Source: Synechococcus sp. CBW1108
GTDB taxonomy: Bacteria > Cyanobacteriota > Cyanobacteriia > PCC-6307 > Cyanobiaceae
Reading direction: 5' to 3'
DNA length: 64,000 nt
Assembly (NCBI RefSeq): GCF_015840335.1
Contig: NZ_CP060395.1
Span: 744,001 to 808,000 of the forward strand
Positions 1-64,000 of the stretch are shown here, piece by piece. The notes under the pieces were generated by a model. It searched no databases. It saw only the letters and a list, made by a program, of their open reading frames with translations, and was not told where the DNA came from. A program made the translations under genes and the position numbers. Each line of letters opens with the position of its first letter. Within the stretch, counting starts at the first letter, position 1.

Positions 1-123
1 GAAGGGCCACTCGCAATCGGCGTGGTGAACCGCCAGCGGCGCCGCCGGGATCACCGCCGCTGCCCCACCGAGCTGGGCAAAAAAGCGCCCACGCCGCTGG
101 GCAAAGGTCGACGGATCGGTCAT
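1..123 (-). CDS. pepP: Xaa-Pro aminopeptidase (aminopeptidase P), N-terminal part
   Basis: Only the first 41 codons lie in the window; the gene runs off the left edge. The visible N-terminus (TFAQRRGRFFAQLGG, then AAVIPAAP and CEWPF) matches the start of the creatinase-like N-terminal domain of aminopeptidase P, whose usual pattern is 'RR..l...l...aaiipaa...r..d..y.Fr'. The family removes N-terminal residues ahead of proline, using a two-metal centre in the C-terminal pita-bread domain, which is not visible here. The ATG at 123 is divergent from the CNNM gene across about 106 bases. Family identity rests on a short stretch, so it is probable rather than certain. Confidence 0.72.
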   Translation of the reverse strand, partial: MTDPSTFAQRRGRFFAQLGGAAAVIPAAPLAVHHADCEWPF

Positions 124-229
124 GGTGCGCAGTTTTCTAGCCCTGGCCGAGACCAGTCTGGAGCAGCCACCGGGCCAGGCGTTGGCAGAGACGATTGAAT
201 AGGGGCATGGCGAGTGGCAAACCGGCCCA

Positions 230-1246
230 ATGAACGACCTGCTCGCCCTGGCGCTGCTGGTGGTAGTGGTGATCGCCGGATCGGCCCTCTGCTCTGGCGT
301 GGAGGCCGCCCTGCTCACCGTGAATCCGGTGCGGGTGCATGAACTGGCGGCCCGCAGCCAGCCCGTTCGGGGCGCCCGCCGGCTGGAGCAACTGCGTCAG
401 CGGCTGGGCCGCACCCTCTCGGTGCTGGTGATCGCCAACAACGTGTTCAACATCTTCGGCAGCTTGATGCTGGGTGGCTACGCCGCCATCGTGTTCAAAA
501 GACTGGGAATTGGGGGCATCGCCCTGCCCCTTTTTTCCGTGAGCCTCACCGTGCTGGTGATCCTGCTGGGCGAGATCCTGCCCAAGGCCCTCGGCAGTCG
601 CCTGGCCCTGCCGGTAGCCCTGAGCAGCGCACCCACCCTGGCGGTGATCGCCCGGCTAATGCTGCCGCTGGTGCTGGTGCTGGAACAGCTGCTGCCGGCA
701 ATCACGGCCGACAACGAGATCAGCACCGACGAAGAGGAGATCCGGCAGCTGGCCCGCCTGGGCTCCCAGAAAGGCCAGATAGAAGCCGACGAGGCGGCCA
801 TGATCGCCAAGGTGTTCCAGCTCAACGACCTCACCGCCCGCGACCTGATGACGCCGCGGGTGGCGGCCCCAACCCTGGAGGGCGCGGCCAGCCTGGAGCA
901 GCTGCGCAGCATCTTGCTGGCCAACAACGCCGAGTGGTGGGTGGTGCTGGGCGAGGAGGTGGATGAGGTGCTGGGGGTGGCCAGCCGCGAGCGCCTGCTC
1001 ACCGCCCTGCTGGAGGGTGAGGGCGGCCGCAACGCCGCTTCCCTGAGCGCGCCGGTGGACTACGTGCCGGAGATGATCCGGGCCGACCGGCTGCTAACCG
1101 GCTTCCGTCGCAACAGCACCGGCGTGCGGGTGGTGGTGGATGAATTCGGCGGCTTCGTCGGGGTGATCGGGGCCGAGGCGGTGCTGGCGGTGCTGGCGGG
1201 CTGGTGGCGCCGGCCCCAACCGGCGGGCGAGACGGGCCGGCCATGA
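230..1246 (+). CDS. CNNM-type membrane protein with CBS domains (hemolysin C/CorC-like)
   Basis: The 338-residue protein begins with a DUF21/CNNM transmembrane domain of about four hydrophobic segments (roughly residues 3-30, 63-90, 93-120 and 127-160). It carries the conserved GEILPKALG loop seen in CNNM proteins. A charged stretch (DEEEIRQL, then GQIEADEAAMI and DLMTPR near 205) leads into a CBS-domain pair at about 205-330. The C-terminal CorC_HlyC domain of longer relatives is absent. Family members are linked to magnesium or other cation transport; the substrate here is unknown, and the 'hemolysin' name is historical. The stop overlaps the next start as ATGA, so translation is probably coupled to the GTPase gene. 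Confidence 0.85.
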   Translation: MNDLLALALLVVVVIAGSALCSGVEAALLTVNPVRVHELAARSQPVRGARRLEQLRQRLGRTLSVLVIANNVFNIFGSLMLGGYAAIVFKRLGIGGIALPLFSVSLTVLVILLGEILPKALGSRLALPVALSSAPTLAVIARLMLPLVLVLEQLLPAITADNEISTDEEEIRQLARLGSQKGQIEADEAAMIAKVFQLNDLTARDLMTPRVAAPTLEGAASLEQLRSILLANNAEWWVVLGEEVDEVLGVASRERLLTALLEGEGGRNAASLSAPVDYVPEMIRADRLLTGFRRNSTGVRVVVDEFGGFVGVIGAEAVLAVLAGWWRRPQPAGETGRP

Positions 1247-2550
1247 GCCAGGTTCCCGCCACGCCGGAGCGCTGCCGCCTGCTGCTGGAGCAGTGGCGCA
1301 GCCAGCTGCAGCTCAGTGGCCGCGAGCAGAGCCAACTGGGGGGCCAGCTGCAGGCCCTGGACCATCAGCTGGATCGACTGCAGCAGCGGCGGCTGCGGGT
1401 GGCCGTGTTCGGCCGGGTGGGGGTGGGCAAGTCGAGCCTGCTCAACGCCCTGTTGGGCCAGGCCGCCTTCGCCACCGACGTGGCCCATGGCTGCACCCGC
1501 CACCAGGAGGCCCGGGCCTGGGATCAACCGATTGCCGGCCTGGCGCAGGTGGAGCTGGTGGACACCCCCGGGATCGATGAGATCGCCGCCGCCGCCCGGG
1601 CCCGACTGGCGGCGCGGGTTGCCCTGAGCTCAGACCTGGTGCTGCTGGTGCTCGACGGCGATCTCACCAGCGTCGAGCACGATGCCCTCTCGCCCCTGCT
1701 GGCCAGTGGCAAGCCCCTGCTGCTGGTGCTCAACCGTTGCGACTGCTGGAGCGAGCAACAACAAACCGCCCTGATCGCCAGCATCCAGCGACGCCTGCCG
1801 GCGGCGGCCCGCCACCTCGAGCTGATCCCGGTGGCCGCCGCCCCCCGCCAGCCGGAGCTGCTGGCCGATGGCCGGGTGCGCAGCGTGACCCAGCCGCCCC
1901 GGGTGAGCCCCCTGCGCCGGGCCCTGGTGGACCTGCTGGAGCAGCACGGCGAGCTCCTGCTCGCCCTCAATGCCCTGGCAGGGGCCGAACGCTTCCACCT
2001 GGCCCTGCAGCGCTGGCGGCTGGGGGCCAGTCGCCAGGCGGCCCAGAGCCTGATCGGCCGCTTCGCCGCCATCAAGGCCACGGGCGTGGCCGCCAACCCG
2101 CTGGTGTTGCTGGATCTGGCCGGTGGCCTGGCCTGCGACACCGCCCTGGTGCTGCAGCTTTGCCAGCTCTACGGCCTGCCCATGGGCGGCGCCGGTGCCC
2201 GCCAGCTCCTGCAGAGGTTATCCGGCCACAACGCCCTGCTGGGCGGCGCCCAGCTCGCAATCCAGCTGGCCCTGGGAGCCCTGCGCCAACTGCTGCTGCT
2301 GGGGGCACCCTTTACGGCGGGGCTGAGCCTGGCCTCTGCGGCGCCGGTGGCCCTGGCCCAGGCGGCCCTGGCGGTACACACCACCCGGCTCACGGGCCGG
2401 CTGGCGGCCGCCGAGCTGCTGCGGGGGGCCCAGCGGGGGGGGCGCCCAGGGGCCCTGCTGCGACGCCTGGCCCAGAGAGATCCCCAGGTGCGCCTGTGGC
2501 TGGGCGAGCGAAGCGAGCCCCCAGCAAACCTGCAGGCCCTGCTGCCATGA
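1243..2550 (+). CDS. Era-like GTP-binding protein with DUF697 C-terminus
   Basis: The ATG at 1243 overlaps the upstream stop (ATGA), giving 435 residues; an earlier in-frame start at 1204 lies inside the CNNM gene and is less likely. G1 is GRVGVGKSS near residue 60, G3 is DTPGID near 107 and G4 is NRCD near 164, which defines a small GTPase fold. The C-terminal third is alanine- and leucine-rich, with a hydrophobic helical region and the ANPLVLLDLAGGLACD and LYGLPM signatures typical of DUF697. Such proteins are membrane-associated GTPases of unknown role, common in cyanobacteria. The stop overlaps the nadD start (ATGA). No specific function can be assigned from sequence. Confidence 0.85.
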   Translation: MSQVPATPERCRLLLEQWRSQLQLSGREQSQLGGQLQALDHQLDRLQQRRLRVAVFGRVGVGKSSLLNALLGQAAFATDVAHGCTRHQEARAWDQPIAGLAQVELVDTPGIDEIAAAARARLAARVALSSDLVLLVLDGDLTSVEHDALSPLLASGKPLLLVLNRCDCWSEQQQTALIASIQRRLPAAARHLELIPVAAAPRQPELLADGRVRSVTQPPRVSPLRRALVDLLEQHGELLLALNALAGAERFHLALQRWRLGASRQAAQSLIGRFAAIKATGVAANPLVLLDLAGGLACDTALVLQLCQLYGLPMGGAGARQLLQRLSGHNALLGGAQLAIQLALGALRQLLLLGAPFTAGLSLASAAPVALAQAALAVHTTRLTGRLAAAELLRGAQRGGRPGALLRRLAQRDPQVRLWLGERSEPPANLQALLP

Positions 2551-3182
2551 GCGGCGGGGTCGTCAAGGCCGATGAGGGGCCCCTCGCCCTGTTCGGCACC
2601 AGCGCCGACCCACCCACCCGCGGCCACCAGGTCCTTCTGGAGGGCCTAGTCCAGTCCTATCCCGAAGTGGCCACCTGGGCCAGCGACAACCCGCTCAAGC
2701 AGCACGGCGCGAGCCTGGAACAGCGTTCAGCCCTGCTGGGACAGCTGGTGGCCGCCATCGGCAACCCCCGGCTCAGCCACCGGCAGGAGTTGAGCAGCCC
2801 CTGGGCAATCTCCACCCTGCAACGGGCCGCAGCTGCCTGGCCAGGCCGCGAACTGGTGTTTGTGGTCGGCAGCGACCTGGCCCCCCAGATCCCCTCCTGG
2901 AAGCAGGTCGAGGCCGTTTTGGATCGCTGCGTGCTGGCGATCGCCCCCAGGGCCGGCTGGCCCCTGCAGCCGGGCTGCCTGGAGCAGCTGGAAGGGCTCG
3001 GCGGGCGGGTAGTGATCCTTGGCCTGCAAGTGCCCGCCAGCGCCAGCTCGGCCCTGCGCCAGAACCCCGATCCAAGCCAGATTCCGGCCAGCCTGCTGCC
3101 CCTACTGCTCGAGCACAATCTCTACGGCCTGGGCGATCCGAGCCTCACCCGCCACTCCACCAGCCACTCCACCAGCCCCTGA
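2547..3182 (+). CDS. nadD: nicotinate-nucleotide adenylyltransferase (NadD-type)
   Basis: The 211-residue product adenylylates nicotinic acid mononucleotide to deamido-NAD, the step before NadE. The nucleotidyltransferase signature is near the N-terminus as FGTSADPPTRGH (the family pattern is GxFDPxHxGH), and the C-terminal SSxxR phosphate-binding motif appears as ASSALRQ. The signature departs from E. coli NadD (FD to SAD, and Thr-Arg before Gly-His), as is seen in cyanobacterial NadD. The ATG at 2547 overlaps the GTPase stop. The stop TGA at 3180-3182 shares its last base with the ATG of nadE, so the two enzymes of one pathway are coupled in translation. Confidence 0.86.
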   Translation: MSGGVVKADEGPLALFGTSADPPTRGHQVLLEGLVQSYPEVATWASDNPLKQHGASLEQRSALLGQLVAAIGNPRLSHRQELSSPWAISTLQRAAAAWPGRELVFVVGSDLAPQIPSWKQVEAVLDRCVLAIAPRAGWPLQPGCLEQLEGLGGRVVILGLQVPASASSALRQNPDPSQIPASLLPLLLEHNLYGLGDPSLTRHSTSHSTSP

Positions 3183-4906
3183 TGCGCCTCGCCCTGGCCC
3201 AACTCAATCCGCTGGTGGGGGATCTGGCGGGCAACGGCAAGCTAATCCTGGCCGCCTGCCACCAGGCCGCCGCCCAGGGGGCCGATCTGGCGCTCACCCC
3301 CGAACTCTCCCTCTGGGGCTACCCCCCGCGGGACCTGCTGCTACGCCCCAGCCTGATCGCCAAGCAGGGCGTCGTGCTCGACCAGCTGGCCGCCGCCCTC
3401 GCCCGGGAGCTGCCCCGGCTGGCCGTGCTGGTGGGCATGGCCGAGCCCTCCGGCGCGGCGCCGTTGCCCAACCTTTTCAACGCGGTGGCCCTGGTGGAAG
3501 CCGGCAGCTGGCGCGTGGTGGCCCGCAAAAGGCTGCTACCCACCTATGACGTCTTCGACGAGCAGCGCTACTTCTGCGCCGCCACCGGGCCCAGCGTGCT
3601 GGAGCTTGAACGGGGCGGCCGGAGCTGGCGCCTGGGGCTAACGATCTGCGAAGACCTCTGGGTTGAGGAGGAACTGCAGGGCCACCGCCTGGCTGGTGCC
3701 GATCCCGTCGCCGACCTGCTCTCAAGCCGCATCGACCTGCTGCTCAACCTCTCGGCATCCCCGTTCGGCCAGGCCAAGGTGGCCCTGCGCCAGAGCCTGG
3801 CCGCTCGGGCCGCCGCCCGGCTGGGCTGCCCGGTGGTGTACGTGAATCAGGTGGGCGGCAACGACGAGCTGGTGTTCGACGGTGCCAGCTTCGTTCTGGC
3901 TGCCACAGGTGGGGGCGAAGCCGACAGCAAAGTGGTGTGCCAGCTGGCCTGCAGCCGCGTCCTGGTGGCCTGCTGGGATGGTCGCGGCGAGGCCAGCTGC
4001 CCTTCCCCCGCCCAGCTGCCCGAACCGCTCGAGCAGCTGTTTCGGGCCCTGGTGCTGGGGGTGGCCGACTACGCCCGCAAATGCGGCTTCCAGCAGGCCC
4101 TGCTGGGCCTCAGCGGCGGCATCGATTCGGCCCTGGTGGCGGTGATCGCCGCCGCTGCCCTGGGGGGCGCTCGGGTGCGGGCGCTGCTGATGCCCTCACC
4201 CTGGAGTTCGGAGGGCTCCCTGCGCGATGCCAGGGCCCTGGCGGCTCGCCTGGGGCTGGGCAGCCACACCGCCGCCATCGCTCCGCTGATGGCCAGCTTC
4301 GACACCACCCTCACCCCGGTGCTCGGCGGCCCACCAGGGGGCCTCAGTGCCGAAAACCTGCAGTCGCGCATCCGCGGCACCCTGTTGATGGCCGTGGCCA
4401 ACCAGCAGGGCCAGCTGCTGCTCTCCACCGGCAACAAGAGCGAGCTGGCCGTGGGCTACTGCACCCTCTATGGCGACATGAACGGTGGCCTGGCCGTGAT
4501 CGGCGACCTCTACAAGACCCAGGTCTTCGCCCTCTGCGCCTGGCTCGATTCGACCGCAGCAGGCCCCTGTCGCCGCGAGCTGGGGCTGCCGGAGGACGGC
4601 GAGCTGGTGGGGCGGGCAATCCGCGAGAAACCCCCTAGCGCCGAGCTGCGGCCAGACCAGCTCGACAGCGATTCCCTGCCCGACTACGCCGTGCTGGATC
4701 CAATCCTGAAGGACTACATCGAAGCCCTGCGCAGCCCGGAGGAGCTGGTTGCCAGCGGCACCCCTGCGGAGCTGGCCCATCGGGTGATGCAGCTGCTGCG
4801 CCGGGCCGAATTCAAACGGCGCCAAGCCCCACCCCTGCTCAAGATCGGGGCGCGGGCCTTCGGTAGCGGCTGGCGGATGCCGATCGCCGCCGCCAACCTG
4901 GAGTGA
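3182..4906 (+). CDS. nadE: glutamine-dependent NAD+ synthetase
   Basis: The 574-residue protein amidates deamido-NAD to NAD+ using ammonia from glutamine. The N-terminal nitrilase-fold glutaminase domain shows its Glu-Lys-Cys triad: TPELSLWGYPP (E41), ARKRLLPTYDVF (about residue 116) and LTICEDLW (about 154). The C-terminal synthetase domain has the PP-loop LSGGIDSALVA near 310 and the LLSTGNKSELAVGYCTLYGD block, followed by DLYKTQVF. The length suits the two-domain form. It begins on the last base of the nadD stop codon, giving a direct nadD-nadE operon. Confidence 0.95.
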   Translation: MRLALAQLNPLVGDLAGNGKLILAACHQAAAQGADLALTPELSLWGYPPRDLLLRPSLIAKQGVVLDQLAAALARELPRLAVLVGMAEPSGAAPLPNLFNAVALVEAGSWRVVARKRLLPTYDVFDEQRYFCAATGPSVLELERGGRSWRLGLTICEDLWVEEELQGHRLAGADPVADLLSSRIDLLLNLSASPFGQAKVALRQSLAARAAARLGCPVVYVNQVGGNDELVFDGASFVLAATGGGEADSKVVCQLACSRVLVACWDGRGEASCPSPAQLPEPLEQLFRALVLGVADYARKCGFQQALLGLSGGIDSALVAVIAAAALGGARVRALLMPSPWSSEGSLRDARALAARLGLGSHTAAIAPLMASFDTTLTPVLGGPPGGLSAENLQSRIRGTLLMAVANQQGQLLLSTGNKSELAVGYCTLYGDMNGGLAVIGDLYKTQVFALCAWLDSTAAGPCRRELGLPEDGELVGRAIREKPPSAELRPDQLDSDSLPDYAVLDPILKDYIEALRSPEELVASGTPAELAHRVMQLLRRAEFKRRQAPPLLKIGARAFGSGWRMPIAAANLE

Positions 4907-4924
4907 CGACCCAGCAGCTGAACC

Positions 4925-6079
4925 ATGGCAGCCCCCAGCCAAAGCGCCGCGAGCCTCACCGCGCCGATGGCCAGCATCGGTGTTCCGGCTGAGATCAAGC
5001 GCGATGAGCAGCGTGTAGCCCTCACCCCCGACGCCGTGCGCGAGCTGGTGGGCCAGGGCATGGACGTCAGAATCCAGGCAGGAGCTGGCCTGGGGGCAGG
5101 CTTCAGCGACGACCAGTTCGGCGCTGCCGGGGGCCGCCTGGTGAATGCCGAAGAGGCCTGGGCCGCCCACCTGGTGGTCAAGGTCAAGGAGCCCCAACCA
5201 GAGGAATTCGCCTTCCTGCGCCCCGACCTGTTGCTGTTCACCTACCTGCACCTGGCGGCCTATCAGGATGTGGGCCGGGCCCTGCTGGCGGCCGGCACCA
5301 CGGCGGTGGCCTACGAAACCGTCCAGCTCGAAGACGGCAGCTTGCCCCTGCTGGCGCCGATGAGCGAAATCGCAGGCCGGCTGGCGGCCCAGGTGGGAGC
5401 CCACCTGCTGGAGAAGCCCCACGGCGGGCGCGGCATCCTGCTGGGCGGCTGCACCGGCGTAAAGCCGGCCCGGGTGCTGGTGCTGGGGGCGGGCAGCGTC
5501 GGCTGGAATGCGGCCCGGATCGCCGCTGCGATGGATGGGGAGGTGTACCTGCTGGATCGCTCACCGCAGAAATTACGCAGCCTCGACACCTATCGCCAGG
5601 GCCGACTGGTCAGCCTGATCAGCAGCCCCAGCCTGATCGAGCATCTGGTGCCGGAAACCGACCTGCTGATCGGCGCCGTGCTCACCGCCGGCGGCCGCGC
5701 CCCCACGCTGGTGAGCGAAGAACTGGTGCGGCAAATGCGGCCGGGCTCGGTGGTGGTGGATGTGGCCATCGATCAGGGCGGCTGCATCGCCACCAGCCAG
5801 GAGACCACCCACACCGATCCGGTCCACAGCCTGCACGGCGTGCAGCATTACGCCGTCGGCAACATGCCCGGTGCCGTGCCCTTCACCTCCACTGAGGCGC
5901 TGGTGAGCGTCACCCTGCCCTACATCCTGGCCATCGCAGGACGGGGCCTGGTGGAAGCCCTCACCGATCGCCCCGAACTGGTTTCCGGCCTCAACACCAT
6001 CGATGGTTCCGTATGCCATCCCAGCGTGGCCAGGGCCCTGGGAGTGGCCAACCGCCACCCGATGGCCTGCCTGCGCTGA
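4925..6079 (+). CDS. ald: alanine dehydrogenase
   Basis: NAD-dependent alanine dehydrogenase interconverts L-alanine and pyruvate plus ammonium. Family landmarks are the N-terminal IGVPAEIKRDEQRVALTP, substrate-site Lys in VKVKEPQPEEF and His in FTYLHLAAY. The Rossmann motif VLGAGSVGWNAA lies near residue 190, and the late SVVVDVAIDQGGC and VGNMPGAVP blocks are present. From the ATG at 4925 it has 384 residues. A second ATG at 4967 would give 370, the common family length, starting right before the conserved IGVP, and is a credible alternative. It lies 18 bases after nadE, so it could share that transcript. Its last 89 bases overlap the convergent DUF3326 gene. Confidence 0.93.
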   Translation: MAAPSQSAASLTAPMASIGVPAEIKRDEQRVALTPDAVRELVGQGMDVRIQAGAGLGAGFSDDQFGAAGGRLVNAEEAWAAHLVVKVKEPQPEEFAFLRPDLLLFTYLHLAAYQDVGRALLAAGTTAVAYETVQLEDGSLPLLAPMSEIAGRLAAQVGAHLLEKPHGGRGILLGGCTGVKPARVLVLGAGSVGWNAARIAAAMDGEVYLLDRSPQKLRSLDTYRQGRLVSLISSPSLIEHLVPETDLLIGAVLTAGGRAPTLVSEELVRQMRPGSVVVDVAIDQGGCIATSQETTHTDPVHSLHGVQHYAVGNMPGAVPFTSTEALVSVTLPYILAIAGRGLVEALTDRPELVSGLNTIDGSVCHPSVARALGVANRHPMACLR

Positions 6080-7157
6080 GCCGCTCCCCCAGCGGCCGCC
6101 GCAACACCCCCGGATCGATCCCCTCCCGCAGGGCGAGCACCAGCCCAGCAGCCTCGGCATAGCTGGCGGCCGCCAACACCTCCAGGCCCAGGGCCTGGGC
6201 CGACACCTCCAGCAGGCAGGGGTTGTGCACCGCTACCACCGGGATTCCCCGCTCAGCGCAGGCCAGCACAGCTTCACCGCCGAGGGCACCAGCTGGGGCG
6301 ACCACGGCGCCGATGGCGGCCGCCGTCAGCAGGCTTCCAGCCGGCCCCAGGCCAATCCCATCGCCATAGGGTTGGCCCGCGGGGCCCAGCGGCACCAGAT
6401 CCGGCGCCCGGCTCAATCCCACCAACACGCAGGGCAGGAACGTATGGCCCAGCTCCTCCGCCGCCGCCCTGGGATCCAGATCCGGATCCATTGGCAGCGG
6501 CTGCAAGGCAGGGGCATGGGCGCAGGGGATGCCCAGGTGGCGCACCAGCAGATGGCTGATCACCGCCTCGGCGCCGGCCAGGCCATCGACCCCGGCGCCA
6601 TGGCGATAGGCGGCCAGGGCCTCGCTATCGGGATCGTCGGGGAAGCGGGCCACCACGGCGATGGCGCTGGCTCCTGCCAGTACCAGCTTTTCGCCGGCGC
6701 GCAGCAGGGCATCTGGGCACTCCAGGCAGCCCCAGCTGGCGCCACTGGAGCCCAGGCTCAGGCCCACTCCCAGGGGCTCGTCGCTGATGAGCACCGGGCC
6801 GATCGCCAGACCCAAGCTGGCGCGACAAGCCTCGGCCGCTTGAATCTGGCGCTGACGCAACTCCGGTTCGATGCCCGCATCCAGCAGCAATCCCACCCGC
6901 CGGCCAGCCACCGGTGCCAGGGCCAGCTCGCCGGCCGCGAAGCGATCCAGGGCCCAGCCCTCCACATATTGAATGCGCCGATCACTCCAGTAGAGGGCGG
7001 CCCCATTCATCACATTGGGATGGGTGATCAGGCAGCCGCTGGCCGCCGCCAGCAGCCGGGCCGCCGGCAGGCCATCGCCGGCATAGCCGCCTAGGGCGCA
7101 GCCCACCCCGGTGGGGATTACCAGCAGGGTGGGCAGGGGAGGAGGGGAAGCGCTCAC
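5991..7157 (-). CDS. DUF3326 family protein, function unknown
   Basis: The 388-residue product opens with LLVIPTGVGCALGGYAGDG and carries THPNVMNGAALYW and QYVEGWALDRF, the conserved N-terminal blocks of DUF3326, a family found mainly in cyanobacteria and plants. It has several glycine-rich turns, but I see no recognised catalytic motif, signal peptide or transmembrane segment. The start overlaps the end of the preceding 70-codon gene by four bases, so it is the last gene of a ferredoxin/small protein/DUF3326 run. The C-terminal residues (from about 360) lie antisense to the end of ald. The biochemical role is not known to me. Confidence 0.82.
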   Translation of the reverse strand: MSASPPPLPTLLVIPTGVGCALGGYAGDGLPAARLLAAASGCLITHPNVMNGAALYWSDRRIQYVEGWALDRFAAGELALAPVAGRRVGLLLDAGIEPELRQRQIQAAEACRASLGLAIGPVLISDEPLGVGLSLGSSGASWGCLECPDALLRAGEKLVLAGASAIAVVARFPDDPDSEALAAYRHGAGVDGLAGAEAVISHLLVRHLGIPCAHAPALQPLPMDPDLDPRAAAEELGHTFLPCVLVGLSRAPDLVPLGPAGQPYGDGIGLGPAGSLLTAAAIGAVVAPAGALGGEAVLACAERGIPVVAVHNPCLLEVSAQALGLEVLAAASYAEAAGLVLALREGIDPGVLRRPLGERLSAGRPSGGGWPLPGPWPRWDGIRNHRWC

Positions 7158-7366
7158 GATCGCGTCGGTGCCGGAGCGTCACCCACCAGCAGCACCGCCT
7201 CAATGTGGAGGCCCCGCCCCGGTTCGGCGGCGGTGATCGCCCAGCGCAGCAGCTCGGCCCCGGGCCCCGCCTGCTCCTGGGCGGCCGTCAGCAGAGCCGG
7301 CCGCAACTGGCTCAGCTTTGGCCCCTGCAAGGGCTTAAACCAGAGCTGCAGCAGCTCCAGCCTCAC
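7154..7366 (-). CDS. small conserved-looking protein, unknown function
   Basis: A 70-codon gene wedged between the ferredoxin (overlap 7363-7366) and DUF3326 (overlap 7154-7157). Both junctions are the four-base overlaps expected for translationally coupled genes, the main reason to accept it. The product (MRLELLQLWFKPLQGPKL, then LLRWAITAAEPGRGL and IEAVLLVGD) reads as a compact alpha/beta fold with alternating hydrophobic residues. It has no cysteine cluster, signal peptide or membrane helix. I do not recognise the family. The context suggests it works with the ferredoxin or the DUF3326 protein. Confidence 0.7.
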   Translation of the reverse strand: MRLELLQLWFKPLQGPKLSQLRPALLTAAQEQAGPGAELLRWAITAAEPGRGLHIEAVLLVGDAPAPTRS

Positions 7367-7716
7367 TTCTGGTATTGGCCAAACTGGGCTTCGTAGAGGG
7401 CATCCTCCTGGCCGGCCTTCAGGTGCAGATCGGACTGGGGCAAGGAGACACAGAGCAGGGCATAGCCCTGCTGCTGCAGCTCAAGCTTGACGCCCATGGC
7501 GTCCGCCTGCAGCACGGTGCCCTCAGTGATCAGGGCCGCACAGGTGGTGCAGACCCCCGAACAGCAGGAACTGGGCAGGGGCACCCCAGCCGCCTCTGCC
7601 GCCGCCAGCACGGTCTGGTCGCTGCGACAGGGGAAGGTATGGGTGATGCCATCGAGATTGGCCTGGATCTCAAAGGTGGGGGTTGCACTCACCGAATTGA
7701 CTTGCTTTGAAATCAT
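7363..7716 (-). CDS. [2Fe-2S] plant-type ferredoxin
   Basis: The 117-residue protein has the beta-grasp ferredoxin layout. The iron-sulfur loop PSSCCSGVCTTC supplies three cysteines in the CxxxxCxxC pattern, and a fourth is in YALLCVSLP about 30 residues on. A charged N-terminal stretch of about 15 residues precedes the fold. It ends in EAQFGQYQK, not the acidic EEELY-like end of photosynthetic PetF, and the loop has an extra adjacent Cys (SSCC), so it is probably a specialised ferredoxin and not the main photosystem I acceptor. It heads an operon with the 70-codon gene and DUF3326, and starts 47 bases after the upstream secreted-protein gene ends. Confidence 0.88.
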   Translation of the reverse strand: MISKQVNSVSATPTFEIQANLDGITHTFPCRSDQTVLAAAEAAGVPLPSSCCSGVCTTCAALITEGTVLQADAMGVKLELQQQGYALLCVSLPQSDLHLKAGQEDALYEAQFGQYQK

Positions 7717-7763
7717 ATTGGCTGAACGCGAGCCAGAGGTTGAAATTTGCTCACCCCTTGCAG

Positions 7764-8483
7764 TCAGGATTCAGATTCCAGCCCAGGCTGGGACTTAGTG
7801 GGGTAGTGAGCTTTCAGGCTGCTACTGGAGGCCATTCGCTTGCGTAGACGGCGGCTCCAGCCGAAGGCAGCGGCAATACCAAGCAGGGGCAGAGGGCCTG
7901 GAACATCCGCAGGCCCAGGAGCCGCGGTAGGCCCATTGAAGCTGCTGATCGTTGTGATTCCGGCGCCGCCCATAGAATCAGTGCTGTACTGCCTAAAGCC
8001 AAACACATCTCCTGTACCCACAGCAAAACTTGTTGAACCAGCCTGAATTAATGCCCCTAAGTCATCAGTGAGCTGCGTAAAAGCTCCATTCAATAGATAG
8101 GCAAAAGGATCATAAGTTGGATCAATGTCGGAAGTAGAATAAGACCAGTTGAAACTTACGGTTCCCGCGCTGGGTGCTGTGATAGTGAAATCCGTGTCTT
8201 GAGTAGCGCTTGCAACCCCTCCATCGGCGCTCGTTAAGGTAACGCTGTTTGGAGCGCTACTTGTGTCAATGGAGCCGTTGCCCTGAATTTGGGTCCAGTT
8301 GGCTGGGGCGTAGTAACCAGCAAACTGGGTTAAGGCTTGGGCTGGGGTGGCCGCAAGGCCAAGGGCTGCGCCAGCAAGGGCGATCGGAGCAAGCAGCCTG
8401 GCCAAGCGCGCTGGCTTGCCGCAGGGCTGGCTCAGGTTGGAGGCTTCTGGAAAAGCCTGGAAGGCGGAGTGGTGCTTCGGCAA
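7764..8483 (-). CDS. secreted protein with PEP-CTERM-like C-terminal sorting signal
   Basis: The 239-residue protein has a signal peptide: basic RLARLL, a hydrophobic APIALAGAALGLA core, and an AQA cleavage site near residue 50. A long N-terminal leader precedes it, so the true start may be an internal codon. The mature part is rich in Thr, Ser and Gly with few charges, like a beta-sandwich surface domain. Near the end it has VPGPLPLLG, a short hydrophobic AAAFGW segment and the basic SRRLRKR cluster. This three-part arrangement is that of PEP-CTERM-type sorting signals; the VPGPLP variant is familiar from Synechococcus-like proteins. About 22 further residues follow, which is unusual because the basic cluster normally ends the protein. 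The function is unknown. Confidence 0.75.
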   Translation of the reverse strand: MPKHHSAFQAFPEASNLSQPCGKPARLARLLAPIALAGAALGLAATPAQALTQFAGYYAPANWTQIQGNGSIDTSSAPNSVTLTSADGGVASATQDTDFTITAPSAGTVSFNWSYSTSDIDPTYDPFAYLLNGAFTQLTDDLGALIQAGSTSFAVGTGDVFGFRQYSTDSMGGAGITTISSFNGPTAAPGPADVPGPLPLLGIAAAFGWSRRLRKRMASSSSLKAHYPTKSQPGLESES

Positions 8484-8850
8484 TTGCGACCAGCAGCCTA
8501 AAGGGCTTCAAGCATTGACTTCCCGATCTAGAATTGTCAAGCCCCCAGCCCAGATTCTGTCTTGAACAGACAGCGGCCTGTCTTCGTATGCCACCCGTCG
8601 TGCAAAGGGGGTGATGCTGCCAGAACAGAGCTGGCCCCTCATCAGATGGAAGAGCAGCTGCAGCGGCTGAATCGTTCCGAATGGGCCAGCCGATCTCCCG
8701 ACAGCTACCCGGCAGGACGCCTGGGGCACATACCAGCAGACTGCAAAAGGGCAAACCCATACCGTGCAGTCTTGTAGGACTTTGGACTGCTTGGTTCCCA
8801 GGGCCTCGGAACCGCCGCGCTGAGATCCTGGGCCCTATGCAGCCTTGGGG
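8484..8850. other. 367-base gene-free stretch with two adjacent hairpins
   Basis: This region lies upstream of the secreted-protein gene and downstream of the oxygenase gene, both on the minus strand. I see no convincing coding sequence; short open frames on the plus strand have no family features. Two neighbouring inverted repeats are visible: GCAGTC (8766-8771) with GACTGC (8785-8790), and GGTTCC (8793-8798) with GGAACC (8808-8813). Neither is followed by a T-run on the minus strand, so they are not textbook terminators, though they could stabilise or end the oxygenase transcript. Confidence 0.5.
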
Positions 8851-9639
8851 TTACCAAGTCACCGCCAACCAATCAGCCGGATGGGGCGCCAGGTATTCAG
8901 CAGAGCTGGCCAGTGATCTCTCCGCCGTTATTGCAGCTTGCAGCGCTGGCGGGGCGGTGAGCACCAGATCCATGCTGATCGAGAAGCGTCTGTCCTCGGG
9001 GTCCTCGTTCTCCAGAACCGCGTGATCGACGCTGGCTGGAAACAACACCAACAAGCCCGCCCGCGGCGCCAGATCAAACCAGGGCGCATTCCACTGGGCC
9101 ATGGCTGGGGTGCCTGGCCGAATCGGCCCCCCATGGCCCACCGCCAGGCCTGGCACGAGCTCGTTTAGCTGCTGCGGGGGGTAGAGCCGCAGACAGCCAC
9201 CGCGCCCACTGCCATCGCCATTGAGGTAGTACACCGCGCTGAGATGGGCATTGGGGTGGTGGTGGCGGCCCACTACCTGGCCCAGCTCACTCACCACAGG
9301 CCAGCAGCGCTGTATGTGCAGGCAGATCCGATCGAGCCCGAAGCCAAGGGCCTCCAGATAGCCCGCGGCATGGCCTGCGATTGCGGTGACCAGAGGCGCA
9401 AAGAGCGGCTGGTTATGCAGCTGCCACACCCCGTTGAGATCGCCGGTCCAGGCACAGCCAGGATCAGGATTGCTGGCGGCGCCGCCCCGCAGGGCCAGCA
9501 GGGCCTGCAGCTGGGCAGCCAGCTCGAGCGGGTCTGGGCGCAGCTGAACCTGACCGAGGGCCACCGGGAACAGGGGCTGGATCACCAGCGATCCAGGGGC
9601 AGGCAAAGGCGGGGGCATGGCGATTGGAGAAGGATTCAT
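8851..9639 (-). CDS. putative 2-oxoglutarate/Fe(II)-dependent oxygenase (TIGR02466-like)
   Basis: The 262-residue protein has the layout of the TIGR02466 group of 2OG-Fe(II) oxygenases. HHHPNAHLSAVYYLNGD carries the first iron ligand region, and SVDHAVLENEDPEDRRFSIS carries the distal His and the 2-oxoglutarate-binding Arg followed by the S-I-S strand. GLLVLFPASVDH matches the conserved 'l.lFPs.l.H.v' strand. Family members are predicted hydroxylases with mostly unknown substrates, some in phage-like contexts. The ATG at 9639 overlaps the stop of the PIN-domain remnant by four bases, so its translation may depend on that broken gene. The second iron ligand, Asp or Glu in HxD/E, is replaced by Asn in the visible HPN; I cannot tell whether this impairs activity. 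Confidence 0.75.
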   Translation of the reverse strand: MNPSPIAMPPPLPAPGSLVIQPLFPVALGQVQLRPDPLELAAQLQALLALRGGAASNPDPGCAWTGDLNGVWQLHNQPLFAPLVTAIAGHAAGYLEALGFGLDRICLHIQRCWPVVSELGQVVGRHHHPNAHLSAVYYLNGDGSGRGGCLRLYPPQQLNELVPGLAVGHGGPIRPGTPAMAQWNAPWFDLAPRAGLLVLFPASVDHAVLENEDPEDRRFSISMDLVLTAPPALQAAITAERSLASSAEYLAPHPADWLAVTW

Positions 9640-9827
9640 CCTGATGGCGCATGGGCGGCGCTTAGAAGGTCCATCGCCGCCAGAGTGATGCCAAGTCGCT
9701 GCAGCTCAGCCGCCAGGATGGCCGAAAGGCTGCAGCGCTCTTGCGCAAACCATTGATCAAGCTGGGAAGAGCGACGCTCCAACAGCATGCGCATCGCATT
9801 TGTGTCGAGCATGAAGCGTTGCTTCAT
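9636..9827 (-). pseudogene. VapC-like PIN-domain toxin remnant with internal deletion
   Basis: From the ATG at 9827 the 63-codon frame reads MKQRFMLDTNAMRMLLERR, the classic PIN-domain first strand with its catalytic Asp (LDTN). LSAILAAELQ follows, which is the second conserved acidic region (SAITxAEL). It then jumps to GITLAAMDLLSAAHAPSG, which matches the late VapC block (usually 'pIG..DlliAAHAla'). About 60 residues between these blocks and the final strand are missing, so the third and fourth acidic residues are lost or out of place. VapC proteins are ribonuclease toxins of about 130 residues; this one cannot fold normally. No antitoxin gene is visible upstream. Its TGA overlaps the oxygenase ATG. 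Confidence 0.68.
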
Positions 9828-10025
9828 GGGCACAGTATGTGCAGCAACGACGATGGGACCCAGCGTAAGTCGACTTAACTGCTCAACCAGCACCACAACC
9901 ACCTGGTCGATGGTGTGGATACTGGATTCACTGCGCTCGAGCAGCTGGGAATTTGGTGGCCCGGGATCGCTTCCAAGATGCCTATCGCCCTAAGCGACGC
10001 CGCCTACCCAGCTACTAGCTGAAGC

Positions 10026-10979
10026 TCAACCCATGGAGGCAGAACCACCCACCACTTCCAGGATCTCCTGGGTGATGGCTGCCTGACGGGCCTTGTTATA
10101 GTCGAGGGTGAGACTCTTGGCGAGCGCCTTGGCGTTGTCGCTGGCGTTGTTCATGGCCGTCATCCGGTTGGCCAGCTCCGAGGCCGCAGCCTCCTGGAGG
10201 GAGCGCAGCAGCTGGTTCTCCAAATAGAGGGGCAGCAGGGCATTGAGCAGCTGGTCCGGACTTTGGTCAAAGACAATGTCCGAAGGCAGACGGGGCTGCT
10301 CGTTGGCAGTGGTGCCAAGCTCCACCCCAAGCTGGCCCTCCCGGGTAGTGAGACGGAAAATCTCATCCTCGGGGATGGCAATGCCTTGGGGATCTAGAGG
10401 CAGGAGGGTCTGAATAACGGGCTTGGAGCTCACCAGGTTGACAAACTTGGTGAAAATGATCTCGACACGATCAGTGGAGCCGGAGAGGAACTCAGCCAGC
10501 ACCTCATTGGCGATGCCCATGGCCTCGCTGGCCTTCGGCACCTGCTCCAGGCCGGTGAAGGTGGCCCGGATCGTGTAGAGGCTGGCCCGATTCTGGAAAT
10601 AGGTGATCGCCTTGCGGCCAATCAGCACCAGATCCACCTTGTAGCCCTGGCTGGAGAGTTCGGCGTAGCGCTGTTCGGTGCGCTTGATGATGTTGGCGTT
10701 GTAGCCACCGCACAAACCTCGATCGCCGGTTACCGACAGCAGGGTGATGGTGGTTACATCCCGTTGCTCCAGGAGGGGAGCTTCGGCGTCTTCAAAGCGC
10801 ATGCGCGACTGGAGGTTTTCCAGCACGCGGGCCAGGCGGTCGGCAAAGGGCCGGCTGCGCAGCACCTGCTCCTGGGCGCGGCGCACCTTGGCAGCCGCCA
10901 CCAGACGCATGGCCTCGGTGATCTTGCGGGTGTTCTTGACCGAACCGATCCGGTCACGGATGTCTTTGAGGTTTGCCAT
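10026..10979 (-). CDS. atpG: F1 ATP synthase gamma subunit
   Basis: The gamma subunit is the central rotor shaft of F1 at the thylakoid membrane. The N-terminal coiled coil ([20 protein letters not shown], then [16 protein letters not shown]) and the matching C-terminal helix ([35 protein letters not shown]) are both intact. At 317 residues it is longer than bacterial gamma (about 286) because of the photosynthetic-type insertion around residues 195-235 ([13 protein letters not shown] to LPSDIVF). The insertion lacks the Cys pair that makes the chloroplast enzyme thiol-regulated, as expected for cyanobacteria. It is the last gene of the atp operon, 16 bases after atpA; beta and epsilon are not in the window. 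Cyanobacterial literature also calls it atpC. Confidence 0.97.
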
Positions 10980-10995
10980 TGGGTGATGCCCCTGC

Positions 10996-12576
<1,581 letters not shown>

Positions 12577-13125
12577 CTAGCCCACCTGGGCAAGCGCCAG
12601 ACCAAGGCGACGCACCTGACCAGAAAGGCTGGCATCGATCACCTGGGAGCCCATGCTGACGATGAAGCCCCCGATCAGGCTGGGATCGACAACGAGGTCG
12701 AACTCCACGGCCTTTGAACCGGCGATCGCCTGCACTTTTTTATTGAGCTCGGCCTGCTGCTCAGCGGTGAGGGCCGCCGCCGAGGTGACCTTGGCCAGGG
12801 TGATGTGGCGCAGCTCGCGGTAGAGCTCCAGGAAGCGAATCATGACCGCATCCAGCATGGGTAAGCGTTGGCGGTCGGCCAGCAGCTTGAGCAGGTTCTG
12901 AACGCTGGGGGTGACCTGGTCGTTAAAAATTTTGCCCAGGGCAGCCTTCTTGGCGTCGGGCTCCAGCAGGGGCGAGGCCAGGGCCGCCTGGAGTTCGGGA
13001 CTGGAATTGAGCACCGCCAGTACTTCCTTGGCCTGCTCGGCCACGGTGTCCGTTTCCTTGCGGGCCTCTGCCACCTGAATCAATGCCTCGGCGTAGGGGG
13101 TGGCAATGGAATTGAGGAGAGGCAT
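12577..13125 (-). CDS. atpH: F1 ATP synthase delta subunit
   Basis: The 182-residue delta subunit sits on top of F1 and links it to the b/b' stalk. The N-terminal helical domain starts IATPYAEALIQVAEARK, like OSCP/delta proteins (Y-A-x-A-L). The C-terminal ends with DPSLIGGFIVSMGSQVIDASLSG, the family signature (D..iigG..i..g..viD.Sv). The start codon shares one base with the atpF stop. The following gene is atpA after 63 bases. It is named atpD in some cyanobacterial annotations. Confidence 0.96.
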   Translation of the reverse strand: MPLLNSIATPYAEALIQVAEARKETDTVAEQAKEVLAVLNSSPELQAALASPLLEPDAKKAALGKIFNDQVTPSVQNLLKLLADRQRLPMLDAVMIRFLELYRELRHITLAKVTSAAALTAEQQAELNKKVQAIAGSKAVEFDLVVDPSLIGGFIVSMGSQVIDASLSGQVRRLGLALAQVG

Positions 13126-13649
13126 CAGGCTTTCCCTAGGGTCTTGATGGACTGGTCGATCAGCCGCACCTGGGCATCACCATCGAGTTTGCCCGGCAGG
13201 GAGGCCAGGGCCCTAGCGATGGCGCGGTTGGCCGCTTCGCGACGCAACTGGTCTGTAACTCGGGCAGCCTCGGCACCTAGGTCGGCCATGGCGCCCTGCT
13301 TGAGTCGTGCCATCTCCTGGATAGTGCGGTTTTCGCTTTCCAGCCGCAGGGCCTGGGCGCGGGCCTGGCCATCGGCGCGGATCTGCTCTGCCTTCTGCTG
13401 GGCTGCGGCTAGCCCCTGCTGGGCCTCGGCCAGGGCAGTGGTGGAAGACGCGAGGCGCTGCTCAGCATCCTGGAGATCGCTGAGGATTGCATTGCGACGG
13501 CGCTCGAGAATGCCGCCGAGGAAACCTGGCAGAAACTTCCAGAGCCCGAAGATGACAATGGCCAGGTTGATGATATTGGTCTCAAATAAATTGAGATTGA
13601 GACCAAAGCCGCCGTGGCTGGCGAGCAGGGTGGGAATCAGGGGGGTCAT
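13125..13649 (-). CDS. atpF: FO ATP synthase subunit b
   Basis: The 174-residue b subunit is half of the peripheral stalk. It starts with a membrane anchor ([21 protein letters not shown], residues about 25-45) followed by a long, charged coiled coil rich in Ala, Glu, Gln and Arg ([17 protein letters not shown] onward). The start overlaps the end of the b' gene by four bases and the stop overlaps the delta start by one. This close b'-b-delta coupling is usual in cyanobacteria, where b and b' form a heterodimer. Confidence 0.95.
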
Positions 13650-14116
13650 GGGGTGGCCAGCAAGCGGGACACGATCAGGTCACCGAGCTTGTCGGCATCC
13701 ATGTTGAGCTGGGTCATCGCCTGATCACGTTGGGCATCGATCTCGCGGCGGGCCTGCTCCCGGGATGAGTTGGCCTCGGCAGTGGCCAGGGCAAGGGCTT
13801 CGCGATAGAGGCGATCCATCTCCTGCTCAGCCTCAAGAATCAGCTTCTGGGACTGCTGTCGAGCGTCCTTGAGCTGCTCCCTGAGATCGGCTTCCAGGCG
13901 CTCAACCTGGGCCAGCTTCTGCTTGGCCTCGGCACGGCTGGTGGAGATGAAGCTTTCGCGATCCTCCACCGCCCGGCCAACGGGACGGAAGAACAGCGAA
14001 TTCAGAATGAAGGTGAGGAGAACCACCTGCACCGCCATCAGCGGCAGGGTGGCATCGAGGTCAAAGAGACCTCCCTCAGGGACACCTGCTTCGGCGAGCA
14101 GAAGCCAGCTGGTCAT
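13646..14116 (-). CDS. atpF': FO ATP synthase subunit b'
   Basis: The 156-residue second b-type subunit is specific to photosynthetic organisms and pairs with b. A single N-terminal membrane helix ([24 protein letters not shown], residues about 24-47) leads into a coiled coil ([20 protein letters not shown] and following). The N-terminus includes [15 protein letters not shown], common in b' proteins. It overlaps the b gene by four bases and follows the c-subunit gene by 96 bases. It is called atpG in older cyanobacterial usage, which should not be confused with gamma. Confidence 0.95.
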
Positions 14117-14212
14117 TGGGGCGAGGGCGCTGGAACGATCGGGCGAGTGGGGACTGGCGTGAGGCGGGAAACAAGGGGCTCAAGCCCCCGCCTTCCACGC
14201 CTCACGGAACAA

Positions 14213-15314
<1,102 letters not shown>

Positions 15315-15371
15315 TGGAGCCAGCGAGGGGGGAGTTCGGTATCGCCGAAGCGACGGAACGGTGGGAAAGTT

Positions 15372-15797
15372 TTAGCTGTCGAAGACAGCCTGGAGAATCA
15401 GGGCCGGCTTGTAGAGCAAAAAGCCCAGCAGGGCCGGCAGGATTGAAAGCTGGGGCAACCTGGAGGCCACCAGCACCAGGACCACGGGCACCAGCAGCTG
15501 GGTTCTGCTCAAGCGGCGGGAGTTTTCTCCAAGCCGGGTAACGCTGCGGCTGAGCAGCCACAGGTAGAGCAAGCCAGCCACGGATCCCACCAACAGGCTG
15601 AAGGCCGTGGCTAGGGATCCGGCGATGGCGGTGACCACCACGACAACTGCAGAAAGCAGCATGGTGGCGACCAACAGCCGGCGCTGGAGCCGAAAATAGC
15701 TGTCCATTCCATTGCTGGAATCTCCATCACTGGAATCGGCCGGGGCACGATCCCCAACGACGGGGACATCCACCTGGCTAGGGAGGGAAATCGACAA
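15372..15797 (-). CDS. atp1: ATP synthase protein I (Atp1)
   Basis: The 141-residue protein has four predicted transmembrane helices (about residues 42-62, 66-86, 101-115 and 118-136) after a polar N-terminus of about 35 residues. The position at the head of the atp operon, length and hydrophobic profile are those of Atp1/AtpI, a small protein that helps assemble the c-ring. Sequence conservation in this family is low, so the call rests on position and topology as much as residues. The first gene of the operon starts 45 bases from the convergent-side methyltransferase end. Confidence 0.88.
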   Translation of the reverse strand: MSISLPSQVDVPVVGDRAPADSSDGDSSNGMDSYFRLQRRLLVATMLLSAVVVVVTAIAGSLATAFSLLVGSVAGLLYLWLLSRSVTRLGENSRRLSRTQLLVPVVLVLVASRLPQLSILPALLGFLLYKPALILQAVFDS

Positions 15798-15842
15798 GCG
15801 CTTAACCCCCCTGTAAGGCGCGCGGAATCTATCACGTGCAGG

Positions 15843-17042
15843 TCACAACACCGGCAGCAACAGCCGCTGCTCCAACAGCTGGCGGGCCACCGCCGCCCGG
15901 GTGGCGGCTGGCCAACCCAGGGGCAACTGGCCGATCGAGAGGTTGGGAGCCTGCTCGAGCGCCCGCATTAGCTCAAAGCTCTCCTGGCTCAGGCTGAGCG
16001 GCTGCAGATCCGGGCCCATCAAGCTGGTGGAGGGCCAGCCCCACAGGCAGCGGTTCACCTCCCCCCGGGCAGCTAGCAGGGCGGCATCGGCGCTCCAATC
16101 GGCAACGGAGACCGGGCCCTTGCTAAGGAAAAACTCAAAGTGACTGATGTCGGGGTCGAGCTCCTCCACCAGGCTCCACTGCTGGCGGGGGCTGAGGTCC
16201 TGGGCCCGCTCCAGCAGTTCGCCCTGGAGTAAGCGGGCCGGTGACCACACCTCGGGATTGGAAAAACCGGCGAACTCCAGGCCAGCCGTAGCCACAAAAG
16301 CCAGCAGACGCTCGATGTTGTAGCTGGTCTCCTGGGGGTGGAGATACATGTCGGCGAAGTTGGCATCGGCTGCCGTGTCGAGGGCCCAGCGCTGCTCGTG
16401 GTGACGGCGCAGCCTGTTGGTTTCAGGCAACTGGGCCAGCAGCTGCCTGCCCAGGTGCAGGCCCGCCTCGTCCGTGCCCGCACCCAGCAGGGCCAGGGCC
16501 CGTTGGGTGCGATGGATTTCCCAGCGGCCGCCGTCGGCGTAGAGGAAAAGATGCACCAATCCCCCGGGTCGCAACAACCCCGCCAGGGCCCCCAGCCCCT
16601 GCTCTGGTTCGCGCAGGTGGTGCAGCACCCCCACCGAATTGATGTAGTCAAAGGGGCCCTCACCGGCCAGGTCGAGCAGGCTGCGCTGCTCGATGCGCAG
16701 CTCCTCCACCTGGGCGGCCGCGCCAGAGCGGCGAGTGCGCTGCCGGGCCACCTCCAGGGCCCCGGCGCTGATATCCACCGCCAGCACCGCAGAGCCTGGG
16801 TTGAGGTGACAGAGGTAATCGGTGCTGACACCGGTGCCGCAGCCGGCATCCAGAATTCGCCAGCGGCGGGGGCCGCTGCCGGCCCGGGGGGGCAGGCAGC
16901 CGGTGGCTGCTGCCCAGGCACTGTCAACGCACCAGCGCCAGTTGTAACCAGGAGGTGGCCCGTCCTGAAGGGGGTCGCCCGGGTAGGGGAAGCGGTCGTA
17001 GAAGGCGCTCACCACCGGCGTGGCGGCATCACTGGCGGGCAC
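15843..17042 (-). CDS. class I SAM-dependent methyltransferase, substrate unknown
   Basis: The 399-residue protein contains a Rossmann methyltransferase fold. Motif I is ILDAGCGTGVSTDYL (about residues 63-77), followed by VLAVDISAGALEVARQR (acidic end of beta-2) and FDYINSVGVLHHLREPEQGL (post-II), then LRPGGLVHLFLYA. The N-terminal VVSAFYDRFPYPGDPLQDG is typical of a family of cyanobacterial methyltransferases. The C-terminal half (about 210-399) is helical, with WGWPSTSLMGPDLQPLSLS near the end, and has no motif I can assign. GTG at 17042 is the only in-frame start near the expected N-terminus. It is divergent from apcE by 142 bases. The substrate is not predictable from sequence. Confidence 0.8.
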   Translation of the reverse strand: MPASDAATPVVSAFYDRFPYPGDPLQDGPPPGYNWRWCVDSAWAAATGCLPPRAGSGPRRWRILDAGCGTGVSTDYLCHLNPGSAVLAVDISAGALEVARQRTRRSGAAAQVEELRIEQRSLLDLAGEGPFDYINSVGVLHHLREPEQGLGALAGLLRPGGLVHLFLYADGGRWEIHRTQRALALLGAGTDEAGLHLGRQLLAQLPETNRLRRHHEQRWALDTAADANFADMYLHPQETSYNIERLLAFVATAGLEFAGFSNPEVWSPARLLQGELLERAQDLSPRQQWSLVEELDPDISHFEFFLSKGPVSVADWSADAALLAARGEVNRCLWGWPSTSLMGPDLQPLSLSQESFELMRALEQAPNLSIGQLPLGWPAATRAAVARQLLEQRLLLPVL

Positions 17043-17184
17043 GGCGGCATCGGCGGCTACATGCCGAGCTTTTCACGGCCGCCCACCCCCAGGCTCAGGA
17101 GCTCCGGCTGCAAACATTTGTTCAAGGCCGGGCTGGGCCCAATGGGCCAGCCGTAACGTGACCAAACCCGGTTCGCTCCTGTCA

Positions 17185-19536
17185 ATGACCGTGACCGCCA
17201 GCAGCGGCAGCACCAGGGTTGCCGCCCAGCGCTACGACACCCTGCCGCTTTCCAGCGTTCGTCAGGCGGAGCAACAGGACCGCTTCCCCGACGGCGGGGA
17301 GCTTGAAACGCTGAAGGCGTTTTACCAGAGTGGCCAGCAGCGCTTAGAAGCTGCACGCCGCATCTCTAAAAACGCTGATTTCATCGTGGCCAAGGCGGCC
17401 AACCGGATCTTCTCCGGCGGCACGCCGCTCTCCTACCTCGACGCGCCGCTGAGCACCTCCGGCCCCAGCGCCAGCGACGCCACCCCCTTGGCCGCTGACC
17501 AGGCCGCCTTCCAGCGTTCGGTGCAGACCTTCGCCCAGGGCACCGGCAACTCCAGCGGCAACCTAATCACACGCTTACTCGAAAGCACAGGTGGCGACGC
17601 CGATGTAAGGGTTGTGCTGCCCACCGGCTTCAGCCCGATTGCCGTGGGCCGTTACGGCACCGATCGGATGCGCAAGTCGCTGCGCGACATGGGCTGGTTC
17701 CTCCGCTATGTGGGCTACGCCCTGGTGGCAGGAGACCCCAGCATCCTGGCCGTGAACACCCGCGGCCTGCGCGACATATTGGAGAAGGCTTGCTCCTTGG
17801 CGGCTACCAATGTGGCCCTGCAGGAAATGCGCGCCGCAGCCGCCGGCCTCTGCAAAGACAACCCCCAGGCACGCGAGCTGGTGATCCAGTACTTCAACGT
17901 GCTGCTCGCCGAACTGCAGGTGGCCACTCCAAGCACCCGGCAGCGCCTCGGCAGCCCTGAAAGTCAGGGCCTCCAACTGCCTGCCATTTATGCCCTAGCC
18001 GCTGACGGTAAGCAGCGCTTCATCATGCGGCCGCGCCTAAGTGGTGCCCAAAAGGCCGAAGTGATTCGGGCCGCCTACCGCCAGGTGTTCGAGCGCGACA
18101 TCGCCAAGGCCTACAGCCAGACGCCCTGCCCGGTCGAAGCCACCCAGGTGCGTCAGGGCCAGCTGTCGATGCGGGAATTCATTCGCTCCCTCGGCCACAG
18201 CAAGGAATATCGCCAGCAGTTTTTCGGCCGCTTCTCCAATAGCCGGGCGGTTGAGCTGGCCTTCCGCCACTTCCTCGGTCGCGGCATCAGCTCACGTGAG
18301 GAATTTACCCGCTACTTCGACATCGTCAGCGTCCAAGGCCTGAATGGCCTAGTGGATTCCCTGATCAACACCCAGGAATACGCCAGGGTGTTTGGCGAGG
18401 AAACCGTGCCCTATCTGCGCGATCTCGGTGAAGAAGCCCAGGAGAGTGCCGGCTGGGGATCAAACCGCAAGCTGTTCCGCTTCAGCGCTCCCTTTGAAGG
18501 TGCGCCCCAGTACGTCACCCTTTACGCCTCCTATCGCCAACCCTTCGCAGATCAGCATGTCTACGGCGGGGGTAACGATCCCCTGGCCCTCAACTACGGC
18601 GCGATTTTCCCTTCCGGCACCGCTTCGGTGGCCACCAGGCCCGCCCCCTATGGCTACGACAGCCGCCGCATCCTGATCGGCAATGGCCTGGCCCAGCCTG
18701 GCCAGATGGACAGCGTCCAGTTCCGCAAGGCCACTCCCCGCCGAGTGGGTCCCAAGGTTGTGCGGCTCCAGCAGATTGCAACCGGCGGCAGCTCCGTGCC
18801 CCGCCGCGGCGGCCAACCCAGCATTCGTGGCACTGAAGCCAGCACCCAGGCAGTTATTAATGCGGTCTATGTGCAAGTTTTAGGCACTGCTGGCTATGCC
18901 GGAGAGCGCAATAAAGTTGAGGAAATCAAGCTCGAGAACGGCGATATCAGCCTGCGAGAGTTTATCCGCCAGGTCGCCCGTTCCAAGGCCTTCCGCCGCC
19001 GGTATTGGAGCGGCCTTTACATCACCAAGGCCATCGAGGTGATCCATCGCCGGCTGCTAGGTCGCCCAACCTTCGGGCGATGGGAAATTGACGGCTACTT
19101 CGATACCGCAGCCCGCACCGGCTTCTATGGGGTAGTCGACGGGATTCTCAACAGCAGCGAATACAACGAAACCTATGGCGAAGACACAGTCCCCTACGAG
19201 CGTTTTGTCACCGCTACTGATCGAAATGCCCGCAAGGTGCCCGGCCTCAACCGCCCCTTCGACGCATCTTCCTATGCCAATGAATTTGCCCAGGACAAAC
19301 GTCCAAACGTGCCCGTTGATCAGACCATACGCACTACCGGGGATATAACCAATCGAAATTTGTCGGCGCGCCGGCAGATTGTCGTGGGGAGCTGGACAGC
19401 CCAGACCGTCGGAGGCGAAACCATGAAGGCATCTCAGCCCCAAGACAACTTCACCCCGGGACCAGGCAGCATCCGTCAAGCACCTGCACCGAGTCGCCGC
19501 TGGAAGCAGACCCCTATGTCCAGCAACGCCCTCTGA
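17185..19536 (+). CDS. apcE: phycobilisome core-membrane linker ApcE (LCM), two REP domains
   Basis: ApcE nucleates the allophycocyanin core, binds it to the thylakoid and acts as terminal emitter. The ATG at 17185 (MTVTASSGSTRVAAQRYDT) matches the family start. The 783-residue product has an alpha-APC-like domain (about 20-240) interrupted by the PB-loop (about 77-145) and the chromophore Cys203 in LEKACSLAATNVAL. REP linker 1 is at about 296-415 and REP linker 2 at about 556-676, ending DTVPYERFV. They are joined by an arm (415-553) with RRILIG and VGPKVVRLQQI. A tail of about 107 residues follows. Two REPs is fewer than the three of tricylindrical cores; a decayed REP lies just downstream (19709-19969). 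There is no terminator directly after the stop. Confidence 0.95.
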   Translation: MTVTASSGSTRVAAQRYDTLPLSSVRQAEQQDRFPDGGELETLKAFYQSGQQRLEAARRISKNADFIVAKAANRIFSGGTPLSYLDAPLSTSGPSASDATPLAADQAAFQRSVQTFAQGTGNSSGNLITRLLESTGGDADVRVVLPTGFSPIAVGRYGTDRMRKSLRDMGWFLRYVGYALVAGDPSILAVNTRGLRDILEKACSLAATNVALQEMRAAAAGLCKDNPQARELVIQYFNVLLAELQVATPSTRQRLGSPESQGLQLPAIYALAADGKQRFIMRPRLSGAQKAEVIRAAYRQVFERDIAKAYSQTPCPVEATQVRQGQLSMREFIRSLGHSKEYRQQFFGRFSNSRAVELAFRHFLGRGISSREEFTRYFDIVSVQGLNGLVDSLINTQEYARVFGEETVPYLRDLGEEAQESAGWGSNRKLFRFSAPFEGAPQYVTLYASYRQPFADQHVYGGGNDPLALNYGAIFPSGTASVATRPAPYGYDSRRILIGNGLAQPGQMDSVQFRKATPRRVGPKVVRLQQIATGGSSVPRRGGQPSIRGTEASTQAVINAVYVQVLGTAGYAGERNKVEEIKLENGDISLREFIRQVARSKAFRRRYWSGLYITKAIEVIHRRLLGRPTFGRWEIDGYFDTAARTGFYGVVDGILNSSEYNETYGEDTVPYERFVTATDRNARKVPGLNRPFDASSYANEFAQDKRPNVPVDQTIRTTGDITNRNLSARRQIVVGSWTAQTVGGETMKASQPQDNFTPGPGSIRQAPAPSRRWKQTPMSSNAL

Positions 19537-19708
19537 AGCCTCAGCACAGCCTGCCGCTGTGGAGCTGATAAACTGCTCGAAAGCACATAGGGTTTGTCAA
19601 CCGGCCAGGCGCCACCATGGTGAGCCAGATTCATACAGGATTACCCCAAGGGCAAAGCCGCCGCCAAAGCGTGGGGCGCCTTGCTTAGCCTGAACGCACC
19701 AGTAGTGA

Positions 19709-19969
19709 AACCCAGTGCAACAAGAGCTGGAAAGCGTCTACAAGTATCTGCTAAATAGAATCACTGTTGCTGAATAGCCCATAGGAAACATCTAATTCCA
19801 ATTACACAACCAGCAACTCACGGTGGAGGAGCTGGTTAGCAAAGTAGCTGGCAACGAACATTTCCAACGACGCCTGAACCGCATGGCACCCCTACGCACT
19901 GCTTCATCGGACTATCTCGCCCTGCTCGGTCGAGCTCCCCAACTCGATGAGGTGAGCGCATTCCCGTGA
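19709..19969 (+). pseudogene. apcE (remnant): decayed phycobilisome linker (REP) domain, probable third REP of ApcE
   Basis: Read in one frame, this stretch gives ELESVYKYLLNR, then QLTVEELVSKVAGNEHF, RRLNRMAPLRTASSDYLALLGR and APQLDEVSAF. These are the ordered blocks of a PBS_linker_poly (REP) domain: helix with Y..LLNR, 'lrng.ltv.efv..va.s..f', then 'r....l...lLGRa....E'. The frame contains TAG at 19775 and TAA at 19793 and ends at TGA 19967, so only about 70% of a domain remains and it cannot be expressed whole. It is in a different frame from apcE. Its position directly after apcE, which has two REPs and a long tail, suggests it is the lost third REP. It might instead be a fragment of another linker gene. 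Confidence 0.72.
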
Positions 19970-20012
19970 TCACGGTGATCCGCACCCGAAGATTGCGTTC
20001 CTAGCCCAAAAA

Positions 20013-20208
20013 CCCCTCCCGGAGACACTTCAGGCGAAGGAGGGGGATGATTCATGACAACAATTGTCGCAAAAGTTGAGCCGAAAGTCGAAACAAGTGG
20101 GGCGGTTAGCGGAGCAAAATGATGAATAATTGCTACGCCAAGCCGCTGTCGCCAAAATTGAACAAAGCCATTGCGCCGCAGCGGGTTCTCCTAACACAAG
20201 CGCCGTGA
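20013..20208 (+). promoter_or_regulatory. apcA leader: hairpin over a strong RBS plus two chained mini-ORFs
   Basis: CCCCTCC (20013-20019) can pair with GGAGGGG (20039-20045). The right arm overlaps an AAGGAGGGGG purine run that is an ideal Shine-Dalgarno for the ATG at 20054. That ATG opens a 22-codon frame ending at TGA 20120-20122, which overlaps (ATGA) the ATG at 20119 of a 29-codon frame ending at 20208. Neither peptide resembles a known protein. On the minus strand the same stem is followed by TTTTT, so it may simply be a minus-strand terminator. Leader function is inference. Confidence 0.3.
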
Positions 20209-20345
20209 AGAACTGTTACCGCCAAGGGGGCGGTGATTGGGCTTTGCCGCAGAATGATTAGGTGATCGGCGCAAGTCGATCCATTCCCTTACCCACCGGA
20301 TATCGGTCTCCTTCAAGGCGGCCGCTTGTTTCGAGGCAGAACTGC

Positions 20346-20831
20346 ATGAGCATCGTCTCCAACTCGATCATCAACGCGGATGCGGAAGCCCGCTATCTCA
20401 GCCCTGGTGAACTCGACCAGATCAAGTCCTTCGTGGCCGCTGGTCAACGTCGTATTCGGGTCGCCCAGGTTCTAGGCGAAAGCCGCGAGCGCATCGTCAA
20501 AACCGCTGGTGGCGCGCTGTTTCAGCGGCGTCCCGACGTGATTTCTCCCGGCGGAAACGCGTACGGCGAGGAGATGACCGCTTCGTGTCTTCGCGACATG
20601 GACTACTACCTGCGCTTGGTGACCTACGGGATTATCGCCGGCGATGTAACACCCATCGAAGAGGTTGGAATCATCGGAGCGAAGGAGATGTATCGCTCGC
20701 TCGGGACTCCCCTCGATGCCATGGCGGAATCCGTGCGTGAAATGAAGTCGGCTGCCATGGGCCTACTCACCGGCTCTGACGCCGAGGAAGCTGGCTTCTA
20801 CTTCGACTACGTCATTGGCGCCCTCTCCTAA
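20346..20831 (+). CDS. apcA: allophycocyanin alpha subunit
   Basis: The 161-residue phycobiliprotein binds one phycocyanobilin and assembles with ApcB into the APC trimers of the phycobilisome core. The ATG at 20346 ([20 protein letters not shown]) is the canonical start. The chromophore Cys is residue 81 in [20 protein letters not shown], and [21 protein letters not shown] is a typical APC-alpha block. The length is exactly that of the family. It lies 42 bases before apcB; a purine-rich GAGGCA precedes the start. It is expected to be highly expressed. Confidence 0.98.
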
Positions 20832-20873
20832 GACAGCGTTCTTTTACTACTCCCCGCCACCAAAGCTGGATTC

Positions 20874-21362
20874 ATGCAAGACGCCATCACGAACGTAATT
20901 AATCAGGCCGACGTTCAGGGCCTGTACCTGGACGACTCGGCTATGGGCCGCTTAGAGCAGTACTTCACCAGTGGTGAACTGCGCGTTCGCGCCGCTGCCA
21001 CCATCAGCTCGAATGGTTCAGCAATCATCAGAGAGGCCGTGGCCAAGTCGCTGCTCTATTCGGACATCACCCGTCCGGGCGGCAACATGTATACAACCCG
21101 TCGCTATGCAGCCTGCATCCGCGACCTGGACTACTACCTGCGCTACGCCACCTACGCCATGCTGGCCGGTGACACCTCGATCCTGGACGAGCGGGTGCTC
21201 AATGGTCTCAAGGAAACCTACAACTCCCTAGGCGTGCCCATCGGCGCCACGGTCCAGTCGATCCAGGCCATGAAGGAGACCACCGCTTCCCTGGTGGGTC
21301 CGGATGCCGGTCGGGAAATGGCCGTTTATTTTGATTACATCTGCTCCGGCCTGGGCAACTGA
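20874..21362 (+). CDS. apcB: allophycocyanin beta subunit
   Basis: The 162-residue partner of ApcA. The start [20 protein letters not shown] is characteristic. Chromophore Cys81 is in [20 protein letters not shown]. Asn71 in [10 protein letters not shown] is the site that is N-methylated in most beta subunits. It ends in [13 protein letters not shown], the usual beta C-terminus. It sits between apcA and apcC in one transcript ended by the terminator at 21633-21656. Confidence 0.98.
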
Positions 21363-21395
21363 TCCCTGCCAGCGGCACACCCGAGGATCATCTCC

Positions 21396-21596
21396 ATGCG
21401 TCTGTTCAAGATCACGGCCTGCATCCCCAGCCCGGAAAAGAGCCGCACCCAGCGTGAGCTTCAGAACACCTATTTCACCAAATGGGTGCCCTACGACAGC
21501 TGGTTTGCTGAACAGCAGCGAATCATGAAGCAGGGCGGCAAGATTCTCAAGGTGGAACTGGCCACGGGCCGCCGCCAACAAAACGTCGGCAACTGA
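21396..21596 (+). CDS. apcC: phycobilisome small core linker LC7.8
   Basis: The 66-residue CpcD-like-domain linker caps APC trimers inside the core cylinders. MRLFKITACIPSPEKSRTQR, then ELQNTYFTKWVPYDSW and GGKILKVELATGR give the full small beta-alpha fold of the family at normal length. It follows apcB by 33 bases and is the last gene before the terminator. Confidence 0.97.
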   Translation: MRLFKITACIPSPEKSRTQRELQNTYFTKWVPYDSWFAEQQRIMKQGGKILKVELATGRRQQNVGN

Positions 21597-21632
21597 GCTC
21601 CCGGCCAGGCCGAATCCCCTTAGCAACCCAGA

Positions 21633-21656
21633 GCCCGGCCCAGGCCGGGCTTTTTT
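21633..21656 (+). terminator. Rho-independent terminator of the apcABC transcript
   Basis: GCCCGGC (21633-21639), a CCAG loop and GCCGGGC (21644-21650) form a 7-bp all-GC stem that is followed at once by six T residues. It lies 36 bases after the apcC stop, on the same strand. It is the clearest intrinsic terminator in the window. Confidence 0.92.
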
Positions 21657-21768
21657 ATGGGCCATTTTTGGTTAACCATTCCCCACCGGAGGCTCGACAA
21701 CCACCCCTGGTGCACGGCTGAATGGGGCCTCGTGATGGCGTTTTCCAAGCCATCCCCACCTTCAGCCA

Positions 21769-22977
21769 TTGGCTCGAACCGCAACCCGCCGTCGCAACAG
21801 CGAACCGCCCCCCCGTTCCAAAAAAGCTTGGGGCCTGTTGCCCTTGCCATGGGAGCAGTGGCCCGCAGAAGCGCGCCTGCTGCTGGCGATGGTGGGCCTG
21901 TGGAGCGGAATCGGCCTGCTGGTGCTCACCTCGGCCAGTTGGTGGGTCGCCGAACGGGAAATGGGGGATGGAGCCTTCTATCTCAAGCGGCAGCTGATCT
22001 GGATGGTGGCCAGCTGGGGGTTGCTCTGGCTGGGCCTGAGCACCAGCCTGCGGCGTTGGTTGCATCTGGCTCCCCTGGGCCTGTGGGGCGGCATCCTGCT
22101 GATCGCGGCCACCCTTGTGATGGGCAGCACCGTCAACGGTGCCAGCCGCTGGCTGGTGATCGGGCCGGTTCAGCTCCAACCATCGGAATTGGTCAAGCCC
22201 TTCCTGGTGCTGCAAGGGGCCGCCCTGTTTGCCCACTGGAAACGCATCGGCATCGACCAGAAACTGCTGTGGCTAGGGGTGTTTGGGGCCCTGATCCTGC
22301 TGATCCTCAAGCAGCCCAACCTCAGCACAGCCGCCCTTTCCGGCTTGCTGCTCTGGCTGATGGCCATGGCCGCCGGCCTCTCGATGCCCCTGCTGCTGGG
22401 CGCGGCCGGAGCTGGGGGGCTGCTCGGCATGGGCAGCATCATGCTCAACGAATACCAGCGCATCAGGGTGGTGTCTTTCCTCAATCCCTGGAGTGACGCC
22501 CAGGGGGATGGCTACCAGCTGGTGCAGAGCCTGTTGGCAATCGGCTCGGGAGGCTTGTTGGGGGAAGGGTTTGGCCTTTCCACCCAGAAGCTGCAATATC
22601 TGCCGATTCAGAGCACCGACTTCATTTTCGCGGTGTTTGCCGAGGAGTTTGGCTTTGTGGGCTCGGTGGGGTTGCTGCTGTTTTTGATGCTGTTTGGCTT
22701 CGTGGGGCTGCGGGTCGCCCTGAGCTGCCGCAGCAACCAGCAGCGGCTGATCGCCATTGGCTGCACCACCCTGCTGCTGGGCCAGTCGATCCTGAATATC
22801 GCCGTGGCCAGCGGCGCCATGCCGACCACAGGCCTGCCCCTGCCCCTGATCAGTTACGGCGGCAATTCCCTGATGGCCAGCCTGCTGGTCTGCGGCTTGC
22901 TGATCCGTTGCTCCCTGGAAGCCGGTGGCCTGGCCCCTACTCCCCGCCGCCGCCGCCGCACAGCACCTGCCCGATAG
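21769..22977 (+). CDS. ftsW: SEDS-family cell-division glycosyltransferase (FtsW-like)
   Basis: The 402-residue integral membrane protein has about ten hydrophobic segments and both SEDS landmarks: GSTVNGASRWLVIG with LQPSELVKPFLVL, and the C-terminal PLPLISYGGNSLMASLL. FtsW polymerises lipid II into septal peptidoglycan with its partner penicillin-binding protein; RodA does this for side walls. The GNSL ending and lone position (no ftsQ/mur genes) favour FtsW by cyanobacterial convention, but RodA cannot be fully excluded. No ATG fits: the frame opens with TTG at 21769, and the N-terminus (ARTATRRR) is basic and cytoplasmic. The C-terminal RRRRRTAPAR tail is also basic. Confidence 0.87.
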   Translation: MARTATRRRNSEPPPRSKKAWGLLPLPWEQWPAEARLLLAMVGLWSGIGLLVLTSASWWVAEREMGDGAFYLKRQLIWMVASWGLLWLGLSTSLRRWLHLAPLGLWGGILLIAATLVMGSTVNGASRWLVIGPVQLQPSELVKPFLVLQGAALFAHWKRIGIDQKLLWLGVFGALILLILKQPNLSTAALSGLLLWLMAMAAGLSMPLLLGAAGAGGLLGMGSIMLNEYQRIRVVSFLNPWSDAQGDGYQLVQSLLAIGSGGLLGEGFGLSTQKLQYLPIQSTDFIFAVFAEEFGFVGSVGLLLFLMLFGFVGLRVALSCRSNQQRLIAIGCTTLLLGQSILNIAVASGAMPTTGLPLPLISYGGNSLMASLLVCGLLIRCSLEAGGLAPTPRRRRRTAPAR

Positions 22978-22986
22978 GCTGGGTCC

Positions 22987-23730
22987 ATGATCAGCCTTGG
23001 GCCCCAATTGGCCGACTGGGCCCGCACTAGCGAGGCCCTGCTGCAGCACTCCCTAGCCAGCCCCACCCCGAGCACCGTGGCTGTGGTTTTTGCCGGGGGT
23101 CTGCTCACCAGCCTGGGCCCCTGTTCCCTCTCGCTGCTGCCGGTGACCCTGGCCTACCTGGCCGGCTTCAGCGGCCCTGCCGGCAGCCAGGAACTGGAGC
23201 GCCAGGCCCCCTGGAAGCGCAGCCTCAGCTTTGCCGCTGGCATCGTGGCAGCCCTGGTGCTGCTCGGCCTGGTGAGCGGCTTCCTGGGCCGCATCTACGG
23301 CCAGATTCCCGGGCTCGTACCCATCGTGGTGGCCCTGCTGGCCCTGCTGATGGGCCTCAATCTGCTGGGCCTGCTCAGGCTGCCTCTGCCCGCGGGGCCC
23401 GATCCTGAGATTTGGCGCCGCAAAGTGCCTGCCCCGCTGGCACCTCTGGCCGCTGGCCTGGCCTTCGGCCTGGCCGCAACCCCCTGCACCACCCCCGTGC
23501 TGGCAGTGCTGCTGGCCTGGATGGCCCAGAACGGCAAACCCCTGGTTGGGATGCTGCTGCTCAGCAGCTTTGGCGCCGGCCAGGTGGTGCCGCTGCTGCT
23601 GGCCGGCACCGCCGCCGCCAGCCTGCCCGGCCTGCTCAGCCTGCGCCGCGTCGGCCAATGGGTGCCCCCGATCAGCGGGGTGGTGCTGGTCACCACCGGG
23701 GCCGTCACCCTGGTGGCCAACTGGAGATGA
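22987..23730 (+). CDS. ccdA: cytochrome c biogenesis protein CcdA
   Basis: The 247-residue membrane protein has six predicted helices. It has the two redox cysteines of the CcdA/DsbD core, [18 protein letters not shown] and [16 protein letters not shown], in the Pro-Cys contexts expected. CcdA carries reducing equivalents across the thylakoid membrane so that the CXXCH haem sites of c-type cytochromes stay reduced. It follows ftsW by 9 bases and overlaps ccs1 by four (ATGA), so the two System II maturation genes are coupled. Confidence 0.93.
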
Positions 23731-25022
23731 AGGCCCTCCCCCGGCTGGTGGCCCTGATCTCCGATCTGCGCCTGGCGATCGTGCTGCTGCTGGTGATAGC
23801 CATCGCCAGCGGCGTGGGCACAGCCATCCCCCAGCGGGAAACGGCGGAGTTTTACCATCGGCTCTACGACCCCCAGCCCTGGCTTGGCCTGCTACCTGGC
23901 GAAGGGGTACTGGCCCTGCAGCTCGACCACATCTATTCCAGCGGCTGGTTTCTGGGATTACTGGCCTGGCTGGCCCTGGCCTTGCTGCTGTGCAGCTGGC
24001 GGCGCCAATGGCCCGCCCTGCGGGCATCGCTGCGCTGGATTGACTACCGCAAGCCGCGCCAACTCAGCAAGCTGAGCCTGGCCGAAAGCCTCGCCACCGA
24101 CCAGCCCGGAGCAAGCCTTGAAAAGTTGGCCCAACTGCTGCAGGGCAAGGGCTGGCAGATCCGCCGCCAGGGGGATCGCCTGGCGGCTCGCAAGGGGCTG
24201 CTGGGCAAGGTTGGCCCCCTGCTGGTACACGCCGGCATGGTGGTGCTGATGCTGGGGGCCGCCTGGGGGGCCGTGGCAGGCCAGCGTGCCGAGCAATACC
24301 TGGCCCCCGGCCGCAGCCTGGAGCTGATGGATAGCCGGGGCAGCAGCAAGCTCACCCTCGCCCTCGACAACTTCTCCATCCAGCGCGATCCGGCCGGCCG
24401 GCCAGAGCAATTCACCTCCCAGCTGCGCATCCTCGAAGGCGATGGCAGCGGCGGCAGCCTGCTGAAACAGGCCCAGATCAGCGTGAACCACCCCCTGCGC
24501 TTCCAAGGGGTGACCCTCTACCAGGCCGACTGGGCCCTGGCGGCAATCAGCCTGCAGCTGGGCAGGAGTCCGCTGCTGCAGTTGCCCCTGCAGAGCTTCC
24601 CCCAGCTGGGCGAGCAGGTGTGGGGACTCGTGCTGCCGACCCGCCCCGATGGCAGTGAGCCTGTGCTCCTCAGCCTGGGCAGTGAGCAGGGACCGGTGGA
24701 GGTGTACGGCGCCGACGGCAGCCCCTTGGGCCAGATCAGCCCCGGCGGCGAAGCGTTGGAGGTCAAGGGTCTACCCATCCGGGTGGCGAGCGTGCTGCCC
24801 GCCAGTGGCATCCTTTTGAAACGAGATCCAGGGGTGCCGCTCGTCTACGCAGGCTTCGCGATCGCCCTAGCCGGCGGGGGGCTCAGCCTGGTGGCAACCC
24901 GCCAACTCTGGGCGATCGCCGAAGAAGGGCCTGGCCCGGGCCAGCTGCATGTGGCGGGCCTTTGCAACCGCAACCTCACCGGCTTTGCCGCCGAATTGCC
25001 CCAGCTGCTCAGCCAGCTTTAA
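23727..25022 (+). CDS. ccs1: cytochrome c biogenesis protein Ccs1/CcsB (ResB family)
   Basis: The 431-residue protein belongs to the System II haem-attachment complex together with CcsA. The N-terminus ([27 protein letters not shown]) is the first ResB helix. Further helices are at about 72-92 and 165-190 ([20 protein letters not shown]). A large lumenal domain with [19 protein letters not shown] follows, and a final helix is near 375-395 ([18 protein letters not shown]). The ATG at 23727 overlaps the ccdA stop. Its TAA and the TAA of convergent queF overlap as TTAA. Confidence 0.92.
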
Positions 25023-25438
25023 CAGGCAAGCCGGCTGCCGTGGCTCACCCGCACCACGGTGTGCACGTTGCCGCGGGGATGGAAGTCTGCCTCCAGCTGC
25101 ATCCACTGGGGCTCGGTAGCAGCCACAAGATCATCGAGGATGCGGTTTGTGACCTCTTCGTGGGAGATGGCCCGGTCGCGGTAGCTGTTTACGTAGAGCT
25201 TGATCGCCTTGAGCTCTACCACCCTGGGGCCAGGCTGGTAGATCAGGCGCAGCACCGCAAAATCCGGGTAGCCCGAAAAAGGGCACTTGCAGGTGAATTC
25301 CGGCAGCTCAATGGAGATCTCGTAGGCCCGGCCCGGCCGGGGGTTGTCAAAACAGATCAGCTCCGCCTCGGCGATGGCCCGCTCGCCATAGGCGGGGGTG
25401 AGGGTGCGATCGGAAACGGCAGCAGGGCTGGAAGACAT
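25019..25438 (-). CDS. queF: 7-cyano-7-deazaguanine (preQ0) reductase
   Basis: The 139-residue unimodal QueF reduces the nitrile of preQ0 to preQ1 with NADPH in queuosine biosynthesis. The catalytic Cys is in [16 protein letters not shown], and the QueF motif appears as [29 protein letters not shown] matches the conserved helix with its Glu. The ATG at 25438 gives the family length; an upstream start at 25618 would add 60 unrelated residues over the glnB promoter. The gene is divergent from glnB. Confidence 0.94.
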
Positions 25439-25523
25439 GGAAAGGCGATAGGGCCCGGCCAGAAACCGGCTGAAGGCCAATCCTAGGAACGGGCCCAGAC
25501 CTGCCTGCCAGTTGTGCTGGCCG

Positions 25524-25968
<445 letters not shown>

Positions 25969-25995
25969 GCCTGAGCCCCGGGGTCAGCTCTGGGG

Positions 25996-26865
25996 TCAGC
26001 CCTTGGCGGCAAGGCAAGGGGCCAGGGTGGTGGCCACCAGGGCCCTGATGGTGGCGGGGTTGACCCCAGCGGTTGGGATGGCCCTGTCTGCTGGTGCTCC
26101 CTGGGGGCCAAGGCCAGTGGGCCGCAGCCAGAGCAGGTATTCGTGGTTGCCCGCCGGACCGGTGAGTGGGGAGGCCACCAACCCCCAGGCCTCCAGGCCC
26201 AAAGCCGCCGCCGCTCCAACCACACCCGCAATGGCATCGCAGTGGGCAGCAGGATCCCGCACCACCCCCCCCTTGCCCACCCGCCCCTTGCCCACTTCAA
26301 ACTGGGGCTTGACCAGCAGGAGCAGATCCCAGGCCGCTTCGGGCCGGAGTAAGCCCAGCAGGGCGGGCAGCACCAGGGAAAGTGAGATGAACGACACATC
26401 GGCCACCGCCAGATCGGGCCAGGGGTCAGCGGGCCCATAGAGATCGGCCGCCAACAGGTGGCGCAGGTTGGTGCGCTCCCGCAGCACCAGGCGCGGATCG
26501 CAGCGCAGGCTCCAGGCGGTCTGCCCGTAGCCCACATCGATGCCATAGACGCGCTCTGCGCCGTGCTGGAGCAGGCAATCGCTGAAGCCCCCGGTGGAGA
26601 TGCCGCCATCGAGGCAGACCCGGCCCCGCACCTCCAGGGGGAAGGTGGCCAGGGCCTGGAGCAGCTTCTCCCCGCCCCGGGAGACAAATCGGGGGGATTG
26701 CTGCACGTGCAGCTCCGCCTCCGGCAACACCTCCGTGCCTGGCTTGTCGAGCACCCGATCGCCCAGCCGCACCCGCCCGGCCCGGATCAGCTGCTGGGCC
26801 TGCTGGCGGCTGGCGGCCAGGCCGCGGGCCACCAGCTCCTGATCCAGGCGTTGTCTGCGGCCCAT
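25996..26865 (-). CDS. tlyA: TlyA-family rRNA 2'-O-methyltransferase
   Basis: The 289-residue protein starts with an S4 RNA-binding domain (RQRLDQELVARGLAASRQQA, then IRAGRVRLGDRVLDKPG). It continues with an FtsJ-like methyltransferase domain: KLLQALATFPLEVRG, CLDGGISTGGFSDCLLQ (SAM motif) and RVYGIDVGYGQ. The family methylates 16S and 23S rRNA cytidines; the name 'hemolysin A' is historical. The ATG at 26865 begins right before the S4 domain, so I prefer it to an in-frame ATG 17 codons upstream. The gene stands between convergent glnB and divergent small gene 26930. Confidence 0.9.
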   Translation of the reverse strand: MGRRQRLDQELVARGLAASRQQAQQLIRAGRVRLGDRVLDKPGTEVLPEAELHVQQSPRFVSRGGEKLLQALATFPLEVRGRVCLDGGISTGGFSDCLLQHGAERVYGIDVGYGQTAWSLRCDPRLVLRERTNLRHLLAADLYGPADPWPDLAVADVSFISLSLVLPALLGLLRPEAAWDLLLLVKPQFEVGKGRVGKGGVVRDPAAHCDAIAGVVGAAAALGLEAWGLVASPLTGPAGNHEYLLWLRPTGLGPQGAPADRAIPTAGVNPATIRALVATTLAPCLAAKG

Positions 26866-26929
26866 GGCACTTGCGCTTCTGTGATCAAACCACAACTCAA
26901 ACGGAACAGATTCCAAGCATCAGGGCGCC

Positions 26930-27163
26930 ATGGCCAAACCCGACCCAGGATGGCCCCATCTTCCCCATGCCCCAGTGATGGCCAACAACGTGGTGGAGCT
27001 TCTCTACCCGGGAAGCTTCGTGAAATTGCGCAACCAACCCGCCGACCTGCCGCCCTTCCAGCTGCTCCAGTGCCGTGGAGGTCGCTGCTGGGTGCGCCAG
27101 CAGGCCTGGGGTCAGCAGGTGCAGTGGGAAGTGGAACACCGCCGGCTCACCAGCGTGGCCTGA
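26930..27163 (+). CDS. small hypothetical protein
   Basis: A 77-codon frame whose core reads MANNVVELLYPGSFVKLRNQ, then PPFQLLQCRGGRCWVRQQAW and VQWEVEHRRLTSVA. Alternating strands with conserved-looking Gly and Trp positions suggest a small beta-barrel or SH3-like fold. An internal ATG at 26978 would give 61 residues and starts right at this compact core, so it may be the true start. There is no signal peptide or membrane helix. It lies 53 bases ahead of purB on the same strand. I do not recognise a named family. Confidence 0.6.
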   Translation: MAKPDPGWPHLPHAPVMANNVVELLYPGSFVKLRNQPADLPPFQLLQCRGGRCWVRQQAWGQQVQWEVEHRRLTSVA

Positions 27164-27216
27164 ACAAGCTCCAGCGAGCGCCCCAATAGATTGGCCCGAT
27201 GTGAGCCTTCGCGGCC

Positions 27217-28512
27217 TTGATCGAGCGTTACACCCTGCCCGAAATGGGCAACCTCTGGAGCGAACAGGCCAAGTTCCAGAGCTGGCTCGATGTGGAGATC
27301 GCCGCCACCGAAGCCAACTGCCAGCTCGGCCGGGTGCCGGCCGAAGCGTTGGCGGCGATCAAGGCGAAGGCCGCCTTCTCGGTGGAGCGCATCCTCGAGA
27401 TCGAGGCGGAGGTGCGCCACGACGTGATCGCCTTCCTCACCAACGTCAACGAGCACGTGGGCGATGCCGGCCGCCACATCCACGTCGGCATGACCAGCTC
27501 CGATGTGCTCGACACCGGCCTGGCCCTGCAACTGAAGGCCTCGGTGCAGCTGCTGCGCGCCGAGCTCGATGCCCTGGCCGATGCCCTCAGGGCCCTAGCC
27601 CGCGAGCACAAGGGCACCGTGATGATTGGCCGCAGCCATGCCATCCACGGCGAGCCGATCAGCTTCGGCTTCAAGCTGGCCGGCTGGCTGGCGGAGGTGG
27701 TGCGCAACCAGGAGCGCCTCGAGCGCCTGGAGCGGGTGGTGAGCGTGGGCCAGATCAGCGGCGCCATGGGCACCTACGCCAACACCGACCCCCAGGTGGA
27801 GGCCATCGCCTGCGAGCGGCTCGGCCTGGTGCCGGATGCGGCCAGCACCCAGGTGATCGCCCGCGATCGCCACGCCGAATACGTGCAGACCCTCGCCCTG
27901 GTGGGGGCGGCCCTGGAGCGCTTCTCCACCGAGATCCGCAACCTGCAGCGCACCGATGTGCTGGAGGTGGAGGAAAACTTCGCCAAGGGGCAAAAAGGGA
28001 GCTCGGCCATGCCCCACAAGCGCAACCCGATCCGCAGCGAGCGGATCAGCGGCCTGGCCAGGGTGCTGCGCAGTTATGTGGTGGCGGCGCTGGAAAACTG
28101 CGCCCTCTGGCACGAGCGCGACATCAGCCACAGCTCGGTGGAGCGCATGATGCTGCCGGATTGCTCGGTGACCCTCCACTTCATGCTGCGCGAGATGACC
28201 GCGGTAGTGAAGGGCCTAGGGGTTTACCCAGGCAACATGGCCCGCAACATGAATGTCTATGGCGGTGTGGTGTTCAGCCAGCGGGTGCTGCTGGCCCTGG
28301 TGGAAGCCGGCATCAACCGCGAAGACGCCTACCGGATCGTGCAGCGCCACGCCCACACCGCCTGGAACACCGCCGGGGGTGATTTCCGCGCCAACCTGGC
28401 GGCCGACGCGGAGGTGACGGCGCGGCTCAGCCCGGCAGCCCTGGCGGATTGTTTCTCCACCGAGCTGCACCAAGCCCATCTGGGGGTGATCTGGCAGCGA
28501 CTGGGGATTTGA
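27217..28512 (+). CDS. purB: adenylosuccinate lyase
   Basis: The 431-residue fumarase/aspartase-superfamily enzyme acts twice in purine synthesis, cleaving SAICAR and adenylosuccinate with release of fumarate. MIERYTLPEMGNLWSEQAKF is the standard N-terminus. The catalytic-base His is in MIGRSHAIHGEPISFG, and the signature KGSSAMPHKRNPIRSERISG near residue 260 holds the catalytic Ser. The only start in register is TTG at 27217; a GTG just upstream is followed by TGA. The length suits the short bacterial form. Confidence 0.96.
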   Translation: MIERYTLPEMGNLWSEQAKFQSWLDVEIAATEANCQLGRVPAEALAAIKAKAAFSVERILEIEAEVRHDVIAFLTNVNEHVGDAGRHIHVGMTSSDVLDTGLALQLKASVQLLRAELDALADALRALAREHKGTVMIGRSHAIHGEPISFGFKLAGWLAEVVRNQERLERLERVVSVGQISGAMGTYANTDPQVEAIACERLGLVPDAASTQVIARDRHAEYVQTLALVGAALERFSTEIRNLQRTDVLEVEENFAKGQKGSSAMPHKRNPIRSERISGLARVLRSYVVAALENCALWHERDISHSSVERMMLPDCSVTLHFMLREMTAVVKGLGVYPGNMARNMNVYGGVVFSQRVLLALVEAGINREDAYRIVQRHAHTAWNTAGGDFRANLAADAEVTARLSPAALADCFSTELHQAHLGVIWQRLGI

Positions 28513-28547
28513 GCTGGGGTTTTGAGCTGGGGGCTCTAGCTAGCTGC

Positions 28548-28949
28548 TCAGCCCCAGTGCAGCCGAATCGGCACCGCCCCCTCCAGGCTCAGCTTGACCG
28601 GACAGCTTTCCCCGGCCCGCTGCAGCACATCCCGCTGCTGCTCGCTGAGGCCAGCCGGCAGGCTGATCCACACCTCCAGCAGGGCGATGCGCCGTGGCGC
28701 CTCGGAGCCCATGGTCTTCTGCACCCGGGCGGTGGCCCCCTGCAGCGGCCAGTCGTGGCGCTCGGCGACGATTCCCAGGATCGTCAGGATGCAGGTGCTC
28801 AGGGCCGTGGCCACCAGATCGGTGGGCGAGAACCGCTCCCCCTTGCCCTGGTTGTCGGTGGGGGCATCGGTCTCGAGCACAGAGCCCGAGGGGCCATGGC
28901 TGGAGTGGCAGCGCAGGGCTCCCTCGTAGCGGCTGTCGATCGTGGTCAT
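28548..28949 (-). CDS. OsmC/Ohr-family peroxiredoxin-like protein
   Basis: The 133-residue protein matches the OsmC fold. GERFSPTDLVATALSTCIL holds the first active-site Cys at the start of the central helix, and ESCPVKLSLEGAVPIRL holds the second in the CPV context. Proteins of this family reduce organic hydroperoxides with these two cysteines. The spacing fits the OsmC/YhfA side of the family. The ATG at 28949 is chosen because residues before it are not conserved. It ends 35 bases from convergent purB. Confidence 0.88.
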   Translation of the reverse strand: MTTIDSRYEGALRCHSSHGPSGSVLETDAPTDNQGKGERFSPTDLVATALSTCILTILGIVAERHDWPLQGATARVQKTMGSEAPRRIALLEVWISLPAGLSEQQRDVLQRAGESCPVKLSLEGAVPIRLHWG

Positions 28950-28973
28950 CGCGGGGCGTAAGCGCCTCCCCAC

Positions 28974-29441
28974 TCAAGCGCCTGGACGGTGGTACGGCCC
29001 GCCCTGCTGGATCGAGCGGGCCCGGTAAAGCTGCTCGAGCAGCAGTAGCCGCGCCAACTCATGGGGGAAGGTCAGGGGCGAGAGGCTCAGGCGCCAGCTG
29101 GCCCGCGCCTTGAGCGTCGGATCGAGGCCAGCGGCACCGCCGATCACAAAAGCCAGCTGCTCGGAGCCGGATCCCTCCAGTGCCTGGGCGAAGGCCAGCG
29201 AGTCATAGGTCTGGCCCTCTTCGCACAGGGCCACCAGCTGCTCACCCCGGCGCAGCTCGGAGCTGATCGCCTCGGCTTCGCGGGCCAGGCCGCCATCGCG
29301 CAGCTCAACTATCTCCAGCCCTGGCAAGCGCCTGCGATATAGCTCCACCCCCTCGCTCACCCAGCCCTTGCGCACCTTGCCCACCGCCAGGATGCGGATG
29401 CGGGCGGGGTTGATCAAGGGCGAAGCCGGCGCAGCATTCAA
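28974..29441 (-). CDS. rlmH: 23S rRNA (pseudouridine1915-N3)-methyltransferase RlmH
   Basis: The 155-residue SPOUT methyltransferase modifies helix 69 of 23S r[23 protein letters not shown] is the conserved beginning; [12 protein letters not shown] gives the knot SAM-binding loop, and [24 protein letters not shown] with PYHRPGA forms the conserved end. The start is uncertain. TTG at 29441 gives family length, while an ATG at 29507 would overlap the helicase end by 32 bases and add 22 unrelated residues. It lies downstream of the helicase on the same strand. Confidence 0.9.
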
Positions 29442-29475
29442 CCTACTGTCGAAGCAACGCCATTCATGCCGAAGC

Positions 29476-32232
29476 TCAACCCCCAGGATCCCCAGGCGGC
29501 CTGGCAATCGCCGCCGGCGCCTTGGGCAACAGATCCTCGATCTCGCAAACCGGGAAGCGGTTGATCGCCTTGAGGGCGGCCCGGGCGTTGTTGCGCAGCT
29601 GCTGGCTGATCGCTTCGCAGTAGGGCACCTGGGCCAGCAGATCCACGGTGCGGCGCAGGATCCTCACCACATCCCCCTCATCGAGGGAGGTGTTGGCGAT
29701 CATGTCGCTCCAGCTGGCCCCTTTGGCCCAGGCGTCAACCAGGCCGGTGAGTTCTGGCTCCCACCAGAGCGGGAAGGTCACCTTGGCCCCCTCCTGCTGG
29801 CGCTCCAGCTCCCGGCGCAGGCCGCGCAGGGCGTGCAGGGCCTCCTCCACCGCCGGGGGCGGTGGATAACCACTCCAGAGATCGGGCCGGCTCACCTCGG
29901 TGGAGATCGCCTCAAACACCGCCGCCAGCTGGGGCGGATCGAGCTCGTCGAGGTGGCCGCTCATCAGGGCCAGGCCCAGCCACAGCTCGTTGTCGCCGCG
30001 CAGGGCCGCCACAGTGCGGCCCACCTCGGTGGGCTCTAGACCCTCGGGGCCGGCCAGGGCACCGAAGTGTCGCAGCACCTCGATCAGGGCCAGGAAGGTT
30101 TCCCAGTGCCTGTTCGACCTGAAGTGCAGCAACTGCTGGCGCTCGCCAATCTCAACCTGGAGCTCCTCCATCCGGCGGCGGTGCTTTGTCAGCTGGCGGC
30201 GGTCGCCCCAGCGGTGGGCCGGATGCAGCTCGAGCCGCTCCTCCAGCTGATCTACGAGCTGGGCCTGGGCCCGCACCTCACCGGCCAGGTCGTACTGGGG
30301 GGTGGCCATGTCGTGGCGGCTGGCCATCGAGGCCACCGCCAGGGCCAGGCCGCCACTGGCCTGGTCGCCATGGCGGATCTCACCGGCGTGGCCTAGCTCG
30401 GGGGCATCCACCTGGCCCACCTGCAGGCAGCTGAGCTCGGCATGCAGGCTCACGACCCCCTGGCAGGGCAGCAACACCCAGAGGTTCTCATCGGTGAGGC
30501 ACTTGAGCAGGGGGAACTGACCGGGCCCCTTCACCTTCTCCACAATCACTGCCGGCGTCACCCGGCCGCGCAACTGGGGCGCCTTCAGGCTCACCAGGCT
30601 GCCCTCGCTGGCAAATTGCAGCGCCAAGGTGAGCTCGTGGGCGAGGGTTTCCTCGGCTTGCTGCTGCAGGGTCCGCTGGATGCGGCGCTCCTCGCGCAGG
30701 TGAGCCCGCCGCTTTTCGTAGTCTTCAAAATCGTCCCAGGGCACCTCGCCCGAGCCGTCTTCCAGGCCCGCCAGCTGCTGCATCAACTGGGCAATTCGGG
30801 CTTCGTCCTCCACCAGATCCAAGGTGGCCAGGTAGCGGCCAAAGCTGCGCTCCACCAGCTCCCTGGCCTTGGCCAGGGGGTAGCGCTGCAGCAGGTTGAG
30901 CACCATGCCGTAGCTGGGCGTGAACTGGCTCACCAGCGGATCGGCCGGCGCAGTCGCCAGCTGGCCCGCCTCCCGCACCCCCTCAAAGCGGCTCTGCACG
31001 GTCACCACGTAGCCCTGGGAGTCGAGCCCCCGCCGCCCGGCCCGGCCGGCCATCTGCAGGAATTCACTGCCCATCAGCGGCCGGTGGCCCCGCTCGGTGC
31101 GCTTCGATAGTGCAGAGATCACTGTGGTGCGGGCCGGCATGTTGATGCCCGCGGCCAGGGTTTCGGTGGCGAACACCACCTTGATCAGGCCCTGCTGAAA
31201 GAGATCCTCGATAAGTTCCTTCCAGGCCGGCAACACCCCGGCGTGGTGGGAGGCGATGCCCCGCAGCAGGGCTTCGGCATGGCCTCCCTCGCGCACGGCC
31301 TCGGGGGTGGTTGCCACAAACAGATCCAGTCGGGCCTGAATGCGGGCCTGCTCGGCGGGCGTCACCAGAGAGGCCCTGCCCAGCTCCTTGACCCCCTTGT
31401 CGCAGCCGCGGCGACTGAAGATGAAATAGATGGCCGGCAGCATGTCGCGCTCGGCCATCTGGGCCACCACAAAGCCCAGGGGCGGTGCCTCGGGCTGGGG
31501 CGGCTTGGGGATTTTGGGGCCCTTGCGGCGACTGCCCTTGGGAGCCCGCCACACCTTGCAGTTGGGATGGAGACCCGTGCCCTCGTCGTTGAGCAGGGGG
31601 TGCAGGCCCTTGGCGCTGCAGAAGCTGAAGGCCAGGGGCACGGGCCGGTGGTCGCTGTGCACCAGCGAGGTGGGGCCATGCACCCGATTGATCCAGTCGG
31701 TGAGCTGGCCGGCATTGGCCACCGTGGCCGACAGCGCCACCAGCTGAATTGAGGGAGGACAGTGGATGATCGATTCTTCCCACACGGTGCCGCGCTGGGA
31801 ATCATTCATGTAGTGGCACTCGTCGAGCACCACCGCCTCCACGCCCTCCAGCGGGTCATCTCCCGCATCGGCTTCCGCGTAGAGCATGTTGCGGAAGATC
31901 TCGGTGGTCATTACCACCACCTGGGCCTCCCGGTTGAGGCTCATATCACCGGTGAGCAGCCCCACCCTCTCGGCGCCAAACTGCTCGCGGAAATCGCGCA
32001 GCTTCTGGTTGGAGAGCGCCTTCAGCGGCGTGGTGTAAAAAACCTTCTGGCCATGGGCCAGGGCCCGGTAGATGGCGTATTCGCCCACCAGGGTCTTGCC
32101 CGAACCCGTGGGCGCACTCACCACAACCGAATGGCCCTGCTGGAGGGCATCGATCGCCTCCAGCTGGAAATCATCTAGGGGAAAGAGAAAAATTGTAGCC
32201 GGATCGAGCCCGTTGGGCGCCACTTCAGGCAC
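29476..32232 (-). CDS. Ski2/Mtr4-like DExH-box RNA helicase with DSHCT domain
   Basis: The 918-residue superfamily 2 helicase shows motif [15 protein letters not shown] (about 39-52), motif [13 protein letters not shown] (about 137-147), motif [11 protein letters not shown] (about 165) and motif [15 protein letters not shown] (about 392). The C-terminal third has the arch/DSHCT-type helical domain, including [21 protein letters not shown] and [16 protein letters not shown]. Relatives unwind RNA for 3'-5' degradation in eukaryotes and archaea; the cyanobacterial and plastid members (ISE2-like) are linked to RNA processing. The cellular role here is not shown. A short convergent-looking gap separates it from bioF, which is divergent. 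Confidence 0.93.
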
Positions 32233-32382
32233 GCTGCTGTCGGGGCTGGATCATCCATCCATCTTATGGGAATCCCTCTCCCCAAAGCACTGCCCACCCC
32301 GGCACGGCCCGCCCCAGCACAGCCCACCGCAGCAGGGGCTTGAACCAGGCTCGATTTAACGTGCCGCGACGGGAACGGGTCG

Positions 32383-33630
32383 TTGAGATCGAGATCATTG
32401 GGACCCAACGCCTCCCACTCCCAGCTGCCGCCAGCCACCCCCTGGCAACAGGAGCTGCGGCGCCAGCTGGCGCTCCTGCCGGAGCAGCGCCGCCGCGGCC
32501 TGCGCAGCTTCGAGCCCGGCCAGGCCGCCGCCCGACTGCAGGTCGACGGGGCGCCCCTGCTGGATCTGGCCAGCAACGACTACCTGGGCCTGAGCTGCCA
32601 TCCCGCCGTGGTTGCCGCCGCCCAGGCCGCCGCGGCCCTCGAGGGGGTCGGAGCAGGCGCCTCCCGGCTGGTGAGCGGCAGCCGGCCGGGGCACCAGGCC
32701 CTGGAGCGGGCCCTGGCGACCTGGCTGGGGCGGGAGCGGGTGCTGCTCTTTCCCAGCGGCTTTCAGGCCAACCTGGCGGCCGTGCTGGCCCTGGCCGATC
32801 GCCATAGCCTGGTACTGGCCGACCGGCTGATCCACCACTCCCTGCTCACTGGGGTGCGGGCCAGCGGCGCCCGGCTGCAGCGCTTTGCCCACAACGACCT
32901 CAACGACCTGGGGCGGCGCCTCCAGCTGGCGCGGCAGGCGCGGCCGGGGCAGCGGCTGCTGGTGCTGAGCGAAAGTCTGTTTTCCATGCAGGGCACAAGT
33001 CCGGATGTGGCCGCCCTGGCGGCCCTCTGCCAGAGCCACGGCGCCGCCCTGCTGCTGGATGAGGCCCATGCCCTCGGGGTGCTCGGCCCCGGCGGCCGCG
33101 GGCTGGGATATGGCCTCAACGGGGCAAAGGGCCAGGGGGAGATCGCCCTGCTCAGCGGCACCTTCGGCAAGGCCTTCGGCAGCGGTGGCGCCTTCCTGGC
33201 CGGCGACGCCCTGGTGATGGAATGGTTGCTGCAATTCAGCGGCTCCTTCCGCTACACCACGGCCCTGGCCCCGCCCCTGGCCGCCGCAGCCCTGGCCGCC
33301 CTCGGCCAGATCCAGGCCAACCCCCCCGGCCCTGCACTGCTGCTGCGGGCCAAGCGCTGGCGCAGCGCCCTGGAGGCCGCCGGCTGGCCGCGCCCCCCCG
33401 GCCTGGGGCCGATCCTGCCCCTGTTGGTGGGCGATGACGGCCTGGCCCTGGAACTGCAGCAACGCCTGGAGGCCGCCGGCCTGCTGGGGGTAGCGATCCG
33501 GCCGCCCACCGTGCCCGAGGGCAGCGCCCGGCTGCGCCTGGTGCTGCGGGCCGACCTGCCGCTGGGCAGCCTGGAACGGTTGCTGACGGCCCTGGGATCC
33601 CCACAAGGCCAAAAATTGCCATGCAGCTGA
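32383..33630 (+). CDS. bioF: 8-amino-7-oxononanoate synthase
   Basis: The 415-residue PLP enzyme joins pimeloyl-ACP and alanine in biotin synthesis. DLASNDYLGLS and GAGASRLVSGSRPGH are the conserved N-terminal blocks. LLLDEAHALGVLGPGGRG holds the PLP-contacting Asp and His, and LLSGTFGKAFGSGGAF carries the Schiff-base Lys near residue 264. Start codon choice is TTG at 32383 or TTG at 32398; no ATG is available. It overlaps the next gene by ten bases and begins a four-gene biotin operon. A 150-base gap separates it from the divergent helicase. Confidence 0.95.
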   Translation: MRSRSLGPNASHSQLPPATPWQQELRRQLALLPEQRRRGLRSFEPGQAAARLQVDGAPLLDLASNDYLGLSCHPAVVAAAQAAAALEGVGAGASRLVSGSRPGHQALERALATWLGRERVLLFPSGFQANLAAVLALADRHSLVLADRLIHHSLLTGVRASGARLQRFAHNDLNDLGRRLQLARQARPGQRLLVLSESLFSMQGTSPDVAALAALCQSHGAALLLDEAHALGVLGPGGRGLGYGLNGAKGQGEIALLSGTFGKAFGSGGAFLAGDALVMEWLLQFSGSFRYTTALAPPLAAAALAALGQIQANPPGPALLLRAKRWRSALEAAGWPRPPGLGPILPLLVGDDGLALELQQRLEAAGLLGVAIRPPTVPEGSARLRLVLRADLPLGSLERLLTALGSPQGQKLPCS

Positions 33631-34304
33631 TCGCCATGCACGGCTGGGCCGGCGATGCCCAGGGAATGGAACCATTCCAGGCCGCCTGGAGCGCCCGTGG
33701 CTGGCGGGGGCAGTGCGGCGAACGGGGTTACGCCGGCCAGACCCCCCAGGCGGTTAACTGGCTGGCCGGCGGCGGGCTGAAGGTGGTGGTCGCCCACTCG
33801 CTCGGCCCCCACCTGCTGCCCGCCACCGTGCTGGAGCAGGCCGATGCGGTGGTGCTGCTGGCCAGCTTTGGCCGCTTCCTGCCGGAGGGCAAGGACGGCC
33901 GCCGGCTGGCCGCAGCCGTGGCCGCCATGGCCGACCAGCTGGGGAGCAGCCAGGCCGACTCCATGATTGAGACCTTCCTGGAGAAGGCCGCGGCCCCCCA
34001 GGCGCCCAGCCAGCTGCCGCCGGGCATCACGGCCAGAGCCCTGCTGGAGCCGGGGCGGCGGCGGCTGGCTGAGGATCTGGCCCTGCTGGCCGCCACCACC
34101 GGCCTGCCGGCGGGCTTCCCGAGCCGGGCCCGGGTGTTGATCGTGGAGGGCAGGGAGGATCAGATCGTGGTTCCGGAAGCCCGCCGGCTGCTGCGCGAGG
34201 CCCTGCCCTCCGCCGACAGCCTCGAGCTGGCCGGGGTGGGGCACTGTCTGGTGAGTTCGTCCCTGGTGGGCATGGTGTGCGCCTGGATCGAGGCCCTGCC
34301 ATGA
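33621..34304 (+). CDS. bioK: pimeloyl-ACP methyl ester esterase, BioK-like
   Basis: The 227-residue alpha/beta hydrolase has its nucleophile Ser60 in KVVVAHSLGPHLL, the acid Asp180 in VLIVEGREDQIVV and His208 in LAGVGHCLVSS, an intact triad. Its position between bioF and bioC makes it the enzyme that removes the methyl group from pimeloyl-ACP methyl ester, ending the BioC-started pimelate pathway. In Synechococcus and Prochlorococcus this role is filled by BioK, an isofunctional relative of BioH and BioG; small size and place support that name. The stop overlaps the bioC start by ATGA. Confidence 0.85.
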   Translation: MQLIAMHGWAGDAQGMEPFQAAWSARGWRGQCGERGYAGQTPQAVNWLAGGGLKVVVAHSLGPHLLPATVLEQADAVVLLASFGRFLPEGKDGRRLAAAVAAMADQLGSSQADSMIETFLEKAAAPQAPSQLPPGITARALLEPGRRRLAEDLALLAATTGLPAGFPSRARVLIVEGREDQIVVPEARRLLREALPSADSLELAGVGHCLVSSSLVGMVCAWIEALP

Positions 34305-35095
34305 GCGCTGCCCCCTTCAGCCAGCGGGTGAGTGCCCGCTTCGGCCGCCACGCCGGCCCCTATTCCAGCCAGGCCCGCCTGCAGCAAGGGGTGGCCTGGC
34401 GGCTGGCCCATCTCTGCGCAACCCTGCCGATCCCCGCCGCAGGTCCCCGGGCCGACCTGGGCGCCGGCAGCGGCCTGGTCGGTCAGGCCCTTGGCCGGCA
34501 GGGCAGGCTGGAGCCCATGCTGCAGCTGGATATCTGCCCCGAGCTGCTGGCCCAAAACCCCCTGGCCGGGCCGGACCAGCGCCTGCTCTGGGATCTCAAC
34601 CAGGGGCTGCCCGAATCCCTGCAGCAGGCCGCCCTGCTCAGCTCCAGCTTTGCCCTGCAGTGGCTCGACGAACCCGCCACCCAGTTGCGGCACTGGTGCA
34701 GCCGGCTGCGACCAGGGGGCTGGCTGGCCCTGGCCGTGCCAACCAGCGGCAGCTTTCCCGAATGGCACCAGGCCGCCGCCGCCGCCGGGGTGCCCTGCAG
34801 CGCCCTGGCCCTGCCGGAGGCACAAGCGTTGGAGGCAGTTGCGTCGGAGGCAGTGGCCGACCGGGGTGAACTGGAGCTGCGGCACTGCCAAAGGCTGCAG
34901 TTCAGCCGCAACTACGGCAGCGGCCAGGGCTTTCTGCAGCAACTCAAAACCCTGGGGGCCAGCGCCAGCCGCTGCGACCGCCTGGCCCCCGGCCAGCTGC
35001 GCCAGCTACTGGGCCACTGGCCGGCCCCAGGCCGGGTCAGCTGGGAGGTGCTGGTGCTGCTGGCCCAGCGCCCCGGCTCCAACTACCAGCCATGA
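34301..35095 (+). CDS. bioC: malonyl-ACP O-methyltransferase
   Basis: The 264-residue SAM-dependent methyltransferase caps malonyl-ACP so that fatty acid synthesis can build pimelate. The N-terminal FSQRVSARFGRHAGPYSSQA is the BioC signature (F...a..Yd..a..q). Motif I is RADLGAGSGLVGQAL, followed by QLDICPELL, then LLSSSFALQWLDEP and LRPGGWLALAVPTSGSFPEW. The start at 34301 overlaps the bioK stop; the stop overlaps the bioD ATG by four bases. Confidence 0.93.
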   Translation: MSAAPFSQRVSARFGRHAGPYSSQARLQQGVAWRLAHLCATLPIPAAGPRADLGAGSGLVGQALGRQGRLEPMLQLDICPELLAQNPLAGPDQRLLWDLNQGLPESLQQAALLSSSFALQWLDEPATQLRHWCSRLRPGGWLALAVPTSGSFPEWHQAAAAAGVPCSALALPEAQALEAVASEAVADRGELELRHCQRLQFSRNYGSGQGFLQQLKTLGASASRCDRLAPGQLRQLLGHWPAPGRVSWEVLVLLAQRPGSNYQP

Positions 35096-35745
35096 CCCGT
35101 TCCAGACGCCAGCTGGTGGTCTGCGGCACCGACACCGACGTGGGCAAGACCGTCGTCAGCGCCCTGGTGGTGCAGGGCCTGGGCGCCCACTACTGGAAAC
35201 CGGTGCAGAGCGGCCTGGAGGGCGGCGGCGACACGGGCCGGCTGCAGGCCCTGTTGCAACTCCCCGCCGAACGCCTGCTGGCGGAGGCCTACCGCCTGCG
35301 GGCGCCGGTGTCGCCCCACTGGGCCGCCGAACGCGAAGGGATCAAGATCGATCCGGCCCGGCTGGCCCTGCCGGCGGTGACCGGGCCCTTGGTGGTGGAA
35401 ACCGCCGGCGGCCTGCTGGTGCCCCTGCGGCGGGACTGGCTGCAGATCGACCAGCTGGCCGTGTGGGGGTTGCCGGTACTGCTGGTGGCCCGCAGTGGCC
35501 TGGGCACGCTCAACCACACCCTGCTGTCGGTGGAAGCCCTGCGCCGCCGGGGGCTGCATCTGCTGGGCCTGGTACTCAACGGTCCGCTCCACCAGGACAA
35601 CCCAGCCACCCTGGCCGCCCTGGCCCAGGCCCCGGTACTGGCCCAGTTGCCGCCGCTGGAGCCCCTCAGCGCCGAAGCGCTGGCGGGCCAATGGCAGGCC
35701 CAGCAGTTGGGCCCTAACCTCAGCTCGGCCCTTGATGAGCTCTAA
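35092..35745 (+). CDS. bioD: dethiobiotin synthetase
   Basis: The 217-residue enzyme closes the ureido ring of dethiobiotin using ATP and CO2. The P-loop is VCGTDTDVGKTVVSALV, followed by YWKPVQSGLEGGGDTG and VVETAGGLLVPL, all standard BioD blocks. It overlaps bioC by four bases and is the last recognisable biotin gene here; neither bioA nor bioB follows. The last codons and stop are part of a 14-base tandem duplication. Confidence 0.95.
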   Translation: MTRSRRQLVVCGTDTDVGKTVVSALVVQGLGAHYWKPVQSGLEGGGDTGRLQALLQLPAERLLAEAYRLRAPVSPHWAAEREGIKIDPARLALPAVTGPLVVETAGGLLVPLRRDWLQIDQLAVWGLPVLLVARSGLGTLNHTLLSVEALRRRGLHLLGLVLNGPLHQDNPATLAALAQAPVLAQLPPLEPLSAEALAGQWQAQQLGPNLSSALDEL

Positions 35746-35767
35746 GCCATGACCTCTAAGCCATGAC
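35740..35767 (+). repeat. 14-base perfect tandem duplication at the bioD end
   Basis: CTCTAAGCCATGAC occurs twice without a gap at 35740-35753 and 35754-35767. The first copy contains the bioD stop codon and an ATG that opens a five-codon frame (MTSKP). Its TGA overlaps the ATG in the second copy, which starts the small membrane protein. The identity of the copies points to a recent slippage event. Confidence 0.9.
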
Positions 35768-35918
35768 CAAGCAGCACTGGCTGGTGAGTGGGGCCCTGGT
35801 ATTGCTGTGCGGCGGGGTGCTGGTGCTGTTCACCGATGTGGAAGATTCCCTGGTGCGCTGGCTGAACTGCGGGCCGACCGCCCCGGCCGCCGAGCGCCGC
35901 AGCAGCGTCTGCCGCTGA
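35763..35918 (+). CDS. small single-helix membrane protein, unknown
   Basis: A 51-codon frame starting in the second copy of the tandem repeat. The product reads MTKQHWLVSGALVLLCGG, then VLVLFTDVEDSLVRWLNCGP and a Ser/Arg tail ending SSVCR. Residues 7-24 form one hydrophobic helix, and two further cysteines lie outside it. The helix and short distance (17 bases) after bioD support a real small gene, but no family is recognised. It is separated from the convergent DUF3143 gene by 18 bases. Confidence 0.5.
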   Translation: MTKQHWLVSGALVLLCGGVLVLFTDVEDSLVRWLNCGPTAPAAERRSSVCR

Positions 35919-35936
35919 GCAGGGTGCCCCAAGGGG

Positions 35937-36203
35937 CTAGGGGCCGGCCAGGATCACCGCCTCGGCATCAGCCCTCGACAGGCCATAGGGAAAGTGGCGC
36001 ACTGACACCTGGCCGTCGTGATGCCAGCTCACCTTGAGCTCCTCCACCTCCAGCTCAATCTGAGCACTCCATTCCGGCCGGTGCAGATCCCACAGACAGG
36101 GGTTGTCCCGCTGCCGGCTGGCGCCCAGCTGGACCAGCCAGTTTTCAAGCGCCGGCAGGGGATGGTGGTAAAGGGGGGTCTGGGGACTGGGCAGTTCGCT
36201 CAT
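35937..36203 (-). CDS. DUF3143 family protein
   Basis: The 88-residue protein reads LYHHPLPALENWLVQLGASR, then DNPCLWDLHRPEWSAQIELE, KVSWHHDGQVSVRHFPYGLSRADAE, the layout of DUF3143, a small cyanobacteria/plastid-lineage family of unknown role. The start at 36203 overlaps the J-domain gene stop by four bases (36200-36203), which fixes it and implies coupled translation with that gene. No membrane helix is present. Confidence 0.82.
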   Translation of the reverse strand: MSELPSPQTPLYHHPLPALENWLVQLGASRQRDNPCLWDLHRPEWSAQIELEVEELKVSWHHDGQVSVRHFPYGLSRADAEAVILAGP

Positions 36204-36676
36204 GGGCCCAACCCTGTCATGGAGCCGGCCCCAGCCCACCAGGAGGGCAACTGCACCAGCTCGACACCCCGCATCCAGGCCACCCCCACGCCGAGCACCA
36301 AGCTCACCAGCAGGGCAAAACCGAGCAGCAACAGGGCCAGCCACTCGCCGCCGGAGAGGTCGCGCCGCACCGAAACCCGCCGCGGCGGCGCGGCAGCCAT
36401 GGCCGCCAATGGGGGGGGGCGCTGGGGCAAAACCGGATGGAGCTCGGCGTCGTAACGCCGGCGCAACTCCGGATCGCTCAGCACCGCATAGGCCTGTTGC
36501 AGCAGTTGGAACAGGGCAGCAGCTTCAGGCGCCGGCAGCAGGGTTGTGTCGGGGTGATACAGCTTGCTCAGGCCGCGAAAAGCCCTGCGCAACTCCTGGG
36601 GCGAAGCCGTCTCTGCCACCTGAAGCAGGGCGTAGTGGCTGGTTGAAGCAGGGGGAGCAGGGCTGGCCAAGGGCAC
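36200..36676 (-). CDS. J-domain protein with C-terminal membrane anchor
   Basis: The 158-residue protein has an N-terminal J domain (about 13-78). SHYALLQVAETASPQELRRAF begins helices I-II, and the essential HPD is at 41-43 in LYHPDTT. After a Pro-rich linker a single hydrophobic helix (about 113-135, LALLLLGFALLVSLVLGVGVAW) anchors it, so it probably recruits DnaK to a membrane. It lacks the Gly/Phe and zinc regions of true DnaJ. It is coupled to the DUF3143 gene downstream and divergent from rsmG by 62 bases. Confidence 0.9.
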   Translation of the reverse strand: MPLASPAPPASTSHYALLQVAETASPQELRRAFRGLSKLYHPDTTLLPAPEAAALFQLLQQAYAVLSDPELRRRYDAELHPVLPQRPPPLAAMAAAPPRRVSVRRDLSGGEWLALLLLGFALLVSLVLGVGVAWMRGVELVQLPSWWAGAGSMTGLGP

Positions 36677-36738
36677 CGGGCCGGCGAGAAAATCCGGTCT
36701 GGGTGATCCTAGGTAGCTGAAACCCTCCGCCAGGCTGG

Positions 36739-37512
36739 ATGGCCCGAACCCTCACCGGCAATGCCTTTTGGCACACCCTGGGCTGGCAGCCCAGCGCTGA
36801 GCAGGAAAGGCAGCTGGGCGCCCTGCAGGAGCAGCTGCGCCATTGGAACAGCAAGCACAACCTGACCCGCCTGGTGGAGGGCGACGACTTCTGGATCGCC
36901 CAGGTGTTCGACAGCCTCTGGCCCCTGACGCCCCTGCTGGGCACGGATGCGGCCCAGGCCCCTTTGCGGCTGATCGATGTGGGCACCGGCGGCGGCTTCC
37001 CAGGGCTTGCCCTGGCGATCGCCTTTCCCCAGGCCGAGCTCACCCTGGTGGACTCGGTGGGCCGCAAGGTGGAGGCGGTGGGAGCAATGGCGGCTGCCCT
37101 GGGGCTGGCGGAGCGGGTACAGCTGCGCTGTGAACGGATCGAGCGCACAGGCAGGCTCCAGGCCTGCCGTGGCCAGTTCGACTGGGCCCTGGCCAGGGCC
37201 GTTGCCCGGGCACCGGTGGTGGCCGAATACCTGGTGCCCCTACTGGCCCCCCAGGGTCGGGCCCTGCTCTACCGCGGGCAGTGGTCGGCGGCAGACCAGG
37301 GCGAGCTGGACGCGGCCCTGGTCCTCCTGCGGGCCAGTACCGAGCAGTGCCTGAGCCGGGAGCTGCCCAGCGGTCGCGGCCTGCGCCACGCCCTGGTAGT
37401 GAAGTCCCTGGACCCCTGCCCGGCCTGCTACCCCAGGGCGGTGGGCCTGCCCGCCAAGCAACCCCTCGGGGCCGCGCTCAAACCGGCTGGCGGCGAGGCA
37501 GGTTGCGCTTGA
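36739..37512 (+). CDS. rsmG: 16S rRNA (guanine527-N7)-methyltransferase RsmG
   Basis: The 257-residue enzyme methylates G527 of 16S rRNA. Landmarks are [20 protein letters not shown], the SAM motif [32 protein letters not shown] and [16 protein letters not shown], in normal order. The C-terminal 40 residues, with [19 protein letters not shown], match the RsmG end where 'YPR..G.P.k.PL' is typical. Its end overlaps the convergent ferredoxin gene by 35 bases. Confidence 0.94.
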
Positions 37513-37873
37513 GCCGGGCCGGCGAGGGCACCCCCAGCGGCAGGATCTCCTGGGCAGCCAGCTGGTGCTGGAGCTCACCCAGCTGCTCGTAGGCCACCCA
37601 GTGAATGCAGTCCACCGGACAGGTGTCTATCGCCTCCTGGATCAACTCGGTGGAATCGCCATCCTGGCGGAGCGCCCGGGAGCGGCCCCAGTCGGGCTCA
37701 ACCACGAAGGTGTTGGTGGCCACATGGGCGCAGTAGCGGCAGCCGATACAGACAGCCTCATCAACCCAGACTGCCTTCTGGCGCAGGCCCCCGCCCAGCA
37801 GAGGCTCCATGCCGGTGCGCAGGGAACCTGGGGCCTGGACTGCCGCCTGGAAGGCCAGTGCCGGATCTGCCAT
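37478..37873 (-). CDS. [4Fe-4S] ferredoxin, single-cluster type
   Basis: The 131-residue protein has one iron-sulfur binding motif set: C42, C45 and C48 in [10 protein letters not shown] and C85 in [11 protein letters not shown], with an additional Cys89. Between the motifs a stretch of about 36 residues ([19 protein letters not shown]) is typical of the cyanobacterial/plastid ferredoxin-like family that also occurs fused to J domains. The ATG at 37873 is preferred over one nine codons upstream. It is followed upstream on the same strand by ycf35 (17 bases away) and DUF2997. Its redox partner is not evident. Confidence 0.88.
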
Positions 37874-37890
37874 GGCGGGGGAGTCCACAG

Positions 37891-38280
37891 CTAGGCCCAA
37901 CGGCTCACAACAAGCTCGATGGTGCCGTCCTGCTGCTGGGTTTGCTCGCGCAGTTCAAAGCCCGCTTCCGCACTGGCCGCAAGGATGGTGCGCAGGGCAT
38001 AGCGCTGGCTGAGCTGGGCCACAAAGCGCTCCACCGGCACCGATTGATTCCAGAGGTCGAGATCGGTCACCAGTTCGTAGCTGCCCGTATCCGTGTTGAG
38101 CCGGAAGCCGATGTCGGCACCATTGGGCTGGAGCACCGCCAGCTGGGCCTCAAGGGTTTGGCCCCGGTAGCCGCGCACCTGCAGGGAACCCTCCGTGGGG
38201 GAGTGGCCCAGGTCCCGGAGTGCCCCGAGCAAGGCCTGGCGATCGCGAAGCTCGGTCTTGATCGTGCTGAAGTGCGACAT
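37891..38280 (-). CDS. ycf35: Ycf35 (DUF1257) family protein
   Basis: The 129-residue protein starts MSHFSTIKTELRDRQALLGA and contains DIGFRLNTDTGSYELVTDLD, then VERFVAQLSQRYAL and GTIELVVSRWA, matching DUF1257/Ycf35, a protein encoded in red-lineage plastid genomes and cyanobacteria. The function is unknown. It lies between a DUF2997 gene and a 4Fe-4S ferredoxin on one strand. Confidence 0.9.
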   Translation of the reverse strand: MSHFSTIKTELRDRQALLGALRDLGHSPTEGSLQVRGYRGQTLEAQLAVLQPNGADIGFRLNTDTGSYELVTDLDLWNQSVPVERFVAQLSQRYALRTILAASAEAGFELREQTQQQDGTIELVVSRWA

Positions 38281-38321
38281 CGGTGGGAGCGGCAGCTGCG
38301 GTAATTAAGAGGGCCGGGGTG

Positions 38322-38558
38322 TTAGGGCCGGGATAAGGGCTGGGGATTGGTCAAGGGTTGCCCCAGGCCTTGAAGCTGGGATTGGCCCTGTTGTTGGGTC
38401 TGGAACGCTTCAGCCGTGCTCTGGCGCCGCTGAACCACGCCCAAGCCGGCTTCGATCCTTTCGGTGAGCTGGGCGCAGCCCGGGCCCCGAAACCCTTCCA
38501 CCAGCTCTTCGACCCGGCCATCGGGCCTGATCCGAAAATGGATGGTGTGCTCTTCCAT
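38322..38558 (-). CDS. DUF2997 family small protein
   Basis: The 78-residue protein begins MEEHTIHFRIRPDGRVEELV, then GFRGPGCAQLTERIEAGLG, which fits DUF2997 (pattern 'i.y.I.pdG.v.e.v.G..G..C..lt..ie..lG'). The single conserved Cys is in GPGCAQL. The Gln/Pro-rich C-terminal tail is probably disordered. It is 41 bases upstream of ycf35 on the same strand, and the pair recurs with ferredoxins in cyanobacteria. The role is unknown. Confidence 0.78.
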   Translation of the reverse strand: MEEHTIHFRIRPDGRVEELVEGFRGPGCAQLTERIEAGLGVVQRRQSTAEAFQTQQQGQSQLQGLGQPLTNPQPLSRP

Positions 38559-38623
38559 CCCAAATCTGGTGAGGGTTAAGAGATGTTAGCCGGAATCTGA
38601 GGAGCTGGGCCCAAGGCCCGGGC

Positions 38624-39469
38624 TCAGCTGAGCAGGCCTTCGTCCACCAGGGTCTGGAGTCGCTCCAGCACCTCCGGTTGCTCCAGTTGCTCCAGGGCCA
38701 GCCGGGCTTCATCCCGCACCCCCGACTCACCATCGTGGAGCATGGCCGTCAACAGTGATTCCACCACCACCTGCTGACGGGGCTCCACCAGGTCGCCATA
38801 CAACCGGCCAAGGGACCAGGCACTGTTGCTGCGCACCGCCGCTTCGCTGTCGATGCGCAGGCTCAACAACAGCTGGGCCGCCGCCGGATCGGCCTTGGCG
38901 GGGCCGCTGCAGCCCGCCTCCGCCAGGGAGCTGGCCGCCCAGAGGCGCACGGCCGCAATGTCCACCTGCAGGGAGCGGATCAAGGGGTTCAGCACCGGGG
39001 CATCGGGGTAGTTGCCGAGGCTCCAGGCGACGGCCTTGCGCACGTAACCGTTGTCATCTGCTGCCAGCAGGGCCAACAGGGGCTCAACCGCCAGGGGGCT
39101 GGGATTGCGGCCCAGGGCATAGACCGCGCTCATGCGCACAATCGGACAGCTCACCGCCAGCAGCGGCAGCAGCAGGGGCAGGGCCCGGGGATCACGGTGC
39201 TCGCAAAAGATCCGCAGACCCTGCATGCGCTGGTCGTGGCTGCTGCCGCCAGCTTCACCACCAGCTTCACCGCGGAGGAACTGCAGCCCCAGATCGCACT
39301 CCGCCGCCACATCACTGGCGGTTGGATCGCTGGTGTCAAAGTCATCAAGGGGATCGCCGAGCAGCTCCTCGGCCAATTCCTGGGCAAGCACCTCCGGGTC
39401 GAGGTAGAGCTCCTGGGGGCTTTCGTCGTAGGGGCCAGATGGCTGGTCAGGCTGGGGGGACAGGCTCAC
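38624..39469 (-). CDS. HEAT-repeat protein (PBS-lyase-like repeats)
   Basis: The 281-residue protein has an acidic N-terminus (EELLGDPLDDFDTSD) then about five HEAT-like repeats from residue 80. Examples are DPRALPLLLPLLAVSCPIVRM, AVYALGRNPSPLAVEPLLALL, DDNGYVRKAVAWSLGNY and EAAVRSNSAWSLGRLYGD. Repeats of this kind occur in the bilin lyases CpcE/CpcF and NblB, but the protein lacks enough distinctive sequence to call it a lyase; it may be a protein-interaction scaffold. It is upstream of DUF2997/ycf35/ferredoxin on the same strand. Confidence 0.82.
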   Translation of the reverse strand: MSLSPQPDQPSGPYDESPQELYLDPEVLAQELAEELLGDPLDDFDTSDPTASDVAAECDLGLQFLRGEAGGEAGGSSHDQRMQGLRIFCEHRDPRALPLLLPLLAVSCPIVRMSAVYALGRNPSPLAVEPLLALLAADDNGYVRKAVAWSLGNYPDAPVLNPLIRSLQVDIAAVRLWAASSLAEAGCSGPAKADPAAAQLLLSLRIDSEAAVRSNSAWSLGRLYGDLVEPRQQVVVESLLTAMLHDGESGVRDEARLALEQLEQPEVLERLQTLVDEGLLS

Positions 39470-39491
39470 GGGAAAGACTCACGGCACAGGC

Positions 39492-39617
39492 TCAGCCGAT
39501 CGGTGCCGGGGCAGCCATATCGCCGGGCAGCCAGATTCTGGCGCTGACTGCAAACAGGGCCAGGGCAAACAGCACCACGATGGATGCCGGCAACAGGGTG
39601 GAGCGAAAAAATTGCAC
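39492..39617 (-). CDS. 41-residue single-helix membrane protein (GTG start)
   Basis: A 41-codon frame from GTG at 39617 reads MQFFRSTLLPASIVVLFALA, then LFAVSARIWLPGDMAAPAPIG. One hydrophobic helix (about residues 8-26) is followed by a Pro-rich soluble end. The SARIWLPGDM segment looks conserved, as in small thylakoid or photosystem-type proteins, but I cannot name it. The start lies 68 bases from divergent ampG; it ends 22 bases before the HEAT-repeat gene on the same strand. Confidence 0.5.
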   Translation of the reverse strand: MQFFRSTLLPASIVVLFALALFAVSARIWLPGDMAAPAPIG

Positions 39618-39685
39618 AGGCTTGGGGGATAGCTGGCGCCTGCAGCCATCATCGCCCCTAGGGTTCGCCAAATTGAACCCATGGG

Positions 39686-40954
39686 ATGGCTGCGTCTTCG
39701 AGCACCTGGCGACGCATCACCGCCGTGGCCGCCCAAGGGGTGGCCAGTGGTACGCCCTACATGGTGGGAACCAAGTTGCTGCAGGGCTGGCTCACGGCCA
39801 CCGGGGTACCCCTGGGGCTGATCGGCCTACTCGCCTACGCCGAACTGCCCTACACCCTCAAGATGGTCTGGGCGCCAGCCCTGGATCGCTGGCCGATTCC
39901 CTGGCCCGACAGGCGCCGCGGCTGGCTACTGGTACTTCAGGTGCTGCTGGTGGCGGTGATCGGCTCGATGACCTTTCTGCGGCCCAGCCAGAATCCAGCC
40001 AGCCTGACGGCCATCGGCCTCATGGCCGTTCTGCTGGCCCTGGTAAGTGCCACCCAGGACATCCTGGTGGACGCCTACCGCACAGACCTGCTGCCCGAAC
40101 AGGAGCGGGGCGCCGGTGCCGCCGCCACCACCCTCGGCTACCGCGGCGCCATGCTGGCCATCGGCGCCGGGGGCTTCATCCTGGCCGGTCGCTACAGCTG
40201 GCCCCTGGCCTTCGCCGCCTCGGCGCTGCTGATGCTGGTGGTGATCCCCTTCACCCTGACGGCCCCCAAACTCCCGCCAATCCAGCACCAGATCACCAGC
40301 CTGCGCCAGGCGGTGCTGGGGCCGGCGCGGGAATTTCTACGCCGCAGCGGCCCGGGCCGGGCCGTGATGCTGCTGGCCCTAGTGCTGCTCTACCGCTGGC
40401 CCGACGGCCTGCTCAACGTGATGGCCGTACCCTTCCTGATCCAGAAGGGATTTTCACCGGAGTTGGTGGGCTCGGTGCTGGCCGGCTGGGGCATCGGCGC
40501 CACGATCGTGGGCACAATTCTGGGCGGGATTCTGTTCGGCAAGCTGGGCATGAACCGCTCCCTCTGGCTGTTCGCCCTGGTGGGCGCCGCCGGCAACCTG
40601 GCCTACTGGGCCCTGGCCAGCTTCGATGCCGGCCCCGCAGCCCTACTGCTGGCGGTGGGCCTGGAAAACCTCGGCGGTGGCCTGGTGGGTGCGGCATTTG
40701 TGGCCCTGCTGATGAGCCTCTGCAACCCCCGCTTTTCCGCCACCCAGTACGCGCTGCTGTCAGGGGTCTACGCCCTGAGCCGCTCCCTGCTCTCCGGCCA
40801 GGCTGGCTTTGTGGCCGAGGGGGTGGGCTGGAGCAGCTTCTTCCTGCTCACCGCGGCCGCCTCACTGCCGGCCTTCCTACTGATGGCGTGGCTCACCCCC
40901 TGGAACGGTGACGGCGCCAAGGGTGCCTTCGACCCCGCCAAGGACCCCACTTAG
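39686..40954 (+). CDS. ampG: AmpG-like major facilitator superfamily permease
   Basis: The 422-residue membrane protein has about 12 hydrophobic segments. VASGTPYMVGTKLLQGWLTATG and GLIGLLAYAELPYTLKMVWAPALDRWP, with ATQDILVDAYRTDLLPEQERG, are typical of AmpG muropeptide permeases (the D-R..P loop and the Q-D..vDa block). AmpG imports anhydromuropeptides for cell-wall recycling; the substrate in cyanobacteria is not established. It starts at the ATG at 39686, divergent from the 41-residue gene. Confidence 0.85.
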   Translation: MAASSSTWRRITAVAAQGVASGTPYMVGTKLLQGWLTATGVPLGLIGLLAYAELPYTLKMVWAPALDRWPIPWPDRRRGWLLVLQVLLVAVIGSMTFLRPSQNPASLTAIGLMAVLLALVSATQDILVDAYRTDLLPEQERGAGAAATTLGYRGAMLAIGAGGFILAGRYSWPLAFAASALLMLVVIPFTLTAPKLPPIQHQITSLRQAVLGPAREFLRRSGPGRAVMLLALVLLYRWPDGLLNVMAVPFLIQKGFSPELVGSVLAGWGIGATIVGTILGGILFGKLGMNRSLWLFALVGAAGNLAYWALASFDAGPAALLLAVGLENLGGGLVGAAFVALLMSLCNPRFSATQYALLSGVYALSRSLLSGQAGFVAEGVGWSSFFLLTAAASLPAFLLMAWLTPWNGDGAKGAFDPAKDPT

Positions 40955-40978
40955 CCACACCCTTCAAGCCATAACCTG

Positions 40979-48345
<7,367 letters not shown>

Positions 48346-48408
48346 CGGCTTGGGGCTCGCGGAGTTCGAGAAGGGAGGGGCGGTCAGCGATGCGCTGCAA
48401 ACAAGCAA

Positions 48409-51699
<3,291 letters not shown>

Positions 51700-51905
51700 G
51701 CGGTGAACCTGCAGGAACGGGTGGAAAGGGACTGGTCGGGGGTGCTCCGTAGTCGGGCGCCGCTAACTTGAAGGACCACAACAGCCCGCACGAACAGCCT
51801 CCCCGGGGTTGGGAAGGCTGCCCGCGGGGGGCATGCTCAACGGGACTTCTTCAAGACTGCAGGCGTCGACAACAAGGAGCGCTACCGCTTACAGGCCGAT
51901 TTAAA

Positions 51906-51911
51906 ATCATA
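51906..51911 (-). promoter_or_regulatory. candidate -10 box ahead of rpoB
   Basis: TATGAT on the minus strand differs by one base from TATAAT and overlaps the tatD stop. A weak TTTGGC lies 16 bases upstream. It would give rpoB a leader of about 200 bases containing a GC-rich imperfect hairpin at 51795-51820. Readthrough from rpsT-tatD is also possible. Weak evidence. Confidence 0.3.
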
Positions 51912-52692
51912 CAGTGTGAAGCGTGAGGCCAAAGAGCCCTGCAGCGTTGGAACTGCTGGTAAGGGCCACTTCTGTGAGCGTTTCCCCACGCAACTCGGCC
52001 ATGCGGGCGGCGACGGATGCCACAAAGGCAGGTTCATTGCGCTTGCCCCGGCGGGGCACCGGAGCCAGAAAGGGGCAATCCGTTTCAATTAGGTAGCGGT
52101 CTGCCGGCACCAGTTGGGCGCAGGCGTGGGTGGCTGCCGCCTTGGGGAAGGTGACTGTTCCGCTGAAGCTGATCAAAAAACCGAGCTCCAGAAAAGCTGC
52201 CATCTCCTCTGGGCTGCCGCCCCAACAGTGCATCACCCCGCGGGGGCAGGCGCCGCGATCGGCCCGCTGCCGCAGCAGGGCCAGCATCGGCTCGGCCGCA
52301 TCCCGGCAGTGGACGATCACCGGCAGGTCCAGCTCCACCGCTAGGTCGAGCTGGGGTTCGAGCGTGGCCAGCTGCTGCTCCAGGTTGTGGTCCCGGAACA
52401 GGTCGAGGCCCAGCTCGCCGATCGCCACGACGCGGGAATCGGACCTGGCCGCCTGGCGCAGGACCGCAGCGGTGTCGTGGTGCCAGTGCTGGGTGTCGAG
52501 GGGATGGACCCCAACGGAGTAGCGCAGCTCGGGGAAGCGATCGGCCAGGGCCCGGATTGCCCCTATCTCGCCAGGCTCAACGCAGGCATGGACAAGGGCT
52601 TTGACGCCGGCATCCCGCCAGCGGCGGGAGACCTCCTCCAGATCGTCGTCAAAATTGCGAAAGACGATGTGGCAGTGGCTGTCAACCAACAC
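51907..52692 (-). CDS. tatD: TatD-family metal-dependent DNase
   Basis: The 261-residue TIM-barrel hydrolase has MLVDSHCHIVF (metal-binding HxH), VAIGELGLDLFRDHN (Glu ligand), LPVIVHCRDAAE (His), GVMHCWGGSPEEM (His) and YLIETDCPFLAPVPRRGKRNEP (Asp), all five metal motifs. Such proteins are 3'-5' DNases or related nucleases. The TatD-rpoB neighbourhood downstream of rpsT is common in cyanobacteria. It starts 6 bases after the rpsT stop. Confidence 0.94.
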   Translation of the reverse strand: MLVDSHCHIVFRNFDDDLEEVSRRWRDAGVKALVHACVEPGEIGAIRALADRFPELRYSVGVHPLDTQHWHHDTAAVLRQAARSDSRVVAIGELGLDLFRDHNLEQQLATLEPQLDLAVELDLPVIVHCRDAAEPMLALLRQRADRGACPRGVMHCWGGSPEEMAAFLELGFLISFSGTVTFPKAAATHACAQLVPADRYLIETDCPFLAPVPRRGKRNEPAFVASVAARMAELRGETLTEVALTSSSNAAGLFGLTLHTV

Positions 52693-52698
52693 TGGGGT

Positions 52699-54455
<1,757 letters not shown>

Positions 54456-54476
54456 GCTGGGGGAGCTTGCCTTGCC

Positions 54477-54920
54477 ATGGTGACGTTTCACTCCACCCGG
54501 CTAGAGCGCACCACCACGGCCAGCTTCAGCTGCCACGACATCAGCGCCGACCTGCAGGCCTTCGTGGATGGCACCGGGATCCGCAACGGCCTGCTGGTGG
54601 CCGCCGGTCAGCACACCACCACCGCCTTGGTCGTGAACGAGGCCGAGGAACGGTTGCTGGGGGACATCGAGCGCCACTTCCTGGCCCTGACGCCCCCCGA
54701 GCGGGCCTACGCCCACAACGACCTGCACCTGCGGCCGGGCATTCCCGCCGATGAGCCGCGCAACGCCCATGCCCACCTGATCGCCCTGAAGCTGGGCAAC
54801 CACCTCACCCTGCCGGTCGTGGACGGCCTGCTGGGCCTGGGGCGATACCAGGCCGTGCTGCTGGTGGAATTGGATGGCCCCCGTCAGCGCCAGGTGCTGC
54901 TGCAGCTCTGTGGCATCTGA
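54477..54920 (+). CDS. YjbQ family (UPF0047) protein
   Basis: The 147-residue protein has AAGQHTTTALVVNEAEERLLGD, AYAHNDLHLRPG and NAHAHLIALKLGNHLTLPVVDG. The His-rich pattern (QHTT, HND, HAH) and the closing GRYQAVLLVELDGPRQRQVLL define the YjbQ/UPF0047 family, some of which have secondary thiamine-phosphate synthase activity. The true role is not settled. It starts 21 bases after hisD on the same strand, and convergent rpiA follows. Confidence 0.9.
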   Translation: MVTFHSTRLERTTTASFSCHDISADLQAFVDGTGIRNGLLVAAGQHTTTALVVNEAEERLLGDIERHFLALTPPERAYAHNDLHLRPGIPADEPRNAHAHLIALKLGNHLTLPVVDGLLGLGRYQAVLLVELDGPRQRQVLLQLCGI

Positions 54921-54946
54921 GTGGGTAAAGAAGCTCAGATCGCGCC

Positions 54947-55660
<714 letters not shown>

Positions 55661-55696
55661 CGATCACGCCCAAGCGGGCCGCGACCGTAGCAGTCT

Positions 55697-57680
<1,984 letters not shown>

Positions 57681-57714
57681 CGACCTAAGTTGGCCCCTGT
57701 TCGCAGCGGCGGCC

Positions 57715-58014
57715 ATGGCAGCAATTCCCCCAGGCAAGCGTCAGCGCTGCAGCCTCTGTCAAGTTGAGATTCAGGGCATGGCCGGCGGCAAGGACCTGGT
57801 GCACTTCAGCCAGGGAGCCCCGGGCAGCCGCGCCAAGCTCTGGGCCCGGGTATGCCAGTACCTGCGCACCGACGAGCAGAAGTGCCAGTGCCTGAACCAA
57901 GACGCCAGCCAGCGGGGCACCGTCCAGCCCAGCGACTACTTCGCCGAGGCCCCGGTGATCGAGATCCCTCCCGTCGGCGGCATGGGGCCTGGAACAGGCA
58001 ATCCCCTAAGGTGA
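57715..58014 (+). CDS. small cysteine-containing protein, unknown
   Basis: The 99-residue protein reads GKRQRCSLCQVEIQGM, then DLVHFSQGAPGSRAKLWARV, CQYLRTDEQKCQCLNQD and QPSDYFAEAPVIEIPP. Five cysteines form CSLC, a single C and a CQC pair, which could bind zinc or an iron-sulfur cluster; this is inference. It looks like a conserved cyanobacterial protein, but I cannot name the family. It lies upstream of rimP, with a 123-base gap before that gene. Confidence 0.7.
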   Translation: MAAIPPGKRQRCSLCQVEIQGMAGGKDLVHFSQGAPGSRAKLWARVCQYLRTDEQKCQCLNQDASQRGTVQPSDYFAEAPVIEIPPVGGMGPGTGNPLR

Positions 58015-58137
58015 TCGCTTGCCCGGCGGGCAATCCCAAAGGCTCCGGTTCAGTTTCAGGCTGAATGCGGGCTGCCTGAGGGCAGTTACAAAACTGCAAA
58101 AGCCGGCGGGCCCCCTGCCCCCAGCTTCCCTGCACCG

Positions 58138-58611
58138 TTGCCCCATCCCCTCCTGAGCGAACTCGAGCGCCTGGCCCAACTGGCCGTGGCTGCTGCAGGT
58201 TTCGAGCTGAAGGGCGTTCACCTGTTCACCCACCGGATTCCCATGACGGTGCAGGTGCTCGTGCAGCGGGCCGATGGCAGTGACATCAGCCTCGATGAGT
58301 GCGCCTCCCTGAGTGCACCGCTTGGGGAGGCGATCGAAGCGGCCGACTGGCTAGGCGATGCCTATGTTCTGGAGGTCAGCAGCCCTGGAGTCAGCGACAA
58401 TCTTCACGACGACCGCGACTTCCGCAGTTTCCGCGGATTTCCGATCGAGGTGATCTGTCGGAACGACCAGGGCCTCGAGGTGCGGCGCGAAGGGCTCCTG
58501 CTGGAGCGCGACGCAAAGGATCTGCACCTCAACGTCCGCGGCCGCACCCAGCTCATCCCAAGGGACGCGGTGATCAGGGTTTCCCTGATCACCCCAGCCC
58601 AGCCCACCTGA
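58138..58611 (+). CDS. rimP: ribosome maturation factor RimP
   Basis: The 157-residue protein helps assemble the 30S subunit. ELERLAQLAVAAAGFELKGV and TVQVLVQRADGSDISLDECA, then WLGDAYVLEVSSPGVSDNL, match the RimP N-domain (normally LEVSSPG.dRpL), and the C-terminal SH3-like domain ends with LIPRDAVIRVSL. The usual 'DRPL' appears as SDNL. The start is TTG at 58138. It begins the rimP-nusA-ylxR-infB cluster. Confidence 0.92.
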   Translation: MPHPLLSELERLAQLAVAAAGFELKGVHLFTHRIPMTVQVLVQRADGSDISLDECASLSAPLGEAIEAADWLGDAYVLEVSSPGVSDNLHDDRDFRSFRGFPIEVICRNDQGLEVRREGLLLERDAKDLHLNVRGRTQLIPRDAVIRVSLITPAQPT

Positions 58612-58642
58612 ACGCTCCCTGACCATTTCTCACCCCTGATCC

Positions 58643-59992
58643 ATGGCCCTGGTTCTGCTCCCCGGTCTGAACAACCTGATCGAGGACATCAGCGAAGAGA
58701 AGAAGCTGCCGCCCCCCGTGGTGGAGGCCGCCCTGCGGGAAGCCCTGCTCAAGGGCTACGAGCGCTATCGCCGCACCCTTTACCTAGGGATCAGCGAAGA
58801 CCCCTTCGAGGAGGACTACTTCTCCAACTTTGATGTGGGCCTCGACCTCGAGGAGGAGGGCTATCGCGTGCTGGCCTCCAAGATCATCGTGGAGGAGGTG
58901 GAGAGCGAAGACCACCAGATTTCCCTGGCTGAGGTGCAACAGGTCACCGATGACGCCCAGATCGGCGACACGGTGGTACTCGATGTCACCCCGGAAAAGG
59001 ACGACTTCGGGCGCATGGCCGCCGCCACCACCAAGCAGGTGCTGGCCCAGAAGCTGCGCGACCAACAGCGGCGCATGATTCAAGAAGAATTCGCCGACCT
59101 AGAAGACCCGGTGCTCACGGCCCGGGTGATTCGCTTCGAGCGGCAGAGCGTGATCATGGCTGTCAGCAGTGGCCTGGGCCGGCCCGAGGTGGAGGCCGAG
59201 CTGCCCCGCCGCGACCAGCTACCAAACGACAACTACCGGGCCAACGCCACCTTCAAGGTTTTCCTCAAGGAGGTGAGTGAGGTTTCGCGGCGCGGCCCCC
59301 AGCTGTTTGTCAGCCGCTCCAACGCCGGCCTAGTGGTGTACTTGTTCGAGAACGAGGTGCCAGAGATCCAGGAGGGCTCGGTGCGAATCGTGGCCGTAGC
59401 CCGGGAAGCCAATCCGCCCTCCCGCTCGGTCGGACCCCGCACCAAGGTGGCCGTCGATTCGGTGGAACGGGAGGTGGATCCGGTGGGCGCCTGCATCGGT
59501 GCCCGGGGCTCCCGCATCCAGCAGGTGGTCAACGAGTTGCGCGGAGAAAAGATCGACGTGATTCGCTGGTCGCCCGATCCTGGCCAGTACATCGCCAACT
59601 CCCTCAGCCCGGCCAGGGTCGAGATGGTGCGCCTGGTCGACCCGGAGGGGCAGCACGCCCATGTGCTGGTGCCCCATGACCAGCTCAGCCTGGCGATCGG
59701 CCGCGAGGGCCAGAACGTGCGCCTGGCCGCCCGACTCACCGGCTGGAAGCTCGACATCAAGAACGCCAGCGAGTACGACCAGGCCGCTGAAGACGCGGTG
59801 GTGTCCGAACTGATCGCCCAGCGCCAGGAGGAGGAGGCCCTTCAGGCTGAAGCCGAAGCCCGTCTGGAAGTGGAGCAGGCCGCCCGGGCCGAGGAAGATG
59901 CCCGCCTGCGGGAGCTCTACCCCCTGCCCGAAGACGAGGAGGACTTCACCGAGGAGACCGTTGCCGACCCTGACGAGGGCGGATCCCGATGA
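58643..59992 (+). CDS. nusA: transcription elongation factor NusA
   Basis: The 449-residue protein modulates pausing and termination. The N-terminal domain (MALVLLPGLNNLIEDISEEK and KLPPPVVEAALREALLKGYERYRR) is followed by the S1 domain (about 130-210). It then has KH1 and KH2, with VDSVEREVDPVGACIGARGSRIQ and LSLAIGREGQNVRLAARLTGWKLDI. The tail from about 380 is a Glu/Ala-rich coil (RQEEEALQAEAEARLE) ending DEEDFTEETV. It overlaps ylxR by four bases. Confidence 0.96.
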   Translation: MALVLLPGLNNLIEDISEEKKLPPPVVEAALREALLKGYERYRRTLYLGISEDPFEEDYFSNFDVGLDLEEEGYRVLASKIIVEEVESEDHQISLAEVQQVTDDAQIGDTVVLDVTPEKDDFGRMAAATTKQVLAQKLRDQQRRMIQEEFADLEDPVLTARVIRFERQSVIMAVSSGLGRPEVEAELPRRDQLPNDNYRANATFKVFLKEVSEVSRRGPQLFVSRSNAGLVVYLFENEVPEIQEGSVRIVAVAREANPPSRSVGPRTKVAVDSVEREVDPVGACIGARGSRIQQVVNELRGEKIDVIRWSPDPGQYIANSLSPARVEMVRLVDPEGQHAHVLVPHDQLSLAIGREGQNVRLAARLTGWKLDIKNASEYDQAAEDAVVSELIAQRQEEEALQAEAEARLEVEQAARAEEDARLRELYPLPEDEEDFTEETVADPDEGGSR

Positions 59993-60267
59993 CTCGCAGT
60001 CCGGTGTTGCGGCGCTGCGTCGCCTGCCGCAAGTTGCTGGATAGGGAGCAGCTCTGGCGGGTGATCCGGCTGGCTGAGGGGGGGATCTGCTTGGATCAGG
60101 GCATGGGCCGTTCGGCCTATCTCTGCCCCAATCAGGAGTGCCTCGAAGAGGCGAAACGGCGCAAGCGTCTGCAACGGGCCCTGCGCTGCCAGGTTGCGGA
60201 TTCCATCGTTGCAAGCCTCGAAAGGCGCCTGACACCCGGCGCTGATCTCGCCTTTAAGGCAAGATGA
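59989..60267 (+). CDS. ylxR: YlxR (DUF448) RNA-binding protein
   Basis: The 92-residue protein has RRCVACRKLLDREQLWRVIRL and GRSAYLCPNQECLEEAKRRKRLQRAL, matching the YlxR pattern (CvaCr...lLiRlv, GRgaYlCp...C...A). Members sit between nusA and infB in most bacteria and bind RNA. It overlaps the nusA stop by four bases and precedes infB by 83 bases. Confidence 0.95.
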   Translation: MTRSPVLRRCVACRKLLDREQLWRVIRLAEGGICLDQGMGRSAYLCPNQECLEEAKRRKRLQRALRCQVADSIVASLERRLTPGADLAFKAR

Positions 60268-60350
60268 CAATTGGCCGGAGCGTACCTGCGGCCTGGTGTG
60301 CCCCTCGGCCCCGCTCGGCGGCCCTTGGGCCCCGTCCCATGGAGACCTGA

Positions 60351-63300
60351 ATGACCAGCAGCGGCAAAGTAAGAATTTATGAGCTTTCCCGGGATCTCGG
60401 CCTGGAGAACAAGGACGTGCTCGACGCCGCCGAGAAGCTGGGGGTTGCTGCCAAGAGCCACAGCAGCTCGATCAGCGACGACGAAGCTTCCCGCATCCGC
60501 TCTTTGATCAAGAGCGGCAGCAACGGCAGCCCCTCGAAACCCGCTCCAGCTCCGGCTGCAGCCGCTCCCAAAGCAATCCTCTCGGTCAAGAAGGCCGAGA
60601 GTGCTGGTGCCTCACCCATGGCAGCCAAACCCGCCCTGCCGCCCCCGGCCCGGCCCTTGGTGGGACCGCCCGTCACCAAACAGCCCGTCAGCAAGCCCCC
60701 TGTTCTGGTAAGCAAACCCCCAGCTCCGGCCAGCAAACCGGCCCCTGCCAGCAAGCCTCCTGCTCTGGTCAGCAAACCGGCCCTTGTCACCAAGCCCCCT
60801 GGCCCAGCCAGCAAACCCTCGATCGCGCCGATCAAGCCGGTGGTGATTGCCTCCAAGCCAGCCCGACCCAGCAGCCCAGCCCCAGCCCCGGCCCGACCGG
60901 CCCAAACCACACCAGTCCTCAGCAGTCGCAAACCGGAATTACCGGTGCGCCCCGGCGGCGGCACCACCAGCAGCCGGCCCGCACCGCCGGCTGGCCGGGC
61001 CCCCCTGAGCCAGCGGCCGGCTGCGCCGCAGCGGTCGGGAGTTCCCGCACCCACCCGGCCCGGCCAGGCCGGCATGGCGGGACGCCCCGGCCCGACTCCC
61101 CTGGAGCTCGTCGGCAAGCCGATCCGACGCGACAGTCGCGACAGCACCGGGCCCGCAGCACCCGATCGCCCAGCCGCTCCGGGTAGACCCGGCATGCCCG
61201 CCGGCATGCGCAGACCGATGGCGCCGGGCGAGCTGATGCAGCTCCAGAAACCCTCCGGCCGGCCCACAGCGCCGCCGCCGCGACGGCCGGGAGATCGCAG
61301 TGAAGCTGGCGCAGCCCCTCGCCCCGGCAGTACGGATCTGGTGCGTCCCAACGCCAGCCCGGCCGCTCCGGCAGCTCCGAGGCGGCCTGGCTTCCGCCCC
61401 CCCACGGCTCCAGGGGCCGCCGGCAAACCCCGCCGCCCCGACTGGGACGACAGCGCCAAGCTGGAAGCCCTGCGCAGCCGCATGCCGCAGAAGCAGCGCA
61501 CCAAGGTGCACATCATCGGCGAAAACGATGATGCGCTCACCGCCGAAACTGGCGGTTACGCCGGCGAACAGGAAGCCTTCATCCTGCAGGCCAGCCTGGC
61601 TCGCCCCGCCAAGCCCCGCACTGCCGCTGCCCCCGCCGCCAAACCGATGGCGGCGATGCGCAAGCGCAAGAAGGAGACCACCCGCCAGCGCCAGCGCCGC
61701 CGCGCCATGGAACTGCGCTCCTCCCGTGAGGCCAAGGCATTGCGGCCGGAGATGCTCATCGTGCCCGAGGGCAACCTGACGGTGCAGGAGCTGGCCGAGA
61801 AACTCGGGGTGGAGAGCTCCGAGATCATCAAGAGCCTGTTCTTCAAGGGGATCATCGCCACGGTCACCCAGAGCCTGGATCTCTCCACCATTGAGGCAGT
61901 GGCCGAGGAATTCGGCGTGCCGGTGCTCGAAGACGACGTCGAAGAGGCCGCCGCCAAGACGGTGGAGATGATCGAGGAGAGCGACCTGGCCCACCTGATC
62001 CGTCGCCCTCCCGTGGTGACGGTGATGGGCCACGTCGACCATGGCAAAACAAGCCTGCTTGATGCCATTCGCAAAACCCGCGTGGCCGCTGGCGAAGCCG
62101 GGGGCATCACCCAGCACATCGGTGCTTACCAGGTGCAGATTCCCCACGCCGGCGAACAGCGCAAGATCACCTTCCTGGATACACCGGGCCACGAGGCCTT
62201 CACCGCCATGCGGGCCCGCGGCACCAAGGTGACCGACGTGGCGGTGTTGGTGGTGGCCGCCGATGACGGCGTCCGCCCCCAAACCCTGGAGGCGATCAGC
62301 CACGCCCGCGCGGCCAAGGTGCCGATCGTGGTGGCGATCAACAAGATCGACAAGGAGGGGGCCTCCCCCGATCGGGTGAAGCAGGAGCTCTCGGGACTCG
62401 AGCTGGTGGCTGAAGACTGGGGCGGCAACACCGTGATGGTGCCGGTGAGCGCCCTCAAGGGTGTGAACGTCGACAAGTTGCTGGAGATGATCCTGCTGGT
62501 GACGGAGGTGGAAGACCTCAAGGCCAACCCGGGTCGCATGGCCCGCGGCACCGTGATCGAGGCCCACCTGGACAAGGCCAAGGGTCCGGTGGCCACCCTG
62601 CTTGTGCAGAACGGCACCCTGCGGGCCGGAGATGTGCTGGCGGCGGGGCCCGTACTCGGCAAGGTGCGGGCCATGGTTGACGACGGCGGCAAACGGGTCA
62701 AGGAGGCCGGCCCCTCCTATGCGGTTGAGGCCCTGGGCTTCAGCGAAGTGCCCACCGCAGGCGACGAGTTTGAGGTCTATCCCGACGAGAAGACCGCCCG
62801 CTCGGTGGTGGGTGACCGGGCCAGCGAAGCCCGCGCCACCCGACTGGCCCAGCAAATGGCTTCCCGTCGGGTCTCCCTGGCCTCAATGTCGAGCCAGGCC
62901 AGCGAGGGCGAGCTCAAGGAGCTCAACCTGATCCTCAAGGCCGACGTACAGGGTTCGGTGGAAGCCATCCTTGGCTCCCTCGAACGACTGCCCCAAGGCG
63001 AAGTGCAGGTGCGGGTGCTGCTCTCGGCGCCGGGCGAGATCACCGAAACCGACGTCGACCTGGCGGCCGCCTCCGGTGCGGTGATCGTGGGCTTCAATAC
63101 CTCGATGGCGCCAGGGGCCAAGCGGGCCGCCGATGCCACCGGCGTCGATGTGCGCGACTACGACGTGATCTACAAGCTGCTGGAAGACATCCAGCTGGCC
63201 ATGGAAGGCCTGCTGGAGCCGGAGCTGGTGGAGGAGTCCCTCGGCGAAGCCGAGGTGCGGGCCGTATTCAGCATTGGCCGCAGTGCGGTGGCGGGTTGTT

Positions 63301-63530
63301 ACGTCACCAGCGGCAAGTTGCAACGCAACTGCAAGGTGCGGGTTTGGCGCGGCAAGGAGAAGGTGTTCGAGGGCGACCTCGACTCCCTGCGCCGCAACAA
63401 AGACGACGTCAAGGAAGTGGCCACCGGCTTCGAGTGCGGCATCGGCACCGATCGCTACACGGGCTGGCAGGAGGGCGATCGGGTGGAGGCCTACAAGCTG
63501 GTCACCCAGCGCCGCACCCTCAGCACCTGA
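60351..63530 (+). CDS. infB: translation initiation factor IF-2
   Basis: The 1059-residue GTPase brings fMet-tRNA to the ribosome. An IF2_N domain (about 6-55, [20 protein letters not shown]) is followed by a low-complexity Ala/Pro/Lys region (about 60-385) with SKP repeats. The second IF2_N motif ([20 protein letters not shown]) is near 475-515. The G domain begins near 555 ([19 protein letters not shown], with DTPGHEAF and INKIDKEG), then domains II to IV follow to RTLST. The start at ATG 60351 is typical. Confidence 0.98.
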
Positions 63531-63535
63531 GCGCG

Positions 63536-64000
63536 GTGAACACCCGCAGCGAGCCCCTGCTCTGGCTCCAGCTCGTGGCCCTCGGGGCCATTCCGCTGGA
63601 GCTGCTGGGGCTGCTGCTGCTGCTGGCCGGTGCCGATCCTGGCCCCTTGCCAGGTCTAGAGCGGCTGCTGGCCTGGGCCATCGGCGTGCTGGGGCCTGCG
63701 ATCCTGCTCTGGCAGCGACCTGCCGACGTCTGCTCCCTGCTGCTGGTGCAGGTGCCGGTGCGGGGTCGCAGCGAAGCCCAGCTCCAGCTCGCGGCCCTGC
63801 AAAGCCCCCTGCCGGCCAGGCTGGCCATGCTGCTGGGGGCCGCTGCCCTACTGCCGCTCTTCTGGTGGCTTGATCAGCACGCCGCCCTGGCCGCGCCCCT
63901 CTCCCCACTGACGGCCAGCCCACGCTTTGTCGCTCTGCTGCTGGCCTGCCCGCTGCTGGCCCTGGTCCTGTGGCAGGTGCAGGAGCTGGTCCAGGCGATC
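63536..64000 (+). CDS. membrane protein of the cyanobacterial infB-adjacent family, truncated by window end
   Basis: From the GTG at 63536 the frame is open to the window end (155 codons). It reads NTRSEPLLWLQLVALGAIPLE and continues with Leu/Ala-rich membrane segments (about residues 10-35, 45-62, 98-115 and 130-150), including LAMLLGAAALLPLFWWLDQ. In Synechococcus-like genomes the gene after infB codes for a multi-helix protein with a low-complexity tail, and this fits, though the tail is not in the window. The role is unknown. It lies 5 bases after infB, so it is probably cotranscribed. Confidence 0.75.
   Translation, partial: MNTRSEPLLWLQLVALGAIPLELLGLLLLLAGADPGPLPGLERLLAWAIGVLGPAILLWQRPADVCSLLLVQVPVRGRSEAQLQLAALQSPLPARLAMLLGAAALLPLFWWLDQHAALAAPLSPLTASPRFVALLLACPLLALVLWQVQELVQAI

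Follow-up and report, generated by a model that had tools for sequence, protein, structure and literature searches.

The window, a stretch of 64,000 nucleotides from Synechococcus sp. CBW1108 (G000 here; other G and L numbers denote the compared genomes and loci), carries apcE on the forward strand at 17185..19536, ending in the stop TGA at 19534-19536. Its product, ApcE (LCM), has 783 amino acids (784 residues as a query, which started one codon early, at 17182). The extent of the gene follows from a PF00502 match, two PF00427 stretches and alignments of the tail. By its domain content, the protein is a two-REP ApcE, with a PB domain (PF00502) and exactly two PF00427 REP domains. REP1 lies at 18046..18420 and REP2 at 18835..19203, both on the forward strand and both located by PF00427 within the genome itself and by our own profile. 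A tricylindrical ApcE carries three REPs in one polypeptide, whereas only two are present here.

A PF00427 search of the entire genome, a single contig of 3.23 Mb, finds nine stretches: two in apcE, four near 1.94 Mb, two in open reading frames (ORFs) of 255 amino acids, and the relic described below. The clustering of the four near 1.94 Mb suggests that they are rod linkers, and the two 255-residue frames are likely rod-core linkers. One ApcE was found in the genome, and the whole-genome PF00427 search found no extra core REP beyond apcE.

Downstream, the ATG of apcA stands at 20346, leaving an apcE-apcA gap of 809 nt. The preliminary description called this gap otherwise gene-free, which agrees with the ORF list (minimum 40 amino acids), where the longest frame wholly inside the gap has 55. 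An altered terminator occupies 20013..20050 on the forward strand, as seen by alignment, folding and pattern scan. In relatives, the hairpin between apcE and apcA is followed by a T-run and folds at -19.8 kcal/mol, with z about -3. The hairpin of G000 is weaker (-14.3 kcal/mol, no better than shuffled sequences), and the T-run is lost in both G000 and G015. A pattern scan of 19400-20400 found no promoter or terminator, and a regulatory element in the gap was rejected on this empty scan. A plasmid source of the gap was likewise rejected, with no match in a plasmid collection.

A Relic of the Third REP Domain

Directly behind apcE, the preliminary description had read the blocks of a phycobilisome linker domain in a single frame with two stops. 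All of these features are present: the three ordered blocks, TAG at 19775-19777 and TAA at 19793-19795 share one forward frame, which differs from that of apcE. Read through its stops, the frame gives 84 residues that match PF00427 with 30.3 bits (E 4.8e-7), where the curated cut-off is 28.7. The relic is also found at E 2.2e-6 in the whole-genome PF00427 search, and a REP3 profile made from the domains of six sister genomes gives it 104.5 bits. These PF00427, whole-genome and REP3-profile scores rule out a chance match. The copy in G015 reaches 25.6 bits against PF00427, slightly below the cut-off.

The stretch at 19709-19969 is a decayed REP domain, and nucleotide alignment with intact orthologues at the same place in sister genomes confirms the proposal that ApcE's missing third REP lies here. 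The position given at first holds for the decayed domain but falls short of the true extent, since the relic can be aligned with the intact sisters G001 and G004 all the way from the stop of apcE to about 20003. Alignments place a relic of the REP2-REP3 arm at 19537..19714, where deletions of 23, 17 and 1 nt relative to G001 have changed the frame. The 5' two thirds of REP3 follow at 19715..19961, as located by frame reading, PF00427, profile and alignment, and include both stops. TAG 19775 is private to the window genome, and TAA 19793 is common to G015. A 130-nt deletion took away the 3' third of the domain. The word GCAT lies at its junction (19958..19961; the aligner placed the gap after 19966), and G001 has GCAT at both ends of the deleted segment. 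The remains of the C-terminal tail of ApcE, with a further deletion of 40 nt, run to the old stop site at 19962..20003. All of these parts lie on the forward strand. An open frame continuous with ApcE is therefore lacking, being broken by TGA, TAG, TAA, frameshifts and the 130-nt deletion.

REP3 in Sister Genomes

Among the 16 genomes of the genus, the window genome included, REP3 is intact within the single apcE ORF in 11, and the preliminary suggestion to look in sisters for an intact REP3 in frame with REP2 was borne out. One of the 11, G003, has the 5' part of its apcE on another contig. The relic itself recurs in G015 with 94% identity, and G015 also shares the apcE stop, the TAA and the deletions. 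The other three genomes with a two-REP apcE, G005, G012 and G011, retain about 50 nt of REP3 by nucleotide alignment. A search with the relic as query gave no match in these three, and their vestiges are weak by profile (E 0.04, 0.0013 and 1.5). The states of G015, G005, G012 and G011 come from a tail alignment that took in seven genomes.

The codon that ends apcE is TGA in G000 and G015 and TAA in G011. In six three-REP relatives (G001, G004, G006, G007, G010 and G014), the same codon is TGG. G005 and G012 have lost this codon to a deletion and stop at a TAG nine codons earlier. The junction of their deletion falls on TCCAGCAACGCC, a word present in the arm of G000 and in REP3 of G001, which suggests a deletion between short direct repeats (TCCAGCAACGCC).

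Two other losses were considered as companions of REP3 loss and rejected. The orange carotenoid protein is not lost with REP3, as its N-domain (PF09150) has a match in 16 of 16 genus genomes. Loss of another linker shows no pattern either, with 4-10 PF00427 matches in the three-REP and 5-9 in the two-REP genomes of the genus, relics included.

Loss of Constraint

The relaxed substitution pattern expected of a dead domain is present. Differences between the relic and G001 fall on codon positions 1, 2 and 3 as 17/15/24 (97-99 sites per position, about 98 codons), for which a uniform distribution is not rejected (p 0.30). Intact REP3 domains compared with G001 over 155 codons instead give 19/11/72 (G010), 16/12/76 (G014) and 16/11/78 (G007). 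The pattern of the relic differs from each of these (Fisher p 0.0011, 0.00028 and 0.00013, respectively). The nonsynonymous to synonymous ratio of the relic is 0.60 to G001 and 0.73 to G004 (84 and 87 matched codons), whereas intact pairs give 0.05-0.08 on the same codons. No significant synonymous excess was found in the relic by this matched-codon test against G001 and G004, and the purifying selection that would mark a functional REP3 is therefore not seen. A ratio below 1 is expected if selection acted along part of the path, before REP3 was lost. The relic is dead, and its constraint is relaxed. A comparison of G000 with G015 finds 12 differences over the 457 sites of the relic and 5 over the 355 sites in the remainder of the gap. 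apcE differs at 37 of 2352, with 28 of these differences at third positions.

A Recombinant Block of Cyanobium usitatum Type

Identity, diagnostic sites and trees mark 17300..20720 as a recombinant block of Cyanobium usitatum type, which takes in the relic and the greater part of both apcE and apcA. Across the window, 45 of the 58 1-kb pieces that matched in both genomes are nearer G014 than G001, and 47 of 58 are nearer G014 than G012. This relation is reversed at about 17.3-20.7 kb. At 18 kb, identity is 94-95% to G001, G004, G005 and G012, as against 85-87% to G014, G007, G010 and G006. Diagnostic sites place the switch of type near 17300. Mixing begins near 20720 and is settled by about 21500, so that the right edge of the block is blurred to about that point. 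Of the 86 diagnostic sites between 19504 and the old stop, 62 are of the C. usitatum (G001/G004) type, 11 are of the other and 13 of neither.

The trees of the block and of the rest of the genome disagree. The block tree unites the five two-REP alleles in a single clade beside G001/G004, with support of 98/97 for apcE and 100/99 with apcA. A tree that keeps G000/G015 out of the donor group fails the AU test (p 0.0013 and 1.5e-5). In a joint tree of uvrA, gyrB and rpoB (13 of 16 genomes; G007 lacks uvrA), G000/G015 group with G010, G014 and G007 (92/95). That tree rejects a five-member two-REP clade (AU p 6.6e-8) as well as G000/G015 within the donor group (p 0.010). rpoB alone and uvrA alone agree with the joint tree, and gyrB alone, in a single-gene tree run with a faulty G015 row, puts G000 outside both groups.

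The conflict between the block tree and the three-marker tree argues for import of a truncated allele from the C. usitatum group. Nesting in the block tree points to transfer into the ancestor of G000/G015. Most likely, the truncated allele arose once in the C. usitatum group and was then imported. G005, G012 and G011 do not form one clade on the three markers (AU p 0.001), and the two-REP allele may have moved inside the donor group as well, or the loss may have been repeated there. The preliminary description had placed the loss in the present lineage. Since the truncated apcE sits in a block recombined from a C. usitatum-like donor, the loss most likely did not begin there.

Elsewhere in the window, nine further pieces of the 58 are also nearer G001 than G014, six of them by at most 1 per cent. 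The other three, at 3-5 kb and 29 kb, are clearly nearer G001 (86-88% versus 79-80%, a difference of 6-9), and the patches at 3000-5000 and 29000-30000 may be mixed by recombination too. At 48000-49000, G000 is nearer G014 (92%) than its close sister G015 (88%), possibly another recombination patch. The piece at 8-9 kb has no match in G015 and that at 9-10 kb a poor one (77%), with neighbouring kilobases at 96% or above. A recent insertion or replacement at 7600-10000 is possible.

Origin of the Relic

The stretch 19537-20003 is very probably the pseudogenized REP3, arm and tail of the apcE just upstream, brought in as part of an already shortened C. usitatum-type allele. In an ancestor of the C. 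usitatum group, a TGG codon after REP2 would have become a stop, leaving a two-REP ApcE. The untranslated REP3 stretch would then have collected substitutions and deletions. Homologous recombination over about 3.4 kb would have carried the shortened allele into the common ancestor of G015 and the window genome, bringing along a half-decayed REP3 whose decay was under way. In G005, G012 and G011, the REP3 stretch would later have been deleted almost wholly. Given this near-complete deletion, the window would preserve an earlier stage of decay. An order of nonsense change, decay, import and deletion appears the simplest by parsimony.

The main competitor moves the loss to the recipient: the imported apcE, of C. 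usitatum type, would still have had all three REPs intact, and REP3 would have been lost afterwards, independently of G005, G012 and G011. That G001 and G004 of the donor group still carry REP3, and that arm breaks recur in the family, would suit such a history. It nevertheless appears improbable, because the five two-REP alleles form a single well-supported clade apart from G001/G004 and because the stop in G000/G015 and in G011 is at the same codon. Survival of the relic for a different reason, with the apcE-apcA gap serving as a regulatory leader for apcABC, is more doubtful still. The gap is long and is present in two genomes, yet the two-REP genomes G005 and G012 make do with gaps of 396 and 390 nt, the relic is not better conserved than the rest of the gap between G000 and G015, and the pattern scan was empty.

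Two further explanations have a negligible probability. One takes the relic for the remains of another linker gene (rod or rod-core), as might be suggested by CpcN being the best solved chain for the 84-residue read-through. However, the intact REP3, arm and tail of the sisters align at the same place at the nucleotide level, a synteny that rules out a non-ApcE linker, and the REP3 profile score is high. The other treats the stops and frameshifts as sequencing or assembly errors, of which they are the usual sign. Here, though, the lesions are shared with G015, a second assembly; they include deletions of 130, 40, 23 and 17 nt, and related states occur in three more genomes.

Breaks of ApcE Across the Family

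A family-wide search covered 271 genomes with a completeness of at least 90%. REP3 has a match in 169 of them, and the 149 that remain after removal of 20 with a single weak match were taken as phycobilisome-bearing. Of these 149, 17 have an ApcE with a break between REP2 and REP3; genomes with their REP3 match in a frame of at least 950 amino acids were counted as whole directly from the list. REP3 is decayed or gone in 11 of the 17 (G000, G015, G005, G011, G012, G033, G069, G080, G251, G252 and G259) and lies intact outside the apcE frame in six (G116, G078, G297, G067, G103 and G309). State calls leave out G113 and G105 (contig edge) and G301 and G098 (no apcE at the limit used). Two REPs also occur in several others among the best 80 of 520 confirmed apcE loci from named GTDB genomes.

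A gene tree of 105 alleles comprises 23 broken, 80 whole and 2 cut by contig ends; its added rows were picked as broken or as close relatives of broken ones, so 23 of 103 is no frequency. An earlier gene tree had 89 rows, with 12 duplicate-contig loci and the fragment G003b dropped and 2 contig-edge rows uncounted. On the 105-allele tree, all breaks together require 15 changes, and decay or loss alone 7. Leaving aside five single-lesion cases with an intact REP3 gives 10. Such counts are blind to loss versus gain, and the relics and vestiges mark loss. In draft genomes and metagenome bins, a lone stop may be an error.

Split apcE loci form a separate set of observations. In L283, L284, L285, L286, L287, L288, L161 and L144, the arm is interrupted by a stop or a frameshift, and REP3 follows downstream as an unbroken ORF of its own. 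G067 has four stops in the arm, G103 one stop with REP3 in another frame, and L144 two stops. REP3 is unbroken by sequence in all three (in L144 as far as the contig goes). The dN/dS-like ratio of REP3 relative to the nearest intact relative is 0.12-0.20 in these three and 0.03-0.20 over the split genes. These values fall inside the 5-95% range for intact pairs (0.11-0.35) or beneath it. That control range is rough, and its 79 "intact" rows include L165 and L166 (copies of the split G078 and G309) and repeated contigs. Much of the divergence time behind the ratios of the split genes may predate the split.

In seven of eight split cases, the REP3 ORF has a Met in the motif M..ALRPG.PQG (ALKPG in two, ALRPD in one). 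G309 lacks this Met. It stands 185 codons before the end in six of the seven, and the contig of L144 ends first. Whole genes such as that of G001 have a Met at the same place, and hence it is no proof of a start. G067, G103 and L144 are the best candidates for a free-standing REP3.

These breaks allow a wider proposal, which is possible but somewhat doubtful: the REP2-REP3 arm may be a recurrent breakpoint, with core size lost repeatedly and transmissible by recombination in a 3-kb block, and REP3 may serve before its decay as a split linker of about 185 residues. In such a naturally split ApcE, a REP3 made from a conserved internal Met would persist before decay, and the window would stand near the end of that road. 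ApcE with four REPs was seen in L195, L196, L198, L202, L209 and L210, from further Synechococcus genomes and bins, so core size would vary upwards too. The bin of G003 contains another apcE 3' end that differs from the first and includes REP3 (L075, G003:C327), perhaps a contamination.

Core Architecture

The number of cylinders in a phycobilisome core is taken to follow the REP count of ApcE. With one REP per allophycocyanin hexamer and two copies of ApcE per core, the core of this organism would be expected to have two cylinders instead of three. The closest known kind appears to be the two-REP ApcE of bicylindrical phycobilisomes. The nearest solved chain of like length is the 705-residue ApcE of 9wg7/9x69, which we take to be the two-REP ApcE of the bicylindrical phycobilisome of Synechococcus elongatus. 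Residues 2-710 of the 784-residue query align to 1-702 of this chain in one continuous alignment, and the protein of the window has two REPs. Unlike that protein, the present one would derive from a three-REP gene whose lost domain can still be read and whose allele was imported. The reference list of PMC12525769 cites a preprint with the S. elongatus bicylindrical phycobilisome in its title.

With the three-REP ApcE of picocyanobacteria, the window shares the locus apcE-A-B-C, orthologous REP1 and REP2 domains, and the arm and tail sequence. It differs from it in that REP3 is dead. Two REPs are also not among the states given in an excerpt of PMC2246261, where the marine Synechococcus studied have three, except CC9311 and RS9916 with four. 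The word "apcE" is absent from the main text of PMC9361551, which deals with freshwater picocyanobacterial isolates. Among the titles and abstract openings listed, a scope that leaves most subscription journals outside, nothing was found on picocyanobacteria that have lost REP3, keep a relic of apcE or carry a split apcE.

ApcE2, which belongs to far-red light acclimation, is a far-red paralogue. The window's ApcE is like it in having two REPs, which a portion of PMC10810746 takes to support a bicylindrical core in far-red complexes; unlike ApcE2, it is the one ApcE found in its genome. An excerpt of PMC12525769 describes four REPs in each of two ApcE copies that bind within four AP hexamers in Gloeobacter. 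According to a passage of PMC8448738, three REPs make up the LCM of Synechococcus 7002, and the extra half-cylinders in Anabaena require a fourth.

A two-REP ApcE would give a core with two cylinders, a smaller antenna and fewer rod sites. In Synechococcus 7002, four of six rod-core linkers touch the top cylinder (PMC8448738, in the part available), and by analogy fewer rods would be expected here. Close relatives, some of them seemingly cultured strains, differ in REP number with the lost domain in their DNA, and would form a natural experiment on antenna size. The loss suggests a core that has shrunk repeatedly and in parallel.
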